Shown: in pieces, positions 1-64,000 of the stretch
Position numbering within the stretch: the stretch's first letter is position 1
How the letters are laid out: every line of letters starts with the position of its first letter
From: Bacteroidota bacterium
GTDB lineage: Bacteria; Bacteroidota; Bacteroidia; UBA8524
Length of the DNA: 64,000 nt
Direction: 5' to 3'
NCBI GenBank assembly: GCA_016124735.1
Contig: WGMZ01000010.1
Span: 62,001 to 126,000, forward strand
Translations under genes and position numbers: made by a program
Notes under the pieces: model-generated
The model's database searches: none
Told to the model about the DNA's origin: nothing
What the model saw: only the letters and a program-made list of their open reading frames with translations

Positions 1-249
1 GAATGCCATGACAAAACCCGAAAAGAAGGTTCGGAAAGTTCCGTAGCGTTCGGCTGTTACTGAAGTAAAGAAATATAGGAAGCCCGCGAGTACTGCCAAC
101 GTAATTCCAAAATGAACAGCGCCAACAAAGCGTCTCCAAAACTTGCGCTTCCCCCGCATAAGAAAGCGGATGGCGCGGTAGGCAAATAAGTCGGTAATGA
201 TAATAAATCCGAAGACAAAAACCAGCGTATTCAATAGGGGTGACTTCAT
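1..249 (-). CDS. Membrane protein N-terminus, partial (possible metallophosphoesterase)
   Basis: The reverse strand is open from an ATG at 249 to the window edge, giving the first 83 residues of a protein that continues outside. They form a hydrophobic segment (about residues 6-23), a strongly basic stretch (RFLMRGKRKFWRR, about 28-40) and a second hydrophobic segment (about 46-62). This two-helix membrane N-terminus resembles the leader part of Bacteroidota membrane-bound calcineurin-like phosphoesterases, but no catalytic motif lies inside the window, so the family call is a guess. It is divergent from the proline dehydrogenase gene, with about 50 bp between them. Confidence 0.55.
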   Translation of the reverse strand, partial: MKSPLLNTLVFVFGFIIITDLFAYRAIRFLMRGKRKFWRRFVGAVHFGITLAVLAGFLYFFTSVTAERYGTFRTFFSGFVMAF

Positions 250-295
250 TCTGTTTATGCGGAATAAACCGCGGGTTTCTTAAAGTGCTTTTTAC

Positions 296-303
296 TAATT
301 TTG
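296..303 (+). promoter_or_regulatory. Possible -7 box TAATTTTG overlapping the TTG start
   Basis: TAATTTTG is an exact match to the Bacteroidota TAnnTTTG box, but it overlaps the TTG used as start at 301. If it is real, translation of proline dehydrogenase would begin further in, for example at the in-frame TTG at 322. No clear -33 element was found. Confidence 0.35.
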
Positions 304-1527
304 AGCCGAAATTTTAAGCCATTGGAACCTACAGGATATCCGGAAACCGAATTTTCATTTACCGACACTTCCATCGCTTTTCAGGATAAAAGCAACGAAG
401 ATCTCAAAAAAGCCAGGCTCATGTTTTCAACCTTTAATTACAAATGGTTGTTAAAAATGGGCCCTTCAATAGCCAAATTCGGATTAAATGCCGGACTGCC
501 CGTAAAAGGTCTCCTGATGGATACCATTTTCGCTCAATTCTGCGGTGGAGAATCCATCGAAGATTGTGCCGAAACAGTCGAACGGCTCCATAAAGCAGGT
601 ATAGGAACTATTCTCGACTACTCAGTGGAAGGTCAGGAGGATGAAAGAACTTTTGATGCGACAGCTCAGGAAATTATCCGAACCATAGAAAAAGCAGCGG
701 AGGAGCCGGATAAAATTCCGTTTTCTGTATTTAAAGTCACAGGAATCGCACGCTTCATAATTCTCGAAAAAGCAACAAAAGGCGAAGATCATTTGGCAGG
801 CGACGATTTGGCAGAATTTCAACGGGTAAAAAACCGATTCTTCAAAATAACCGGCCGTGCGGCCGAATTAAAAATTCCAATTTTGGTCGATGCCGAAGAA
901 ACATGGATTCAGGTAACCATCGACCGTTTGACGGAAGAGGCCATGCGCCAATATAATAAAGAGGCATGTATCGTATACAATACTCTTCAGTTCTATCGTC
1001 ACGATCGCCTCGAGTACCTGAAAAGTTGTATTCTCAATGCTCAGGAAGAAGGCTATTATCTGGGCTACAAATTGGTACGCGGTGCGTATATGGAAAAAGA
1101 AAGACTTCGGGCGTATAAAAGCGGATATCCCTCTCCAATTCAAAGGTCCAAAGCAGAATCTGACCTGGATTTCGACAAAGGACTGCGGATTTGCATTGAC
1201 TACATCGACCGGGTTCATATTGTGGCAGGAACCCATAACGAACAATCCTGCCGGTTCCTCACAGAACTCATGCATGAAAAAGGAATTGCAGTAAACGATA
1301 AAAGCGTTTACTTTGCACAGCTGCTTGGAATGAGCGATCATATCAGTTACAATCTTGCTCATGCAGGCTACAATGTGGCGAAGTACGTGCCTTATGGCCC
1401 GTTAAAAGAAGTACTCCCTTATCTTTCAAGAAGAGCGGAAGAAAACAGTTCTGTAAAAGGACAAGCAGGCAGAGAATTGGGCCTGATTAACGCCGAATTA
1501 AAAAGAAGAAATCAAAATCCGAAATGA
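301..1527 (+). CDS. Proline dehydrogenase (PutA-type PRODH domain)
   Basis: Oxidises L-proline to pyrroline-5-carboxylate with FAD and passes electrons to the quinone pool; first step of proline catabolism. The 408-residue protein is a single-domain PRODH with a helical N-terminus and an FAD-binding TIM barrel. Typical motifs are visible: KLVRGAYMEKER (about 260), THNEQS (about 304) and near the C-terminus YVPYGPLKEVLPYLSRRAEE with the substrate-binding arginine pair. There is no ATG before the conserved N-terminal part, so TTG at 301 or TTG at 322 must serve as start. The stop overlaps the next ATG (ATGA), so DUF4290 is translationally coupled. No P5C dehydrogenase domain is attached, unlike enterobacterial PutA. 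Confidence 0.92.
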   Translation: MSRNFKPLEPTGYPETEFSFTDTSIAFQDKSNEDLKKARLMFSTFNYKWLLKMGPSIAKFGLNAGLPVKGLLMDTIFAQFCGGESIEDCAETVERLHKAGIGTILDYSVEGQEDERTFDATAQEIIRTIEKAAEEPDKIPFSVFKVTGIARFIILEKATKGEDHLAGDDLAEFQRVKNRFFKITGRAAELKIPILVDAEETWIQVTIDRLTEEAMRQYNKEACIVYNTLQFYRHDRLEYLKSCILNAQEEGYYLGYKLVRGAYMEKERLRAYKSGYPSPIQRSKAESDLDFDKGLRICIDYIDRVHIVAGTHNEQSCRFLTELMHEKGIAVNDKSVYFAQLLGMSDHISYNLAHAGYNVAKYVPYGPLKEVLPYLSRRAEENSSVKGQAGRELGLINAELKRRNQNPK

Positions 1528-2213
1528 TCGATCCGGAATATTACAATACGCAAAGAGAGAAACTGCGCATATCCGAATACGGAAGAAACGTGCAAGACAT
1601 GGTGGCTTATATCAAGAGCATCGACGATAAAAGCAAACGCAGCCTGATAGCTGCCGGTGTAGTCAACGTAATGGCCACTCTTAATCCTCAATTGAAAGAC
1701 ATGAGTGATTACAAGCAAAAGCTTTGGGATCACCTGTTTGCTATTGCCGATTATGATTTGGATGTTGACTGTCCATTTCCAATTCCGGAAAGAGAAGCCA
1801 TGAACCGGAAGCCAGACAGTATTCCGTATCAGGACAACATGATTCGTTTCCGTTTTTACGGTAGAAATGTCCAGAATATGGTCATTGCAGCTTCTGAGAT
1901 GGAAGAAGGAGAAACACGCACTACTTTCATCAATCTCATTGCTTCTTTCATGCTGAACTCCTGCCGCAATTGGAACAATGAAAACCTGAGCGAAGATGCC
2001 ATTTCAGAACATATGCGCATATTGTCAGGCGGCAAACTGGAACTGAGCCCGAGTGAAATCACCATTTTGTACCATACAAAAGACAGCCCGCGCACCCAGG
2101 GTGGCGATCGAAATTTCCGCAACAATAACGGACGAAATAACCGCACCCGTAATAATGGCGGCGGGCGGAACAACCGCAATAATAACGGGCGGAACAACCG
2201 CACCCGCAAATAA
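1524..2213 (+). CDS. DUF4290 domain protein with Asn/Arg/Gly-rich tail
   Basis: A 229-residue protein of the Bacteroidota-specific DUF4290 family; biochemical function unknown. The conserved globular part (about residues 1-185) starts with the typical YNTQREKLRISEYGRNVQDM and contains KLWDHLF. It is followed by a low-complexity tail (about 188-229) made of N, R and G in repeats of the form NNGRNNRTR. The basic, polar tail suggests RNA or ribosome contact, but that is inference. The gene overlaps proline dehydrogenase by 4 nt and lies 83 nt before murA; the DUF4290-murA neighbourhood is recurrent in Bacteroidota. Confidence 0.85.
   Translation: MIDPEYYNTQREKLRISEYGRNVQDMVAYIKSIDDKSKRSLIAAGVVNVMATLNPQLKDMSDYKQKLWDHLFAIADYDLDVDCPFPIPEREAMNRKPDSIPYQDNMIRFRFYGRNVQNMVIAASEMEEGETRTTFINLIASFMLNSCRNWNNENLSEDAISEHMRILSGGKLELSPSEITILYHTKDSPRTQGGDRNFRNNNGRNNRTRNNGGGRNNRNNNGRNNRTRK
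2120..2213 (+). repeat. Repeats encoding the NNGRNNRTR tail of DUF4290 protein
   Basis: Imperfect direct repeats (CGGACGAAATAACCGCACCCG, then CGGGCGGAACAACCGC twice) inside the 3' end of the DUF4290 gene. They encode the Asn/Arg/Gly-rich tail. Such repeats can change unit number by slippage. Confidence 0.6.
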
Positions 2214-2296
2214 TTCCGGCTATACACAAACCGCTGTTTACAAAGTTTTACCCTTCCATTGGCCCTTTTGTGTTTCTTTGAGAAAAAAGCAGCATC

Positions 2297-3604
2297 ATGG
2301 GTACTTTTAAGATCAAAGGAGGCAATCGGCTAAAAGGTGAAATTGTTCCTCAGGGCGCAAAGAATGAAGCACTGCAAATTTTATCCGCAGTACTGCTTAC
2401 TCCAGAACCGGTTATCATCCGCAATATCCCACTCATCCGCGATGTATTAAAATTAATTGAACTGCTGGGCGATTTAGGAGTCGACATCCAAAAGATGGAT
2501 GACCATACTTACCGTTTTGAAGCCAAAAATGTCAATCTGGAGTTCCTCAACTCAGACGAATTCAAGCAAAAAGGGGCAGGTCTCAGAGGTTCCATCATGG
2601 TACTCGGGCCACTGCTCTCCCGATTTGGAAAGGGGTACATCCCCAAACCCGGAGGAGATAAAATTGGGCGCCGACGTTTAGACACCCATTTCATTGGCTT
2701 TCAAAAGCTGGGCGCCGAATTTGTCTACGATTCGGAACACAGCTTTTACAAGGTAAATGCCACCAATCTTAAAGGCGCTTATATCCTGTTGGATGAGCCT
2801 TCCGTTACAGGAACCGCCAATATTATCATGGCTGCTGTGATGGCCGAAGGAAATACCACCATTTACAATGCAGCTTGCGAACCTTATCTCCAGCAGCTTT
2901 GCAGAATGCTCAATGCCATGGGAGCCAAAATTACCGGACTTGGCACCAACCTCATTGAGGTAGAAGGAGTAGAGGAGCTTCATGGCTGTGATCACAGCAT
3001 GCTTCCCGATATGATTGAGGTAGGAAGTTTTATCGGACTGGCCGCCATGACACAAAGCGATATAACCATCAAAGGCGCAGGAGTAAAACATTTGGGAATT
3101 ATCCCGGAAATATTTCGAAGGATGGGTATAGAATTGGGAATAATAGGAGATGATATCCGGGTGGTACCCCAGGAAAGTTACCAGATCGAAAGCTTCATCG
3201 ATGGATCCATCATGACCATTTCCGATGGCCCCTGGCCCTTATTTACACCGGATCTGATTTCCATCGTTTTGGTCACCGCCATCCAGGCCAAAGGCAATGT
3301 GCTTATCCATCAAAAAATGTTCGAGAGTCGATTATTCTTTGTGGACAATCTGATAGATATGGGTGCGCAAATTATCCTGTGCGATCCGCACAGAGCAACT
3401 GTAATGGGACTCAACCGTGCAATAAAACTGAAAGGTATCACCATGAGTTCACCGGATATTCGGGCAGGGGTGGCACTACTGATTGCTGCTCTTTCTGCTG
3501 AGGGAACTTCCACAATTCATAACATAGAACAAATCGATCGTGGTTATCAGTTTATAGACAAACGCCTGAAAGCATTGGGGGCTGAAATTGAGCGTTTAGA
3601 TTAG
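2297..3604 (+). CDS. murA: UDP-N-acetylglucosamine 1-carboxyvinyltransferase MurA
   Basis: First committed step of peptidoglycan synthesis: transfers enolpyruvate from PEP to UDP-GlcNAc in the cytoplasm. The 435-residue length is usual. The N-terminal GAKNEALQ supplies the Lys22-Asn23 pair. The loop that carries the catalytic cysteine in E. coli (PGGCxIGxRP) reads KPGGDKIGRRRLDTH, so residue 121 is Asp rather than Cys. Asp-type MurA enzymes are active but not alkylated by fosfomycin (known for mycobacteria and Chlamydia), so intrinsic fosfomycin tolerance is expected. The gene follows DUF4290 and precedes a redoxin gene that has its own promoter. Confidence 0.97.
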   Translation: MGTFKIKGGNRLKGEIVPQGAKNEALQILSAVLLTPEPVIIRNIPLIRDVLKLIELLGDLGVDIQKMDDHTYRFEAKNVNLEFLNSDEFKQKGAGLRGSIMVLGPLLSRFGKGYIPKPGGDKIGRRRLDTHFIGFQKLGAEFVYDSEHSFYKVNATNLKGAYILLDEPSVTGTANIIMAAVMAEGNTTIYNAACEPYLQQLCRMLNAMGAKITGLGTNLIEVEGVEELHGCDHSMLPDMIEVGSFIGLAAMTQSDITIKGAGVKHLGIIPEIFRRMGIELGIIGDDIRVVPQESYQIESFIDGSIMTISDGPWPLFTPDLISIVLVTAIQAKGNVLIHQKMFESRLFFVDNLIDMGAQIILCDPHRATVMGLNRAIKLKGITMSSPDIRAGVALLIAALSAEGTSTIHNIEQIDRGYQFIDKRLKALGAEIERLD

Positions 3605-3703
3605 TTTCCGGATGGTTTATCGTTCCTGAAAACATCGGTGTCTGTAATCTGCCACTCTGAACCATCCAGACCCGCCCTCATTTTAGGCTGGCCGGCTTTT
3701 TGT

Positions 3704-3711
3704 TAACTTTG
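3704..3711 (+). promoter_or_regulatory. -7 promoter box TAACTTTG of the redoxin gene
   Basis: Exact TAnnTTTG match whose last base is 4 nt before the ATG at 3716. A TTTA at about 3681 could be a weak -33 element. The spacing implies a leaderless or nearly leaderless mRNA. Confidence 0.6.
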
Positions 3712-3715
3712 GAGC

Positions 3716-4261
3716 ATGAGCAAAAAAGGAACGCTTTTCATTCCCATTCTTATTGTCATTGGTCTCGCTATTGCATTTTCTTTCAGCAACAGACCGGAAG
3801 CTAAAGTTATTCGTACCCAGGGACCTGGAATTGGAGATCAGGCACCTGAAATTTCTATGGCGGATGCGGATGGTAACCTGCATTCATTATCAGAATTGAA
3901 AGGAAAAATTGTTTTGGTAGATTTTTGGGCATCCTGGTGCAGACCTTGCCGCGAAGAAAACCCAAATCTGGTGAGAACATTTGAGAAATATCATAATGCA
4001 AGATTCCGCAATGCCCGCGAATTCACCATCTTTTCAGTTTCATTAGATGATGAAATGGCGCCCTGGCAAAAAGCCATTAAAAAAGACAACCTGCATTGGG
4101 AGTACCATGTCAGTGATTTGATGAAATGGGATTCCCCTGCTGTAGGAGTATATGGGGTAGAATCCATTCCCAGCAATTTCCTTTTGGATGAAAAAGGAAA
4201 AGTTATTGCCATCAATCTACGGGGAAAAGAACTGGACAAAGTTCTGAAGTCGCTTCAATAA
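3716..4261 (+). CDS. TlpA-like thioredoxin-fold redoxin, membrane anchored
   Basis: A 181-residue protein with an N-terminal hydrophobic anchor or uncleaved signal (residues 7-23) followed by a periplasmic thioredoxin fold. The redox site is WASWCRPC, with cysteines 75 and 78, and a cis-Pro loop SIPSNFLLD sits near residue 150. It belongs to the TlpA/ResA/AhpC-TSA group that reduces or isomerises disulfides of exported proteins, for example in cytochrome c maturation or stress defence. The exact partner cannot be told. It ends just before a clear Rho-independent terminator, so it forms a single-gene unit. Confidence 0.9.
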   Translation: MSKKGTLFIPILIVIGLAIAFSFSNRPEAKVIRTQGPGIGDQAPEISMADADGNLHSLSELKGKIVLVDFWASWCRPCREENPNLVRTFEKYHNARFRNAREFTIFSVSLDDEMAPWQKAIKKDNLHWEYHVSDLMKWDSPAVGVYGVESIPSNFLLDEKGKVIAINLRGKELDKVLKSLQ

Positions 4262-4283
4262 AGAAGCTGTCAAAACGAAATTT

Positions 4284-4309
4284 AACCGCCTGAATTGGCG
4301 GTTTTTTTG
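4284..4309 (+). terminator. Rho-independent terminator after the redoxin gene
   Basis: Perfect 7-bp stem AACCGCC/GGCGGTT with loop TGAATT, followed by a T run. Confidence 0.88.
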
Positions 4310-4377
4310 TGTCATATTGGCACAGATTGGCTTTGGCAAAGCCTTTGACCATAGCAGGTTAATTAGCAAAGAATACA

Positions 4378-4929
4378 ATGAGCAAGAAAAAGCAAGAGGA
4401 GATCGAAGACAACGTAAATACCGAAAACCCGAATAATACAGCCACTGAAGAAAGCAAAGAAGAACGTGCCGAGGATGCAAATGAGGTAAGTACTTTGAAG
4501 GCCGATCTTGCAGAATTGAATGATAAATACCTTCGACTTTATTCCGAGTTTGATAATTTCAAACGCCGTACAGCGCGAGAAAGAATTGAATTAATGCAAA
4601 GCGCATCGCGGGAAGTCATTCTGGCAATGCTCCCTGTTTTAGATGATTTTGAACGGGCAGAAAAATCCATGGAAGCCTCCACTGATATTGAAGCGGTCAA
4701 AGAAGGCGTGAAATTGATTCAACATAAAATGAAATCCGTCCTGACTCAAAGTGGCTTGCAGGCATTGGATTCTATAGGAAAAGACTTTGACGTGGATTTT
4801 CACGAGGCCGTGACAAAAATTCCGGCACCCACAGAAGAGTTAAAAGGCAAAGTAGTAGACGAAGTAGAGCGCGGCTATTTGTTAAAGGATAAGGTGATTC
4901 GTTTCGCTAAAGTGATTGTAGGAGAATAA
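4378..4929 (+). CDS. grpE: Nucleotide exchange factor GrpE
   Basis: Releases ADP from DnaK in the DnaK-DnaJ-GrpE chaperone cycle in the cytoplasm. The 183-residue protein has an acidic, disordered N-terminus (about 1-35), a long coiled-coil helix (about 38-95, with YLRLYSEFDNFKRRTARER) and the C-terminal beta-wing domain ending in GYLLKDKVIRFAKVIVGE, the family signature. It lies 3 nt before dnaJ, so the two form a classic co-chaperone operon. dnaK is not in the window. Confidence 0.97.
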   Translation: MSKKKQEEIEDNVNTENPNNTATEESKEERAEDANEVSTLKADLAELNDKYLRLYSEFDNFKRRTARERIELMQSASREVILAMLPVLDDFERAEKSMEASTDIEAVKEGVKLIQHKMKSVLTQSGLQALDSIGKDFDVDFHEAVTKIPAPTEELKGKVVDEVERGYLLKDKVIRFAKVIVGE

Positions 4930-4932
4930 ACA

Positions 4933-6057
4933 ATGGCGAAAAGAGATTATTACGAAATCCTCGGCCTTAGTAAGGGAGTCAGCGAAGACGAGATTAAAAA
5001 GGCTTACCGCAAAATGGCGATCAAATATCACCCGGATAAAAACCCGGGAGATAAAGAAGCGGAAGAAAATTTCAAAGAAGCTGCTGAAGCTTATGAAGTG
5101 CTTCGCGACCCACAAAAAAGGGCACGATACGACCAATTCGGACATGCCGGAATGGGCGGAAATGGAGGTTTCGGCGGTGGCATGAGCATGGACGATATCT
5201 TCAGTCAATTCGGAGATATTTTTGGAGAAGGTAATCCATTCGAAAGTTTCTTTGGTGGCGGTGGCGGAAGAGGTTCTCGTTCCAGAGGCCGGACCGGTAG
5301 CAATATCCGGATCAAAGTAAAATTGAGCTTGCAGGAATTAGCCAAAGGTGCCGATAAAAAAGTCAAATACCAACGTTTGGCTGTTGCCGAAGGCGTGAGT
5401 TTTAAATCCTGCAGCACCTGCGGAGGAAGCGGCCAGGTGAGAAGGGTAACCAATACCATTCTTGGTCAGATGCAAACCACCAGTGCCTGTCCGAACTGTC
5501 ATGGCAGCGGTAAAATCATTGATAAAAAGCCTAATGGAGTCGACAATTCCGGCCTGAGTTATGTTGATGAACTGGTGGAAATTAAAATTCCAGCCGGTGT
5601 AACTGAAGGCATGCAACTCTCTGTATCCGGAAAAGGAAATGCCGGACCCGGCGGTGGACCCAATGGCGATCTTTTGATTCAGATTGAAGAAGTGGAAGAT
5701 GAGAACCTGCAAAGAGAAGGACAAAATATTCTTTACAATCTCTTCCTGAATTTTGCAGATGCAGCACTCGGAACTCAGGTTGAAGTTCCTACGGTTGACG
5801 GAAAAGTAAAAATCAAAATTGACGCAGGTACCCAAGCAGGAAAAATTCTCCGCCTGCGTGGAAAAGGACTCCCAAGTGTCAATGGATATGGAACAGGAGA
5901 CCAACTTATTCAGGTAAATATCTGGACTCCGACCAAAATGAATGCTGAAGAAAAAGAGCTGATGAATAAATTAAAAACAGCAGATAATTTTCAACCCAAA
6001 CCAGGAAAAGGCGAAAGAGGATTCTTCGATCGCATGAATGAATTTTTTCAGGGTTAA
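4933..6057 (+). CDS. dnaJ: Chaperone DnaJ (two CxxCxGxG repeats only)
   Basis: Hsp40 co-chaperone that stimulates DnaK ATPase and delivers substrates. Order: J domain (1-70) with HPD at 33-35; Gly/Phe and Gly/Arg-rich linker (72-125); substrate-binding domain I; a shortened zinc region; domain II; C-terminal dimerisation region. Canonical type I DnaJ has four CxxCxGxG motifs. Here only two are present (CSTCGGSG at 160-167 and CPNCHGSG at 186-193), so at most one zinc site can form. The protein is nevertheless 374 residues and otherwise intact. It is co-transcribed with grpE and followed by a terminator. Confidence 0.95.
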
Positions 6058-6077
6058 GTTTAAAACAATAAAATTTC

Positions 6078-6120
6078 AAAGTGCCGGGTTATCTTTCATC
6101 AGAATCCGGCACTTTTTTTA
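6078..6120 (+). terminator. Rho-independent terminator after dnaJ
   Basis: Inverted repeat AAAGTGCCGG / CCGGCACTTT with an 18-nt loop and T tail. It ends immediately before the ATG at 6122 of the next gene. Confidence 0.8.
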
Positions 6121-6121
6121 T

Positions 6122-6574
6122 ATGAAAAATATTCTGCTTCTCTTTTCCGGTATTTTATTCATGGCCTTTGCCTTGTTGCAGGAGCAGTTTGAAATCAAGT
6201 CGTTCGAAATGGAAGCATTTGAGGCCAGCAATGCATTCAGAGCTCAACACCGACGAGACACCTTGACTCTGGATACTTTTCTATGCCAGTTGGCCAGAGA
6301 GCACAGCAAAAATATGGCCAGTGGAAAAGTTGGATTCGGACATCAGGGCTTTCGCCAACGTTGCGAAGAAATTAAAAAGAAAAGGACTTCATACGCCCAG
6401 GCCGAAAATGTCTATTACTCTTCATGGGTAAGTAATGGCAAGGAAGCGGTTGATTCCTGGATTCACAGCAAAGAGCACCGGCAAAACCTGTTGGGAAAAT
6501 CATACCATCGGATGGGAATCGGTATGGCCTCTGGAAAAAAGGGGACTTTTTATACTCAAATCTTCTCCGACTAA
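6122..6574 (+). CDS. CAP (SCP/PR-1) domain secreted protein
   Basis: A 150-residue protein counted from the ATG at 6122, chosen because MKNILLLFSGILFMAFALLQ is a good signal peptide or anchor and an upstream in-frame start would read through the dnaJ terminator. The rest is a compact bacterial CAP domain: NAFRAQHR, the first His in LAREHSKNMAS, FGHQGF, then GKEAVDSWIHSKEHRQNLL and the closing GIGMASG...YTQIFSD. CAP proteins are extracellular and have been linked to adhesion, lipid binding or proteolysis; the bacterial role is generally unknown. It stands alone between dnaJ and der. Confidence 0.82.
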   Translation: MKNILLLFSGILFMAFALLQEQFEIKSFEMEAFEASNAFRAQHRRDTLTLDTFLCQLAREHSKNMASGKVGFGHQGFRQRCEEIKKKRTSYAQAENVYYSSWVSNGKEAVDSWIHSKEHRQNLLGKSYHRMGIGMASGKKGTFYTQIFSD

Positions 6575-6592
6575 GGGGCAAGGGAATTGTAT

Positions 6593-6600
6593 TACCTTTG
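6593..6600 (+). promoter_or_regulatory. -7 box TACCTTTG upstream of der
   Basis: Exact TAnnTTTG match 19 nt before the der ATG at 6620. No convincing -33 element. Confidence 0.45.
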
Positions 6601-6619
6601 CAAGCCTGAATCGCGCCTC

Positions 6620-7981
6620 ATGAGTAAAATTGCAGCCATCGTTGGCAGACCAAATGTCGGAAAATCCACTTTATTTAATCGTCTTGTCGGAGCTCGCAAG
6701 GCCATCGTTGATGACCTCAGCGGTGTAACCCGCGATCGCCATTATGGCAAAGCCGAATGGAAAAACCGCGAATTTGTAGTGATAGATACAGGCGGTTATG
6801 TTCCCCATTCATCCGATGTTTTTGAATCGGCTATTCGCGATCAGGTAGTTATCGCAATTGAAGAGTCTGACATTTTGATTTTTATGGTCGATGTAACGAC
6901 CGGAATCACAGATTTAGACATGGCATTTGCCGACTTGCTCAGAAAAAGTAGAAAACCGGTAATGCTGGTGGTGAATAAGGTAGATAACAATGACAAACTT
7001 ATTGATGCGGCCGAGTTCTATTCTCTGGGATTTGATCCACTTTTCAATCTGTCGTCGATGACAGGCAGTGGAACCGGAGAAATGCTGGATTACATGTACG
7101 ATCATCTGGAACTGGAAAAAGAAGAGGAGCTGATACCTACAGGTGATTTAGAAGAAGTAGATGAAGATCGAATATTTCCAGACACGCCCGGATTGCCCAA
7201 AGTTGCCATTGTAGGAAGGCCAAACGTGGGGAAAAGCTCCCTGGTCAATGCCTTTCTTGGTTATGATAGAAATATTGTCACCCCAATTGCCGGTACAACC
7301 CGAGATACCATTCATACCCATTACAATGCCTTTGGGAAAGAAATGCTCCTGGTTGATACGGCAGGGATCAGAAAAAAAGGTAAGGTTCATGAGAATATTG
7401 AATTTTATTCAGTGCTCAGAGCCATTCGCGCCATTGAAGAATGTGATGTTTGTGTGATTATGGTCGATGCTACACTTGGAGTACAGGCTCAGGACCTCAA
7501 TCTTTTTCATCTGGCAATGAAGAACAGCAAGGGTATATTACTTTTGGTGAATAAATGGGACCTGATTGAAAACAAGGAAACCAATACCGTGAAACAATTC
7601 GAAGAAAGCATTCGCTCCAAGACTGCACCCTTCGTCGATTATCCCATTCATTTCATTTCAGTTCAAAACAAGCAAAGAATTTTTAAAGCCATCGAAAGTA
7701 TCGAGAGCGTGTACGAGAATATGAAAAGAACGGTATCGACTTCGAAGTTGAATGAATTTATTTTGCCCATTATCGAACAAACACCACCTCCTTCTCAAAA
7801 AGGGAAGTACATTCGTATCAAATATGCCACACAGTTGAAAGCAAACTCGGTAGTTTTTGCCTTTTTCTGTAATCTTCCGCAATATGTGAAAGATTCGTAT
7901 AAACGTTTTCTCGAAAACAAAATCCGCAATGAGTATAATTTTCAGGGAGTTCCAATAAAATTATTTTTCAGAAAAAAATAA
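6620..7981 (+). CDS. der: Ribosome biogenesis GTPase Der (EngA)
   Basis: Double GTPase needed for 50S subunit assembly. The start at ATG 6620 gives MSKIAAIVGRPNVGKST, which matches the family N-terminus; a longer frame from 6587 adds 11 residues covering the promoter. Two tandem G domains: the first P-loop at 9-17 and the second GRPNVGKSS at about 199-207, each with DTGG or DTAG and NKxD-type motifs (NKVD, NKWD), then a KH-like C-terminal domain ending in FRKK. Total 453 residues, normal for the family. An acidic linker rich in Glu joins the two G domains. Confidence 0.97.
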   Translation: MSKIAAIVGRPNVGKSTLFNRLVGARKAIVDDLSGVTRDRHYGKAEWKNREFVVIDTGGYVPHSSDVFESAIRDQVVIAIEESDILIFMVDVTTGITDLDMAFADLLRKSRKPVMLVVNKVDNNDKLIDAAEFYSLGFDPLFNLSSMTGSGTGEMLDYMYDHLELEKEEELIPTGDLEEVDEDRIFPDTPGLPKVAIVGRPNVGKSSLVNAFLGYDRNIVTPIAGTTRDTIHTHYNAFGKEMLLVDTAGIRKKGKVHENIEFYSVLRAIRAIEECDVCVIMVDATLGVQAQDLNLFHLAMKNSKGILLLVNKWDLIENKETNTVKQFEESIRSKTAPFVDYPIHFISVQNKQRIFKAIESIESVYENMKRTVSTSKLNEFILPIIEQTPPPSQKGKYIRIKYATQLKANSVVFAFFCNLPQYVKDSYKRFLENKIRNEYNFQGVPIKLFFRKK

Positions 7982-8011
7982 AAAAACTCCTTGCGGGTAC
8001 CAAGATTTAGT

Positions 8012-8019
8012 TATTTTCG
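8012..8019 (+). promoter_or_regulatory. Possible -7 box TATTTTCG upstream of the small lipoprotein
   Basis: TATTTTCG, one base off TAnnTTTG, with TTG at 7991-7993 as a possible -33 element 18 nt upstream. It leaves a leader of about 40 nt. Confidence 0.35.
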
Positions 8020-8063
8020 CAGCAATTTTTCTAACAAACTATTCAATAAAAACCACAGAGAAA

Positions 8064-8324
8064 ATGAAAAAAGTATTTGCTCTTATGTCAATCGTAACCA
8101 TGTTCAGCATGGTAGCTTGTGGACCCGCTAAGGAACACGACGAAGAAGCTGAAAAACAACGCATCGAAGATTCTATCCGAGTTGCTGACTCTACTGCAGC
8201 TGCTCAGCAAGCTATGGAAGAAGAAATGGCCGCTCAACAGGATACTTCTGCTGTCGACACTTCTGCTTCTATGGAAGAAGCTCCAATGGAAGCTCCAATG
8301 GAAGAAGGACACGGCGATCACTAA
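8064..8324 (+). CDS. Small acidic lipoprotein, unknown function
   Basis: An 86-residue protein with a signal peptide and lipobox (FSMVAC, Cys 19). The mature part is almost all Glu, Ala, Asp, Ser and Met, with short repeats such as EEAPMEAPMEEG, and ends GHGDH. No fold or enzyme motif is visible; it is probably a disordered, lipid-anchored periplasmic or surface protein. Similar short acidic lipoproteins are frequent in Bacteroidota and not functionally assigned. It is monocistronic with a terminator right after the stop. Confidence 0.72.
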   Translation: MKKVFALMSIVTMFSMVACGPAKEHDEEAEKQRIEDSIRVADSTAAAQQAMEEEMAAQQDTSAVDTSASMEEAPMEAPMEEGHGDH

Positions 8325-8343
8325 GATCTTCATGTTAAAACAT

Positions 8344-8377
8344 AAAAAAACCCGGCTCATTGAGTCGGGTTTTTTTA
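8344..8377. terminator. Bidirectional terminator between lipoprotein and ctpA
   Basis: Inverted repeat AAACCCGGCTC / GAGTCGGGTTT (one G-T wobble) flanked by A and T runs on both sides. It can stop transcription of the small lipoprotein (+) and of the protease gene (-). Confidence 0.85.
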
Positions 8378-8389
8378 TGGATGAAACTT

Positions 8390-10015
8390 TTAGTGTTCCT
8401 CGGGCGCTAACAGTTTATCATATTCATTTAGGCTTTTCATCGCTGCTTTGATAAAATGATCGTCCTGATTGCTCACCATATAAAATGCGTTGATATCAAA
8501 CAGCTGTCTGGCCAGCAAGGCACGCATGTCGGTAAAAAGATAATTCAGGGTATTTTCCATATCCGGTTCCGGGATTTGAATACCCGCTTCATTCAAAATT
8601 TCAATAAACGCTTTATGGTCTTTGGCTGAAAAACGGAAGTTTCTCGCAAACTGCATGGCAGTAGCATACTTTTTCAACTCTTCGCGGTTTTGCTCCAAAT
8701 ATTGATACACAAAACGACGGTGCAGTGCTTTCTGATAAATTGCCGATACCGTGCTTCTGCTAAAGCTGGTATCGAGTCCGACAAAAATATCCGGATAGAT
8801 TCCCCCTCCGCCGTAAAAGATTCGCCCTGCAGGTGTTGTGTACTTCAATGAGTCAATGCTTTTAACACTGTCCTGGTTTTCCAATTCACCGTTTTCCCAG
8901 CGATCATAGACTTCCATTTGGTATTTCTCGTATCCATCCTGATAGGATTTTTGGATAGAGCGTCCGGTAGGTGTATAATACCTGGAAATAGTCAGGCGAA
9001 TTACAGAATGGTCAGTCAGTTCGAATGGCTCCTGAACCAGGCCCTTGCCATAGCTTCTTCGTCCTACGATAATACCCCGGTCCCAATCCTGTATGGCTCC
9101 CGACACAATTTCACTCGCAGAAGCCGATTGCTCATCCAGCAAAACAACCAGTTTACCATCTTCGAAGTTGCCCCGACGTCCAGCCTTGTATGTTTTTCTT
9201 GCCTGGGTTCGACCTTCCGTATATACAATCAATTTCTTTCCATTCAGGAATTCATCTGCCACCTGGATGGCTGCGTTCAAATAGCCTCCCGGATTGCCTC
9301 GAAGATCAAGCACGAGATTTTGCATGCCCGAACCTTTTAACGCATGAAGGGCATCCCGAACCTCATCCGAAGTAGTTGCCGAGAAACGAACTAACTTAAT
9401 ATAACCCGTTTGATTGTCGATCATGAAATGGGCGTCTACACTGTGCACCGGAATAGTACCCCGAACGATTTCAATGGGCAGCAATTCCTTTTTACCATAC
9501 CGTTTAATGCCCACATTCACCGAAGTTCCCCGTCTTCCTTTCAGGGTTTTCACCACGCGTTCATTGGTCAGCTTTGTCCCACTGAACAAAGAGTCATCTA
9601 CGGTAATAATGCGATCACCTGCCTGTAATCCGGCCTTTTCAGAAGGCCCGCCTTCGATTATGTTCACCACGTATACGGTGTCATCAAGAATATTGAATTC
9701 AACTCCAATCCCATCGAATTCTCCTTCCAAAGGTTCATTTACTGCTTCAATATCCTTTGCAGGAATAAACACACTATGAGGGTCCAGTCCCTGTAGCAGG
9801 TCAGTAATTGCCTTCTCTTCCAGGTCATCCGCATTCACCGTGTCGACATAATAACCTTCAATCAGGCCCATCACCTCAGAGATGCGGTTGCCTTGTCCGG
9901 AATACATTCCCGGACCGGCGGGGACTAAAACCGTACCCAGTAAAACACCGACAGCCAGAAATAAAGCGAAGAAGAAAGGTTGCAGGTAGTATTTTTTGTT
10001 CTGTTGTTGCTCCAC
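8390..10015 (-). CDS. C-terminal processing peptidase (CtpA/Prc family, S41)
   Basis: Envelope serine protease that trims or degrades exported proteins from their C-terminus. I favour the GTG start at 10015; an upstream ATG at 10066 would place the best promoter box inside the coding region. After a membrane anchor (YYLQPFFFALFLAVGVLLGTV) come a PDZ domain (about 90-175) and the S41 catalytic core with LRGNPGG. The Ser-Lys pair is SASASE and, 25 residues later, the Lys of YGKGLVQ, the same spacing as in E. coli Prc. An extra C-terminal helical region of about 120 residues follows. It is convergent with the small lipoprotein gene. Confidence 0.93.
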   Translation of the reverse strand: MEQQQNKKYYLQPFFFALFLAVGVLLGTVLVPAGPGMYSGQGNRISEVMGLIEGYYVDTVNADDLEEKAITDLLQGLDPHSVFIPAKDIEAVNEPLEGEFDGIGVEFNILDDTVYVVNIIEGGPSEKAGLQAGDRIITVDDSLFSGTKLTNERVVKTLKGRRGTSVNVGIKRYGKKELLPIEIVRGTIPVHSVDAHFMIDNQTGYIKLVRFSATTSDEVRDALHALKGSGMQNLVLDLRGNPGGYLNAAIQVADEFLNGKKLIVYTEGRTQARKTYKAGRRGNFEDGKLVVLLDEQSASASEIVSGAIQDWDRGIIVGRRSYGKGLVQEPFELTDHSVIRLTISRYYTPTGRSIQKSYQDGYEKYQMEVYDRWENGELENQDSVKSIDSLKYTTPAGRIFYGGGGIYPDIFVGLDTSFSRSTVSAIYQKALHRRFVYQYLEQNREELKKYATAMQFARNFRFSAKDHKAFIEILNEAGIQIPEPDMENTLNYLFTDMRALLARQLFDINAFYMVSNQDDHFIKAAMKSLNEYDKLLAPEEH

Positions 10016-10030
10016 GAAATCAAATTTTTC

Positions 10031-10038
10031 CAAATATA
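10031..10038 (-). promoter_or_regulatory. -7 box TATATTTG of the ctpA-like gene
   Basis: Exact TAnnTTTG match on the minus strand, 15 nt before the GTG at 10015. It supports the shorter protein start. Confidence 0.45.
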
Positions 10039-10103
10039 TAATCTTCCAATGGCCCAAATGGTTCATTTGACCATCTCTTTGTAATATTTGGTCCAGTTTT
10101 CAG

Positions 10104-10135
10104 TTTGGGTCGATGAAAAGCAGCATTTAACTTTG
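10104..10135 (+). promoter_or_regulatory. Promoter of murQ (TTTG-N20-TAACTTTG)
   Basis: TTTG at 10104-10107 and TAACTTTG at 10128-10135, 20 nt apart: the full Bacteroidota primary-sigma consensus. The box ends 5 nt before the ATG, so the transcript should be leaderless or nearly so. Confidence 0.75.
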
Positions 10136-10140
10136 CTTCA

Positions 10141-10953
10141 ATGAAAGATCCACGCACCACGGAAATGGATTCCAAGTATTCCGAACTGGAGAAGATGCCG
10201 TTAAAAGAATTGCTGACGAACATCAATCGTGAAGACCAAACCGTTCCCCTGGCGGTGGAAGCTTGTCTGCCTGAGATTGAAGCATTGGTAGCAGCGATAC
10301 TTCCCAGAATGAAAATGGGCGGAAGGCTCTTTTATATGGGAGCAGGTACTTCCGGACGATTGGGAATAGTCGATGCCTCTGAATGTCCTCCAACTTTTGG
10401 TGTAGATCATAATACGGTTATCGGAATTATTGCCGGTGGCGACTCGGCCATTCGCAAAGCAGTTGAATTTGCAGAAGATGATACTTTGCAAGGCTGGAAG
10501 GATTTGCAATCCCATCAGGTGAATGAGACAGATAGCGTTATTGGTATTACCGCTTCCGGAACAGCCCCTTATGTGATTGGTGCAATCGAAACCTGCAAGC
10601 AGCATGGAATCCTGACGGGTTCCATAACCTGCAACAAAAACTCCAAATTAGGCAGGCTAAGCGACTTTCCAATCGAATGTGAAGTCGGACCTGAATTTAT
10701 CACCGGAAGCACGCGCATGAAGTCGGGAACAGCTCAGAAACTCATCCTGAACATGATTAGCTCCAGCCTGATGATTCAACTCGGAAGGGTAAAAGGCAAT
10801 AAAATGGTGGATATGCAACTGAGCAACGACAAGCTCGTGGACCGCGGAACACGCATGGTGATGGAAGCCACGGGGCTTTCCTACGATGAAGCGAAATCAG
10901 CCTTATTGAATCATGGCAGTGTAAGGGCGGCAGTGGAAGCGTTGATGGGATGA
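10141..10953 (+). CDS. murQ: N-acetylmuramic acid 6-phosphate etherase MurQ
   Basis: Cleaves the lactyl ether of MurNAc-6-P to GlcNAc-6-P and D-lactate during recycling of cell-wall sugars in the cytoplasm. The 270-residue protein is a single SIS domain with the family signature GAGTSGRLGIVDASECPPTFG-like region around residue 65, a second phosphosugar loop ITASGTAPYV, and the conserved ITGSTRMKSGTAQK. It is slightly shorter than E. coli MurQ (about 298). It is divergent from the CtpA-like gene and is not next to a MurNAc transporter or anhMurNAc kinase here. Confidence 0.95.
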   Translation: MKDPRTTEMDSKYSELEKMPLKELLTNINREDQTVPLAVEACLPEIEALVAAILPRMKMGGRLFYMGAGTSGRLGIVDASECPPTFGVDHNTVIGIIAGGDSAIRKAVEFAEDDTLQGWKDLQSHQVNETDSVIGITASGTAPYVIGAIETCKQHGILTGSITCNKNSKLGRLSDFPIECEVGPEFITGSTRMKSGTAQKLILNMISSSLMIQLGRVKGNKMVDMQLSNDKLVDRGTRMVMEATGLSYDEAKSALLNHGSVRAAVEALMG

Positions 10954-11040
10954 GGAGCATCGAGCGTGTTCGCGATAAATTATGTAAGCTCATGAAAGGT
11001 CGGCCAAAATACTCACCGCGGACTTCTGCAAACCAACAAG

Positions 11041-11892
11041 TTATTCCGGTTTGGGCGGTTCAATAAAATGGAACATCCCCTTTTTAATCTCGGTTCGTTG
11101 TGGACCAAAGAAAATAGCATACCGATAGGTGCCCGACATCAGATTCTCCCGGTAAATAAAATTCTCCCGGCTTTTCAATCCTGTTTCCATACGAAGAATA
11201 TTTCCTTTCAAATCGTAGATATAAAGAGAAAAAGTACCGGGAACATTCACCCGGTCAACCGGAATGATGATGGTCAGTTTATCTTCCACCTTGCCGTCTT
11301 CCGGAATCATCTTGATGCCATCGTATAATTCATTGAGAAGGGTTGGCGATAACTCTCCTTTGGCCGGATAGGTAAAGTTATCGTAGTAAATCGCCACTCG
11401 GCTGATACTTTTGGTATTCTTCTTTCCCAAACGATAATCCATCGTTGGAATAGCCCGCAACACCAAACTGTCGTAGTCGTAATCATCGGCTTCCACAATG
11501 ATATTGTCTTTTCCTTTGGTCAGTTCCTTTAACGAAATATTGAGGTAATAGGGTTTGGCCAACAATCCGTAGTTGTCTTTGCTGTAAAGTTGACCAGCCG
11601 AATCAACATAAATGGCAACCCCATTTTTTTCATATAGCATGAGGTCGTTTTCATCGTATACCTGTTCATAGCAAACCAATGCATCCGGATCCGGAGACCT
11701 TCCATTTGCCAGTTTGAGATGAAGTGAATCGCAATTCCCTTTGGGGTTAAAAACTACTGCCCGGTGGTCTATGTCATTGATATATCCTTCAAAATGAATC
11801 ACCCTGAGCTGTGCGGAGGACAGAAAAAAGAAACCCCATAGCGGAACCGATAAGATCAGGCGAATCCAGCTATGGGGTCTGTTTTGTATCAT
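11041..11892 (-). CDS. Secreted beta-rich protein, unknown function
   Basis: A 283-residue protein with an N-terminal signal peptide (about residues 11-27, ending SSAQL). The mature part is predicted beta-rich with no catalytic motif that I recognise. The last part (YIYDLKGNILRMET, then RENLMSGTYRYAIFFG) reads like the beta-sandwich of T9SS type A sorting domains, but about 18 further residues follow and the usual PNP motif is absent, so T9SS export is not established. It lies 19 nt downstream of rny on the same strand and may be co-transcribed. Confidence 0.7.
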   Translation of the reverse strand: MIQNRPHSWIRLILSVPLWGFFFLSSAQLRVIHFEGYINDIDHRAVVFNPKGNCDSLHLKLANGRSPDPDALVCYEQVYDENDLMLYEKNGVAIYVDSAGQLYSKDNYGLLAKPYYLNISLKELTKGKDNIIVEADDYDYDSLVLRAIPTMDYRLGKKNTKSISRVAIYYDNFTYPAKGELSPTLLNELYDGIKMIPEDGKVEDKLTIIIPVDRVNVPGTFSLYIYDLKGNILRMETGLKSRENFIYRENLMSGTYRYAIFFGPQRTEIKKGMFHFIEPPKPE

Positions 11893-11911
11893 TCTTTGTT
11901 TTTACATGTGC

Positions 11912-13453
11912 TTATTTCGCATAAGCTACAGAACGTCTCTCACGTATAACCGTCACTTTGATTTGTCCGGGATAAATCATCTCCTTCATAATCTTTTGCG
12001 AGATATCGAAAGATAACATTTCTGCTTTATCGTCGCTTACTTTTTCACTTTCCACGATGACGCGAAGTTCACGGCCCGCCTGAATAGCGAAGGCTTTTTC
12101 AACGCCTTCATAATCCAATGCCAGATTTTCCAAATCCTTAAGACGTTTGATATAATTTTCCACGTCTTCCCTGCGCGCGCCCGGACGCGATCCGCTGATT
12201 GCATCGCAGGCCTGAACCACCGGGGATAGAATGGAGGTCATCTCAATCTCATCGTGGTGCGCACCAATGGCATTGCATACTTCGGGATGCTCCTTGTACT
12301 TCTCAGCCAGTTTCATTCCGAGAATTGCGTGTGGAGTCTCCGCATCATCATCCGGCACTTTGCCAATATCGTGCAGCAATCCGGCTCTTTTAGCCAGTTT
12401 AACATTCAATCCCATCTCTGCGGCCATGGTGGCACACAGGTTTGCTACTTCCCTGCTGTGTTGCAGCAAATTCTGCCCGTAAGATGAGCGGTAGCGCATG
12501 CGTCCGACCATTCGAATCAATTCAGGATGCAAGCCATGAATATTTAAATCGATGGCAGTACGTTCGCCAATCTCGATAATTTCATCCTCCAATTGCTTTT
12601 TGGTCTTTGCCACAATCTCCTCAATACGGGCCGGGTGAATTCGACCATCGCTTACCAATTTGTGCAGTGACAAACGAGCGATCTCGCGACGAATCGGGTC
12701 AAATCCAGACAGAATAATTGCCTCAGGCGTATCATCCACAATTATTTCAATGCCTGTTGCGGCTTCCAGTGCCCGAATATTACGTCCTTCACGACCAATG
12801 ATTCTTCCTTTCACCTCATCCGAGTCAATATGGAAGATGGATACGGAGTTCTCAATGGCTTGCTCTGCGGCTGTTCTTTGTATGGTTTGAATGATGATTC
12901 TTCTGGACTCCTTGGTTGCCGTGAGTTTGGCCTCATCTACCACTTCTTTAATGGTGGCACTGGCTTCGGTTCTGGCTTCGGCCGTGAGCGTCTCCATCAG
13001 TTGCGCTTTCGCTTCTTCTGCAGAAAGACCGGCCAGTTTCTCCAACTGCTTGATTTGCTGTTGGTGGTATTTGTCCATATCCTCTTTTTTCTTCGCTACA
13101 ATTTCCAGCTGCGTATTCAGGTTTTCTTTTACCGTATCCAGCTCTTTTTCTTTGCGGTTCAGATTTTCCAGTTTCGAATTGAGCGATTGCTCCTTCTGAC
13201 GAATGCGGTTTTCGCTTTCCTGAAGTTTTTGATTTCTGCTATTGACCTCTTCTTCGTGTTTGGCCTTTTGCTTCATGTGATACTCCTTTGATCGAAGCTC
13301 ACCTTCTTTGACAATTACCTCTGCCCTGTTCTCCGCTTCGCGAATGATCTGGGCTGCGGTTCCCTTATCTTTTCCTTTAAGTACTGCGTAAATAATACCG
13401 GCACCAATGGCGAGTCCGCCAACAAATGCAACGATGATCATAATGATGTCCAT
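11912..13453 (-). CDS. rny: Ribonuclease Y
   Basis: Membrane-anchored endoribonuclease that starts mRNA turnover. Order: N-terminal TM helix (about 3-25, [20 protein letters not shown]), a long charged coiled coil (about 30-200), a KH domain with [15 protein letters not shown], then an HD domain with [11 protein letters not shown] and GAHHDE, and the conserved C-terminal region ending in [12 protein letters not shown]. The 513-residue length is typical. It is the last or next-to-last gene of the minus-strand operon pheT / coiled-coil protein / zapA / rny. Confidence 0.97.
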
Positions 13454-13492
13454 ATCCGTTCAAAATGTGAAACGGATAAATGCTGCTCAGCC

Positions 13493-13786
13493 TCATGCCG
13501 ACTTTAAAGCATGGTCTAATTCGGATTCCATTTCCTCAATCAGACTTTTGGCGTTCGAATCCAATCCAGACCCTTTTTCCAGTTCAGAAAAATATTCCGT
13601 TGCAAACTCAAGGGCAATCATCGCTAATGCGTCTTGCCGGTCTGCCACCGCATATTTCTCCACATATTCTTTCAGGCGTTCGTTTACTTTCCATGCGGCT
13701 TTTCTGACGTTTTCTTCATCAGAAGCCTGTATCTTTAAGGGATATTGCCTGTCGGCTATTGTTACCTTGATGGATAGTTCCTGCAC
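13493..13786 (-). CDS. zapA: Cell division protein ZapA
   Basis: A 97-residue ZapA-family protein that bundles FtsZ filaments at the division ring. The N-terminal beta part (SIKVTIADRQYPLKI) and the following helix with EENVRKAAWKVNERLKEY are diagnostic, followed by a C-terminal coiled coil. It lies 10 nt after the 96-residue coiled-coil gene and about 40 nt before rny. Confidence 0.9.
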   Translation of the reverse strand: MQELSIKVTIADRQYPLKIQASDEENVRKAAWKVNERLKEYVEKYAVADRQDALAMIALEFATEYFSELEKGSGLDSNAKSLIEEMESELDHALKSA

Positions 13787-13796
13787 CCGTTATCGT

Positions 13797-14087
13797 TTAG
13801 TCACTCAGCGTTGCAATGCATTTATCAATTTCTCTGATAAATTCATTTATTTTCAGTTTCACTGTCCTTTTATCTTCTTTGGACAATGCTACTGCTTCTG
13901 CAATTTTAATTAATTTATTCTGTTCTTCTAATTCACGCAAAGTATTTTTTTGAACGGAAATTGTTTCTCGGGCCTGTTTCAATTCCCGCTTGAGCAATTC
14001 TGCCTCTGCCTCACTCATAGCAAGCCTTTTAGTTAATTGACTCAGCTTGGCACTGATCCGTTCTAATGTTTCCTTTACGTCGTTCAT
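13797..14087 (-). CDS. Short coiled-coil protein next to zapA
   Basis: A 96-residue protein that is nearly entirely helical with heptad-like spacing (residues about 5-60) and no enzyme motif. It lies directly after pheT (no gap) and 10 nt before zapA. By position and shape it could play a ZapB-like part in division, but there is no clear sequence similarity to ZapB that I can see, so the role is inference. Confidence 0.7.
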   Translation of the reverse strand: MNDVKETLERISAKLSQLTKRLAMSEAEAELLKRELKQARETISVQKNTLRELEEQNKLIKIAEAVALSKEDKRTVKLKINEFIREIDKCIATLSD

Positions 14088-16478
14088 TTATTTTCTGATT
14101 ACGGCATTCACCTGCTTTTCGAAGTTAGCAATTAGCTTGTTCATCAGGGAATCAATCTCTTTATCGCTGAGGGTTTTACCTTCATCCTGCAACTGAAAGC
14201 TGAGCGAATAAGCCTTTTTCCCCTGTTCAATCTTGTCTCCCTGGTATACATCAAAAACGTTCACTGTCCTGATGAGTCCTTTATGGCTCGACTGAATAAT
14301 CCGGTTCAGGTCTTCCATCTTTACTGATTGATCCAGTACAAGACTCAAATCTCTTCTTACTGCAGGATACTTCGGCGCCGGCTGCGTTTTCATCAGGTTA
14401 TCCGTTTTAACACTTTTCACCAACTGCTGCCAATTCAATTCTGCATAAAATACAGCGCCACTTATATCAAACTTTTTCAATAGTGCCGGTGAAACACTTC
14501 CTACCTGAATCCATGCATTGGTAGCTTCTGGCATTTGAAACGAATTCAGGCTCCATTTAGATGCCCTGCAACTCATTCCCATGCGATCCAGCAGCACTTC
14601 AATCTCCTGTTTTAAAAGAAACACATCCGCTGGCATGACATCCTGATGCCAGGATTCTCCTGTCCAGTTACCAGAAGCAATCATTGCCAGCCGTTCCTCC
14701 TCAACCAATTGTCCTTCTGAACCACGGAAATAAACTTTCCCTAATTCAAAGAATTTCAGATCCGGATTTTTTCGGTTCTTATTATATGCCACCGTCTGAA
14801 GCATGGAAGGCAACATCCCCGGTCGCATAATTTCCATGTCGGACGACAAAGGATTTTTCAGATAAACCGCCTTGTCGAGAATTTCCTGAGTATAAATTTT
14901 GCCACTTACCATGGAATTACTGCTCATCTCGAAAAATCCACGATTCACCAGAACCTCCGACATTTTTCTTCTCAGCTCTCTTTCATCCGGATTCTTACGA
15001 TGCGGAAAAGAAGTACTGACTTTATCAGGAAGTGGAATCTTATCCAGACCATAAATCCGAATCAATTCTTCTACGATATCTGCCGGACGCATTACATCAC
15101 TTTTTACAGGTGATACGGAAAGTTTCCAGGAATCCTCGCTGTTCTCAAGCACTTCAATCTCCAAATATTTCAAGATTTCCAATACTTCCTCATCCGGTAT
15201 ATGTACGCCCAACAATTTATCCAAATAGGCGCGATTCAGATGAATCTCCGTATTGATTATTGGCCGAGGGTAAACGTCTATAACAGGAGATGCTGATTTA
15301 CCACCGGCCAATTCTTCCACTAAAGAAGCAACTGCATGTAAAGCCTTTAAGGTGATGTTCGGGTCTGTGCCTCTTTCGTACCGAAAGGAGGCATCGGTAT
15401 TCAATCCATGTCTTTTTGCCGTTTTCCGTATGGATGTCGGGTTAAAATAGGCGCTCTCAATTAAGATACGAGTCGTTGACGAGCTAACTCCGGAATCCTT
15501 GCCCCCAAAAACCCCGGCGATAGCCATAGGAGAACTCGCATTGCAAATCATCAGGTCCTGGTCATCCAACTTTCTCTGCACACCATCCAAGGTTACAAAG
15601 GAGACTCCTCCAAGCCCCTTTTTGACGACTATCTTTTCGCCGGTGATTTTATCCGCATCAAAGGCATGTATAGGTTGTCCCAAATCATGCAACACATAAT
15701 TGGTAATGTCTACAATATTATTGATCGGTTTGAGTCCCAAACTTCTGAGTCTGTTTTGCAACCATTCCGGGCTTTCACCCACATGAATATTCTCCATTAT
15801 CAATCCAGAATAACGCGGACATGCCTCATCTTCCAGAATAATTTGCCAATTCGTATTTCCCTCGAATGGGCTGAAAGTATAATTTTTATTTTTTCGATCT
15901 CTCTTGTAAAGGGCTGATAAATCACGAGCCACCCCAAGATGAGATGCTGCGTCTCCCCGGTTTGCCGTCAGGCCGATTTCAAACACATCATCCGTTTCAA
16001 CTTTCATATACTCTGCGAACAATGTCCCGGGTTCTGCCGAATCATCCAGTACAATAATTCCGCTATGATCTGTGCCTAGTCCAATTTCGTCTTCTGCGCA
16101 AATCATGCCCTCGGAAGCTTCCCCTTTCATTCTTCTTTTCCCTATGATAAAGGGCTCACCTTCTATGGGGTATATGGTTGTTCCGGGAGGCGCAACTACC
16201 ACTTTCAGACCGGCTGCAGCATTGGAGGCACCACATACTATAGGAAGCTCTATCCCGTTTCCGATATGAACGAGTGTTTTGTTCAGATGATCGGTTTCCG
16301 GTATGGGCTCACAAAAAAGAATTTCCCCAATCACCAGGCCTTCCAAAGCACCTTCAATAGAAGATACTTTTTCTATACCTTCAACTTCTAATCCGCCAGC
16401 AGTGAGGCGTTCCGCAATCTTTTCAGATGATTCATTAAGTGCAATATGCTCTTCGAGCCAATTCCGGGAAATCTTCAT
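14088..16478 (-). CDS. pheT: Phenylalanine-tRNA ligase beta subunit
   Basis: Charges tRNA-Phe together with PheS (not in the window). The start at ATG 16478 gives MKISRNWLEEH, the family N-terminus; an upstream ATG at 16496 adds six residues that cover the promoter box. About 796 residues: OB-fold tRNA-binding domain (about 40-150), B3/B4 editing domain (about 210-380), B5 domain (about 400-475), catalytic-like core, and a C-terminal FDX-ACB anticodon-binding domain ending VNAVIRK. It heads an operon with a coiled-coil protein, zapA and rny. It is divergent from bioY, with 73 bp between starts. Confidence 0.97.
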   Translation of the reverse strand: MKISRNWLEEHIALNESSEKIAERLTAGGLEVEGIEKVSSIEGALEGLVIGEILFCEPIPETDHLNKTLVHIGNGIELPIVCGASNAAAGLKVVVAPPGTTIYPIEGEPFIIGKRRMKGEASEGMICAEDEIGLGTDHSGIIVLDDSAEPGTLFAEYMKVETDDVFEIGLTANRGDAASHLGVARDLSALYKRDRKNKNYTFSPFEGNTNWQIILEDEACPRYSGLIMENIHVGESPEWLQNRLRSLGLKPINNIVDITNYVLHDLGQPIHAFDADKITGEKIVVKKGLGGVSFVTLDGVQRKLDDQDLMICNASSPMAIAGVFGGKDSGVSSSTTRILIESAYFNPTSIRKTAKRHGLNTDASFRYERGTDPNITLKALHAVASLVEELAGGKSASPVIDVYPRPIINTEIHLNRAYLDKLLGVHIPDEEVLEILKYLEIEVLENSEDSWKLSVSPVKSDVMRPADIVEELIRIYGLDKIPLPDKVSTSFPHRKNPDERELRRKMSEVLVNRGFFEMSSNSMVSGKIYTQEILDKAVYLKNPLSSDMEIMRPGMLPSMLQTVAYNKNRKNPDLKFFELGKVYFRGSEGQLVEEERLAMIASGNWTGESWHQDVMPADVFLLKQEIEVLLDRMGMSCRASKWSLNSFQMPEATNAWIQVGSVSPALLKKFDISGAVFYAELNWQQLVKSVKTDNLMKTQPAPKYPAVRRDLSLVLDQSVKMEDLNRIIQSSHKGLIRTVNVFDVYQGDKIEQGKKAYSLSFQLQDEGKTLSDKEIDSLMNKLIANFEKQVNAVIRK

Positions 16479-16485
16479 ACGTCCG

Positions 16486-16493
16486 CGAAAATA
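16486..16493 (-). promoter_or_regulatory. -7 box TATTTTCG of pheT
   Basis: TATTTTCG on the minus strand (one base off TAnnTTTG), 7 nt before the ATG at 16478. Confidence 0.45.
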
Positions 16494-16509
16494 CAAAGGA
16501 CATACAGTT

Positions 16510-16543
16510 TTTGAATGAAAAAAGGCAAATGGGTCTTAATTTG
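16510..16543 (+). promoter_or_regulatory. Promoter of bioY (TTTG...TTAATTTG)
   Basis: TTTG at 16510-16513 and TTAATTTG at 16536-16543, 8 nt before the ATG at 16552. The second position of the -7 box is T rather than A. Confidence 0.5.
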
Positions 16544-16551
16544 CGGCCGGA

Positions 16552-17085
16552 ATGAAAGCAGGACGGTACAAACCTTTGTTGATGATGTTTCTTGTTATGG
16601 GCACTATGACACTTGGCGCAAAACTGCCTCATCCCACCCTGCTTGGAACTCCGTTCACCTTTCAATCTTTTTTCCTCTGCCTGACTGCCCTGTATTTCAC
16701 ACCTATGGAAGCTGGAATCGGACAGGTTCTTTACGTAATCAGCGGTTTTTTCATCCCTGTTTTTGCCACGGATGTGTCGGGTTGGGCAGCATTTAACAGT
16801 GCCGGAGGCGGGTATTACCTCGCGTATCCCATGGCTGCCTGGGTCCTGGCCCGTTATGGAAGAACCAGTGATTGGTTCGCCTGTTTTTCCTGGACCATTG
16901 TGGCCCATTTTATTCTGCTTTTAATTGGGGTATTATGGCAAATTGGCTACCTCAATATAGAATCAGAATTGGCATTTAAATCGGGAATGTTCGATTTATT
17001 GCCTTCATCTTTTCTAAAAGGCGGGTTAGCTGCAGCGATTTTCTTACTTGGAGAGGCATTCTTAAAAAAACGTCATGAAGCTTAA
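16552..17085 (+). CDS. bioY: Biotin transporter substrate-binding subunit BioY
   Basis: Integral membrane S component of an ECF transporter that captures biotin. The 177-residue protein has about six TM helices and the BioY signature: PFTFQSFFLCLTALYF, the GFFIPVFA region, and GGYYLAYPMAAWVLA. No BioM ATPase or BioN transmembrane partner is adjacent, so it is a solitary BioY, which either works alone or uses a shared energising module. The last 11 nt overlap the next gene. Confidence 0.9.
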   Translation: MKAGRYKPLLMMFLVMGTMTLGAKLPHPTLLGTPFTFQSFFLCLTALYFTPMEAGIGQVLYVISGFFIPVFATDVSGWAAFNSAGGGYYLAYPMAAWVLARYGRTSDWFACFSWTIVAHFILLLIGVLWQIGYLNIESELAFKSGMFDLLPSSFLKGGLAAAIFLLGEAFLKKRHEA

Positions 17086-17695
17086 ATACCTTATAATTCT
17101 CGGCCTCTTCGCGGCCTGCTCGCCATCAAACAATCCATTTCAGGAAACCGAACCGACTACCTCCGACCCACATATCCGCGCAAGCGAGCTGAACGACTCA
17201 GCCATCGATCTCTTTAGCAAAGGAAACCGCTTTGGAGAGGATGCCTTGCTCGTTTTCGACCGGGCCATTGTATTGGATAGCACCTACGATAAACCCCAGA
17301 TCAATAAAATTGCTGTTTTGATGCAGCTGCGAAGACTGGAAGAAGCAGAAAAAGTGGCCCTTGAATTAAGCAAGATACATAGCGTAGACCCCAATTTACT
17401 TGCACTCTCCGGGATGCTTTACAGAATGCAGGGTGATACGGCCAACGCTCTCATCTACCTGGATATGGCAGTAAATATGTTCAAAGACCAGCTGAACAAT
17501 CTGGACAGTATCGGTCCCGTTTACACTTCCCACAAGAACAGTATTGGATTGTTGTACTGGCTCATGGGCAATACAAAAGCCAGCGAAGAATTTGCCCCCG
17601 GCATGACCTCTGAAGAAGCCCCTTCCGATGAAATGATCGCGGCTCAATTTTGGATGAGTATCCAGCCGGATGACTTGGAATCAGCGGACCACTAA
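17075..17695 (+). CDS. TPR-containing lipoprotein
   Basis: A 206-residue protein with signal peptide and lipobox LFAAC (Cys 15). The mature part is helical with TPR-like pairs, for example ALLVFDRAIVLDSTYDKP, LEEAEKVALELSKIHSVDP and DTANALIYLDMAV. It is probably a lipid-anchored scaffold for protein contacts; the partner is unknown. It overlaps bioY by 11 nt (translational coupling likely) and its 3' end overlaps the end of the convergent T9SS gene by 15 nt. Confidence 0.8.
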   Translation: MKLKYLIILGLFAACSPSNNPFQETEPTTSDPHIRASELNDSAIDLFSKGNRFGEDALLVFDRAIVLDSTYDKPQINKIAVLMQLRRLEEAEKVALELSKIHSVDPNLLALSGMLYRMQGDTANALIYLDMAVNMFKDQLNNLDSIGPVYTSHKNSIGLLYWLMGNTKASEEFAPGMTSEEAPSDEMIAAQFWMSIQPDDLESADH

Positions 17696-19495
17696 TTTTT
17701 CCTGAATCAGGATTTTTCCCTGCCTATCTTTCACAAGCAATAAATAGACCCCTGCACTTGCTCCTGGGTCGATGCTTAACTCCTGATCGCCAGCGATGAG
17801 CCTTTCTTGCCGGGCAAAAACCAATTTTCCGTCCATATCCATCAATTGTACCTGTATGGCTTGGTCTGTTTCCAGATGAAATTGAAGCTTAAATACCTGC
17901 CCCGGGTTCGGATAAACACGTGCCGGAATCTCACTCATTTTCTGAATCGCCAATTGCGGATCACTAGAACCAATATGTGCAATCCAGGTTTGAGAGATAC
18001 CACTACTCAGACCAAAAGATCCGGCAATCCATGCTTTTCCGGTCTGAGCATAGTCTTTTTGAATACCAGTATAATCTCCCCAGCGATCGAGAGAATCATA
18101 ACCCACCAGAGTTCTTATCATCCCTTCCCCCTCTTTTACGCGCACCAAATCAGAGAATCCACCCTCCCTTCCCAATGAAAACACCGAAGTACCCGGATAG
18201 GAATTTTGTGAATTATGCAAACACATGATCAATGCAGACTCATCCGGCCAACCGGCACCGGCATAAGTCATAGATGGATAATTCAAATCGAGAGAATCTA
18301 CTCCGAATATCTCTCCTGTCGCGATTCTGCTTCCCTCAACGTCCACAATTTTGCCCACATAAACACCGGGACGCCCGCTCGACGGGTGTATCGAATTGGA
18401 GCAGAAATAAACATTGCCGTTAAAGAAGTACCCATTTTGAATGTCACAGTAATTTGTGCGGAGTCTTCTTCCGCCCTTCTGTGTAACATTCGGCTGAAGA
18501 CCGTAGGCCTGGTCAAGCTTAATTGGGAAAAGGGATAGGCGGGGTTTCGTTGTATCCCAGGATGAATCAACCCGAATTAAAAAGAGGGTATCGTTTTGTA
18601 CATCCTTGGGTCGATTCGTTAATAAATAAAAAGCAGCTCCGCCAGAAGATGATATTTTGCTCATCGGCCGAATGTTCCAGAGGGGAATACCGCCATATTC
18701 CAAACCCGAAAACTGCCGGGTTTCCAGTTGTTTTCCAGCATAACCATCTTCTAATTTAATTTTCCAGATCGTGTTGTCGCTCGCATCGGTGTCCCATCCA
18801 CTTTCCCCATCCTTCCAAAGTATCACTGATATAAATAATGCATCATCCGAAATTCCAATAAATGGATAATCGCTCCACCAGTCGTTGCTTGTCGTATTTC
18901 CCGGCAGGGAATAAAAGATCCATGCATCACGCGGATCATTTGTTTGACTAAATCCTATCACTAACTCGGTATTGGTATGGTCAGAGCCGTTGAGAAATAC
19001 CAGTATAAAACGGTCATTTTCCGCATCATATAATGTGTGTGGATCAAAGGTCCGATTCAAGGTGCCCAATTGATTGGCAATGGCCGATAAAGAGCGCGAA
19101 AAGAGAAATTTTCCGCTGCTGTCTAGTACCCTTACCGTTGTATTCGCGACAGAAAATACAAGTCCTGCTTTGGAAACTGCAATATTATTATCGAGAGGCG
19201 TTCCATTGGGTGTTTGTCCGGGAAACATATCGAATACCTGAGGACCGGGAATGCCTGTTTTTTTATTCAAATTCGCTGATTCCCTGCGTTGCTCCTTGGG
19301 TTTAATTGGATCGAGACGCTTGATTGGAGAGTTGAATTCTTCCTTTGTTCGGATACTGGCAGCGACTTCCGGCAGTTCTTTAAATACCAATTTTCCCTTA
19401 ATGGGAAAATGAAATTGCTTTTCAATTGCCGTTTGAGAAAAAAGAGAATTTATCCCTAAAAGGCCTAGTAGCAAGGAAAAGGAGAGTATTCGCAT
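17681..19495 (-). CDS. Secreted protein with T9SS type A sorting domain
   Basis: A 604-residue protein with a Sec signal peptide (about 1-20, ending LFSQ). The central part (about 75-510) is predicted beta-rich, with repeated aromatic and DxSGD-like segments suggesting a propeller; no catalytic motif is recognised. The last 75 residues are a T9SS type A sorting domain: RVYPNPGQVFKLQF, the VQLMDMDGKLVF strand and SAGVYLLLVKDRQGK, ending KLVVR. It should be exported by the type IX system and attached to or released from the cell surface. A role in adhesion or degradation is possible but not shown. Confidence 0.85.
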   Translation of the reverse strand: MRILSFSLLLGLLGINSLFSQTAIEKQFHFPIKGKLVFKELPEVAASIRTKEEFNSPIKRLDPIKPKEQRRESANLNKKTGIPGPQVFDMFPGQTPNGTPLDNNIAVSKAGLVFSVANTTVRVLDSSGKFLFSRSLSAIANQLGTLNRTFDPHTLYDAENDRFILVFLNGSDHTNTELVIGFSQTNDPRDAWIFYSLPGNTTSNDWWSDYPFIGISDDALFISVILWKDGESGWDTDASDNTIWKIKLEDGYAGKQLETRQFSGLEYGGIPLWNIRPMSKISSSGGAAFYLLTNRPKDVQNDTLFLIRVDSSWDTTKPRLSLFPIKLDQAYGLQPNVTQKGGRRLRTNYCDIQNGYFFNGNVYFCSNSIHPSSGRPGVYVGKIVDVEGSRIATGEIFGVDSLDLNYPSMTYAGAGWPDESALIMCLHNSQNSYPGTSVFSLGREGGFSDLVRVKEGEGMIRTLVGYDSLDRWGDYTGIQKDYAQTGKAWIAGSFGLSSGISQTWIAHIGSSDPQLAIQKMSEIPARVYPNPGQVFKLQFHLETDQAIQVQLMDMDGKLVFARQERLIAGDQELSIDPGASAGVYLLLVKDRQGKILIQEKLVVR

Positions 19496-19762
19496 AAAAC
19501 AAAGTTAGAGAATATGAATATAGATTCCCCTACTGACATTTTCTCTCCCGAATTGGGCAATAATTTATAATTTTTACGCATCATTAAAAATAATTCGTCA
19601 GTCTATTTTCCACTATAGTGTATACAAAATAGACTATACATAAAGCACGTATGAAGGGGAAACAGGGCTCAAACACTTTATCCACAAGGCTTTCGTTAAT
19701 ATTGACTTAACATTTGGCACGGTTTTCGTTAATGGGCTGGTAACTTCAAAAAAGTACGCCCT

Positions 19763-20431
19763 ATGTTAACAAAAAACGTAAATGCCTCCACATTAAGCCC
19801 TGAGCAAGTGTGGGACATTATGAACAGTGGACGAATCAATGAAGTAAAAGTAAGAAGATTTTGGACGAACAACCGTCACTATTTTCTGTTTTTACTGGCC
19901 TTTGGTATGGGAGCCCTTATGATGCTATTTTTAAGCAATAAGAGTGGCGAATCCGAACGGATGGCTTTTGATGCACAGGCAGCCGCAAGCATAATGCCTG
20001 CAGAGCCGGTGAAACCCGAATTTTCCAGAGAAAACCTGTTTAATGAAATTCAGGAAATTGGCATTCTTTGCCCCAAAGTAGTTTATGCTCAAGCTGAACT
20101 TGAATCTGCATTTCTAAGTGCCGGTAGTTCCGTGAAAACAAATAACCTATTTGGTATGCGTTATCCCGGGCAGCGGCCGACAAAAGCCGTTGGCTTGTAT
20201 TTGCAGGGTAAAGACACCATTATTTATGGAAACAGAGCCGAACTTCGTCCCTATTTAACACGTCCGACCTACGCAGTTTACGCACATTGGACAGATGCCG
20301 TTGCGGATTACAAATTGTGGCAGGATTACTCCTTTAAGACACGTCAGAAATACATTGAATTTCTGAGCCGGGTTTATGCTACAGCTCCTGAATACGCCAA
20401 CCGTATACAGGAAATGGTGAGTCAGCGATAG
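19763..20431 (+). CDS. GH73 glucosaminidase-domain protein, membrane anchored
   Basis: A 222-residue protein with a cytoplasmic N-terminus, one TM helix (about 38-57) and an extracytoplasmic glucosaminidase domain (about 88-220). The catalytic Glu is probably E114 in YAQAELESAF, followed by the family motif NNLFGMRYPG and the closing AVYAHWTDAVADY. It likely cuts peptidoglycan between GlcNAc and MurNAc in growth or division. A short in-frame start is plain at 19763. It is followed by a strong terminator. Confidence 0.9.
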   Translation: MLTKNVNASTLSPEQVWDIMNSGRINEVKVRRFWTNNRHYFLFLLAFGMGALMMLFLSNKSGESERMAFDAQAAASIMPAEPVKPEFSRENLFNEIQEIGILCPKVVYAQAELESAFLSAGSSVKTNNLFGMRYPGQRPTKAVGLYLQGKDTIIYGNRAELRPYLTRPTYAVYAHWTDAVADYKLWQDYSFKTRQKYIEFLSRVYATAPEYANRIQEMVSQR

Positions 20432-20466
20432 GACATTTTAATTGAATTAGTAAAGTTAGAAATAGA

Positions 20467-20498
20467 AAACCGCCGGGAAACTCTGGCGGTTTTTTTTG
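20467..20498 (+). terminator. Rho-independent terminator after the glucosaminidase gene
   Basis: Stem AAAACCGCC / GGCGGTTTT with an 11-nt loop and an eight-T run. Confidence 0.88.
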
Positions 20499-20540
20499 TT
20501 TCTGAAGCCGCAAAATCGAAGAGCGAAGTATCTTAGAGGC

Positions 20541-21557
20541 GTGAAATACTTTGTCATCTTCTGCTTCTTTGTGGCTGCATGCCAGGTTCCGGGCAAGAAA
20601 ACTGCTTCTCCAAATATGGAAAATCCTGATACCTTGTCAATGTATCTTACCTACGATATTGCAATCAATTCGAGTTTGTTTGTCTGGGAATCAATTGAAA
20701 AGTCCATCCTCAAATCCGGAAGAAATGGCGATTTAAAGATGTATTCCGAAGCGTTCAATCATCCGATTCCAAAGGAAGAGCGTGAAAAACGTTTCTCCTA
20801 CATTGCTATTGACCTGAGCGATGGCAGCGAGCAACTTGTAGCAATGGAGTCTGTAAAGATTAACCGGGAAAATGGTGGGTTTTTAATTCATCAAAAAAGT
20901 CCGTTTAATGGTCAGGACCTCATCTGTGGGTATATTGAAGAAGATGATCTGATTAAAGTTCTTACTCCAAACGAGGCAGCCTATATCAAAAGCATGATTC
21001 ATTTCAATTGCTTTCCCAAAACGGGTACGGAATTATCAGGCAGCAAAATGTATTCTGCTTCTGCATTGCTTTTGGATACGACCCAAAGGTATCTGGCCAT
21101 GCTGGTAGAACAGAAAAAATCGCTGAGCACCTTCGATGAAAAATACCTGCCACTCGATTTCAGGGCTCTTGTCGAGCGGGCCGAGCAGATGAATGATAGC
21201 ATGGATCAGAACGACAAGGTATATTCTGTCACTGCACGAGTTCCTGAATACGATATGTGGAAAGGCTATTTGGCAACCGGCGTGTTGGGAAATGAGCAAC
21301 ATGCCTGGTCCTATTTCGGACTGCTCTATCATCCAAACAGCAAGTTTGCGGGATTCAATCCAGGCAAGATTGTATGGTTCAATGTCGAAGCCGATGAGCT
21401 GGATCATTCCGAACCCTTGCTTTCAAGTTATCTGAAAATGCTAGCCAAGAATGCGTTATTGTATTCTGCAGACCCGGTTAATTACCGCTCTCAGTATTTC
21501 ACCAATAACTCCATCCGGATTGACAATGGCAGGTATCCAAATGCGCATGGGCATTAG
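20541..21557 (+). CDS. Lipoprotein of unknown function
   Basis: I place the start at GTG 20541, because it gives a proper SpII signal (VKYFVIFCFFVAAC, Cys 14); the longer frame from TTG 20496 starts inside the terminator. The 338-residue protein has no motif I recognise. The mature part mixes helices and strands, with conserved-looking aromatic stretches (SYFGLLYHPN, FNPGKIVWFNVEADELDH). TATCTTAG at about 20529 could serve as a -7 box. Confidence 0.7.
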   Translation: MKYFVIFCFFVAACQVPGKKTASPNMENPDTLSMYLTYDIAINSSLFVWESIEKSILKSGRNGDLKMYSEAFNHPIPKEEREKRFSYIAIDLSDGSEQLVAMESVKINRENGGFLIHQKSPFNGQDLICGYIEEDDLIKVLTPNEAAYIKSMIHFNCFPKTGTELSGSKMYSASALLLDTTQRYLAMLVEQKKSLSTFDEKYLPLDFRALVERAEQMNDSMDQNDKVYSVTARVPEYDMWKGYLATGVLGNEQHAWSYFGLLYHPNSKFAGFNPGKIVWFNVEADELDHSEPLLSSYLKMLAKNALLYSADPVNYRSQYFTNNSIRIDNGRYPNAHGH

Positions 21558-21571
21558 GGGAAGAAAAACAA

Positions 21572-21619
21572 TGAGACATTGAGATTTTGAGACTTTGAGA
21601 TAATGGGACATTGAGACAA
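21572..21619 (+). repeat. Six tandem octamers of TGAGAYWT type
   Basis: Six consecutive 8-bp units: TGAGACAT, TGAGATTT, TGAGACTT, TGAGATAA, TGGGACAT, TGAGACAA. They occupy part of the 179-bp non-coding gap between two convergent genes. Confidence 0.85.
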
Positions 21620-21736
21620 CGGGAATCCCAAATTGCTTCATAGACAACTTCGTCTGATGGCTTACCAAATGACACCTGGAAAGTCATTGAGAGTGAAAGA
21701 AAGAGAAGGATCAATACCCTCTACCCTGCGCCCCGT

Positions 21737-22354
21737 CTAAAACAATCCGTGAATCTCGGCGTCAATCTTACTGATCACAGTACCCAGATCTTCCGGATTG
21801 TCGTGAATATTGAGGTCGTCGATGTTTAATATTAGCAGCTTCCCTTTGTTGTAGGTACTGATCCACGCCTCATAGCGCTCATTGAGCCTCTTCAGATAGT
21901 CCAAACGAATGGAATCTTCGTATTCTCTGCCCCTCATTTGAATATGATTCACCAGGGTTGGAATCGAAGCCCGCAAATAAATCATCAGATCCGGGGGTTG
22001 AATAAAGGTATTCAGCGAGTTGAATAACCGGGTATAATTATCAAAATCCCGGGTACTCATCAATCCCATCGCATGCAGGTTCGGAGCAAAAATAAAAGCA
22101 TCTTCGTAAATGGTCCGATCCTGAATGATGGTTTTTCCGCTATTACGGATTTGCATGATTGTATTGAATCGGTTATTCAGAAAATAGATTTGCAGGTTGA
22201 ACGACCAGCGTTGCATGTCCTCATAGAAATCATTGATGTATGGATTGTCTTCGACATCCTCAAAATGAGGATCCCATCCATAATGTTTCGCAATAAGGGT
22301 TGTCAGGGTCGTTTTGCCTGCTCCGATGTTTCCGGCGACGGCGATATGATGCAT
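21737..22354 (-). CDS. Deoxynucleoside kinase (deoxyadenosine/deoxyguanosine kinase type)
   Basis: Phosphorylates deoxynucleosides for salvage into dNTPs in the cytoplasm. The 205-residue protein carries the P-loop GNIGAGKT (8-15), the substrate and activity motif EDVEDNPYINDFYED (about 32-46), the DRT-type motif QDRTIYEDAFIFA, and the lid-like RGREYEDSIRLDYL. Length and order fit the dNK/dGK/dCK family. It stands alone, with a -7 box 5 nt before its ATG. Confidence 0.92.
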   Translation of the reverse strand: MHHIAVAGNIGAGKTTLTTLIAKHYGWDPHFEDVEDNPYINDFYEDMQRWSFNLQIYFLNNRFNTIMQIRNSGKTIIQDRTIYEDAFIFAPNLHAMGLMSTRDFDNYTRLFNSLNTFIQPPDLMIYLRASIPTLVNHIQMRGREYEDSIRLDYLKRLNERYEAWISTYNKGKLLILNIDDLNIHDNPEDLGTVISKIDAEIHGLF

Positions 22355-22359
22355 AGGTT

Positions 22360-22367
22360 CAAAAATA
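22360..22367 (-). promoter_or_regulatory. -7 box TATTTTTG of the deoxynucleoside kinase gene
   Basis: Exact TAnnTTTG match on the minus strand with 5 nt between the box and the ATG at 22354; no clear -33 TTTG. Confidence 0.55.
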
Positions 22368-22428
22368 AACCCCGAAAGATAAAAACCTAGAACGATTGAT
22401 ACTTGATAAATATGATTTTTCTGCTAAG

Positions 22429-23160
22429 TCAGGTCCACAGGTGGAAATTGGCTGTTCGCTGCAGGTAATTTTCTGACCAGCTACCCTCCGTGTTTTTCAA
22501 ATAGAGCGCATCATGAACCACCGGAATTTTCTGTTTACCAAGCCCTAAAATCAGGCGGTGTACTCCTGAATTCTGCATGTGCTCGATGGCCAGTCGGTAT
22601 TGATGGAAAAGTCCATTAGATTCCGCAATCGTCAGAAATTTATCCTCTTGTTCAGCGGGCAGAATCAGAAAGAATTTACCGTAGGACACCAGGATTTTTG
22701 CCACGCCCTCTGTCAATGCTTCAAAACTCAATCCTTTTATGGTTCGTGCCTCCAATCTTCTTTCACCCGGCCAATCTTTATGCTTACTCTTTGCCGTTAC
22801 AATCGACTCAAAATATGGGGGATTGCTGACAATTAAATCATAGTGCAAGGTTTCATCCTGGTAGAAGGATTCAAAAGATTGAGCATAGCAGGTCATTCTA
22901 TATGACCAGGGCGAGGATTCAAAATTGGCCCTAGCCTCTTCGGCTGAGGGAATGTCTTTTTCGACCGCATCCACAATAGCTTCAGAATGTTTCTGTGCCA
23001 GCATAAGGGCTATCACTCCGGTGCCCGTTCCAATATCCAGAATATTCATGGAGCCGTCCAACTGGGCTACGGCGCCCAACAGGATGGAATCTGTGCTCAT
23101 CTTCTGGGCCGATTTATCCTGATACAGTTCAAATTGTTGGAACCGAAACGGCTTACTCAT
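22429..23160 (-). CDS. trmN6: tRNA1(Val) A37 N6-methyltransferase (TrmN6/YfiC type)
   Basis: A 243-residue SAM-dependent methyltransferase. Motif I is LDIGTGTGVIALML (about 41-54) and the amino-methyltransferase motif IVSNPPYF (NPPY at 113-116) marks an N6-adenine enzyme. The N-terminal FRFQQFELYQDKSAQKMSTDS matches TrmN6, which modifies A37 of tRNA1-Val. The start overlaps the end of rlmH by 8 nt, so the two RNA methyltransferases are coupled in one operon with kdsD. Confidence 0.9.
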   Translation of the reverse strand: MSKPFRFQQFELYQDKSAQKMSTDSILLGAVAQLDGSMNILDIGTGTGVIALMLAQKHSEAIVDAVEKDIPSAEEARANFESSPWSYRMTCYAQSFESFYQDETLHYDLIVSNPPYFESIVTAKSKHKDWPGERRLEARTIKGLSFEALTEGVAKILVSYGKFFLILPAEQEDKFLTIAESNGLFHQYRLAIEHMQNSGVHRLILGLGKQKIPVVHDALYLKNTEGSWSENYLQRTANFHLWT

Positions 23161-23626
23161 GATGGTAAGGTTCTCCTTTCATAATACTGAATGCCCGGTA
23201 CAATTGTTCCAGGAAGATGAGGCGAACCATCTGATGTGAAAAGGTCATCGGAGAAAGGCTCATCTGCATATTGGCACGCTCATAAACTTCTTTTGAGAAA
23301 CCATAAGCCCCGCCGATGATGAATGTCAGGTTTTCTACCCCCTGCACGGACCAGCGCTCCAATTGAGAGGCAAAGTCTATGGAACGGAACGATTTTCCCT
23401 TTTCATCCAACAGAATCACAAAATCGCGGTTATCCAGTTTTTTTAGAATCGCATGGCCTTCCTTGATTTTCAGGCTTTCCTGATCGATGTTTTTCGCCTG
23501 TTTGATGTCGGGAATCACTTCCAATTGAAATGGTGCATAATGTGGGATTCGCTTCTCGTAGATTCCCATTCCCAGAACAAGATAGGGTTCTGCTGTTTTA
23601 CCTAGCATCAAAAACCGAATTTTCAT
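23153..23626 (-). CDS. rlmH: 23S rRNA pseudouridine1915 N3-methyltransferase RlmH
   Basis: A 157-residue SPOUT methyltransferase that acts on pseudouridine 1915 in helix 69 of 23S rRNA. The knotted SAM-binding C-terminus is clear: LTFIIGGAYGFSKEVYERA, then LSPMTFSHQMVRLIFLEQLYRA and the ending KGEPYHHE. It overlaps kdsD upstream by 4 nt and trmN6 downstream by 8 nt. Confidence 0.96.
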   Translation of the reverse strand: MKIRFLMLGKTAEPYLVLGMGIYEKRIPHYAPFQLEVIPDIKQAKNIDQESLKIKEGHAILKKLDNRDFVILLDEKGKSFRSIDFASQLERWSVQGVENLTFIIGGAYGFSKEVYERANMQMSLSPMTFSHQMVRLIFLEQLYRAFSIMKGEPYHHE

Positions 23627-24576
23627 TGGTTTCCGTAGATACTATACAATTGACATACGCCACAAACTTCTCCATTGTCTTCCACCAGTACAGATAGGAT
23701 TTTCTTCTCAAGCATAATCTGTTCTGCCTCATGAATCGGGGTGTCTTTTGGTACCATCATAGGCTGATGATTGCAAAGAGCTTTGACTGATAAATCGCGC
23801 AGATTTTCTACTTCATTCATGGCACGACGGAGATCTCCATCCGTAATGATTCCGAGAAATTTCCCGGAATTGTCTGTTACCAATACCAAGCCCAGTCGGC
23901 CTTCGGAAAGTTTGAGGACCAAATCGTGCCCGGTGGCTGACTCGGATAGGTAGGGCAAATTTTCGCTGCGCATATAGTCTTTTACCTTATGCAACAAGCG
24001 CCGTCCAAGTGAACCTCCCGGATGAAAACGGGCAAAATCCTCCGGTTGAAAATCCCGGGCTTCCATCAAAGCAACGGCCAGTGCATCACCCATGGCAAGT
24101 GTCGCAGTTGTGGAACTTGTAGGCGCGAGTTCCAGCGGGCATGCCTCGAGGCTCACCCCAATATCCAAATTAAAATTCGATTCTTTGGCAAGAGTAGAAT
24201 GAGCATTTCCACTCATTGCCAGGATTTGATTTCCATTCCATTTCAGGTAAGGTATGATGCGAAGTATCTCATCTGTTTCACCCGAATAGGAAATCAAAAG
24301 CACCCGATCTTCCTTTCCGATCATCCCCAAATCTCCATGAAATGCTTCAGCGGGATGAACAAAAAATGAGGGGGTTCCCGTACTGGCCAAAGTTGCGGCT
24401 ATCTTCTGACCGATATGTCCGGATTTTCCCATTCCAATCACGATAAGCTTTCCTTTCATGTTAAGGATGCTCTTCACGCTGTTTTTGAAATCGTCATCTA
24501 ATTTCGATGCCACCTCTATCAGCGCGGCTTGCTCTATTTCAAATACCCGCTTTGCGTTTTCTACGGCGTTTGTCAT
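23623..24576 (-). CDS. kdsD: D-arabinose 5-phosphate isomerase KdsD/KpsF
   Basis: Converts ribulose-5-P to arabinose-5-P, the first step to Kdo for LPS. An ATG at 24576 gives MTNAVENAKRVFEIEQ, the usual beginning; an ATG at 24582 and a longer frame from 24621 are less likely. The SIS domain (about 25-165) has IVIGMGKSGHIGQKIAATLAS and HPAEAFHGDLGM. Two CBS domains (about 195-317) follow. The gene heads the kdsD-rlmH-trmN6 operon. kdsA and kdsC lie within 5 kb. Confidence 0.94.
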   Translation of the reverse strand: MTNAVENAKRVFEIEQAALIEVASKLDDDFKNSVKSILNMKGKLIVIGMGKSGHIGQKIAATLASTGTPSFFVHPAEAFHGDLGMIGKEDRVLLISYSGETDEILRIIPYLKWNGNQILAMSGNAHSTLAKESNFNLDIGVSLEACPLELAPTSSTTATLAMGDALAVALMEARDFQPEDFARFHPGGSLGRRLLHKVKDYMRSENLPYLSESATGHDLVLKLSEGRLGLVLVTDNSGKFLGIITDGDLRRAMNEVENLRDLSVKALCNHQPMMVPKDTPIHEAEQIMLEKKILSVLVEDNGEVCGVCQLYSIYGNQ

Positions 24577-24700
24577 GCGCATGCAATTTACAAAATGACT
24601 TTGGGCTGCATGCAAGTGCAACCTGAAATATCTGAGGAATTAGTATTCATTAATAAATTCTTTACACTTATGATTGGATGATTATACCATCGAGAATTAG

Positions 24701-24708
24701 TACCTTTC
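24701..24708 (+). promoter_or_regulatory. Possible -7 box TACCTTTC upstream of the CHASE-PAS gene
   Basis: TACCTTTC, one base off TAnnTTTG, 10 nt before the ATG at 24719. The only TTG upstream (24674-24676) is 24 nt away, longer than usual. Confidence 0.35.
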
Positions 24709-24718
24709 ACGAACTCAC

Positions 24719-26206
24719 ATGGAAAAGTCCCTTCTGAAAAGACGCAAAAGTGCGTATCAGATCTCGATTTTTGTGTTTGTCGCGGTTCTGGCTGTGACAT
24801 TGTTTTTCTGCAATTTGCGCTTAAAGATTATAAGGGCTGAGGAGACCCATGAGCGCGAAGAAACAGCTTATAAAGTTCGTGATAGAATCGAATCAACCAT
24901 TAAATATTGCATTTCGGCAAGCAGTAACCTGGCAACTTTAATACGTAATTCCGGAGTCCCGGAAGATTTTGATTCCATCGCATACGATATTATGCACCAG
25001 GGCTATGCAATTGATGCCATCGAAGTGCTCGACTCGGGGAAAATTACGCATGTCTATCCGCTCGAAGGAAATGAGTCAGTTATTGGCTATGATATTCTGA
25101 AAGATCCCGTCACAGCCAGGGAGGCTCACAAGGCCATTGAAAAAGGGACGCTTTATTTTGCCGGACCATTCGAATTGAAACAGGGCGGACAAGCAATTAT
25201 TGGCCGCCTGGCTATTTTTGATCAAAATCGCTTTACCGGATTTGTCGCCATTCTGATACGATTGCAAACATTATTAGATGAATTTGATCTGGACGAAGAT
25301 GACGATACCTATATCTATCAGCTGGCGAAAGTGAATGTCAATTCTGGCAAGCTGGAATTCTTTATTCCCGGTTCTGATCTTGACCTTAGTAGGGAAAAGA
25401 CCGAGCTCAATATAGAAGAAGCAGATTTAAAACTGATTGCGCAAAACCGACATCCGGTGGGCTACCAGAATATTATCTGGCTATTTGTCTTGTCTTTTAT
25501 TCTAAGTGTGTTCAGTGCTTATTTAACATTGCGTTTGAGAATGGAGCCCTACAGACTTCAAAAATTAGTCAATAAACAACTGGCCGAAATTCTTTCAGAA
25601 CAGCAAAAATCCAAATTCATCCTGGAACAGAGAAACTCAATACTTGAAAACATTGGCGATGCCTTTTTCAGCCTGGATGATCATCTTACAATCACCTATT
25701 GGAACAGGCAGGCAGAAAAACTGCTCGGTTATCCGAGGGCCGAGGTTCTGGGCAGAAATATGGTCGAGATTTTCGGAGAAATGATTACACCCGGTGTGAT
25801 GAACGACTATAAGCCAGGGGATCAACTGGAACAAGCTCTTCATTTTCGACAACATATCCCGCGACTGAATAAATGGTTTGAGGTAGGTGTATACCCTTTT
25901 CCTTCTGGCAGCGCAGTATTCTTTTCCGACATTACGGAAACAATAGAGCACCTGAACAGCATTGAAAAACAAAACGAAATTCTCAATGAAATTGCCTGGA
26001 TCCAATCGCATGTGGTAAGGGATCCGCTGGCCCGCATTATGGGCATTGTCCATTTGATGGAACATGGCCGTGGTGATTTGGCCGCTGATGTCAAGTTACG
26101 TCATGAACTTATGAAAGCAGCCCATGAATTGGATGACACCTTACATACGATTGTTGAGAAAGCAAATCAGGTAGAAAAAGAGATTGAGAATTCCACTCAG
26201 GACTAA
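24719..26206 (+). CDS. Membrane sensor with CHASE and PAS domains and a lone HisKA-like helix
   Basis: A 495-residue protein: TM1 (about 13-33), a periplasmic CHASE-type sensor domain (about 40-245), TM2 (about 251-273), a coiled linker, a PAS domain (about 300-400, ILENIGDAFFSLDDHLTITYWNRQAEKLLG), and a C-terminal helix pair (425-490). The last part reads IQSHVVRDPLARIMGIVHLM, a HisKA dimerisation sequence with candidate phospho-His 431, but the frame ends without any HATPase_c domain (no N, G1 or G2 boxes). It may be a regulatory partner of a separate kinase. It is not followed by a response regulator. Confidence 0.85.
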   Translation: MEKSLLKRRKSAYQISIFVFVAVLAVTLFFCNLRLKIIRAEETHEREETAYKVRDRIESTIKYCISASSNLATLIRNSGVPEDFDSIAYDIMHQGYAIDAIEVLDSGKITHVYPLEGNESVIGYDILKDPVTAREAHKAIEKGTLYFAGPFELKQGGQAIIGRLAIFDQNRFTGFVAILIRLQTLLDEFDLDEDDDTYIYQLAKVNVNSGKLEFFIPGSDLDLSREKTELNIEEADLKLIAQNRHPVGYQNIIWLFVLSFILSVFSAYLTLRLRMEPYRLQKLVNKQLAEILSEQQKSKFILEQRNSILENIGDAFFSLDDHLTITYWNRQAEKLLGYPRAEVLGRNMVEIFGEMITPGVMNDYKPGDQLEQALHFRQHIPRLNKWFEVGVYPFPSGSAVFFSDITETIEHLNSIEKQNEILNEIAWIQSHVVRDPLARIMGIVHLMEHGRGDLAADVKLRHELMKAAHELDDTLHTIVEKANQVEKEIENSTQD

Positions 26207-26260
26207 CAATACTGCAGAAGTACGGCTACATAATTTGCTGCAATCCGACGCCTGTTTGAT

Positions 26261-26268
26261 TATCTTTG
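26261..26268 (+). promoter_or_regulatory. -7 box TATCTTTG of kdsA
   Basis: Exact TAnnTTTG match with 4 nt between the box and the ATG at 26273. Confidence 0.55.
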
Positions 26269-26272
26269 CCCT

Positions 26273-27049
26273 ATGTCATTATTCGCCCGAATTCAAAAAG
26301 AACCCTTCTTTTTTTTAGGACCCTGTGTTATTGAAAATCAAGACCTTCTGTATGAAGTAGCGGATGTATTGAAAAATCTGGAAGCGAAATACAATGTTCC
26401 CATTGTTTTCAAGGCTTCTTTCGATAAAGCGAATCGTACCTCCCTCAGTTCCTATCGTGGTCCCGGACTTCAAAAGGGCCTTGAAATGCTGCAAAAGGTG
26501 AAGGAAAAGTTTGATCTACCCTTGCTCACGGATATCCATGAAAGCTCTCAGGCTCAGGCCATTGGTGAAGTGGTGGATGTGATTCAAATACCCGCATTCC
26601 TTTGCAGACAAACGGATTTGCTGGTGGCAGCCGCAAAGACCCGAAAAATCATCAATATCAAGAAGGCGCAATTTCTTAGCGGACACGACATGTATTATCC
26701 TGCGCAAAAAGTTAAAGAGTCGGGGAATGAACAAATCATTCTGACCGAAAGAGGGAATATTTACGGGTACAACAATTTGGTTGTGGATTTCAGAAACCTG
26801 CCAGATATGACCGAGTTTGGTTATCCTGTTTGTATGGATTGTACTCACTCGGTTCAGAGACCGGGTGGCGCCGGAGGCAAATCAGGTGGCGACCGCAAGT
26901 TTGTTCCTGCCATGGCCAAAGCAGCCAAAGCCTTCGGAGCCAACGGATACTTTATGGAAGTGCACCCGGATCCGGAACACGCTTTTTCTGATGGGCCGAA
27001 TATGGTTTATTTGAAGGATTTGGATGAGTTGATGGGAGAGTTGTTTTAA
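26273..27049 (+). CDS. kdsA: 3-deoxy-8-phosphooctulonate synthase KdsA
   Basis: Condenses arabinose-5-P with PEP to Kdo-8-P in the LPS pathway. The 258-residue TIM barrel has the family elements FFLGPCVIENQ at the start, FKASFDKANRTS, the DIHE segment LLTDIHESSQA, KKAQFLSG, LTERGN and MEVHPDPEHAFSDGPNM. It is transcribed alone between the CHASE-PAS gene and a 517-bp non-coding stretch. Confidence 0.97.
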   Translation: MSLFARIQKEPFFFLGPCVIENQDLLYEVADVLKNLEAKYNVPIVFKASFDKANRTSLSSYRGPGLQKGLEMLQKVKEKFDLPLLTDIHESSQAQAIGEVVDVIQIPAFLCRQTDLLVAAAKTRKIINIKKAQFLSGHDMYYPAQKVKESGNEQIILTERGNIYGYNNLVVDFRNLPDMTEFGYPVCMDCTHSVQRPGGAGGKSGGDRKFVPAMAKAAKAFGANGYFMEVHPDPEHAFSDGPNMVYLKDLDELMGELF

Positions 27050-27239
27050 ACTTCAGTTAGCCTAATTCTTTTTAAATTCTTTTCCTTTCTTTTTTTAGAA
27101 AAATGCGAAGCATTCATGAATAAAAAGAAACAAAAAAGCGCAATTGCTTCCTCGATGAACCGCTAAGCCTTCCTCCGCTATCCGGAACAATAGTTCCTTC
27201 AGGCGGTGGGTACCCCCCCCGATAAATTTCGGAACGGCA

Positions 27240-27255
27240 GCCAGGCGCAAATGGC
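27240..27255. repeat. Hairpin motif copy 1 (GCCAGGCGCAAATGGC)
   Basis: Stem GCCA/TGGC, extended on the outside by CA/TG (27238-27257). It shares GCCAGRYGCAAWTGGC with a copy 110 bp downstream. Confidence 0.6.
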
Positions 27256-27349
27256 TGGCGCCAGATAAAGAAGGAATCCAAAATCAGGATGCGGGAGGGA
27301 CAGGCCAAAAATGCGGGCAGCGGGTTCGAGTGATGATTTTTATAGGGAG

Positions 27350-27365
27350 GCCAGATGCAATTGGC
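27350..27365. repeat. Hairpin motif copy 2 (GCCAGATGCAATTGGC)
   Basis: Stem GGCCA/TGGCC (27349-27366) with loop GATGCAAT. It differs from copy 1 at three of 16 positions (G/A, C/T and A/T). Confidence 0.6.
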
Positions 27366-27566
27366 CAACCATTATGAAAAAAATAGAGAGCGAGGAAGCA
27401 TATTTTGGCCTTGATTTATTGGTACGTTTGGAATTTACGCTGAGTAAAGTCGAAGTGTCAAGGCAAAATGAACATGAATGAAATGCACAGGACTCTCCTG
27501 GGGTGACTTAAATCACATTTACTCTTCTATTCCTGTACGACCTTTGTATCAACAAATCGAGATACC

Positions 27567-28988
27567 ATGAAAGTAGAACAGATTTATACCGGATGTTTGG
27601 CTCAAGGTGCCTACTACATCCAATCAGGAAAAGAAGCGGCCATCGTAGACCCATTGCGGGAAGTGCAACCATATATTGATCAGGCGGAAAGAGATGGAGT
27701 ACGCATTAAATATATATTCGAAACGCATTTCCATGCGGATTTTGTTTCCGGGCATATCGATCTCGCGAAAAAGACGGGAGCCACAATAGTTTATGGACCT
27801 ACCGACGCCCCCATAGGTTTTGAAGCACATATAGCAAAAGACGGAGAACGCTTTAAAATTGGGGACATTGAAGTGGAGCTGCTGCATACCCCAGGACATA
27901 CCATGGAAAGTTCCTGTTATTTGCTTCGCGACGAAAACGGGAAAGAGCAATCCATCTTTACCGGAGACACCTTATTTATTGGTGATGTAGGTCGTCCGGA
28001 TTTAGCGCAAAAAGTAAAGGCAGAATTAACAGAAGAAAAACTCGCAGAACATCTTTTTCATTCTTTACGCGACAAAATCATGCCTTTATCAGATGATATC
28101 GTGGTTTATCCGGCGCATGGTGCAGGGTCTGCCTGTGGTAAAAACATGAGCAAAGAAACCAGTGATACACTGGGCAATCAGAAGAAAACAAATTATGCCT
28201 TGCGAGCAGATATGGGTATGGAAGAATTTAAAAAAGAAGTTCTCACCGGCCTAACTCCACCTCCCGGATATTTCCCCAAAAACGTATTATTAAATATTCA
28301 GGGATATGATGCAATCGACGAAGTACTGGAAAGAGGAACACGGGCACTGAGTCCTGCCGCCTTCGAGGCTGCCGCCAACGAAACTCAGGCGCTGATTCTC
28401 GATACCCGCGACCCGGAAACATTCGCAAAAGCATTCATCCCAAATTCTATCAATATTGGAATAGACGGAAACTTCGCACCCTGGGTGGGAACGATGATCC
28501 CCGATATCCGTCAGGAAATATTATTGGTCACCGATCCTGGCCGGGAGCAGGAAGTAGTTACGCGTCTGGCTCGCGTAGGGTACGATTTTGCCATCGGATA
28601 TTTGGAAGGAGGAATCCAATCCTGGATGAATGCCGGAAAAGAAACGGAGCATATTGAAAGCATCCCTGCAGAAGAATTGGCCGATCGTATGGAAAAAGGA
28701 GGGATTAATCTCCTGGATGTTCGCCGCAAGAGCGAATACGATTCAGAGCATGTAACCGGAATAAAAAACCTGCCTTTGGATTATATCAATAGCAGTATGG
28801 CAGAAATCCATCCGGAAAAGACTTACTATATACATTGCGCAGGAGGCTATCGCTCCATGATTTTCAGCTCCATCCTGAAATCAAGAGGATTTGATCATGT
28901 GATCAACATTCAGGGAGGCTTCTCCGCTATGAAGAAGAGCGAAAGGTTCGAGGTTACCGATTATGTGTGCCCCACTACCCTGCTTTAA
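27567..28988 (+). CDS. Metallo-beta-lactamase-fold hydrolase with two rhodanese domains (persulfide dioxygenase-like)
   Basis: A 473-residue fusion: an MBL domain (about 1-235) with the metal motif THFHADFVSGH (His54, His56, Asp58) and HTPGHT; a first rhodanese domain (about 260-360) whose active-site region has no Cys; and a second rhodanese (about 375-470) with the active loop CAGGYRS (Cys 424). The set-up matches CstB and PRF-type proteins, in which the MBL domain oxidises persulfides and the rhodanese transfers sulfane sulfur. A role in sulfide detoxification is likely but the substrate was not tested. The 3' end overlaps kdsC by 4 nt (convergent). Confidence 0.88.
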   Translation: MKVEQIYTGCLAQGAYYIQSGKEAAIVDPLREVQPYIDQAERDGVRIKYIFETHFHADFVSGHIDLAKKTGATIVYGPTDAPIGFEAHIAKDGERFKIGDIEVELLHTPGHTMESSCYLLRDENGKEQSIFTGDTLFIGDVGRPDLAQKVKAELTEEKLAEHLFHSLRDKIMPLSDDIVVYPAHGAGSACGKNMSKETSDTLGNQKKTNYALRADMGMEEFKKEVLTGLTPPPGYFPKNVLLNIQGYDAIDEVLERGTRALSPAAFEAAANETQALILDTRDPETFAKAFIPNSINIGIDGNFAPWVGTMIPDIRQEILLVTDPGREQEVVTRLARVGYDFAIGYLEGGIQSWMNAGKETEHIESIPAEELADRMEKGGINLLDVRRKSEYDSEHVTGIKNLPLDYINSSMAEIHPEKTYYIHCAGGYRSMIFSSILKSRGFDHVINIQGGFSAMKKSERFEVTDYVCPTTLL

Positions 28989-29509
28989 GGCTGATACCCA
29001 ATTTGCTTGCGTGAGGTATTCCATTCGTTCCAGTTTCTTTGCTGGATGATGAGATCGATCACCTCACGCAAAACACCTTTACCTCCGGCCGCCCGGGTTT
29101 GCATGTGCACATGCTCCACTACATAAAAAGCAGCGTCGGAAGGGGCAACTGAAACACCAACTTGTGCCATTACAGGGATATCAATAACATCATCTCCAAT
29201 ATAGAGGACCTCCGGGTCCTTTTTTTTATGCAATTTCTTGAATTCTGCATAGGCACTTGCCTTATCCCCTTCTCCAAGTCTTACAAAATCAATCTTTAAG
29301 GCTTCCATCCTTGCCCTGGCTGCTTTGGAATCGCGTCCGGAAATAGCTCCAAAAACAATCCCTTTGTTCTGCATAAAAGAGATGAGTTGTCCATCGCGGA
29401 CATGAAAATTCTTCACTTCATTTCCCTGGGCGTCGAGAATGATACTTCCATCGGTAAGCACCCCGTCGATATCGAAGAGGATGGCGGTAATTTTAGATAC
29501 GTCTGTCAT
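28985..29509 (-). CDS. kdsC: Kdo-8-phosphate phosphatase KdsC-like HAD hydrolase
   Basis: A 174-residue cap-less C0 HAD phosphatase. The catalytic motif is LFDIDGVLTDG (Asp13, Asp15). The family features HVRDGQLI, the AISGRDSKA loop, GDDVIDIPVMA and TRAAGGKGVLREVIDLI agree with KdsC, which forms free Kdo. kdsA and kdsD lie nearby, which supports the call; CMP-Kdo-type NeuA/YrbI relatives are the alternative. Confidence 0.9.
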   Translation of the reverse strand: MTDVSKITAILFDIDGVLTDGSIILDAQGNEVKNFHVRDGQLISFMQNKGIVFGAISGRDSKAARARMEALKIDFVRLGEGDKASAYAEFKKLHKKKDPEVLYIGDDVIDIPVMAQVGVSVAPSDAAFYVVEHVHMQTRAAGGKGVLREVIDLIIQQRNWNEWNTSRKQIGYQP

Positions 29510-29521
29510 GGGCCGGTTTTC

Positions 29522-29553
29522 AAAAATAAAAAAAGGCGGGATAAGCCCGCCTT
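29522..29553 (-). terminator. Rho-independent terminator of the OmpA lipoprotein gene
   Basis: Perfect 8-bp stem (AAGGCGGG/CCCGCCTT) with 5-nt loop; on the minus strand it is followed by a T-rich tail (29522-29534). Confidence 0.85.
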
Positions 29554-29574
29554 CTCACATTGAACCACACACTT

Positions 29575-30573
29575 TTATTGTTGGTCAAGGAGTTTGTATA
29601 TCTCATCCAGTTTTGGTGAGAGAATAATTTCAGTTCTTCTGTTTTTAGCTCTGGCCTCAGGGGTTTTCGCAGGATCGACAGGCATGTATTCACCACGTCC
29701 AGCAGCAATAAACCGCGTAGGGTCCACTTTACCCTCTTTGGTCAATATCCTGACGATTGAGGTAGCTCTTAAAACGGACAAGTCCCAGTTGTCTTTAATT
29801 TGGGCCGTATGCATTGGCACATCATCGGTGTGGCCTTCCACCATAATCATGATGTCGTTCATGTCCTGAATGGATTTGGCTAATTCCAACAATGCTTCCT
29901 GCCCCTTTTTATCTACCACAATGCTTCCGGAAGCAAACAGCAGTTTTTCATCCATGGAAACGTAGACTTTACCATTTCTGATTTCAACGCTCAACCCCTT
30001 GTCTTTAAAGCCAAGCAAGGCTTCGGTTAGTTTTGAGTTCAACGCTTTTACCGCAGAATCTTTCGCATTCAATATGGATTGCAATTCAACAACACGTGCC
30101 TGCTGGCGCATCAGGTCCTGATGGATCGAATCCAGTTCAATCCTCATCTCTTCATTTTTCTTGATGTTCTTATTCAGGTTGGCCTCTTTCTGTGCCAGTT
30201 CCAGCTCTTTCGCCGTGAGTTTTGCTTCCAGTTTTTTTAATTCCGTCACCATCTTTTCTTCTTCGAGCTGGTTGTTCTTCAACAATGCTTCATAGGAACT
30301 TCTTAATTCTCCATAAAGTCTTTTATTGCTTTCGAACAGCGTATGGGTCTCTATGGAGTCGGCAACAAGTTTGGAAACATGGTCTTTCAGATCAATGTTC
30401 TGCTTTTGCACACCCTCCTTTTGCGTGGCCATTGCCGATAATTCATCATCGCACGCTTTCTTTTTTTGTTCCAGCTCTTTGTATGCATTTTCCAGATCCT
30501 GGTATTTACGTTGCGGAACGCAGGCGGTCAGCACCATTAAAAGGGATAAGGTCAACCAACTTTTCTTTTTCAT
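29575..30573 (-). CDS. OmpA-family lipoprotein with coiled coil
   Basis: Start at ATG 30573 gives MKKKSWLTLSLLMVLTAC, an SpII signal with Cys 18; 332 residues. The first half of the mature protein (about 20-200) is a long coiled coil, and the C-terminal OmpA/MotB domain (about 205-325) carries VEGHTDDVP and LSVLRATSIVRIL, ending with the AGRGEYMPV and KNRRTEIILSP elements that bind diaminopimelate in peptidoglycan. It likely links outer membrane and cell wall. A terminator follows. Confidence 0.9.
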   Translation of the reverse strand: MKKKSWLTLSLLMVLTACVPQRKYQDLENAYKELEQKKKACDDELSAMATQKEGVQKQNIDLKDHVSKLVADSIETHTLFESNKRLYGELRSSYEALLKNNQLEEEKMVTELKKLEAKLTAKELELAQKEANLNKNIKKNEEMRIELDSIHQDLMRQQARVVELQSILNAKDSAVKALNSKLTEALLGFKDKGLSVEIRNGKVYVSMDEKLLFASGSIVVDKKGQEALLELAKSIQDMNDIMIMVEGHTDDVPMHTAQIKDNWDLSVLRATSIVRILTKEGKVDPTRFIAAGRGEYMPVDPAKTPEARAKNRRTEIILSPKLDEIYKLLDQQ

Positions 30574-30651
30574 AAACACAACTCTTGATAGAACAAAAAT
30601 CAACAGATGTGATTGTAGAAAATAGTACAGTCGTTTGGAGTTTAGTCACAT

Positions 30652-32136
30652 TCAGCTCAAGATATGAACAAAATACATATCCATTTTGCCTTTGCCTTTC
30701 ACTTCAATTGCCTCCCGGGGGTCAAATCGAAACTTCGGATTATCTTTTACCTGAAGGTAAGTGGAATTGCTTATATTCACTTCACCTGCCTGGCTGGAAG
30801 ACTCCATTCTGGAGGCGGTATTTACAGTGTCTCCCCATAAATCGTATTGAAATTTCTGGGAGCCTACTATTCCGGCTGTTACAGGGCCGCTATGGATGCC
30901 AGCCCGCATTTGAAAAGCTTTCTTTCCTTCCTTGATTCGCATGGTATAGCGTTTTGCCATGAAGGACTGCATTTCACCGGCGGCAAGAATAATATTTTCC
31001 AATGCCGAATCTTCTTCCGGATTGAGTCCGGCGACAGTCATGTAGGCATCGCCTATGGTCTTAATCTTTTCGAGATGATATTTTTTTCCGATTTCATCGA
31101 AGGCGGTAAAACACGCATTGATTTCATCCACCAGTTCAGAAGCCTCCATGCTTGCACTAAGTTGTGTAAACCCAATAAAGTCTGTGAACAGAACATGGAC
31201 ATTATCAAAATGGCGCGCCATGGCTTTGCCGGAATTTTTAAGTTCCTCGGCAATTTCTGCCGGCAAAATGTTCAAGAGCAATTTATCTGACCGGGATTTC
31301 TCCTCTTCAATCTGATGTTTGCCTTCATCCAGCAAGTGGTAAACAGTACAATTATCCAGTGCCACCGCCATATAGGAAGTGAGTGAGCGAATAAAATCCA
31401 CATGATAATCTTTTATTCCCGAGCCACTTTTGCCGGATATCATCAATGCGCCTATTACCTTTTCTTTCAAAATCATCGGAAAAGCAAGAACATATCCCGG
31501 AGCATCTCCGGAGAGTGTGAGAATCGGTTCATTGGTGTATTGCCGATAATCGACCCGAGCATCTTTAAGATGGACTTCCTTTCCGTTGGATATTACCCAA
31601 TGCAGTATAGCCTCTTTTTCCTCATCAGGCTTGCCCTTTATTGTTGTCCAGTCCTGCTCGCTATTCATCCATCCATAAATTGGATTCTGATCCTGAAAAT
31701 AAAGAAGGTCCAGACTTTCCATCTCCATGCTGGAACGCAAAGTATTGAATACGGTCCGTATAATTTCTTCGACGTTCAAACTCCCGGTAATTCGTCTGCC
31801 GAGAACACTCAGTAACTCAATTTGTGAAATAGCTTCCTTGTATTTGGTTACTTTCTTATCGAGATCTTCCTGCCGGATGTTCTCCTCCAGAAGTTGACTA
31901 ACCTTTTCTTTTGCCTCCAGGTATTTACGAGAAAGCTGATTGAAATGCAGAGCCAGGTCAGAAAGCTCTGTATCCTTCTTAAATGAGACCTGCATCAAAG
32001 ATTCATCTGAATTTATGACCATGCCAGCCTTATCATCCAACTCGACAATTTTCTCCCTGAGTGTTCTCAGACGAAAGAAATTCCAGAGTAAAGTACTCGC
32101 TAAAAGAACTGCTAAAATGGTTAGAAAGGCTAACAT
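30652..32136 (-). CDS. GAF-domain class III adenylate cyclase
   Basis: Makes cAMP from ATP. The 494-residue protein has an N-terminal TM helix (about 3-22), a coiled linker, a GAF domain (about 105-265), a signalling helix, and a class III cyclase domain (about 305-490). All expected residues are present: metal Asp319 and Asp363, Lys359 and Asp432 (adenine selectivity), Asn439 and Arg443 (transition state). The Lys/Asp pair predicts ATP rather than GTP as substrate. It is divergent from the nSTAND operon with only about 40 bp between them, so they may be co-regulated. Confidence 0.93.
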   Translation of the reverse strand: MLAFLTILAVLLASTLLWNFFRLRTLREKIVELDDKAGMVINSDESLMQVSFKKDTELSDLALHFNQLSRKYLEAKEKVSQLLEENIRQEDLDKKVTKYKEAISQIELLSVLGRRITGSLNVEEIIRTVFNTLRSSMEMESLDLLYFQDQNPIYGWMNSEQDWTTIKGKPDEEKEAILHWVISNGKEVHLKDARVDYRQYTNEPILTLSGDAPGYVLAFPMILKEKVIGALMISGKSGSGIKDYHVDFIRSLTSYMAVALDNCTVYHLLDEGKHQIEEEKSRSDKLLLNILPAEIAEELKNSGKAMARHFDNVHVLFTDFIGFTQLSASMEASELVDEINACFTAFDEIGKKYHLEKIKTIGDAYMTVAGLNPEEDSALENIILAAGEMQSFMAKRYTMRIKEGKKAFQMRAGIHSGPVTAGIVGSQKFQYDLWGDTVNTASRMESSSQAGEVNISNSTYLQVKDNPKFRFDPREAIEVKGKGKMDMYFVHILS

Positions 32137-32178
32137 ATCACCAAATTAGCTTAATTTAGTTAAAACCTAGACCAAATT

Positions 32179-35100
32179 TTGAGCAAAACTGTAAATCCAT
32201 TTCCAGGATTAAGGCCTTTCCGCGAAAATGAAGCACCTCTTTTTTTTGGGAGGAAACGTCACGTAAATGAGATTTATTCCAAACTCATCAAAAATCGTTT
32301 TGTCTCTGTGGTGGGAAATTCAGGAAGTGGTAAATCATCCCTTGTCAGAGCCGGCCTGATTCCACTTCTGAACCAGGAGTCCTGGCATGTTTGTCGTTTT
32401 CGTCCGGGCAATGATCCCGTTCATTCCCTTCAAATGGCCTTCCAACAGATTTGGCCAGAAGCTAACCATGCTTCCGAATTGGATGCAATGCTCAGAAAAG
32501 GCCCCTTGGGGATTGTTCAGGCTGTGCGAACTTTTAATAATTCGCAAAAACCGGTTTTAATCCTGGTGGACCAATTCGAGGAACTATTTCGCGACAACCA
32601 TACCGAGAAAAAGAGGTTTGCCGAAAACGAATCATTCATCCAATTGTTACTGCAAGCCTCCCTGCAGTCCGATTTACCGATATATATTTTGCTTACCATG
32701 CGCTCCGACTTTTTAGGAGAATGCGAATATTACCACGGGCTTCCGGAAGCCATCAATGAAAGTCAGTTCCTTGTACCTCGTATGCAGAGAGATGATTTGC
32801 AAGACTGCCTTACCGGTCCGGTAGAATATGTCGGGGAATATATTTCTCCAAGATTGGTTCAGCAATTATTGGATGAGATTGATGAGAATCAGGACCAGCT
32901 TCCGGTGCTTCAGCATGTAATGATGCGCACCTGGGAAATATGGGTGGAGGCAGAGAAAGAATCTGTACCAATTGATTTGGAACATTATAAAAAGACCGGT
33001 GGCATCCAATTGGCCTTAAACAACCATGCAGAAGAAGCGTATTCAGAATTAAACACAGAACAACAGCGTATTTGCGAAGTTTTATTTCGCTCGCTTTGTG
33101 CTGGTATCATTGGAGGGCGGGGAATCAGAAAATCTGCCGACATTCAAACCATTGCCCAGATTGCCCAATGCAGTGAACAGGCTATTATTCCTGTGGCTGA
33201 AATTTTTCGCCGGCATGATCGGGGATTTTTATTACCCGACAGCAGTAAAAAGCTTCTATCGGATACCAAGCTCGACATCTCTCATGAGAGTCTAATGCGA
33301 ATTTGGCATCGATTGAGCAATTGGGTCAAAGAAGAAGTAGAGGCAGCAGCACTTTATGTAAGAATTGCCGAAAGTGCCTTGCTTTTTAATGAGGGCAAAG
33401 CAGGATTATGGCGAGATCCGGACTTACAGGTAGCATTGGAATGGAGAGAAAAACAAAACCCCACCGAGACCTGGGCCAAACCCTTTAATCCGCATTTCCA
33501 TCAGGCCATGAAATTTATTCAGGCCAGCGAAAAAGAAAAATGGTATGCCGAAAAAGACAGCCGAAGGAGGCGTTTTTTCGCCAATGTGGTCATTACTCTC
33601 GTGCTTCTAGTCCTGAGTGTATTAAGCATTTGGGCCTATAGCGAAAGAAACAATGCTGAAAAAAGTGCACAGGATGCTTTGCTAAAAAAAGCAGAAGCAG
33701 ATACCATGCGGAACAAAGCAGAAGAACAGACCCAATTGGCTCTGGACAATTTTAAAGAAGCGCGGCAACAAGAGCAGCTTGCGTTGAAACAAAAAGAAGC
33801 GACCGAGGTGGAACGGCAGCGTGCCATAGAGCTGGCCGAGAAAGCACGGGTGTCGAAAATCCGTGCTGAAAATGAATCCAAAAGAGCGATCGAATCAAGT
33901 ATTCTGGCCAATCAACAGAGACAATCCGCTTTATATCAAAAACAGGTTTCAGACAGCCTGCGGATTATCGCCGAGCAGGAAGAGAAAAAAGCAACCAAAC
34001 TAAGGATACTCTCTCTGGCACAAAACCTTGCCATCCGATCCAAACTGGCAGACACCACCAATTTTGATAAACAGGTGAAGGCCTTGCTGACCCTTCAGGC
34101 CTATCGTTTTCAAATTGCCCAGGGAGGAAATCCTTTTGACCCTGTAATTATGAATGCCTTACTCTCAGCCACACGCACTTACCAAAAGAGCAGCGAATAC
34201 CTGAGCTACCGGCACAATGATGCGGTATTGTCTCTTCAGGCTTGTCCTAATCAGGATATGATCGTAAGCAGCGGAAATGATGGCAAGTTATTGTTCTCTA
34301 CTTCTCAGTTGAAGCCAGCAAAGGAATCGGATAAATCCATGCCTATGATTTTGGATAATCTCAGCTATAATGCCAGTGGCGAACGACTTGCTGTGAGTTG
34401 CGATAACCGAAGTATAATGGTTTACAGCGACCAGGACCCGTCCAAAGCTCAGTTTACCATCATTGGGAAGCACGATGATGAAATCACTGCGGTTGTTTGG
34501 AATGGGAGCCAGATCATTTCCGCCAGTCTGGATCAACATATTCGCGTTTTCGACAGCAAAACGGGCGAGCAATTGAAATCAATAGAATTGACGTCAAAAC
34601 CTCTGGCTTTGGCGGTCAATCCTGATAAAGAGCTGGTGTATGCCGGATGCAAGGATGGTAAGATCATAGAAATCAATCTGAAAGACGGAACAAATAAAGT
34701 TTACTACGAAGTTTACAATGACCGTATCACGAGCCTCGTAACCAGCAACGACCATTCGGTATTGGTTTTTGGCACCGGTAATGGCAAGTGCAAGGGAATC
34801 GGACTCAACCAACAATCTGAGCTATTTGAATTGAATGGCCATCGTGCCGGGATTGAAAATATGCGATTCCATCCGAGCCAAAAATTGCTGGCAACAGCCT
34901 GTTTCGATGGAAAAGTACGCTTGTATGATTTGGAAAATTGGCAATCTTCACCCCCTGTAGAATACGACGAACACAATGACTGGGTAATGGATGTAGCCTT
35001 TACCTCCGATGGATTGACTCTATTCTCTGCGAGCAAGGACAAAACCCTGAGAAGTTATCCTGTTTTTGCAAGCCAAATGGCTGATTATCTGACAAAAAAA

Positions 35101-35187
35101 ATAGGAAGAAACTTTACAAGCAAAGAGTGGAATCTGTATATTGGAGAAGATATACCTTACCAAAAAACCATCCCAAACCTACCCTGA
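32179..35187 (+). CDS. nSTAND NTPase with TM, coiled coil and WD40 propeller
   Basis: A 1002-residue protein. The only usable start is TTG at 32179, directly before NPFPGLRPF, the typical nSTAND1 opening. Domains: FFGR box, Walker A GNSGSGKS (46-53), Walker B VLILVDQFEELF (about 126-137), STAND helical modules to about 455, one TM helix (about 469-488), a coiled coil (about 490-620), and WD40-like repeats (about 675-990). The ATPase part is thus cytoplasmic and the propeller extracytoplasmic if the TM is single-pass. STAND proteins act as stimulus-gated switches. Two OM beta-barrel genes follow in the same operon. Confidence 0.9.
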   Translation: MSKTVNPFPGLRPFRENEAPLFFGRKRHVNEIYSKLIKNRFVSVVGNSGSGKSSLVRAGLIPLLNQESWHVCRFRPGNDPVHSLQMAFQQIWPEANHASELDAMLRKGPLGIVQAVRTFNNSQKPVLILVDQFEELFRDNHTEKKRFAENESFIQLLLQASLQSDLPIYILLTMRSDFLGECEYYHGLPEAINESQFLVPRMQRDDLQDCLTGPVEYVGEYISPRLVQQLLDEIDENQDQLPVLQHVMMRTWEIWVEAEKESVPIDLEHYKKTGGIQLALNNHAEEAYSELNTEQQRICEVLFRSLCAGIIGGRGIRKSADIQTIAQIAQCSEQAIIPVAEIFRRHDRGFLLPDSSKKLLSDTKLDISHESLMRIWHRLSNWVKEEVEAAALYVRIAESALLFNEGKAGLWRDPDLQVALEWREKQNPTETWAKPFNPHFHQAMKFIQASEKEKWYAEKDSRRRRFFANVVITLVLLVLSVLSIWAYSERNNAEKSAQDALLKKAEADTMRNKAEEQTQLALDNFKEARQQEQLALKQKEATEVERQRAIELAEKARVSKIRAENESKRAIESSILANQQRQSALYQKQVSDSLRIIAEQEEKKATKLRILSLAQNLAIRSKLADTTNFDKQVKALLTLQAYRFQIAQGGNPFDPVIMNALLSATRTYQKSSEYLSYRHNDAVLSLQACPNQDMIVSSGNDGKLLFSTSQLKPAKESDKSMPMILDNLSYNASGERLAVSCDNRSIMVYSDQDPSKAQFTIIGKHDDEITAVVWNGSQIISASLDQHIRVFDSKTGEQLKSIELTSKPLALAVNPDKELVYAGCKDGKIIEINLKDGTNKVYYEVYNDRITSLVTSNDHSVLVFGTGNGKCKGIGLNQQSELFELNGHRAGIENMRFHPSQKLLATACFDGKVRLYDLENWQSSPPVEYDEHNDWVMDVAFTSDGLTLFSASKDKTLRSYPVFASQMADYLTKKIGRNFTSKEWNLYIGEDIPYQKTIPNLP

Positions 35188-35191
35188 GCCT

Positions 35192-36217
35192 ATGATTTTT
35201 CATCGTGTTAAAATTTTATTGATCTTTCTTTTGCTGTTAATCATCCGGGAAGAAACCTATGCACAGGACTGCCAGATGATATTGGACCAGGCAAGACAAC
35301 ACTACGGACTGGGCCATTTTTCAGAAGCATTGAATGTTATGAAAACCTGCCATCCGGATAAATCAGACCCCCAACTTCAATGGCAAGTGGCCCGAATGGA
35401 AGCCTTGTGCTATCTCGCGTTAAAAGAAACAGAAAAAGCCAAAAAAGCCGGAATACGTATGCTGGAATTAAACCCCAGATATGAGCCAAATAACCTCGAT
35501 GACCCTGCAGAATTGATTCGCCTGCTTGAGTCAATTCCGGTGATTTCCCGGTTTAGTATAGGCCTAAATTTTTCACCCTGGACAAATTGCAGTTTCCCGG
35601 AAATCAGGAGTGTATATACGTTGAATGATATGGATAAAACCTATACCGGCAAAAACGGATACCTTCTCGGGCTAAAAGGGATTTACAATATCAATCAACA
35701 TTTCGGATTCCAGCTTTCTGCCAATGCATTGCAAAAGCAATATGATTTGAAGTATCATTTCGATCAATGGTCATTTCAAATGAAAGAAAGCAGCACATAC
35801 CTGAATACACCTCTCGTGCTGAATTACACAATTAATCCGGGGAAAAAACTCCGCTTTTACGGAAATCTGGGGGTTTACAGTTCCTACCTGCTTCAGGGAG
35901 AATCAAGTTTTTCCGCCAACAACTCAGAGTTTCAGAAAAGTTATTCGATTGAAAAAGTCAGTACGCTTACCCGTCGGAATAAATGGGATTACGGCTTAAA
36001 CGGAGGTCTGGGTATGGTATATGCCCAAAGAAACGGTCAACTCAGTTTAGAGGTTGCCTATATGCACTCATTGAAAAATATAAACAATACACAAACCCGC
36101 TATGAATTCACCCGTCTTATGGGCGACTATTTCTATCTGGAAGATGATCTGCGACTTCATTATCTCAGCCTTCAACTCAGTTATGTTCAGTATTTAAATT
36201 TCAGAGTAATCAAATGA
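35192..36217 (+). CDS. TPR and beta-barrel outer-membrane protein, first copy
   Basis: The start at ATG 35192 gives a clear signal peptide (MIFHRVKILLIFLLLLII, cleavage after TYAQ); 341 residues. The mature N-terminus (about 25-105) is a helical TPR-like segment with HYGLGHFSEALNVMKTC. The rest (about 120-341) is a predicted PorT-type outer-membrane beta barrel of alternating strands, ending with an aromatic-rich strand (SLQLSYVQYLNF). The gene starts 4 nt after the nSTAND stop and overlaps the next gene by 4 nt (ATGA). Confidence 0.82.
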   Translation: MIFHRVKILLIFLLLLIIREETYAQDCQMILDQARQHYGLGHFSEALNVMKTCHPDKSDPQLQWQVARMEALCYLALKETEKAKKAGIRMLELNPRYEPNNLDDPAELIRLLESIPVISRFSIGLNFSPWTNCSFPEIRSVYTLNDMDKTYTGKNGYLLGLKGIYNINQHFGFQLSANALQKQYDLKYHFDQWSFQMKESSTYLNTPLVLNYTINPGKKLRFYGNLGVYSSYLLQGESSFSANNSEFQKSYSIEKVSTLTRRNKWDYGLNGGLGMVYAQRNGQLSLEVAYMHSLKNINNTQTRYEFTRLMGDYFYLEDDLRLHYLSLQLSYVQYLNFRVIK

Positions 36218-37221
36218 TGAAGAAAATAATCGCTCTATTGTTGCTTTCCCTGCCGTTCCTGGCTTCCGGCCAGAACGAATGTGCCAATTCTCTGGATCAG
36301 GCTGGTAAATTGTATCATTCCGGAAAGCTGAACGATGCTATTCGGGTACTTGAACCTTGTTACGAAAAGATTGATGGAAAAAGGGAAAAATTTGAAGCCC
36401 TCCGTTTGCTTTCTTTGATGAACTATGAGTTGGATAACAGACAGGATGCGGAGAAATATGCCATTTTGATGTTCCGGATCAGACCTTATTATTTCAACTA
36501 CCCGAACAATGATCCGGCGGCTTTTCACAAATTCATCAGTGAATTTAAAATCAGACCGCGAATTCAGGTTGGATTGACCACTGGTGTTCTGCTGAATCAG
36601 CCCATTTTACTTCAAAATTACATGGCGACCAAAGGCACAAATACCTATAAAAGTTCGGCGGGAATACTGCTTGCCGGAAATTTTATTTACTCAATGGATA
36701 AGCTAAGTTTCAGTGGCAATGTCGGGATTTTGGGAACATCACTAGCGCAAATAATCAAGGAAGAAAGCGGAACCCGGAAAAACTACAAGGAGAGCCTGCG
36801 TATGTTGCAATTCAGCGTTGGTGCTAAATGGAAATTACCTTCGTTTTTAGGGCAGGACTTTCATATAGGCACGCAGGCGGGTATTAGCCAGATCATTTCT
36901 GCACAGGCTACTTTGGAAACACGAAATTCCAATTTGACCACTGTGGTTCAGGATTCGAAAAATGCCCTGAATGAAAAAAATAAAACACAGTTCTTTTTAG
37001 AGCCGAATTTTTACTGGAACCACATGCTGAAAAACAGACATATCATGAGGGTTGGCGTTTCTTACCAATACTATTTTCAGAATCTTGTGAATCCAGCCAG
37101 TAGATTGATTAATCAGCAATTCGTATTCGCGAATGAATACATGAACGATGATGTGAGGTTGGGAATTTGGAAACTGTCTTTTAGTTATATCGTGCCCTTA
37201 GACTACCATATTTCCCATTAA
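36214..37221 (+). CDS. TPR and beta-barrel outer-membrane protein, second copy
   Basis: A 335-residue paralogue of the preceding gene: signal peptide (MMKKIIALLLLSLPFLASGQ), a TPR-like part (about 20-105, LYHSGKLNDAIRVLEPCYEK and RIRPYYFNYPNNDPAAF, which aligns with LNPRYEPNNLDDPAEL in the first copy), then a beta barrel. The shared architecture shows tandem duplication and divergence. With the nSTAND protein it could form a trans-envelope complex, inner membrane propeller to outer-membrane barrel. That is inference. Confidence 0.82.
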   Translation: MMKKIIALLLLSLPFLASGQNECANSLDQAGKLYHSGKLNDAIRVLEPCYEKIDGKREKFEALRLLSLMNYELDNRQDAEKYAILMFRIRPYYFNYPNNDPAAFHKFISEFKIRPRIQVGLTTGVLLNQPILLQNYMATKGTNTYKSSAGILLAGNFIYSMDKLSFSGNVGILGTSLAQIIKEESGTRKNYKESLRMLQFSVGAKWKLPSFLGQDFHIGTQAGISQIISAQATLETRNSNLTTVVQDSKNALNEKNKTQFFLEPNFYWNHMLKNRHIMRVGVSYQYYFQNLVNPASRLINQQFVFANEYMNDDVRLGIWKLSFSYIVPLDYHISH

Positions 37222-37231
37222 TCAGCCTTTT

Positions 37232-38464
37232 TTATTTGTTAAAGTTCAATTGCGCATCGGTTTTAACAATGATGGCATCGGAACCGGTAGATTTTTTACC
37301 GAATAACTCCATTTCACCAGCGAAATAGAAATCTCCATTTGATTCCTGATATCCGTAACGGAAAGTTCCATCAAACAGATTGAAGAATATTTTATTTTCC
37401 AGCAAATTTCCATCTTTATCAATCTTCACCACAAATGGGTAGCGGGTATCTCCCTGACCATTGCGGGTAGAACCGACAATGATAAAGTCACCCTGATTCG
37501 TCTGGGTCATAGCATAAGGAACAACCATCTTCAGCCCGATGGAGTATTTATTTCTCCAATGAACCGTTTGCCGGTCTTCCGACCATTTCATCATCTCAAA
37601 ATAGGAACCGCAGCGGCTATCTCCATTGGTCAGGTAATAAAATCCACTGGAGAATAATTGTACGAGACTTCCGTCGTTGGTAACCACTCTATCTACTACA
37701 TAAGTACTTTGACCGGAATCAGCTGGAATAGCAAAACGTAATACGGAATTCATTTGGTTTACCAAATCGATACGAGCGGTAAAGGCCACTATTGGTGATG
37801 AAAAATCCCAGGGATTGCGGTACATATTGCCACTAAAACTGAGGACGTTCCCGTCATTTTTATCGTACATTACCTGCAGCACTTTCCCATCCATATCCTG
37901 ATCGGATACTGGGTAGCCGGTATTAAAAGTCATATCACCATTGAGTTCCACCAAATAGCTTTGAGAAGTGCTGCTGGTTATTCCATTTGACAATCCATAT
38001 CCAATCTGACCATTTTCCAAGAGGATCGGCCGGGTATGCCAGTAATTGTATCCACCTGAGGGATCCTCAAACTCTCCCATTTTCTTTCCATCTGCATCAA
38101 AACGGGCCTTCCAGTCATACCCTCGATTGCCCAGAATAAAAGTACCATCAGACAATCTTGACCCATATGCTGAGGGTGACTCAAATGCCAGTTGGCTCGA
38201 ATTTATCTTCTTGCCGAAGCGATCATAATCCATCTGAAGAATGTATTGAATCGAATCGGTGGATATCCAACCGCCGGTATAAAGATGCCCATCCTTGCAG
38301 GCATTTAAGAACCCAAATCCCTCATTATTATTGCTTCCAAAACTTTTCAAATAATAGGTTTGATAATCATCTGCTTCTGAATAGTCTTTCTTACATGAGC
38401 CGAACAAAACAGCACTAATAAGCGTCAACACCAATGGGACAATATACTTTTGTTTAGTTCGCAT
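37232..38464 (-). CDS. Lipoprotein A1 of the B-A cassette
   Basis: A 410-residue SpII lipoprotein (Cys 24, lipobox FGSC). The mature part is built of short beta motifs ending in G-D-G or N-G type turns (for example SDGTFILGN, ENGQIGYGL, NDGSLVQLFS, NGDFYFAGEM), in the manner of delta-60 or PQQ-like propellers. Conserved features with the A2 and A3 proteins: FGSNNNEGF near the N-terminus, and SNGDFYFAGxxxLFG with IIVKTDAQLN at the C-terminus. It overlaps the B1 gene by 11 nt. Function is unknown; a surface or periplasmic binding role is plausible. Confidence 0.8.
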   Translation of the reverse strand: MRTKQKYIVPLVLTLISAVLFGSCKKDYSEADDYQTYYLKSFGSNNNEGFGFLNACKDGHLYTGGWISTDSIQYILQMDYDRFGKKINSSQLAFESPSAYGSRLSDGTFILGNRGYDWKARFDADGKKMGEFEDPSGGYNYWHTRPILLENGQIGYGLSNGITSSTSQSYLVELNGDMTFNTGYPVSDQDMDGKVLQVMYDKNDGNVLSFSGNMYRNPWDFSSPIVAFTARIDLVNQMNSVLRFAIPADSGQSTYVVDRVVTNDGSLVQLFSSGFYYLTNGDSRCGSYFEMMKWSEDRQTVHWRNKYSIGLKMVVPYAMTQTNQGDFIIVGSTRNGQGDTRYPFVVKIDKDGNLLENKIFFNLFDGTFRYGYQESNGDFYFAGEMELFGKKSTGSDAIIVKTDAQLNFNK

Positions 38465-39710
38465 TTTTGATCAATTCACCTTTGCTGTTAACTTGAAAAA
38501 ATATGGGGTGGTGGTAACCGGTGGCGTTTTGCTCTTCCATACCACCAATAGCAATGGTTTCAACTGATTCGAATGCACTCAATGCCATTTGTATCTGACT
38601 ATTGTCTCCCAAATACGATCTCCATTGCTCGTTACCATCTGCATCCAGTTTAATAAGCACAATTTGAGAAGAGCGGTATCCGCTGAGAACTGAGCGGAAA
38701 TCTTCTGCAGATGTTGCACCGGTAAGCAGGTAATTTCCGTCTTTCAGCTTTTTCAATCCGCAAACGGTTGCATTGCGCAGGCCGTAAATTCGTTTTTGGG
38801 AAAGGACCTGCCCATTTTGGTCTATTCTCATCCAATGAATTCCCACTTTATAGTTCAATTCTTCTTCTGTGGTTGCCCAACAGAATCCATCGGAGGTTGT
38901 CGATAAAAAGATTTGATTCGGAAGGACATTTACCAATTTACTTTCGCGGTGATGGTCGCTGTAGTCAGTCAGACCCAACAGGGCACAATCTGTTGCGTCA
39001 ACATATCCAAAATAGGTAACGTATTTTTTGGTTTCGGTGTTAATGCCGGAAAGACTTCGGTAACCAACTATTGCGCATACCCCCTGCTGAACTTCCTCAA
39101 CCTGCAGAGCCATGCTATGCCAGTCGCCGATATAATAGTATTGAAAGGATTGTAAGTTCATGTTTTGATCTAAGCGGGCAATGAGGGATTGTTGATTCCC
39201 CGCATTGAAAGCACCAACGGCCATTACTCCACCGTCTTGTAATAATGTGGCCGCAAAAAAACCTGCTGAACTCGGAGTTGGAATGCAATTGTAGCTGTGA
39301 AATTTACCACCGGGAGAATATTTGACTACCATTAAATCGTAATCAAAACCAGTAGCACCCATATCATCACTTGTGCTCCCGCCAAAGGTCATATAAGAAC
39401 CATCACTTAGTTGAATAACACTGGAATAATAGTTTTTACCTGAACCTGATAGCACATGACTCCATACTTTTTCTCCCTTATCGTTTATAACCAGAATAGC
39501 TGCTGCGTCTCCGGATTTACCCACAAAAACTATCTCCCCGTTGCTAAAAGTTTCAGAGCCAATCACATCAAATGAGCCCAACTCCGTAAAGAACTTGATG
39601 GCACTTTTCGTTGAATTCTGTTCTGATTCCTTTTTGCATCCGCTCAATAGCAGTGAAAAAATCGCCATGCAACAAACTGATATCCAAGGAAGTTTTAGAA
39701 AAAATCCCAT
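38454..39710 (-). CDS. Lipoprotein B1 of the B-A cassette
   Basis: A 418-residue SpII lipoprotein (Cys 25, LSGC). Motifs shared with B2 and B3: FTELGSFDV at the start of the mature protein, SDGSYMTFGGST, CWATTEE, GIHWMRI, and GNEQWRSYLGD. As in A1, the beta-hairpin pattern suggests a propeller. The promoter is described separately. It is divergent from the universal stress gene, with 145 bp between the starts. Confidence 0.8.
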   Translation of the reverse strand: MGFFLKLPWISVCCMAIFSLLLSGCKKESEQNSTKSAIKFFTELGSFDVIGSETFSNGEIVFVGKSGDAAAILVINDKGEKVWSHVLSGSGKNYYSSVIQLSDGSYMTFGGSTSDDMGATGFDYDLMVVKYSPGGKFHSYNCIPTPSSAGFFAATLLQDGGVMAVGAFNAGNQQSLIARLDQNMNLQSFQYYYIGDWHSMALQVEEVQQGVCAIVGYRSLSGINTETKKYVTYFGYVDATDCALLGLTDYSDHHRESKLVNVLPNQIFLSTTSDGFCWATTEEELNYKVGIHWMRIDQNGQVLSQKRIYGLRNATVCGLKKLKDGNYLLTGATSAEDFRSVLSGYRSSQIVLIKLDADGNEQWRSYLGDNSQIQMALSAFESVETIAIGGMEEQNATGYHHPIFFQVNSKGELIKNAN

Positions 39711-39714
39711 AGAC

Positions 39715-39743
39715 CAAATTAAGTTTTTTTATGGGATTATCAA
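39715..39743 (-). promoter_or_regulatory. Promoter of B1 (TTGAT...TTAATTTG)
   Basis: On the minus strand TTG at 39743-39741 (within TTGATAATC) and TTAATTTG at 39722-39715, 18 nt apart, with 4 nt between the box and the ATG at 39710. It resembles the B3 promoter. Confidence 0.6.
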
Positions 39744-39820
39744 TTATTTCCATAATCCACGGTCACTAATAACCCAAAGCTTCCTGGATTTCTGATCAGA
39801 ACATTTAAAGCGAATATTCC

Positions 39821-39828
39821 TATATTCG
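39821..39828 (+). promoter_or_regulatory. Possible -7 box TATATTCG of the universal stress gene
   Basis: TATATTCG (one base off TAnnTTTG), 27 nt before ATG 39856. Confidence 0.35.
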
Positions 39829-39855
39829 GGGCATGTGCAGGGAAAACAAAGTCCA

Positions 39856-40650
39856 ATGAACAAGATTGTAGCCTTTATAGATTTCACAGAATTAAGCGAT
39901 AAAATCATTCGCCAATCCATCGTGCTTTGTAAGCAAACGAAAGCAGAACTCGCACTGCTTCACGTGCTCAGCAAGGATAATGCTTCAGTAGAACAAGAAG
40001 CGGAAACTAAGCTGAATGCATTTGCACAACGTGTAAAGGATCAGGGTATTCCATGCACCGTCATGATAGGTAATGGAAACTTTTTCCAAACAGCCCCTAT
40101 CCTGCTCGTAAAAGCAGATTGTGAATTAGCCATTATCGGCACGCACGGGATTAAAGGACTCTACCAAAATTTATTTGGTTCTAATATTTGGAAGCTGGTA
40201 AGCAATCTTCCATGCTCGGCATTGGTTATTAGTCAGTTTACGGAAGTAAGCGAGCAGGGTTTTAATCATGCCATGTTGCCGATTGGACCCCATGCCGAAT
40301 TTGATAAGAAGGTTCTTTTTACCAGTGAATTGATTGCCAAAAGTGGAAAAGCAAGCTTTTTCGGAATTGACAAGGCGGGAATAGAGATTAGTAAGGAAAT
40401 GATGGAGCGTGTCCATCAGGGAAAAGCTCTATTTAAAGAGAATGGCATTCCTTCTGACTTCGTTCAATACGAATCGCGACAATATTCTGTTGGTTTTGCT
40501 AAAGAAACGCTGAGTTATGCCAAAGAGCATAGCTATGACCTCATTTCGATTCTCGCACGGATTTCCTCAGAAAATGCCCATTTTGGTCAGTTGGATAAAG
40601 AGGCTATGCTGTTGAACGAGTATGGTATTCCGGTTCTTTGTGTGCGCTAA
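39856..40650 (+). CDS. Universal stress protein, two USP-like domains
   Basis: The start at ATG 39856 (MNKIVAFIDFTE) gives 264 residues; a GTG at 39835 is an alternative. The first USP domain (about 1-138) has the nucleotide-binding signature GTHGIKGLYQNLFGSN followed by LPCSALVIS. The second (about 140-264) keeps the fold (KEHSYDLISILAR, EYGIPVLCVR) but lacks the G-x2-G-x9-G motif, so it is probably non-binding. A cytoplasmic stress-linked regulator is expected. Its 3' end is 1 nt from the convergent HD gene. Confidence 0.88.
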   Translation: MNKIVAFIDFTELSDKIIRQSIVLCKQTKAELALLHVLSKDNASVEQEAETKLNAFAQRVKDQGIPCTVMIGNGNFFQTAPILLVKADCELAIIGTHGIKGLYQNLFGSNIWKLVSNLPCSALVISQFTEVSEQGFNHAMLPIGPHAEFDKKVLFTSELIAKSGKASFFGIDKAGIEISKEMMERVHQGKALFKENGIPSDFVQYESRQYSVGFAKETLSYAKEHSYDLISILARISSENAHFGQLDKEAMLLNEYGIPVLCVR

Positions 40651-40651
40651 A

Positions 40652-41227
40652 TCAGGAAATGGTATTTCTTAGTGCCTCGAGGTTGCGATTCTTCCCGGGA
40701 CCAAACATTTTCTTTGCGTATTCGGTATGGAAATGATGTGATTCCAGAAAATTCACTTGAATTTGTTTCCAATCCGTGTTTTCATTGAACTTTCCCAGGG
40801 CAATTTGTTCCCGATACAATTGATTTGCTATTTCGGTATACTGATTCCCTCCAAGATAAGCCAGGTCTGCATCACAGACCACCATTTGTTCCAAATTCAC
40901 CGGAGATTGAGGCAGTTTCGTAGCCATTATCATTGCCTGGATCCGATCAATCATCTTGAAATCAAAACCAAATCGGGGTAAAGTTTCAGCTGCAAGATCA
41001 CAACTGGCCCTTTCATGGTCCACATTCGTTTTAATAAATCCCAAGTCGTGGTAGGCGGCTGCTACCCGTATGAAATCCAGATAATTTTCTGCACCGCACT
41101 GCCGAGCCAATTCTACAGCATCCCTCATCACCCCGCGTGTATGGGCCGGGTTATGGTAAAACATTCGCGGATCCGACTTTTTATCAAGTTGGTCCAGTGC
41201 ATAATCAATGGCTTGCTGTACGTTCAT
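40652..41227 (-). CDS. HD-domain metal-dependent phosphohydrolase
   Basis: A 191-residue protein with the HD fold: YHNPAHTRGVMRDA (first His), AAAYHDLGF (HD pair), ERASCDLA, and CDADLAYLGG. Such single-domain HD proteins hydrolyse nucleotides or phosphomonoesters; the substrate is not known. It sits between two copies of the B-A cassette and is transcribed toward the universal stress gene. Confidence 0.88.
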   Translation of the reverse strand: MNVQQAIDYALDQLDKKSDPRMFYHNPAHTRGVMRDAVELARQCGAENYLDFIRVAAAYHDLGFIKTNVDHERASCDLAAETLPRFGFDFKMIDRIQAMIMATKLPQSPVNLEQMVVCDADLAYLGGNQYTEIANQLYREQIALGKFNENTDWKQIQVNFLESHHFHTEYAKKMFGPGKNRNLEALRNTIS

Positions 41228-41310
41228 GGAATAAGCCCAATAGTGAAGATAGTTGAATTACCGGTTTCGTGCAAATCACCTTTCTTTTTAATGCTGTTCA
41301 AAACAAAAGA

Positions 41311-42531
41311 CTAGTAGTTGCCATGTGCATCTGTTTTTAGGATCAAGCCATCTGAGCCTTCCAACTTTTTTCCGAAAATTTCTATGATACCTGAAAAAAC
41401 TAAATCTCCCTGATTGGTTTCGTGAACATCAGTGAATATTCCATCAAAAATTTCCAAATATACCTTCTTCCATAGGATGTTTCCATCCGGATCAAGTTTG
41501 ACTACAAAAGGGACGCTGGGGTCTGATTTGCCATTCTTCAAACTACCAACGACTAATAGTTCACCCTTTGCGTTGACGCTTGCTGAATAAGGGCTATGGA
41601 TTTCATAGCCAAGGTCCATAGTCTTTCTCCACCTTAAATTCCTGTCCTTGTCCCAATTCACCACTTGAAAGTAGCGACCTCCATCGTCCTTAGTTTTGCT
41701 AAAAATCCAAAATCCTTTTGAAAGCACCTGCACAATTCCATCGTCCTTTAAATTCACCTTATCGATTTGAAAGTCATCTCCAAAGGTATCTATTGGCGCA
41801 AGTAGATGAATAAAATTGGAAGCAGGGTCTAACAGATTTAAACGGGCAACAAATGCTCTGCAAGGATTGGAGAACGTCCACGGATTCGGCAAAATTGTTC
41901 CGCTGTAATAAATGTAGTCTCCATCCATTCTGTCTAATTCCAGCTGACAAAGATGACCATTCACGTCCTGTTCTGTTAACGCATAAAAGGACTTCAAATC
42001 CAAATTATCATCCAAAAGGAGAAGTTGATTGGTGGATTTTCCGGCTCCAAATCCGTTCGTCATGCCCAAGCCAATTTCTCCGTTGTTTAGCTTGCTTGGC
42101 TTACCATGAATAAAATAATTGTTGCCACCCGCCAAATATCTATGTTCGCGGATGAAGGTTCCCGCAGCATCATATTCAGCAATCCAATCCTGAGTAAAGT
42201 CTGAAACCACGAATGATCCATCCATAAACCTGGACCCTCTAGTAATACTAGTGAGTCCAAGCGACATAAAATTACTAGTCCGTTGTTGTCCGTATTGATC
42301 GAATTCGGCCAATAAGCAATTAGACATGGTGTCTGTATTTAGAAACCCGGCCACACTGATTTTTCCTGTGGTCCCAGAATGGATAAATTGAAAGCCTTCG
42401 TTATTGTTACTGCCAAAGCGTTTAAAAAAATACTTATGCTGATCGTTCGCTTCAGAAATATTCCTCTTGCACGACAAAAGGGATACAATAAGTATCAATA
42501 AACTGGCAGATTTGAGCATGTGCTGTTTCAT
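41311..42531 (-). CDS. Lipoprotein A2 of the B-A cassette
   Basis: A 406-residue lipoprotein (Cys 21, SLLSC) with the same plan as A1: YFFKRFGSNNNEGFQF, repeated beta motifs such as MDGSFVVSDF, NNGEIGLGM, KDDGIVQVLS, and a C-terminal QGDLVFSGIIEIFGKK with LILKTDAHGNY. It lies 9 nt downstream of B2. Function unknown. Confidence 0.8.
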   Translation of the reverse strand: MKQHMLKSASLLILIVSLLSCKRNISEANDQHKYFFKRFGSNNNEGFQFIHSGTTGKISVAGFLNTDTMSNCLLAEFDQYGQQRTSNFMSLGLTSITRGSRFMDGSFVVSDFTQDWIAEYDAAGTFIREHRYLAGGNNYFIHGKPSKLNNGEIGLGMTNGFGAGKSTNQLLLLDDNLDLKSFYALTEQDVNGHLCQLELDRMDGDYIYYSGTILPNPWTFSNPCRAFVARLNLLDPASNFIHLLAPIDTFGDDFQIDKVNLKDDGIVQVLSKGFWIFSKTKDDGGRYFQVVNWDKDRNLRWRKTMDLGYEIHSPYSASVNAKGELLVVGSLKNGKSDPSVPFVVKLDPDGNILWKKVYLEIFDGIFTDVHETNQGDLVFSGIIEIFGKKLEGSDGLILKTDAHGNY

Positions 42532-42540
42532 CTAATCTAC

Positions 42541-43788
42541 TTATGGTAAAACAAACCGGCCTATAGTATCAATACCAAAATAGCAAGGATGCCTCAACCC
42601 ACTTACATTTTGTTCTTGCATGCCAAAAACATTTAAACCCTTCAGGTTTTTAACAACCCCCAAAGCAGTTTGGATTTGAATATCATCTCCCAAGTAAAAA
42701 TGGTTCAATTCATTGCCGGCAAGATCAGTTTCCCACAGCATGTATTTCTGAGAACGGAAAGCATTGGAAATGGAACCTGCATCTCCATCCGTGGTACCAC
42801 CTACGATTAAATAATGCCCCTCCGATAGTTTCTGAAGCCCTTCCACTGTCGAATTATTCAACCCATAAATTCTGCTTTGATCAATCACATCGCCCTGGTC
42901 TGTTACATGCATCCAATGAATTCCCACTTTCATATTGTCTTCTTCTTCCGTTGTTGCCCAGCATAATCCATCTGAAGTTGCTAAAGCTCTGATTCGCTCG
43001 GGAAGATATGTACTTAAGAGTGCTTCTCTTTTGTGATCCAGATAGCTCACAATTTTTAACAAACTCCCGTTACCTGATTGAACCTTTAAATAATAGGTTG
43101 AATATTTGGACACCTCAGTGGCAAGACTGGAATAACTTCGGTATCCCAAAACAGCGCAACTTCCATCTTGCAACTCAAGGACTTCAAGGCATTTACTATG
43201 CCATGGGCCAATTGTAAATTCATTGGACCAATTAATATTTCTGTCAGCATCAAAATTAACCAGCAGGCTCCTATAATGATCCTTTCTTGTATTGCCTACG
43301 ACCATGACAGAGCCGTTCGAAAGCTGACAAAGCGCAGTAAATTCTACTTCGTAACTGGTTTGCATCACCTTAATATCCGGAGAACCTGTTGGGGAATAGC
43401 TGTTGATCATTGGATTGTTGCCCAAACCGTTAGCGCCTAAATCACGGGCATTGGTGTAACCAATTGCCATATAATTGCCATTATTGAGTAAGGCTACATC
43501 CAGATAAATGCTACTTCCTTCTCCATGAACCATATGGTGCCAAAGGTATTTTCCACCATAATCCAAAGCCAAAATAACGGCACCTTCATGGGCTTCTCCA
43601 ACCATTACAGTGGTGCCATTTGAAAACACGCGCACCCGCTCGACATTAAATGAACCAAACTCTGTAAAGTAGTGAATAGGACTGTTAGACCCCGAAGAGC
43701 TGTTGTCCTTTTTGCAAGAGCTTACAATTAGCAGCAAGCACATGAGAAGAGCCGGCTTTAATTGAAATATTGGTTTTAGGTTTGGCAT
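42541..43788 (-). CDS. Lipoprotein B2 of the B-A cassette
   Basis: A 415-residue lipoprotein (Cys 25, VSSC). It shares FTELGSFNV, the NNGNYMAIGYT turn, CWATTEEEDN and GIHWMHV with B1 and B3. A Ser/Asn-rich stretch (DNSSSGSNS) directly follows the lipid-anchored Cys. Its promoter has a TAATTTTG box 10 nt upstream of the ATG. Confidence 0.8.
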   Translation of the reverse strand: MPNLKPIFQLKPALLMCLLLIVSSCKKDNSSSGSNSPIHYFTEFGSFNVERVRVFSNGTTVMVGEAHEGAVILALDYGGKYLWHHMVHGEGSSIYLDVALLNNGNYMAIGYTNARDLGANGLGNNPMINSYSPTGSPDIKVMQTSYEVEFTALCQLSNGSVMVVGNTRKDHYRSLLVNFDADRNINWSNEFTIGPWHSKCLEVLELQDGSCAVLGYRSYSSLATEVSKYSTYYLKVQSGNGSLLKIVSYLDHKREALLSTYLPERIRALATSDGLCWATTEEEDNMKVGIHWMHVTDQGDVIDQSRIYGLNNSTVEGLQKLSEGHYLIVGGTTDGDAGSISNAFRSQKYMLWETDLAGNELNHFYLGDDIQIQTALGVVKNLKGLNVFGMQEQNVSGLRHPCYFGIDTIGRFVLP

Positions 43789-43798
43789 GAGTACCTAT

Positions 43799-43828
43799 CA
43801 AAATTACACCTTTCCCGCACAGAATCAA
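43799..43828 (-). promoter_or_regulatory. Promoter of B2 (TTG-N19-TAATTTTG)
   Basis: Minus-strand TTG at 43828-43826 and exact TAATTTTG at 43806-43799; ATG follows at 43788. Confidence 0.65.
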
Positions 43829-43883
43829 GCAATTCCGTAGATATGCGTAGGAATTGGACGGACATGCCCGAATCTTTCATATT

Positions 43884-45116
43884 CTATTTAAAATTTCCTT
43901 TGGCATCTGTTTTCAGAATAAATCCGTCGTGGGCAAGCACATTTTCCCCAAACAATTGAATAACTCCGGCAAAATAAAAATCGCCATTACTTGCTTCATA
44001 GCCATAATTTATTCCACCATCAAATATTTCAGGATAGACCCGATGAAATATCTCATTGCCACTGGCATCGATTTTCATGATAAACGGGAAGGCCGGATCA
44101 GTGGCGCCATTTTTTACTTGACCTACTACCAATAATTCGCCCTTTTCATTGATGGTAATTCGGGTTGGGGTAGTAATGTTGAATCCCAGGCCGAATTTAT
44201 TCCTCCAAATCAGGTTTCGTTCTTTATCCCAGCGCACCAATTCAAAAAATTTACCACCCAGATCCGCTCGGGGACCAATCAGGAAGAAACCCGGCGAAAT
44301 TAATTGTACCAAACCTCCGTCAGACAAATTGGCTTTGGCCACCATATTATCATCCAAGTTAATATCAGAGGGGGATACAATTTTTACAAAATTGTTCGCC
44401 GGATTACTGAAGTTAAACCGCGCTACAAACGTCCTGTGTTTATCAGAAAATTGCCATGGAGAAGGGATCATAGAACCACTGCAATAATAATCGTTGCCTT
44501 CTATGCGGTCTATTTCCATACGAATAACATGGCCCAGTGCATTGGACTCAAGGACTTCGTGAACCGTATAAAACTTCATCGTTTCATCCAGCTCATAGAT
44601 ATAATTATGCGAGGAATAGGCTCCAAATCCATTCGCCAGTCCGAAGGCCACGTGCTTATTAGATAATACAATGGGAGTACCGTGGAAATAATCCATATTC
44701 CCTGAATTTTGATACCGACCTACCAGGCTTCCATCGGCATTGTATTTCGCGAGATCATTTATATAAAGCTTGCCCACCGCATAGGATCCATCTTCAAAAC
44801 GATATCCGGTTGCCACTCCATAGCTGGATACTTCTCTACCGTTCTGCAAAACAATCCCATATTCTGAATATTGATAGGTATCTATAAATTCATCTGTATT
44901 GGTAGCTACATAGGCTGAAACATATATTTTATTTCCAATACAATCATTGATAAAAACGGCAGCCTCTTCATTTTGTGACCCAAATCTTTTAAAGAAATAG
45001 GGATGTTTTCCGTATTCTTCGTTCACACTTTTTTGACAGGCACTCAGCACTGTTAACAGAAAGCTTAAGCCGAGTACCCATGCAGTCCTGGAAAAAAAGT
45101 TAATGTGGCCTTTCAT
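43884..45116 (-). CDS. Lipoprotein A3 of the B-A cassette
   Basis: A 410-residue lipoprotein (Cys 27, LSAC). It shares with A1 and A2 YFFKRFGSQNEEAAVF, beta motifs EDGSYAVG, SDGGLVQLIS, KGELLVVGQV, and the C-terminal SNGDFYFAGVIQLFGEN and FILKTDAKGN. The start overlaps the end of B3 by 17 nt. Function unknown. Confidence 0.8.
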   Translation of the reverse strand: MKGHINFFSRTAWVLGLSFLLTVLSACQKSVNEEYGKHPYFFKRFGSQNEEAAVFINDCIGNKIYVSAYVATNTDEFIDTYQYSEYGIVLQNGREVSSYGVATGYRFEDGSYAVGKLYINDLAKYNADGSLVGRYQNSGNMDYFHGTPIVLSNKHVAFGLANGFGAYSSHNYIYELDETMKFYTVHEVLESNALGHVIRMEIDRIEGNDYYCSGSMIPSPWQFSDKHRTFVARFNFSNPANNFVKIVSPSDINLDDNMVAKANLSDGGLVQLISPGFFLIGPRADLGGKFFELVRWDKERNLIWRNKFGLGFNITTPTRITINEKGELLVVGQVKNGATDPAFPFIMKIDASGNEIFHRVYPEIFDGGINYGYEASNGDFYFAGVIQLFGENVLAHDGFILKTDAKGNFK

Positions 45117-46362
45117 CCAATATTTTACCTTTATGATCTACCTGAAAAAAACAGGGATGGCGAAAACCACTTGAGATTTGCTGCATCATCCCAACAATGT
45201 TCAATGAACTATAGGATTCATTGGCTCCTAGTGCAAATTGGAGTTGCTTCTCATCGCCCAGATAGCTGCTCCACAATTCATTACCATCCTGATCTACATT
45301 CATCATCATGTATTTGGCAAATCGAAATCCGATATTCGAGGTCGTGATATTTTTATCGTCACTTGCTCCAAGTATGAGATAACTGCCATCTTGCAAAGGG
45401 TGCATCCATTCTGTAGTAGCATCTCCCAATCCTGTAATTCTCTTTTCTGCCATTACCTCACCCAGCATGTTTGTCCGAACCCAATGGGTCGTAATTATTA
45501 AACCCGGCTGTTCTTCAGTGGTTGCCCAACAAATTCCATCCTTCGTTTTGGCCATTCGAATACGATCACGGATCACAGTGGATAATAAATACTCCCGGGT
45601 ATGATCTAAATAGGATTTGGTGCCCAGATTCGTTCCGGTCTTCGCATTGAGGCGCATGAAATAGGTGGAAAATTTATTGACCTCCGTATCGGAAAAACTC
45701 CGGTAGCCCAAAATGATACATTCACCGGGAGTGGATTCCAAGGCCTCCAGAGCATAACTATGCCAGGGCCCAACGGAAAAATCACTTTCCCATATCTTAT
45801 CCAAATTGCTATTGATTCGCAAAATCATGGACCTGTATGAAGACTGATGTAATTTTCCTACCACAATTATATCTCCATCCGACAGGAGAGTGAGTGACAT
45901 CAGATCGACATCATATTTGGATAAAAGCCGGTTAATTTTAGGATTTGAACTTCCATTTTGGTAGGCGACCAAAATGCCATCCTGTCCAGCACCCGAATTA
46001 GCAAGATCACTTGAATTGGTGCTTCCCACTACAATGTAACTTCCATTGGGGTGTTGAATCACGTCGCGGTAAACACTTTCTCCATTCGATTCCAGCAGAT
46101 GACTCCATAAAGAATTGCCTTCTGCATCCAGGACCAGTATAGCAGCAGCGGAGCCGGAACTCCCAACCAGTACAATTTCTCCATTATTGAACGTTCGGCT
46201 GCTTTGCACGTTAAATGAACCCAGTTCCGTATAAAAACGAATAGGACTTTGGGTAGTTAGTTGATGGCTTGATTTATGGCAAGCATCCAAGCCTGTTGAG
46301 ACTGTCAACAGGATGAGAAAACGCAAGGCGTTTAGAAGCCGGGGATAATATGCTGATTGCAA
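45100..46362 (-). CDS. Lipoprotein B3 of the B-A cassette
   Basis: A 420-residue lipoprotein (Cys 28, GLDAC). The longest frame starts with TTG at 46362, immediately after the promoter box; an in-frame TTG at 46326 would give a tighter signal peptide. Conserved motifs: FYTELGSFNV, NGSYIVVGST, CWATTEE, HWVRT, GNELWSSYLGD. It is the first gene of the third cassette. Confidence 0.78.
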   Translation of the reverse strand: MQSAYYPRLLNALRFLILLTVSTGLDACHKSSHQLTTQSPIRFYTELGSFNVQSSRTFNNGEIVLVGSSGSAAAILVLDAEGNSLWSHLLESNGESVYRDVIQHPNGSYIVVGSTNSSDLANSGAGQDGILVAYQNGSSNPKINRLLSKYDVDLMSLTLLSDGDIIVVGKLHQSSYRSMILRINSNLDKIWESDFSVGPWHSYALEALESTPGECIILGYRSFSDTEVNKFSTYFMRLNAKTGTNLGTKSYLDHTREYLLSTVIRDRIRMAKTKDGICWATTEEQPGLIITTHWVRTNMLGEVMAEKRITGLGDATTEWMHPLQDGSYLILGASDDKNITTSNIGFRFAKYMMMNVDQDGNELWSSYLGDEKQLQFALGANESYSSLNIVGMMQQISSGFRHPCFFQVDHKGKILDERPH

Positions 46363-46366
46363 TAAC

Positions 46367-46395
46367 CAAATTTAATTATTCTTTCAGATTATCAA
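46367..46395 (-). promoter_or_regulatory. Promoter of B3 (TTGAT-...-TAAATTTG)
   Basis: Minus-strand TTG at 46395-46393 (within TTGATAATC) and exact TAAATTTG at 46374-46367, 18 nt apart; 4 nt to the TTG start. Confidence 0.65.
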
Positions 46396-46434
46396 TCTAA
46401 TGCAGGGTGAGGACAGAAAAAAAATTACAAGTAA

Positions 46435-46466
46435 TAAAAAAACCCCAAAGCCAAGGTTCCGGGGTT
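46435..46466 (-). terminator. Terminator downstream of the S9 peptidase gene
   Basis: AACCCC / GGGGTT stem at 46441-46466 with a 14-nt loop, followed on the minus strand by a T run (46442-46435). Confidence 0.65.
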
Positions 46467-46481
46467 CAATTTTTAAATGGA

Positions 46482-48512
46482 TTATTTGAGCCATTGTTCC
46501 AGCCATTCAAAGAATACCGTTTGCCAAAGCAAGGCATTTTGTGGTTTGTTTACCCAATGTCCCTCATCCGGGAAATAGAGGAATTTACTCGGTATCATCT
46601 TTTCCTGAGCAGCCGTAAAGGCCTGCATTCCTTCCGACATGGGTACACGGAAATCCAATTCGTTATGGATGATCAAAATCGGGGTATCCCATTTATCCAC
46701 ATATTGATGCGGTGAGTTTTTCTTATAGTTTTCTTTATTCGCCTCTTGCCAGTATGGTCCGTTATCGTAATTCGCGAAGAACAATTCTTCGGTGCTTCCA
46801 TACCAGGATTCCATATTAAACATTCCGCAATGACTGATAAATACCTTGAAACGTTTGTTGTGATTTCCAGCCAGCCAATACACGGAATATCCTCCAAAAC
46901 TGGCACCTACTGCACCCAGTTTGTCCTGATCTACAAAGGGCTCTTTCGCCATTTCATCGATGGCACTCAAAAGATCTTTCATGGGTTGACCACCATAATC
47001 GTGGCCGATTTCATCGTTCCACTCCTGACCAAAACCGGGAAGTCCTCGGCGGTTTGGAGCTACTACTATATATCCCTGTGAGGCCATCATCTGAAAATTC
47101 CAGCGGTAGCTGAAGAATTGAGAAACCGGGCTTTGTGGTCCGCCCTGGCAGTAAAGGAGTGTTGGGTATTTTTTATTGGGATTAAAGTTTGGGGGATAGA
47201 TTACCCAGGTAAGCATTTCCCGGTCGTCGGTGGTTTTTATCATCCGCTTCTCCACTTTTCCCATTTTAATACCGGAAAGCAATTTTTCATTGATGCTTTC
47301 CAAAGGGGTATCTTTTCCTTCCATGTCAACCTTATACAAAGCTACAGGCTGAGACATGCTCATCTTTCCGGCAATGAGGTACGGTGATTTGGCACGCGGA
47401 ACAATAATCGAAGTATAATTATGCACTCCTTGTGTCATTTGGCGAATTGCTCCTGTCTTAAAATTATAGGCACAGATTTGTTCGGTGGCTTCAATGGTGG
47501 AGAAGAAATAGATTTCAGAACCATCTGCCGACCAAGTGATTCCATCTGCCGAATATTTGAAATTTTCGGTGATATCCTGAGTCTTGCCCTTTTTCATATC
47601 CATCACCATAATTCGGTTTTTATCCGACTCATAGCCCGCACGCTCCATACTCAACCAGGCCATTTTGCTTCCATCCGGAGAAAATGAAGGAGCTTTATCG
47701 TACCCCTTGTTTTCTGTAGTGAGGTCGCGGGTTTTTCCTGATTCAATGGTGTATTCGTAGATATCTGTATTGGTGGAAAGCGCCGCTTGTGTCCCCCACA
47801 GTTTTTTACAGGTATAGTAAATTTTCTTTCCATCCGGAGAGAAACATACCTCTTCTGCTCCGCCAAACGGCATGGTTGGACTATGGTACTTTTCTCCTTC
47901 GAGGATATCTTTCATGTTCGTTGACGCATCGTCGCGGGCATAAGCCATCACAAAAAGATGATTATAGCTGTAATCACTCCACTGATTCCAATGACGGTAC
48001 ATTAATCCATCAATCACACGCGCCTCTGTTTTAGGAAATTGAGAATATTTTTCATTTGCTTTCTGGTCCATTTTCACCCGGCGTCCCACCAGCAAATTTT
48101 TACCGGAAGGGTCGTAGCGAAAAAGATGGATGCCTCCATCTATATCGGTAATATTTCCAAATGTTTTATCAGCGAAACTGTATTCCCACAATTGCGCAGA
48201 TCCGCTTTTAGATGAGATGAAACCAAGCTTAGTTCCGTCGGGTGTAAAACTAAGTTCAGAAGGATTGTATTCTTCCGGAATCAGAGTGGATTGTTCTCCT
48301 GTAAGGAGGTTAATCATTTCCGCTCGACGAGTGCCCTTATTTTCTTCGACATTATAGGTTGTTACGAGAAATACCAGCATTTCTCCATTCGGAGAGCATG
48401 CCTGACTGCCAATTCGCTGCATGCGAAAAAGGTCGGCCGGCTCCATTGGTTTTTGTGCCATACTTGTGATGCTTAATACCAGAGGCAATGCAAAAAGAAA
48501 TAACTTTTTCAT
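46482..48512 (-). CDS. Exported S9 prolyl oligopeptidase-family peptidase
   Basis: The start at ATG 48512 gives a good signal peptide (MKKLFLFALPLVLSITSMAQ); 676 residues. An N-terminal beta propeller with TolB-like WxPDGxxI blades (for example SFTPDGTKLGFIS, CFSPDGKKIYYT, SFSPDGSKMAWLS) is followed by an alpha/beta hydrolase domain (about 400-676). The triad is Ser in GASFGGYS, Asp in NELDFRVP and His in DEGHWV. It should be a periplasmic or surface dipeptidyl or acylaminoacyl peptidase. A -7 box lies 5 nt before the ATG. Confidence 0.93.
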   Translation of the reverse strand: MKKLFLFALPLVLSITSMAQKPMEPADLFRMQRIGSQACSPNGEMLVFLVTTYNVEENKGTRRAEMINLLTGEQSTLIPEEYNPSELSFTPDGTKLGFISSKSGSAQLWEYSFADKTFGNITDIDGGIHLFRYDPSGKNLLVGRRVKMDQKANEKYSQFPKTEARVIDGLMYRHWNQWSDYSYNHLFVMAYARDDASTNMKDILEGEKYHSPTMPFGGAEEVCFSPDGKKIYYTCKKLWGTQAALSTNTDIYEYTIESGKTRDLTTENKGYDKAPSFSPDGSKMAWLSMERAGYESDKNRIMVMDMKKGKTQDITENFKYSADGITWSADGSEIYFFSTIEATEQICAYNFKTGAIRQMTQGVHNYTSIIVPRAKSPYLIAGKMSMSQPVALYKVDMEGKDTPLESINEKLLSGIKMGKVEKRMIKTTDDREMLTWVIYPPNFNPNKKYPTLLYCQGGPQSPVSQFFSYRWNFQMMASQGYIVVAPNRRGLPGFGQEWNDEIGHDYGGQPMKDLLSAIDEMAKEPFVDQDKLGAVGASFGGYSVYWLAGNHNKRFKVFISHCGMFNMESWYGSTEELFFANYDNGPYWQEANKENYKKNSPHQYVDKWDTPILIIHNELDFRVPMSEGMQAFTAAQEKMIPSKFLYFPDEGHWVNKPQNALLWQTVFFEWLEQWLK

Positions 48513-48517
48513 AGCAC

Positions 48518-48525
48518 CAAAAATA
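48518..48525 (-). promoter_or_regulatory. -7 box TATTTTTG of the S9 peptidase gene
   Basis: Exact TAnnTTTG match on the minus strand, 5 nt before the ATG at 48512. Confidence 0.55.
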
Positions 48526-48646
48526 AGAAAGCACATGATATGGAATAGGATTAATCGTGCTTTTTATCAGCAAGATTGATGCTTTTATAGAATCTTCTTC
48601 AGATTAAAGTAATTTCCGGGCTTAATTCGGTGATCAAATTCGCACT

Positions 48647-51232
48647 ATGAAAAAAATAGCACTGGGCTTAGGTTTATTGATGCTGTTCGGAACTGCCTGC
48701 AAGCAGCCAAAGCAGAATACCAAAAAAGCACCCACAACTACTACAAAAAAAGGAAAACCCACCATTGCTTCAAAAACGAAGGGGTGGACAAAGATCGACG
48801 GTTTATTTACGATGTATCAGGATACTGCAACTGGCAGCAGCTACATGGTAATCAATAAAAATCAATTGGATCATGAATTTATTTATTTTGCCTATACTGA
48901 AAATGGGGTCATTCAGGCCGGACACTTCCGGGGAAGCTACCGCGACAATGAGGTATTTAAAATTCGGAAGAATTATGACAAAATCGAGTTTGTAAAAGAA
49001 AACAAGTCCTTCTATTTCGATAGCACTTCTGCGCTTTACAAATCACGCAATGCCAATATTTCTTCATCTATTTTGATAGATGAAGCCATTGTTGCCTCCG
49101 ACCGTGATTCATTGTATCTGATCAGTGCCGATAAAATTTTCCTGTCAGAGCAATTAAGCCGGGTAAAACCACCAATGCTTCCAATTCCCGGAGCGGGATT
49201 CCGGTTTGCTTTGGGTGGATTGAACCCGAAAAAAACACGCTATCGGAGTATCCGCGGCTACAATCAAAACACCGATGTGGTGGTTGAATATGTGTACGAT
49301 AACCCCAATGCATTTGTTAGTGGCGGTAATGAAGTAACCGACCCAAGATCGGTAAGCATCGTATATCAGCACAGCTTCCTGGCCATGCCGGAAGAGAATG
49401 GATTTATCCCACGAAAAGACGATCCACGGGTAGGTTTCTTCAGTGAGCAGGTAGACGACATGACTTCGTATTCTGCCACCCCATACAAAGATGTAATTCA
49501 CCGTTGGAACCTGGTAAAGAAGGACCCAACGGCAGCTTTATCCGATCCGGTGAAACCCATCACCTGGTGGATTGAAAACACCACACCAATAGAATACCGT
49601 GAAACCATCCGGGATGCGGCATTGACCTGGAATAAAGCATTCCTCAAAGCAGGCTTTACCAATGCCATTGAAGTTAAAATACAACCCGACACCGCCGATT
49701 GGGATGCCGGAGATATTCGTTACAATGTATTGCGTTGGACTTCATCTCCAACTCCTCCCTTTGGTGGCTATGGACCTAGTTTCGTGAATCCGAGAACGGG
49801 TGAAATTCTGGGTGCAGATATCATGTTGGAATTTGTATTCCTTACCAATCGCTTGCGTCAATTTGATGTATTTACAACAGCCGGTATGGCATTCACTACG
49901 GAATCGTTCGAACCTGTTCAGTTCCCGCAGATTGCCAACCCACACCAATGCATGGCTGGTGAATTAATTCAGCACAATACCATGTTGGGAATGGCTCAGC
50001 TTAATGCCATTGATGCAGACGACAAAGAAAAAGACAGGTTTATCAAGTCGGCCATTCACTACCTCATCCTGCACGAGATGGGACATACAATGGGCCTGAT
50101 GCACAACATGAAAGCATCAAATCTTTGGATGCCTGATGACATTCATAATGCGAAGAAAACGGAAGAATTAGGCCTGATTGGATCAGTAATGGATTATCCG
50201 GCAGTAAATATCAATCCGAACCATGCCCAACAAGGTGATTATTATACCAGCCAGCCCGGACCGTATGATCTTTGGGCCATAGAGTATGCTTATTCACCGG
50301 CTTTGAGTGAACCGAACCAGGAAGATGCCCGTTTAAATAAAATTTTAGCGCGCAGCACCGAACATGCACTGATGTTTGGAAACGATGCCGATGACATGCG
50401 TTCACCTGGAAAAGGAATCGATCCTCGTGTGATGATATTCGACATTTCCGGTGACGCCGTGCAGTATTCCTATGACCGAATCAATATGCTGAATGCTTCC
50501 ATCCCTAAATTGAAAGCAAAATATAGCAAAGAAGGTGAAGGTTTCAATGAGCTTCTTTCTGCCTACCTCACTGTAACAGGAGAAATTGGAAATGCCACAT
50601 CTGTTATGAGCCGCTATATTGGCGGAGTCTATGTGGAACGAAGTGTAGTGGGACAACCCAATGCGAAAACACCGTATACTCCGGTTCCCGAAGACTACCA
50701 AAAGAAGGCAATGAAATACCTGAGCGAAACCCTATTTGCTCCCGATGCGTTCAAAGCTTCCGAAGGATTGTACAATACTCTGCAACGCCAGCGCAGGGGA
50801 TTTAACTTCTTCGTGAACACGGAAGATCCAAAAATCTATGAACGCGCCCTGCGCATGCAACAAAGTGTATTGGTACATATTCTTCATCCCAATACCCTGG
50901 ACCGGGTAAGCAACTCAGAATTATACGGTAATACCTATTCTCCGATGGATATTATGAGCGATTTGGAAACCGCCATTTTTGCGGCCGACTTAAAAGCCAG
51001 TGTGAATACCTTCCGGGCGAACCTGCAAATGCAATACGTGGAATTCCTTATCTTCATTGCCGGTCTGGAAAAAGAATCCTATCATAATCCAAGTGCACAA
51101 GCAGCTGCTTACGCTACTTTAACAAGCATCCAGAAAAACTTGCGCGCCAATCAGTTGCAGGGTAATGCCGAAACAAGAGCACACCGTTCCTTTCTGCTTT
51201 ATTCTATCAATAAAGCTTTTGAAGGGAAATAA
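48647..51232 (+). CDS. Zinc-dependent metalloprotease lipoprotein (DUF5117/DUF4953 type)
   Basis: An 861-residue lipoprotein (LFGTAC, Cys 18, followed by a Lys/Thr-rich linker). The middle part is a beta-rich N-domain of the DUF5117 type; the metal site is HEMGHTMGLMH (His476, Glu477, His480, His486), the extended HExxHxxGxxH of metzincins, in the DUF4953 region with QPGPYDLWAIEYAYSP downstream. Bacteroidota have many such surface or periplasmic metalloproteases whose substrates are not known. The gene is monocistronic, with a terminator about 20 nt after the stop. Confidence 0.9.
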   Translation: MKKIALGLGLLMLFGTACKQPKQNTKKAPTTTTKKGKPTIASKTKGWTKIDGLFTMYQDTATGSSYMVINKNQLDHEFIYFAYTENGVIQAGHFRGSYRDNEVFKIRKNYDKIEFVKENKSFYFDSTSALYKSRNANISSSILIDEAIVASDRDSLYLISADKIFLSEQLSRVKPPMLPIPGAGFRFALGGLNPKKTRYRSIRGYNQNTDVVVEYVYDNPNAFVSGGNEVTDPRSVSIVYQHSFLAMPEENGFIPRKDDPRVGFFSEQVDDMTSYSATPYKDVIHRWNLVKKDPTAALSDPVKPITWWIENTTPIEYRETIRDAALTWNKAFLKAGFTNAIEVKIQPDTADWDAGDIRYNVLRWTSSPTPPFGGYGPSFVNPRTGEILGADIMLEFVFLTNRLRQFDVFTTAGMAFTTESFEPVQFPQIANPHQCMAGELIQHNTMLGMAQLNAIDADDKEKDRFIKSAIHYLILHEMGHTMGLMHNMKASNLWMPDDIHNAKKTEELGLIGSVMDYPAVNINPNHAQQGDYYTSQPGPYDLWAIEYAYSPALSEPNQEDARLNKILARSTEHALMFGNDADDMRSPGKGIDPRVMIFDISGDAVQYSYDRINMLNASIPKLKAKYSKEGEGFNELLSAYLTVTGEIGNATSVMSRYIGGVYVERSVVGQPNAKTPYTPVPEDYQKKAMKYLSETLFAPDAFKASEGLYNTLQRQRRGFNFFVNTEDPKIYERALRMQQSVLVHILHPNTLDRVSNSELYGNTYSPMDIMSDLETAIFAADLKASVNTFRANLQMQYVEFLIFIAGLEKESYHNPSAQAAAYATLTSIQKNLRANQLQGNAETRAHRSFLLYSINKAFEGK

Positions 51233-51253
51233 GTAAAACTGAAAATTTTTACG

Positions 51254-51292
51254 AAGGCCTCCTTGGGAATATTCCTGAGGGGGCTTTGTTTT
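51254..51292 (+). terminator. Terminator of the metalloprotease gene
   Basis: Long stem AAGGCCTCC / GGGGGCTTT (two G-T wobbles) with an inner GGAATATTCC palindrome and TTTGTTTT tail. Confidence 0.75.
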
Positions 51293-51786
51293 AGGGCTCG
51301 TCTAAAAGAAATCAATTCCAGGTAATCCCAAAGGTTTTCAAATCGGCGAAACACCGAATCGTTACTCAATTCATGAAGGTTGTTTGGCGTCTCGCTATTC
51401 GACAAAGATGAATTGATCCCTCAGTCTATCTTCCCTTTGATTCTCTTCTTTGCATATTGGCGATTCAGTCAACATGCGGCCTCTATTGAAACCCCTTTGG
51501 ATCCTTCATTTATGGGCACAAAAAAACCCGCTCCAGGGAAAACGGAGCGGGCAATGAACCTATGAACCAAAAATTACTAATCCCTGCTTTTTAAGCTCCA
51601 ATCTTTATGCCAATGTAACGGAAACATTAGATTTTCAGGAAATTGTATAGACAATTATTGTAACGTACTGGTTATAAACAGGTAAAAAATATTTTATGTT
51701 AAATTAACCCTCAATTCTCCTGGTTATCAATTATTCAATTTTGAGTCGATTTTGAAAAGATTTTCTCAAATAGAAAAACTACCAGT
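51293..51786. other. AT-rich non-coding stretch between two convergent genes
   Basis: About 490 bp without a supported gene. Apart from the minus-strand terminator at 51519-51551 it shows an AT-rich part (51640-51780) and no promoter or RNA gene that I can identify. Confidence 0.5.
51519..51551 (-). terminator. Minus-strand terminator downstream of the GT2 gene
   Basis: Perfect 8-bp stem CCCGCTCC/GGAGCGGG with 9-nt loop and T run on the minus strand, about 235 nt after the GT2 stop. Confidence 0.8.
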
Positions 51787-52536
51787 TTATTTTTTCATTT
51801 GCAGGTAGGCATACGATCCAAGCCCCAGTTTCTGCAGTCTGTATTGCACTGAAGTAAGCAATACTCCCAAGCCATAGGTAACAGACCTTTTAAAGTTGAT
51901 GGATGAAGCTTCGTCGAAGTATTTTGTCGGGCAGGTCACCTCTGCGATTTCAAAGCCGGCCATAAATACCTGAGCTGTCATCTGGTTGTCAAAAACAAAA
52001 TCGTCGCTGTTGGCTTCAATATCGATTTTTTCAAATACTTCCTTGCTGAATGCACGGTATCCGGTATGGTATTCAGACAATTTTTGATTGATCAGAATAT
52101 TTTGGAACAGAGTCAGGCAGCGATTGAAGATGTATTTGTACATAGGCATTCCACCTTTGAGTGCGCCTTTGCCCAAAATACGGCTTGCATACACTACGGG
52201 GTACACCTCATTGGCAATGATTCCTGCCATTGAAGCAATCAACATCGGGGTGTACTGGTAGTCCGGATGCAGCATCACCACGATATCGGCTCCTAATTCA
52301 AGCGCCTTTTTGTAGCAACTTTTCTGATTTCCTCCATAGCCACGGTTCTTCTCATGGCGAATGATATGCTCAATCCCCAATTCCTTCCCTTTGGCTACCG
52401 TATCATCTTTACTGGCATCATCTACCAATACTACTTCATCCACCAAATCCATGGGGATTTCACGATACGTTTTCTCCAGAGTTTGTGCCGCATTGTAGGC
52501 AGGCAACACGACCACCAGTTTTTTGCCGTTAATCAT
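51787..52536 (-). CDS. GT2-family glycosyltransferase (dolichyl-phosphate mannosyltransferase-like)
   Basis: A 249-residue protein with GT-A fold: VVVLPAYNAAQTLEKTY at the N-terminus, the VLVDDASKDDT motif that binds the nucleotide sugar and metal, ENRGYGGNQKSCYKKAL-like donor loop and MLHPDYQY. It probably transfers a sugar to a polyprenyl phosphate or envelope glycan. There is no TM segment. It is immediately downstream of msrB (23 nt) but has its own -7 box. Confidence 0.9.
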   Translation of the reverse strand: MINGKKLVVVLPAYNAAQTLEKTYREIPMDLVDEVVLVDDASKDDTVAKGKELGIEHIIRHEKNRGYGGNQKSCYKKALELGADIVVMLHPDYQYTPMLIASMAGIIANEVYPVVYASRILGKGALKGGMPMYKYIFNRCLTLFQNILINQKLSEYHTGYRAFSKEVFEKIDIEANSDDFVFDNQMTAQVFMAGFEIAEVTCPTKYFDEASSINFKRSVTYGLGVLLTSVQYRLQKLGLGSYAYLQMKK

Positions 52537-52541
52537 TCCGG

Positions 52542-52549
52542 CAAAAATA
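52542..52549 (-). promoter_or_regulatory. -7 box TATTTTTG of the GT2 gene
   Basis: Exact TAnnTTTG match on the minus strand, 5 nt before the ATG at 52536. It lies in the short gap after msrB. Confidence 0.55.
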
Positions 52550-52559
52550 GATAAAATGC

Positions 52560-53087
52560 TCAGTCTTTCTTTTTGAAACCGAGGGAAACAGAATTTATAC
52601 AGTAACGCAGACCTGTAGGCTCCGGACCATCATTGAATACATGCCCCAGGTGACTTCCACAATTCGCACAAAGCACTTCTGTTCGAACCATTCCATGGCT
52701 CAGGTCTGTTTTCTCAATAATATTTTTCTTTTCCGCTGCCTTATAGAAAGACGGCCAACCACAATGCGCATCAAATTTTGTATCCGAAGTGAATAATTCG
52801 GCTCCGCAGGCTTTGCACACGTAGGTTCCCGGTTCCCAGTACTGATCGTATTGACCGGTATGGGGTCGTTCCGTACCTCTTTCTCTCAGAACCCGGTATT
52901 CTTCCGGACTAAGAATTTCCTTCCAGGCCGAATCTGTTTTTGGCAACGAATCTTTAGACAACATAGTAGTAGGTGTTTTTGTACTATCGCCTTTGGCTTC
53001 CTCACTAAAGCCGCTCTGACAAGATGAGTTAACAGTCCAGGCTCCGCACAAAATTAAAAAACACGTGAGACTTAATATAGTTCGCAT
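52560..53087 (-). CDS. msrB: Exported peptide-methionine (R)-S-oxide reductase MsrB
   Basis: Repairs methionine-R-sulfoxide in proteins. The 175-residue protein has an N-terminal signal that ends in VNSSC and may be lipidated, then an unstructured Ser/Thr/Lys linker, then the MsrB domain (about 55-175). Two CxxC zinc pairs are seen (CKACGAELF and [10 protein letters not shown]), with CGWPSF between and the catalytic RYCINS (Cys163) near the C-terminus. It is not fused to MsrA. A purine-rich AAGGAG lies 8 nt before the ATG. Confidence 0.93.
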
Positions 53088-53117
53088 AATCCATTCTCCT
53101 TTATTTTATTTGAAACA

Positions 53118-54602
53118 ATGAAGGATATTTCCTTAAAGAGTAAAACAGGGTTTCTGCTATTCTGTTTGCTCTTACTTGCAATAATTAGTCGCATACCCCT
53201 CCTCTATCCTGACAGAATGATTTTGGATGGAGATGAGGCCTTGATGGGACTTATGAGTATTCACCAGATTGAATTGGGCGAAATCCCCTGGTATTTCTGG
53301 GGACAACAGTATGGATTCACTCTGATCGAAGTAAGTAGTATCAGCGTTTTTCATCTGCTATTGGGCTACAATGATTTGGCTGTGAAATTAGGGATGATGC
53401 TTATCTGGCTCCTCGCTCTCACTGGTGCTTTTCTCTTTTTGAAAGAAAAATTAGGCCGGCAATGGGCTTTCGTGGTTGTGTTGCTCTTTGTACTTCACCC
53501 TGTCTGGTTTTACTGGAGTTTAAAAGCACGAGGTGGTTATCTTACTGCCTTGATGCTTAGTTCCTGGCTTTTCTATTTCGCGAGCATTCATCGACGTATA
53601 CCTGCAGTATCGCAAGGGTTGATTCAAGGTATTGGTCTTGCCGTGATATTTCATTCGATGAAACTTTGGTTTCCATCCAGTGTTGTTTTGGTTTTTGGGC
53701 TTCTTTGGCCCATGCGAAAAAAATGGACCCTTGGAGCAAGTATGCTGGTTTCAGGAATACTGAGTCATATTGCCTTGCATCAAATTTCCTTGCAAAATCC
53801 CGATTACTGGAATCCTCATGTGGTAGATATCGATTTGCTATGGCATAATTTAATTTCCATGCGCGAACGCCTTCGCCACATGTTTGAAGGGAATTATTTT
53901 CTTGGCGACTTCTACCCGATATTTAACTGGACCTTTATCGCATGGGAAGTTGTGAAATACGCTTTTCTGGTAAGTTTAGCTTTCTCTCTTCTTCAATTCC
54001 GGGAGAATTTACGCTCTGTTGAATTTTGGGCATTGACTCTGGCAACTGCAATCCCATTAGGAGTGATGCTCATTTCTCCCATGTTCTTCAGTCCGCGATA
54101 CCTGCTTCCTTTTCCTTTATTCCTTTTTATGTGGTGCGCCTGGCAATGGAAAAATTTCCGCTATACCCGCCTTCTCCGTATAATTTGGATTCCAATGGCT
54201 CTGGCTATTTATGCCGGAGCCTGGCAATTAACCCAAACTGATTATTATAAAAGGGAAGCCGAAGAAAAAATCATCCGGAATGATGCTGCGCATTTATTAA
54301 TTGAGAAAGATTACACCTATGTATTATGTAACGTTGCTGAACTGCATTGGCAATTGATGTATTACAGCGGTGGGAAATTGGTTTGTACCGGAATTTATCC
54401 GCACGATCGCCTTCAGGAGCTGGCCAGCTCAGTTAGACAGGCATACTGGGACGGAGAAAAGGTCATTGCTGTTTCCAGCGACAACCAGGAATACAGGCAC
54501 ATGCAAGACAGCATGATTCAGGTTGGCGGATTATGGATGCTGCCCAAACCCCGGTTGGAAGACTTGGAAAAAATGGGCTTCGAAATGCGCGTCATGTATT
54601 GA
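53118..54602 (+). CDS. GT39-like polytopic glycosyltransferase
   Basis: A 494-residue membrane protein with about ten TM helices and a soluble C-terminal part (about 380-494). The first extracytoplasmic loop carries acidic residues (MILDGDEALMG, residues 34-44) of the kind used by ArnT/PMT-type GT-C enzymes, which take sugar from a lipid phosphate donor. The substrate cannot be told. It is divergent from msrB with 30 bp between starts. Confidence 0.75.
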   Translation: MKDISLKSKTGFLLFCLLLLAIISRIPLLYPDRMILDGDEALMGLMSIHQIELGEIPWYFWGQQYGFTLIEVSSISVFHLLLGYNDLAVKLGMMLIWLLALTGAFLFLKEKLGRQWAFVVVLLFVLHPVWFYWSLKARGGYLTALMLSSWLFYFASIHRRIPAVSQGLIQGIGLAVIFHSMKLWFPSSVVLVFGLLWPMRKKWTLGASMLVSGILSHIALHQISLQNPDYWNPHVVDIDLLWHNLISMRERLRHMFEGNYFLGDFYPIFNWTFIAWEVVKYAFLVSLAFSLLQFRENLRSVEFWALTLATAIPLGVMLISPMFFSPRYLLPFPLFLFMWCAWQWKNFRYTRLLRIIWIPMALAIYAGAWQLTQTDYYKREAEEKIIRNDAAHLLIEKDYTYVLCNVAELHWQLMYYSGGKLVCTGIYPHDRLQELASSVRQAYWDGEKVIAVSSDNQEYRHMQDSMIQVGGLWMLPKPRLEDLEKMGFEMRVMY

Positions 54603-54693
54603 AAATACCAGTATATCTGGAAAAATACGTGATATTAGGTACAAAGCCCCCTGATATTAATCATAATTTGGTCTTCGAAAAAACCAAAGAAAA

Positions 54694-56211
54694 ATGGCTA
54701 ATAGAGCAACCCAATCCCTTACTGCGGGTATGAAGATTTTAGGCGGAGCGAACTTACCTACCTATACCCTTGAATATCTTTCTCAATCCTCCAAACATGC
54801 TCAGGGCAGTTACGAGACCATCGTGATTCCATATATTGAACTCGGACGAAGTTCAAAGTGCGGCGTTCAATTTGGAGATGATACCCCAACTGTGAGTCGC
54901 AGACACTGCGCCATTGAGCGGAAAGGAGCGGAAATCAGCGTATTGAATCTTTCGACGTCCAATCCAACATTGGTCAATGGCCGTCCGATTACGGACAAAT
55001 ATTTTTTGAATAACGGAGATGAAATTCAACTTTCTGCCGAAGGACCAAAACTGCGATTTAATACAACCAAAACAGGTACTGCCAAAATTGGATTTACCAA
55101 TAAGATGAACCTGGTGATGCAACAGGCAATCAAGCCCTATAAAACTGCTGCTGTTACAATCCTATGTTTGTTTTTAATCGCCATTGCGGGAGGCTCATGG
55201 GCCCTTGTCAATCTGAATAAACAAACAGAAGTACTCACGGTTCTGACCAACCAGCAAGCCGATTCGATGGCGGCCCTGAATGCTAAAAATCAGGCTTTAT
55301 CTTCTTTGATGAAAGAATCGGATGAGAAACTCAAAGCAGAACAAGATCGATTGATGCGTGCAAACCGGGGTTTGGTTACCGAAATCAGTGAGTTAAGAAA
55401 AAAGAACGCCGAGGTAATGGAGGCAAACAAGTCGGGCGCCGAATTAATCGAACCCCTGAAAGGATATGTTCTTGCTCTCTTTTTAAATAAAATGACGGTC
55501 GAATACCAGGGAGAGTCAGAATCCTATGATTTGGGAAGCCAATGCATGTGTACCGGTTTCTTAACAAACGATGGAAATTTTGTAACTGCCCGTCATTGCA
55601 TCGATGCTCCTCTTACAGATGATGAAATGGCTAATTTCATTGAGAACAGCGGAGGAAGAGTCACTTTGCATTATACCGCCATGTCTTATGACCGAAGCAT
55701 TCGTTTTGATTTTACCAATAAACAAATGACTGCAGACTTCACAAAAGATGAAAAATATCAGCATACCCTTCAGGGTATTTCAGGGTCAGTGCGTGTTCCG
55801 GACTATTTTTCAGGAGCAGACTGGGCCTACCTTCCAGTCAATATCGAAGGAGGTTTACCCTTCGATAAAGGTTTATCGAAAAACCTCAAATCCGGTGATC
55901 GCCTTATTGTCCTGGGATATTCCTACGGTATGTCTTACCGCAAAGATGGCAATCTCGAACCCTATTATTCTACTGCAAATGTTGCATTGAGTGGTTTGCA
56001 TAACCAAACCATTCAAACTTCGGAAGCCGGGTTCGACGGTGGAAACTCCGGGGGGCCGGTATTCGTGGTAAGAGATGGAAAAATTCAATGCGTTGGTATT
56101 GTAACCGGAAAATGGCGAAAACCCGAAATTACGGTCACGCAAAGTGGTGGAAAAACACAAACCATGGTAGATGCCAATATTCAAATCGTGACGCCACTCG
56201 GAAATTTCTAG
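54694..56211 (+). CDS. FHA-TM-trypsin-like serine protease
   Basis: A 505-residue fusion. The N-terminal FHA domain (about 24-125) has GRSSKC (Arg52, Ser53) and the SRRH motif (68-71) that binds phospho-Thr, plus VNG. One TM helix (about 151-173) follows, then a coiled coil (about 175-245), and a chymotrypsin-fold protease (about 280-490) with a complete triad: His301 in TARHCID, Asp376 in GADWAY, Ser452 in GGNSGGP. The topology implies a cytoplasmic reader and a periplasmic protease. It starts the phospho-signalling operon, 91 bp after the GT39-like gene; the weak box ATAATTTG at 54663-54670 may serve as promoter. Confidence 0.9.
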   Translation: MANRATQSLTAGMKILGGANLPTYTLEYLSQSSKHAQGSYETIVIPYIELGRSSKCGVQFGDDTPTVSRRHCAIERKGAEISVLNLSTSNPTLVNGRPITDKYFLNNGDEIQLSAEGPKLRFNTTKTGTAKIGFTNKMNLVMQQAIKPYKTAAVTILCLFLIAIAGGSWALVNLNKQTEVLTVLTNQQADSMAALNAKNQALSSLMKESDEKLKAEQDRLMRANRGLVTEISELRKKNAEVMEANKSGAELIEPLKGYVLALFLNKMTVEYQGESESYDLGSQCMCTGFLTNDGNFVTARHCIDAPLTDDEMANFIENSGGRVTLHYTAMSYDRSIRFDFTNKQMTADFTKDEKYQHTLQGISGSVRVPDYFSGADWAYLPVNIEGGLPFDKGLSKNLKSGDRLIVLGYSYGMSYRKDGNLEPYYSTANVALSGLHNQTIQTSEAGFDGGNSGGPVFVVRDGKIQCVGIVTGKWRKPEITVTQSGGKTQTMVDANIQIVTPLGNF

Positions 56212-56212
56212 G

Positions 56213-56986
56213 ATGATAAAGACAAAACTAGGACTGCTGTTTCTATTCCTCTTCCTGTTTTCCGCCGGGGAGGGACAAATCTTGCGAATTAATAACGAAT
56301 GCAATCCTCTGGTATCCTCGCTTCAGGACATCGTTTATATTGTCAGACAGGAGTACGCTTTGAAGGGGCCGGATGGAGAACTGTACGGACAAAATAATCA
56401 GGAGTATTTTGGATTTCGCTATGGGGTTGCACTCTTGTGGAATGAACAATTATACATGAGTCCGGTAACTTATTATGCCTATCAGCGCGACACGGTAGCC
56501 TCGACCTACGGTGCAGGTTATGTTGGTGTTCCCAGCTCCAGCTATTTCCGTCATATTGATGCCCCTGTATTTACCAAAATCAACCCCGAAGCATTAACTG
56601 CAAATCCAGAGCGTGTTTTGGCAACGATGGAAGATAGCCTGAGTGGCATGCAAGACACCGGGACATCCGAGGGTTTTAAAAGTAAAACCATACTGATAAC
56701 AATCGAATGTAAGGATGAGGTACCTTCAGATACATCTCAGTACAAATTGAATTTTCTGTATACCGACCTTATTACAGAACCCAATGGCAGCATTCATATA
56801 AAAGGGAACACCCTTGGGAGTCATGTTCAGTTTGCACTGATTTTTGAAGAAATCACCGAAGTGGGGAGTGCAAAACTGGAATTTCTCGGTTTTGCGGAGA
56901 CGATAAATAATGAAGTGAAAGTCAATTTGGTCAAAGTAGATCAAATTGATCATCAAAAGAAAAAAGGAAAAGGTAACAAAAAGTAA
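56213..56986 (+). CDS. Exported protein of unknown function in the signalling operon
   Basis: A 257-residue protein with a signal peptide (about 1-21, FLFSAGEGQ). No catalytic or binding motif is recognised; the mature part has many Tyr and Thr and looks beta-rich, ending with a Lys-rich tail (KKKGKGNKK). The gene starts 1 nt after the FHA-protease stop and ends in the TAATG shared with the PP2C gene. Tight coupling suggests that it works with the protease or a membrane partner, possibly as a substrate or periplasmic sensor, but this is inference. Confidence 0.75.
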   Translation: MIKTKLGLLFLFLFLFSAGEGQILRINNECNPLVSSLQDIVYIVRQEYALKGPDGELYGQNNQEYFGFRYGVALLWNEQLYMSPVTYYAYQRDTVASTYGAGYVGVPSSSYFRHIDAPVFTKINPEALTANPERVLATMEDSLSGMQDTGTSEGFKSKTILITIECKDEVPSDTSQYKLNFLYTDLITEPNGSIHIKGNTLGSHVQFALIFEEITEVGSAKLEFLGFAETINNEVKVNLVKVDQIDHQKKKGKGNKK

Positions 56987-58485
56987 TGGCACTAAAATTT
57001 ACGCTTTTTGGCAATACGAATGTGGGAAGCGTTCGCGACCACAACGAAGACAACTTTACTGTTTGTTCTGATTTATCGGAAAACATCTGGAGTTTTTCCA
57101 AAGATGAACCGAGATCCTTATCTAAAAAAGGAGCCTTGTTGGTTGTTGCCGATGGCATGGGCGGAACCAATGCCGGTGAAGTGGCTTCCGACATTGCGCA
57201 ACAAAGTGTAAGAGAATCCTTTGTGTCTCTTAAGGACATTCCCCAAAGCCAAAAAGAGCGAGAAAATTTTCTCAAGAAGTGCATTCTGGATGCACACCAG
57301 AAAATTGTAAAACACCAGGAAGAAAATCTTGAAACAGCCGGAATGGGAACCACTCTGGTGATTTCGTGGATTATCGATGATATGTTACATACCGCCTGGA
57401 GCGGAGACAGTCGCTGTTACCTTTTCGATCCCGGACAGGAGTTGGAACCATTTTCAGAAGATCACTCGCTTGTTTGGGATCTGGTAAAAAAGGGAGACAT
57501 GACCCCCGAAGAAGCCCGCACGCATCCCAATAGCAATATCATCAATCAAAGCCTCGGAGATCCAAAGAGCACCCCTCATCCGGATGTCAAAAGCAGAAAA
57601 CTGTATCAGGACAGTCGTGTCCTCGTTTGCAGCGATGGATTGAATGGAATGTTGAGCGATGCGGAGATACAGTCCTATCTGGAAAACAGCGAAGACGTAG
57701 AACAAGCCTGCAGAAAGTTGGTCGACGCCGCAAACGAAGCAGGAGGACATGACAATATTACGTGCCTGCTCATGGAAGTCAAAGAGGGAGAAAAAGCCCC
57801 TGTGGGCGGCATTCCCACTTCCCGAAGCACCCCCACTCCTACCGGGAAACTGCGAAAAAAGGTAAAAACCAATTACGCCATTATCGGAGTTTTGCTTGTC
57901 ATAGTTGCGGTGCTGCTCTACTACCTGGCAGGCCCAAAATCAGATTCACCCAAACCTTTGTCCGCACCCGGTGCGCAACAACTTGAAATCTTCCCGAGTA
58001 AAGATTTCAATTTGGAGATGAATCATTGGAGCCACTCCATTACTGATATATCCGGAATCCGCTGGAAAAATGGAAATTATGAAATAGAAGGTACCACTGT
58101 TGTGTTAAAAAGTCCCATTCATCTGGAAGACACCTTATTTGTTCTCTTCCATACGAACGACGAAAAAGGAAGTGACGAACGTGCTTTTATCTTTACGGCA
58201 ATAGAAGGTAGCGATTTGAATTCCGACCGAAGCTCAGGGTCGGACATTGAATCTCAATCGGATGCTCCGGCAAGAAACAATGGATCAGAAACGACTCGTC
58301 CTGAGGCACCAGTTTCCACCACACCAGTCCAAAATACAGAAAGGAATCCAGTGAATCCCGTAGTGAAGCCAGACACAAGTACCAGCTCACCTGTTACTCC
58401 CCCAATTACGAAACCAGATACCACAAAAACGGGCCCCAGCCGACCTATTTTGAACCCAATCAATCACATAGACACCAGTAAATAA
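56986..58485 (+). CDS. PP2C-family Ser/Thr phosphatase with TM and extracytoplasmic part
   Basis: A 499-residue protein. The PP2C domain (about 1-265) has the metal Asp residues: DHNEDNF (Asp22), VVADGMGGT (Asp55, Gly56), SDGLNGML and GGHDNIT. One TM helix (about 297-316) follows and then about 180 residues, of which 330-415 look folded and the rest is a Pro/Thr/Ser-rich tail. The C-terminal part would be outside the cytoplasm, which fits a phosphatase controlled from the envelope. It dephosphorylates Ser/Thr sites made by the two kinases downstream, by inference. The 56986 ATG overlaps the previous stop (TAATG). Confidence 0.93.
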   Translation: MALKFTLFGNTNVGSVRDHNEDNFTVCSDLSENIWSFSKDEPRSLSKKGALLVVADGMGGTNAGEVASDIAQQSVRESFVSLKDIPQSQKERENFLKKCILDAHQKIVKHQEENLETAGMGTTLVISWIIDDMLHTAWSGDSRCYLFDPGQELEPFSEDHSLVWDLVKKGDMTPEEARTHPNSNIINQSLGDPKSTPHPDVKSRKLYQDSRVLVCSDGLNGMLSDAEIQSYLENSEDVEQACRKLVDAANEAGGHDNITCLLMEVKEGEKAPVGGIPTSRSTPTPTGKLRKKVKTNYAIIGVLLVIVAVLLYYLAGPKSDSPKPLSAPGAQQLEIFPSKDFNLEMNHWSHSITDISGIRWKNGNYEIEGTTVVLKSPIHLEDTLFVLFHTNDEKGSDERAFIFTAIEGSDLNSDRSSGSDIESQSDAPARNNGSETTRPEAPVSTTPVQNTERNPVNPVVKPDTSTSSPVTPPITKPDTTKTGPSRPILNPINHIDTSK

Positions 58486-58493
58486 AAGCGAAT

Positions 58494-59231
58494 ATGAGAT
58501 GCAAGGAATGCGGATACATGAATGATGATCAGGTAACTTCCTGTATAAAATGCGGAACGGAACTGGAGAAAAAATTGTCCGAACCAGTCGCCGAAGCACC
58601 TGCGAAGGAAACAGATGCCGAAGGCAATAAAACGGTACAAATTAAACAAGAGGGAGAAGGTACACCCACCGTAAAATTAGACATGAACCAACCTCCAGCA
58701 TCCGGCATTCCCACAATCAAAGGGAAACCCGTCGATTCAGAGCCCTGGAACGGAGACCGCAATAAGCCAGGCGAAAGGAAATCAGAAGAAAAGAAACATA
58801 CGTATTTCACCTGCAGCAGCTGCCAGTACTACCCGCTGCAGGAGCCCCCTTCCGCACTACAACCTTGTCCGAATTGTGGATTTGGAGCGGTAAAAGTAAA
58901 GTCACCTGCACCCGGCACACAAAAACTTAGTGATATCAATCTTGGTGAACCCGAGTATCAGGTTGTGTTAATCGACGGTGATTCTAAAAAGGTTTTTGAA
59001 CTGAAAGATGGAGAAACCCGGGTAAACCGGGAGAATCTTGATGAAAACAATAAAGCGATTTCCAGCGATAAGCATGCCTTGTTTCATTTGGAAAATGGCG
59101 AATTATTCCTGAATGATGAAAGTAGCAATGGTGCCACTTTTATTCAGGTCAATGGAAAAGTAAAAGTGGAAAGCGGGATGAAAATTATCCTCGGAAATAA
59201 AATTGTGGAAGTCAGGTTAGAAGAAAAATAA
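58494..59231 (+). CDS. Double zinc-ribbon and FHA protein
   Basis: A 245-residue soluble protein. The N-terminal ribbon CKECGYMNDDQVTSCIKC uses Cys3, 6, 17 and 20; a linker (about 25-100) is rich in Pro, Lys and Glu; a second ribbon has CSSC and CPNC (about 106-128); and the FHA domain (about 170-245) carries RVNREN, SSDKH and SSNGATF. It is likely an adaptor that binds phospho-Thr peptides and perhaps nucleic acid or other proteins through the ribbons. It starts 8 nt after PP2C and ends in TAATG shared with the kinase gene. Confidence 0.85.
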   Translation: MRCKECGYMNDDQVTSCIKCGTELEKKLSEPVAEAPAKETDAEGNKTVQIKQEGEGTPTVKLDMNQPPASGIPTIKGKPVDSEPWNGDRNKPGERKSEEKKHTYFTCSSCQYYPLQEPPSALQPCPNCGFGAVKVKSPAPGTQKLSDINLGEPEYQVVLIDGDSKKVFELKDGETRVNRENLDENNKAISSDKHALFHLENGELFLNDESSNGATFIQVNGKVKVESGMKIILGNKIVEVRLEEK

Positions 59232-60541
59232 TGTCGGCTCCGGAAGTCATTTATATCGAAAAAGGGTCGGTGATTGAATCCTCCACCAAAAGATACCTGG
59301 TTGAAAAGCTGCTGGGCGAGGGAGGATTTGGCAGCGTTTACCGGGTCAACGATGGGCAGCATTCCTATGCTCTGAAAATCACCAAGATGTGGACCTTTAT
59401 GCCAAACGAGAGGCTCGAATATGCCAAGCGATTCAAACAGGAGTTCGAATATGGTTCTGAATTGCAAAGTCAATACCTGGTGAAGAGCTACGATTATGCC
59501 CTGGCGAATGGAAATCCTTTTCTCGCTATGGATTTGTGCAGCGGCGGCTCTGTTCGTGACTTGATCGGCAAACAAAATTCTCCGCAGACCATTGACAAAG
59601 TGGCTTATGGTATTCTATGCGGATTAAGAGACCTGCATGCGCAAGGAATCATCCACCGCGATTTGAAACCAGAGAACATTCTGTTTGATGAGAAGAAGAC
59701 TCCCAAACTATCTGACTTTGGCATTTCTGCTTCCATTAAAAAAAGACATACCGTGGCTAACTTTTTGGGACATGCCAAGGAAGTTTTTGCCACCGGAACC
59801 TATTCTCCTCCCGAGCAAATCGACCCACGCCTTGCCATGAAGGTAATGGGACCGGGAAATGACTTTTTTGCTTTCGGGGCCTTGATGTATGAGCTGCTTA
59901 CCCAGGGGAAATTTCCGTTTGGAGACTTTGAGTCGTTCATGGATAATATGCCTGCCTACGAAAAGCGGAAGAAAAACGAAGAGTGGGATCACAGTGCACT
60001 GGACCTTGCGGGAGTTGAGCCTAAATGGAAAGAAATTATTGGCACCTGCCTGCGAGCCAAACCGGAAAACCGGTATCAATCTGCAGATGAAATACTTTCC
60101 GCACTTGGATTTAAACCAGAGAGTTCTCGAAAGCTTATTCCTGTATTGCCCGACAGTCAATGGAAATTAGTGATAATGAATGGCGAAGAAATTGGCCGTT
60201 CCTATTTCATCTCCAACTTGCTGGGGCGAAAAAATGAACCAACCCTGACCATCGGTTGGTTTAATGAAGAAGATCCATTTACCAATGATATTGGTATTGC
60301 AGAAAATTTCACGGAATACATTTCCAACTACCACGCAACTCTGGAATACCGGGAAGAAATCAACCACTTTAAAATTAAAGATGGACAATACCGGAACAAA
60401 GACGGTGTGTCCAAATGGTATTGTTCAACCAATGGATTGTTGGTGAATGGGAAAGTAGTAGATGAAACCGGAATAATTCTCGAACCAGAAGACATAATTA
60501 CAATTGGCGATAGTACCCTTAAATGCACCTTAATAGAATAA
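59231..60541 (+). CDS. Ser/Thr protein kinase with C-terminal FHA
   Basis: A 436-residue protein. The kinase domain (about 20-290) is canonical: GEGGFGSVY, Lys49 in YALKI, HRD at 142-144 with HRDLKPEN, DFG at 162-164, and the SPPEQ segment. The FHA domain (about 325-436) has GRKNEPTLTIGW, NYHATLEY and STNGLLVNG. No TM is present, so it should be cytoplasmic. The FHA may bind its own autophosphorylated Thr or the partner kinase. Overlap of 1 nt with the zinc-ribbon gene. Confidence 0.93.
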   Translation: MSAPEVIYIEKGSVIESSTKRYLVEKLLGEGGFGSVYRVNDGQHSYALKITKMWTFMPNERLEYAKRFKQEFEYGSELQSQYLVKSYDYALANGNPFLAMDLCSGGSVRDLIGKQNSPQTIDKVAYGILCGLRDLHAQGIIHRDLKPENILFDEKKTPKLSDFGISASIKKRHTVANFLGHAKEVFATGTYSPPEQIDPRLAMKVMGPGNDFFAFGALMYELLTQGKFPFGDFESFMDNMPAYEKRKKNEEWDHSALDLAGVEPKWKEIIGTCLRAKPENRYQSADEILSALGFKPESSRKLIPVLPDSQWKLVIMNGEEIGRSYFISNLLGRKNEPTLTIGWFNEEDPFTNDIGIAENFTEYISNYHATLEYREEINHFKIKDGQYRNKDGVSKWYCSTNGLLVNGKVVDETGIILEPEDIITIGDSTLKCTLIE

Positions 60542-60548
60542 AGAACCT

Positions 60549-62507
60549 ATGAATGTTTATAATCCCAATGATGTGTTTGCTAACCGGTATCTCCTGATTG
60601 AAAAAATCGGTATTGGTGGATTCTCGGAAGTCTGGAAAGCCAAGGATCAAATGGCTGAAGACACAGTCGTTGCAATAAAAATTTATGCCCCTGAAAGAGG
60701 GATGGACGAGTTAGGGCTCAAGCAGTTCAGACGTGAATATGCTGTGGTCCTCAATCTCAACCATAGAAATTTATTGACTGCCCGCCATTTTGATGTATTC
60801 AATGACAGTCCATATCTGGTGATGCCATTTATTGATGGAGGTTCAGTTTATACCGATATGATGGGAAACGGCCCGTGGTCGGAAGAGAAAATGGCCAAGC
60901 TGATGCTCCAAATGGCAGATGCATTGGATTTTCTTCACGACCACGATGTGCTTCATCAGGATATTAAACCAGACAATATTCTCATCGATAACCGGGGCGA
61001 TTATCTGTTAACAGATTTTGGGATCAGTTCCCGACTCCGGAGCAGCCTGAGAAAAAGCACTACAACAGGAAAAGCCATGACGGTGGCCTATGCTCCACCT
61101 GAAAGATTTACCGGCAAACAGGAAGCCCAACCAGCCGGAGATATTTTTTCATTCGGTGTGTTACTTTATGAACTTTCTGTAGGCGACGTTCCCTGGATGG
61201 GCGCCGGAGGAGTGGTAGTCAAAGGAGACTCGGATCCAATCAGCCTGCCCGATAACTATTCCAATCGATTCCAGAAAATAGTGCAGGCCTGTTTGCGCTA
61301 TCTCCCCGAAGAAAGGCCCTCTGCCGAAGATTTAAGAAACTGGGCACAGGAATTTATGCGGGAAGGAGCCTGGCCGATAATTCCCGAACCCAAATCAGGT
61401 GAAAGCGTATCCAAACCTCTGAAACGTGGCAGAAGTACACAACGAATGGATGATACTCCATTTTCGGAATTGGAATCTGCCAAAAACATCAAACAATCTG
61501 GTAAGGAAGCTGCAACCATGAAACAGGGAAGCGGGGCATCTTTACCAAAAGAACCCAAAAAGAAAAAAACTGCGATGATGGCCGTTGTGATTATTATCGT
61601 GCTCATTGCAGCAGCAACAGCTTTCATTCTAATGCAAAAAGAAGAGCCGGAAGTACTTGCTGTCACTCCGGTAAATTCTGATTCACTGCGCTACGATTCA
61701 CTGATGCACTCGGCAGATAGCCTTTACGCTCTGTCAGATTTTCCAGCAGCTAAGTCCATGTATGAAGCCGCCAGTTCCCTGATACCGGGAGATTCAATGG
61801 CTAACCTGGGAATTAATAATTGTATTCATGAACTCGAAAATATAGCCTTTCGGGATAGTGCCATTCAGGACAGTATCCATTTGGCAAGCACACAAACTCC
61901 AAAAACAACACCTGTAACTCCGCCACCGACTACCAAACCAAAAAAACAGGAAGAAGTGCGCAAACCCACAGAAGAAGAACTGCGCCGAGAGCGCTTAAAA
62001 GGACTGGAAGGAAAAAATGACGGGAGAAAAAATAATCTCTATGACCTTACCGATATGTATTCCCGAGGGAACCGCTACGATTTCAAAGGCGACGTGAGCA
62101 ATGGAAAACCCAATGGATACGGCATCGCTTACTTTGATGATGGAGAACGCTATGAGGGAAATTGGGTCAATGGAGTGCGCACCGGCATGGGTAAATATAT
62201 TTTCTCAGACGGCACCACCTACAATGGAGAATGGAAGAACGACCAATTCAATGGCAAAGGAAAGATGGTCTGGACCAACGGGGATGAATACGAGGGGAGT
62301 TATTTGGATGGGGTTCGCCACGGAATGGGAACTTATGTAACAGGCGGCGGTGATATTCGAAACTGCCCGGATTGCAAAAAATACCAGGGCTACTGGAAAA
62401 ATAACGACAAAGATGGATTTGGAAAATGCTTCGATAAAAAGGGAGCTTTGCTCTATGCCGGAGATTATTCAAATGGAAAACCGATCGGTAAGTACCCGAA
62501 TCGGTAG
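60549..62507 (+). CDS. Ser/Thr protein kinase with TM and MORN repeats
   Basis: A 652-residue protein. The kinase domain (about 13-275) has GIGGFSEVWK, Lys44, the catalytic loop HQDIKPDN (His136, Gln137, Asp138; Gln instead of Arg) and DFG (156-158), with PPERF. A basic Ser/Thr-rich linker, one TM helix (about 342-360) and a Pro/Thr/Lys linker with TPR-like helices follow. The C-terminus (about 510-645) has MORN-type repeats such as YDFKGDVSNGKPNGYG, YEGNWVNGVRTGMGKYIF and YNGEWKNDQFNGKGKM. The MORN part would be outside the cytoplasm and may sense lipid, wall or protein. 7 nt after the FHA kinase. Confidence 0.92.
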   Translation: MNVYNPNDVFANRYLLIEKIGIGGFSEVWKAKDQMAEDTVVAIKIYAPERGMDELGLKQFRREYAVVLNLNHRNLLTARHFDVFNDSPYLVMPFIDGGSVYTDMMGNGPWSEEKMAKLMLQMADALDFLHDHDVLHQDIKPDNILIDNRGDYLLTDFGISSRLRSSLRKSTTTGKAMTVAYAPPERFTGKQEAQPAGDIFSFGVLLYELSVGDVPWMGAGGVVVKGDSDPISLPDNYSNRFQKIVQACLRYLPEERPSAEDLRNWAQEFMREGAWPIIPEPKSGESVSKPLKRGRSTQRMDDTPFSELESAKNIKQSGKEAATMKQGSGASLPKEPKKKKTAMMAVVIIIVLIAAATAFILMQKEEPEVLAVTPVNSDSLRYDSLMHSADSLYALSDFPAAKSMYEAASSLIPGDSMANLGINNCIHELENIAFRDSAIQDSIHLASTQTPKTTPVTPPPTTKPKKQEEVRKPTEEELRRERLKGLEGKNDGRKNNLYDLTDMYSRGNRYDFKGDVSNGKPNGYGIAYFDDGERYEGNWVNGVRTGMGKYIFSDGTTYNGEWKNDQFNGKGKMVWTNGDEYEGSYLDGVRHGMGTYVTGGGDIRNCPDCKKYQGYWKNNDKDGFGKCFDKKGALLYAGDYSNGKPIGKYPNR

Positions 62508-62548
62508 AGGAATACGATATTTGAATTTATTAGATAAAAGCTATTCTC

Positions 62549-63085
62549 ATGAAAACCAGATTCATTGTCTTTCTGATTCTTATCTGCCTGGGCTCCGTCT
62601 CTCATGCTTCAGAAAATGGAATACGTGCGGGCTGGCAAATTGCAGCGACCTACAATGGTCTTAGCCGTGTGAATGGCCCCATTTCCGGAATCTACGCAGG
62701 GTTTTACCATATTTCCTATCCTTTGGGAGTCAAATTTATTGGTATTCAATCCGGACTCGAATTTTGTCAGGTTGGATACCGGAAAGATTCAGAAAATTAT
62801 CGCCAACAGAATTATCTCGGTATTCCCGTAAGCCTTCGGATTAAAATGGGCCCTATTTACCTGATTGGGGGAATCGAAGGGAATGTCAAAATCACTGAGA
62901 AAAATGTGGTGAACGGAAGCGTGGTGAGCGACAAGAGTAGCTTTTTTGATGCCCATACTCATGCCGGGGTCGGATTTAAAATTGGCAGTTTTTCAATTGA
63001 AGGACGTTATCATCAGGGATTGGTCGATATCAATAAAGGAAACAAAACAGATTACCTGCAATTGGGCGGCACATTCACCTTTTAA
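62549..63085 (+). CDS. Outer-membrane beta-barrel protein (PorT-like)
   Basis: A 178-residue protein with signal peptide (MKTRFIVFLILICLGSVSHAS) and alternating amphipathic strands, an eight-strand OM barrel by appearance, ending in the aromatic C-terminal strand LQLGGTFTF. It starts 41 nt after the MORN kinase, so it is plausibly the last gene of the operon. Its 3' end is 2 nt from the end of the convergent caspase gene. Confidence 0.8.
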   Translation: MKTRFIVFLILICLGSVSHASENGIRAGWQIAATYNGLSRVNGPISGIYAGFYHISYPLGVKFIGIQSGLEFCQVGYRKDSENYRQQNYLGIPVSLRIKMGPIYLIGGIEGNVKITEKNVVNGSVVSDKSSFFDAHTHAGVGFKIGSFSIEGRYHQGLVDINKGNKTDYLQLGGTFTF

Positions 63086-63087
63086 AC

Positions 63088-64000
63088 TTATTTCAATTTC
63101 AGGAGTAAGAGCTCGTTGATTTCTCTTAACAGGTGATCGACATCTCCTCCTTTCACTACTATTTCTTGTTTGTAATACAGAGATTCATCCAGAAGAATCA
63201 CCACGAGACAGGATAATTTTCCGTTCCTTTCCTGATAACTCAACTTCACTTCGTAAGCTCCTGAAACCAATCCTCGGGCGAATTCAAAAGGGTTGTCGGC
63301 CTTTTCGGAAACATCCCTCAGGAAGTCATTGAGTTGATCTTTCAGGTGCAAATTATCGCCATAGGTATCCTTGTTCGATGCATCCGAACATAATACCATG
63401 GGCTTATTGATTGGCAATTCGATTAATTCGCGAATGCTGTCGGTAACAAAGCCAATGCACAAGTTCGTTGTTCCGAAGGGTTGTGCATTCTGATCTTCAC
63501 CATAGCGTTCACTCACTACTTTTAATTCATTCTCTGTCGCATCAAACCAGCGGGTCAGGTTCAAATAACCCCGATCTTCCAAAATCGTGGTATTGGACTT
63601 CAATGATTTAAGCAAGCAATAAGTAAGTAATCCATGTTCAAGCATCGGTTTTTCATAGGCAGATTGATCCGGAGAACATGCACTCATTATAACCAAACCC
63701 GCTTTATCCTTGAGGTCTTCCAATTGCCTTATCCTATGCGTATTGGATTCTACGTACATCAGGGATGCCTGCAATTCCTTATTGGCTTGTCCGCTATTGC
63801 ATGCATCGAATATCAGTACTGTTTTATTGGCCTTAAAATGATATGGCCCCTCCTGACTCAACCACGATTTTAAGTCGACCGTGCTGATCCCAATAAATTC
63901 CTGCCGGGTCGCTTCAGCAGTTAGCAGGGTATATTTTTGATCCACCAATCCTTTCATTTCTCCGTGACCGGCAAAGAAAAGCAGCACCACATCCTGTGGA
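63088..64000 (-). CDS. Caspase-like cysteine peptidase (C14), N-terminus outside window
   Basis: A partial protein of at least 304 residues; the frame is open through the right edge (continues as PQDVVLLFFAGHGE). The caspase pair is clear: catalytic His in FFAGHGE and catalytic Cys in FDACNSGQ, followed by SACSPDQSAYE, with the C-terminal part (about 150-300) of no known domain. It is likely a metacaspase or caspase homologue acting in stress, defence or signalling. It is convergent with, not part of, the kinase operon, and its upstream gene is not visible. Confidence 0.85.
   Translation of the reverse strand, partial: PQDVVLLFFAGHGEMKGLVDQKYTLLTAEATRQEFIGISTVDLKSWLSQEGPYHFKANKTVLIFDACNSGQANKELQASLMYVESNTHRIRQLEDLKDKAGLVIMSACSPDQSAYEKPMLEHGLLTYCLLKSLKSNTTILEDRGYLNLTRWFDATENELKVVSERYGEDQNAQPFGTTNLCIGFVTDSIRELIELPINKPMVLCSDASNKDTYGDNLHLKDQLNDFLRDVSEKADNPFEFARGLVSGAYEVKLSYQERNGKLSCLVVILLDESLYYKQEIVVKGGDVDHLLREINELLLLKLK

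Follow-up and report, generated by a model that had tools for sequence, protein, structure and literature searches.

A conserved Bacteroidota gene cluster that may couple Ser/Thr phosphorylation to a periplasmic protease through an FHA protein spanning the membrane

The window analyzed here, a 64,000-nucleotide stretch of a Bacteroidota genome (G000; all positions are window coordinates), carries six neighboring genes, A to F (Table 1), which near certainly form a conserved island above a chance neighborhood. Judged by the encoded sequences, we give about even chances to the view that A–F constitute a self-contained transmembrane phospho-switch gating a periplasmic protease: Protein A joins an FHA domain with an intact phosphothreonine (pThr)-binding motif to an intact chymotrypsin-type protease via one transmembrane (TM) segment. 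More tentatively, the set may represent an undescribed kind of transmembrane signaling in Bacteroidota, in which an FHA domain fused across the inner membrane to a periplasmic protease reads cytoplasmic phosphorylation by Hanks kinases. Protein B would act as its dedicated exported partner, and relatives would add a pair of proton-channel proteins. A description of the full A–F set was not found in the literature.

The preliminary description had listed seven tightly spaced open reading frames on the plus strand, which we confirmed at 54694–63085, with intergenic distances of +1, −1, +8, −1, and +7 nt from A to F. It had counted all seven as one operon. A–F do form a conserved unit, clustered as they are in 15 genomes, but the barrel gene G is not part of it: A distance of 41 nt separates it from F and sets it apart from A–F, and no homologue lies beside F in G001, G038, and G252. 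The caspase said to meet the set tail to tail is indeed encoded on the opposite strand and ends 2 nt past the stop of G; the WD40-caspase gene to which it belongs, however, spans 1255 aa (L003:13089–16856, minus strand), of which the window contains no more than ~300 aa at the C-terminal end. The caspase does not adjoin F in the same three loci either, by which both it and G were ruled out as members and two protease types cease to be a property of the set. Scored with its C-terminal part from the window only, the caspase reached 46.6 bits against NF047832 (EACC1-associated caspase systems; cut-off 140).

Table 1. Genes of the A–F set and its downstream neighbors in the window.
Feature	Position	Strand	Basis
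A: FHA-TM-trypsin protease, 505 aa	54694..56211	+	Pfam FHA and Trypsin_2
B: exported beta-rich protein, 257 aa	56213..56986	+	signal peptide, no Pfam match
C: PP2C-TM with Pro-rich exported tail, 499 aa	56986..58485	+	Pfam PP2C
D: zinc-ribbon-FHA, soluble	58494..59231	+	zinc ribbons and weak FHA
E: kinase-FHA, soluble	59231..60541	+	Pkinase and FHA
F: kinase-TM-MORN	60549..62507	+	Pkinase and 4 MORN
G: exported barrel-like protein, 178 aa	62549..63085	+	no Pfam match
WD40-caspase gene, C-terminal part	63088..64000	−	runs beyond window end

The 15 genomes with clustered A–F belong to at least four orders and two classes of Bacteroidota and display several, partly shuffled gene orders. D adjoins E in every case, and B adjoins A, directly downstream, wherever it is present (13 of the 15 genomes); in G603, B directly follows a trypsin paralogue of A. 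The absence of B from G849 and G810 was counted against the mechanism proposed below, as was the position of F in G419, where it was not found beside the rest of the set. Clustering in other genomes was the touchstone that the preliminary description had itself proposed, and A–F stand up to it. A chance neighborhood of unrelated signaling genes, which would accommodate the barrel and caspase genes as the unrelated neighbors they indeed are, is for A–F already refuted and retains a vanishing probability: The genes co-cluster despite the shuffling of their order, and the trees of A, C, and E have a major deep split common to all three. Conservation of the exact overlaps, also part of that proposal, is only local, as the 1-nt D/E overlap is kept in three congeneric genomes, and the one between B and C, likewise 1 nt, in G000, G001, and, judging from coordinates, G276. 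A consensus scan for a conserved promoter yielded no excess, and this candidate was dropped.

In protein A, the FHA domain (residues 49–113; Pfam FHA, 52 bits) is followed by the conserved juxtamembrane motif QQAIKPYKTA (143–152), a TM segment (154–172), a predicted coiled coil, and the chymotrypsin-fold protease domain (~258–505; Trypsin_2, 35 bits). Both the protease triad H301/D376/S452 and the FHA motifs (G51 R52, S68, H71) are invariant in all full-length homologues; A retains the binding-site Arg, Ser, and His that mark a canonical FHA pThr reader. The TM segment lies at the equivalent place in 12 of 12 homologues, and for every full-length homologue the predicted topology comprises a cytoplasmic FHA domain, the TM segment, the coiled coil, and a periplasmic trypsin domain. 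This fits the earlier proposal that cytoplasmic phosphorylation controls periplasmic proteolysis through A, a mechanism that we infer from the sequence. The N-terminal 22 residues are kept at the protein level (21 of 22 identical to G038); the third codon positions are free (8 of 22 identical to G038), by which a conserved DNA element was ruled out at this place. As a TM-anchored chymotrypsin-fold protease with an H/D/S triad on the predicted periplasmic side, A resembles HtrA/DegS and MarP. It differs from them in that a Pfam match to PDZ is missing and in that a cytoplasmic FHA domain together with the kinase/phosphatase set takes the place of a periplasmic sensor; the NCBIfam MarP model gives 13 bits at a cut-off of 250. 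The AF2 model of A (pLDDT 46) is of low confidence and uninformative because the alignment supplied was shallow.

Protein B is of no known family. Its AF2 model is likewise of low confidence (pLDDT 65) and gave no significant fold match, and a comparison with PDB sequences returned no match. A pseudo-trypsin came up as a candidate through weak Deg9/HtrA matches in Foldseek (TM-score about 0.25) and was rejected, as a profile comparison with A gave no support. The low confidence of the models of A and B is a further point that we counted against the mechanism.

The remaining proteins supply phosphatase, readers, and writers. C consists of a cytoplasmic PP2C domain with the metal-binding Asp motifs present (224 bits against the Stp1-like model, just below its cut-off of 230), a TM segment (298–316) found in 13 of 13 scored homologues, and a Pro-rich tail that is predicted to be exported. 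D combines two CxxC pairs of zinc-ribbon type with a divergent FHA domain at its C-terminus, which retains Arg179 and Ser191. E is a Ser/Thr kinase with intact HRD and DFG motifs and a C-terminal FHA domain, whose phosphate-binding Arg is replaced by Trp in the clade of the window (IGW vs IGR), while it is retained in clade II relatives. The FHA domain of E, one of the three readers in the preliminary description, is thus degenerate in the window's clade, which also weighs against the mechanism. F comprises a kinase domain (HQD/DFG), a TM segment (343–361), and a C-terminal region with MORN repeats, predicted to be exported. In relatives the C-terminal domain differs, being ankyrin, TPR, Sel1, or carboxypeptidase-regulatory-like; a variable exported domain next to a constant kinase domain is as expected for a sensor. 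A, C, and F each have a single TM segment at equivalent places, immediately preceded by basic residues that fit an N-in/C-out topology. Moreover, A and E are the only FHA proteins of G000 above the Pfam cut-off, E and F are its only strong Hanks kinases, and family members devoid of the cassette (G003, G004) have no strong full kinases, which points to writers and readers arriving as one circuit.

On these grounds we propose the following mechanism: The variable exported domain of F would sense an envelope condition and set the activity of the F kinase, whose signal the soluble kinase E may amplify. The FHA domain of A would then bind phosphothreonine carried by D, E, F, or the N-terminal tail of A itself, and this binding would gather or reorient A via the juxtamembrane motif and the coiled coil, thereby turning on the periplasmic protease. 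B may serve as the dedicated partner of A, be it as inhibitor, adaptor, or first substrate, and the phosphatase C, located in the same membrane as A and F, would reset the switch. The direction could also be the reverse, with the protease acting upstream of the kinases. For the known bacterial envelope proteases of the DegS/HtrA kind, control comes from the periplasm, and the targets of known kinase/PP2C/FHA modules are cytoplasmic or concern T6SS assembly (PMC12607579); if true, the phospho-switch would do by Ser/Thr phosphorylation what two-component or DegS-type systems do in envelope signaling, running from the inside to the outside. A conserved protein with its pThr reader on one side of the inner membrane and its protease on the other would make inside-out control of periplasmic proteolysis directly testable.

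In six genomes of relatives the set is extended by a MotA/ExbB-like and MotB-like pair reminiscent of Zorya, GldLM, and TolQR-type proton channels, which may link the assembly with the proton gradient. The pair was not found in the window's locus, and unlike in those systems the MotB-like proteins have no OmpA match, their C-terminal domain being vWA or unclassified. Together with the sparse distribution and mixing across classes, which suggest horizontal transfer, this pair lends something to an anti-phage or abortive-infection system, in which infection-triggered kinases would switch on the membrane protease in the manner of KKP or of Zorya-type motors linked to an effector. Gene order is a further point in its favor: The KKP kinase-kinase-phosphatase module (PfkA/PfkB/PfpC; Guo et al. 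2024, PMC11341870) likewise encodes a PP2C, a kinase-FHA, and a second kinase in this order on one strand, with D intervening between C and E in A–F. However, its definition includes a cold-shock domain (PF00313) in the second kinase, which has no match in E or F, and kinase genes of 900–1300 bp, compared with 1311 bp for E and 1959 bp for F, which rules out KKP membership. A–F further differ in the TM protein F and the additional D, A, and B. Searches of plasmid and phage collections and viral contigs returned only generic kinases and no orthologues of A or E, and what PADLOC matched were kinases or proteases of a generic kind, so that we consider a defense role unlikely.

Kinase, PP2C, zinc-ribbon, vWA, and trypsin domains are also combined in operons of the conflict systems of Kaur et al. 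2020 (PMC7159879), as in A–F and their relatives. VMAP, MoxR, GTPase, and EAD components were not recognized in A–F, and the parts of that article considered here make no mention of an FHA-TM-trypsin protein.

A close parallel to the phospho-switch is the threonine-phosphorylation pathway of the T6SS (PpkA-PppA-Fha), as both encode a TM kinase with an exported domain, a PP2C, and an FHA protein together. A–F might be an offshoot of it, with F as PpkA, C as PppA, and D and A as Fha scaffolds of a large envelope complex, the protease merely trimming or clearing the envelope instead of being the main output. A homologous D–E pair and a TM kinase do lie within a Bacteroidota T6SS cluster (G140; TssD, TssK-like, TssF-like, and a PAAR-toxin nearby), where E is a pseudokinase with an intact FHA Arg, and PpkA-Fha forms membrane condensates in Acidovorax (PMC12607579). 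The tube gene TssD (PF17642), however, was found in G140 only and is absent from six cassette genomes (G000, G001, G002, G038, G252, G276), by which a T6SS in the window's own genome was discarded; the cassette loci L039–L045 have no matches to the T6SS proteins of G140; and A is absent from the G140 locus and present in all others. Since A–F also differ in the membrane-anchored PP2C, the extra soluble kinase-FHA, the zinc-ribbon-FHA, and B, and their apparent output is the FHA-TM-protease, we regard such an origin as improbable. How circuits of this type are rewired can be seen from the same parts being shuffled independently and from the D–E pair being reused, with a dead kinase, beside a T6SS.

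In the window, the six + strand genes at 54694-62507 code for an FHA-TM-trypsin protease (A), an exported protein (B), a PP2C-TM protein (C), a zinc-ribbon-FHA protein (D), a kinase-FHA protein (E) and a kinase-TM-MORN protein (F). The ORF table and Pfam bear out the preliminary description in its seven + strand genes at 54694-63085 and their domains. The tight spacing described for most of them holds for the first six (gaps of +1, -1, +8, -1 and +7 nt); the seventh, a barrel gene (62549-63085), stands apart, as it starts 41 nt after F and elsewhere does not lie beside it. The caspase ORF also drops out of the set: It is the end of a WD40-caspase gene extending past the window, and in other genomes it is not a neighbor of F. 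Neither NCBIfam nor PADLOC assigns a specific system to the window genes; their kinase matches are generic only, and C is Stp1-like slightly under the NCBIfam cut-off. The features flanking the set and those at related loci are collected below.

Features at the window locus and at related loci (L, loci in their own coordinates)
Feature	Location	Observation
WD40-caspase fusion, 1255 aa	L003:13089-16856 (-); window 63088-64000 (-)	His (FAGHGE) and Cys (DACNSG) motifs; tail to tail with barrel gene; adjacency to F not conserved
Multi-TM protein, 494 aa	window 53118-54602	matches no family in Pfam; A follows after 91 nt; conserved within genus (G001, G002), absent from other carriers
MotA/ExbB-like + MotB-like pairs	L049:10765-12335; L050:10679-12312; L045:8094-9721; L040:8151-9832; L011:8300-10113
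Kinase-FHA gene E, G410	L040:9846-11131	frame change, real or assembly error
Additional FHA protein, G526	L041:4248-5144	between C and F; C-terminal TM segments
Exported A paralogue, G603	L042:8203-9141	trypsin only, no FHA or TM; directly 3' of A
T6SS cluster of Bacteroidota, G140	L028 (G140:C1:322000-341000)	ZnR-FHA, pseudokinase-FHA and TM kinase, which are homologues of D-E-F or similar to them, adjoin PAAR-like (DUF4280)-Ntox46 protein

That homologues of A-F would cluster in other genomes was confirmed, A being clustered with the set in 15 genomes, the window's own included. A was searched in 60 relatives and then in 395 genomes of the class; it was not found in G003 and G004, both of the window's family. 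A profile of the C-terminal region of E picked out G140 from the class sample and seven more genomes from G140's order (G517, G410, G419, G418, G498, G526, G603); 7/7 of the latter have A clustered with the remainder of the set. From 396 genomes of the phylum, a broadened A profile added G849 and G810, which are listed in the phylum of the window and not in its class.

Gene order and exported part of F in cassette carriers
Genome	Gene order	Exported part of F	Remark
G001, G002 (congeners)	A-B-C-D-E(-F), as in window	MORN (window's genus)	G002 contig stops within E
G038, G252 (another order)	A-F	ankyrin-containing (G038)	MotA/ExbB-like gene and gene with MotB-like N-terminus and vWA domain upstream
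G276 (order of G038)	A-B-C		divergent; at contig end
G517	A-B-C-D-E-F	Sel1
G410	D-E-MotB-MotA-A-B-x-C-F	TPR	E split
G419	C-D-E-MotB-MotA-A-B
G418	C-D-E-A-B-F
G498	F-x-D-E-A-B-C
G526	D-E-A-B-C-FHA-F
G603	D-E-A-A2-B-C-F-F		A2, A paralogue
G849, G810	MotA-MotB-A-C-D-E-F	carboxypeptidase-regulatory-like (G810)	without B

Alongside A, C occurs in 15/15 carriers; D and E are present in 14, the locus in G276 being cut. B is counted in 13 carriers, identified by position and alignment where the genomes diverge most; 12 carry F and 6 the MotA/MotB pair. The MotB-like C-terminus is a vWA domain in G038/G252 and elsewhere a domain of no assigned class that contains a W..DVDLH motif. We are virtually certain that A-F form a real gene unit. 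A well-supported split of clade I (window genome G000, G001, G002, G038, G252, G517, G849, G810) from the rest recurs in the trees of A, C and E, and since clade I mixes orders and classes, transfer of the unit is suggested. Against 84,980 named species genomes, a tight clade-I profile matched only four loci, all in uncultured MAGs (Bacteroidia bacterium QJ.21 and UBA8524 among them); all named carriers are MAGs. As genomes were sampled only in part, the prevalence, at most a few percent, is a rough figure.

The domains of A are intact: Both the FHA motif (G-R / S-x-x-H) and the triad H301, D376, S452 are invariant across the aligned homologues. A single TM segment (residue ~154-194) is found in 12/12 scored homologues, and nearly all carry a juxtamembrane QQAxxPYK motif on the predicted cytoplasmic side; structure modeling of A gave no useful confidence. 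Its 22-residue N-terminal tail shares 21/22 residues and 8/22 third codon positions with G038 and is thus selected as protein. The second trypsin of G603 suggests a protease cascade there. B is exported and, by a low-confidence model without significant match in a fold search, possibly beta-rich. C and F have one TM directly after the catalytic domain in all homologues except two F (G498, none by simple scan; G418, truncated), and the catalytic motif of F is mostly HQD, not HRD. E keeps HRD and DFG in all homologues but G140; its FHA Arg is replaced by Trp in five aligned clade-I genomes, the window's included, reads IGW/VGW in G849/G810 and is retained in the remaining homologues. D keeps its FHA Arg, loses the FHA His outside clade I and has two zinc-ribbon CxxC pairs in all homologues except the shortest.

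In G000, FHA domains exceed the cut-off in A and E only, and E and F are the only strong full-length Hanks kinases besides one weak partial match; they are also the only kinases above cut-off in G001, G252 and G517. Full kinases are absent from related genomes without A. Taken together, writers and readers of the phospho-code thus come with the cassette; other carriers, G410 and G419 among them, have many more kinases. From domain content and predicted topology we infer every regulatory step of a phospho-switch, to which, as a whole, we give an even chance: F would be the sensor and E would amplify its signal, phospho-Thr would dock to the FHA domain of A, its periplasmic protease would be switched on via clustering or reorientation, and C would reset the switch, with B a putative dedicated partner of A.

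Our literature search, which covered the main text of openly accessible papers, found no description of the full A-F set; among the closest published matter are Kaur et al. 2020 (PMC7159879), KKP (Guo et al. 2024, PMC11341870), TssW-PpkA-Fha (PMC12607579) and surveys of kinase architectures (PMC1262709) and PP2C (PMC12088040). TssD was not found in six cassette genomes, and A and C are absent from the examined stretch of the G140 T6SS locus. There, D, E and a TM kinase adjoin genes for a PAAR-toxin and for TssK-like and TssF-like proteins, and TssD lies ~13 kb off. The G140 E is a pseudokinase with intact FHA Arg and, judged by its motifs, appears to be the reverse case of E in the window, where active kinase motifs accompany a degenerate FHA.
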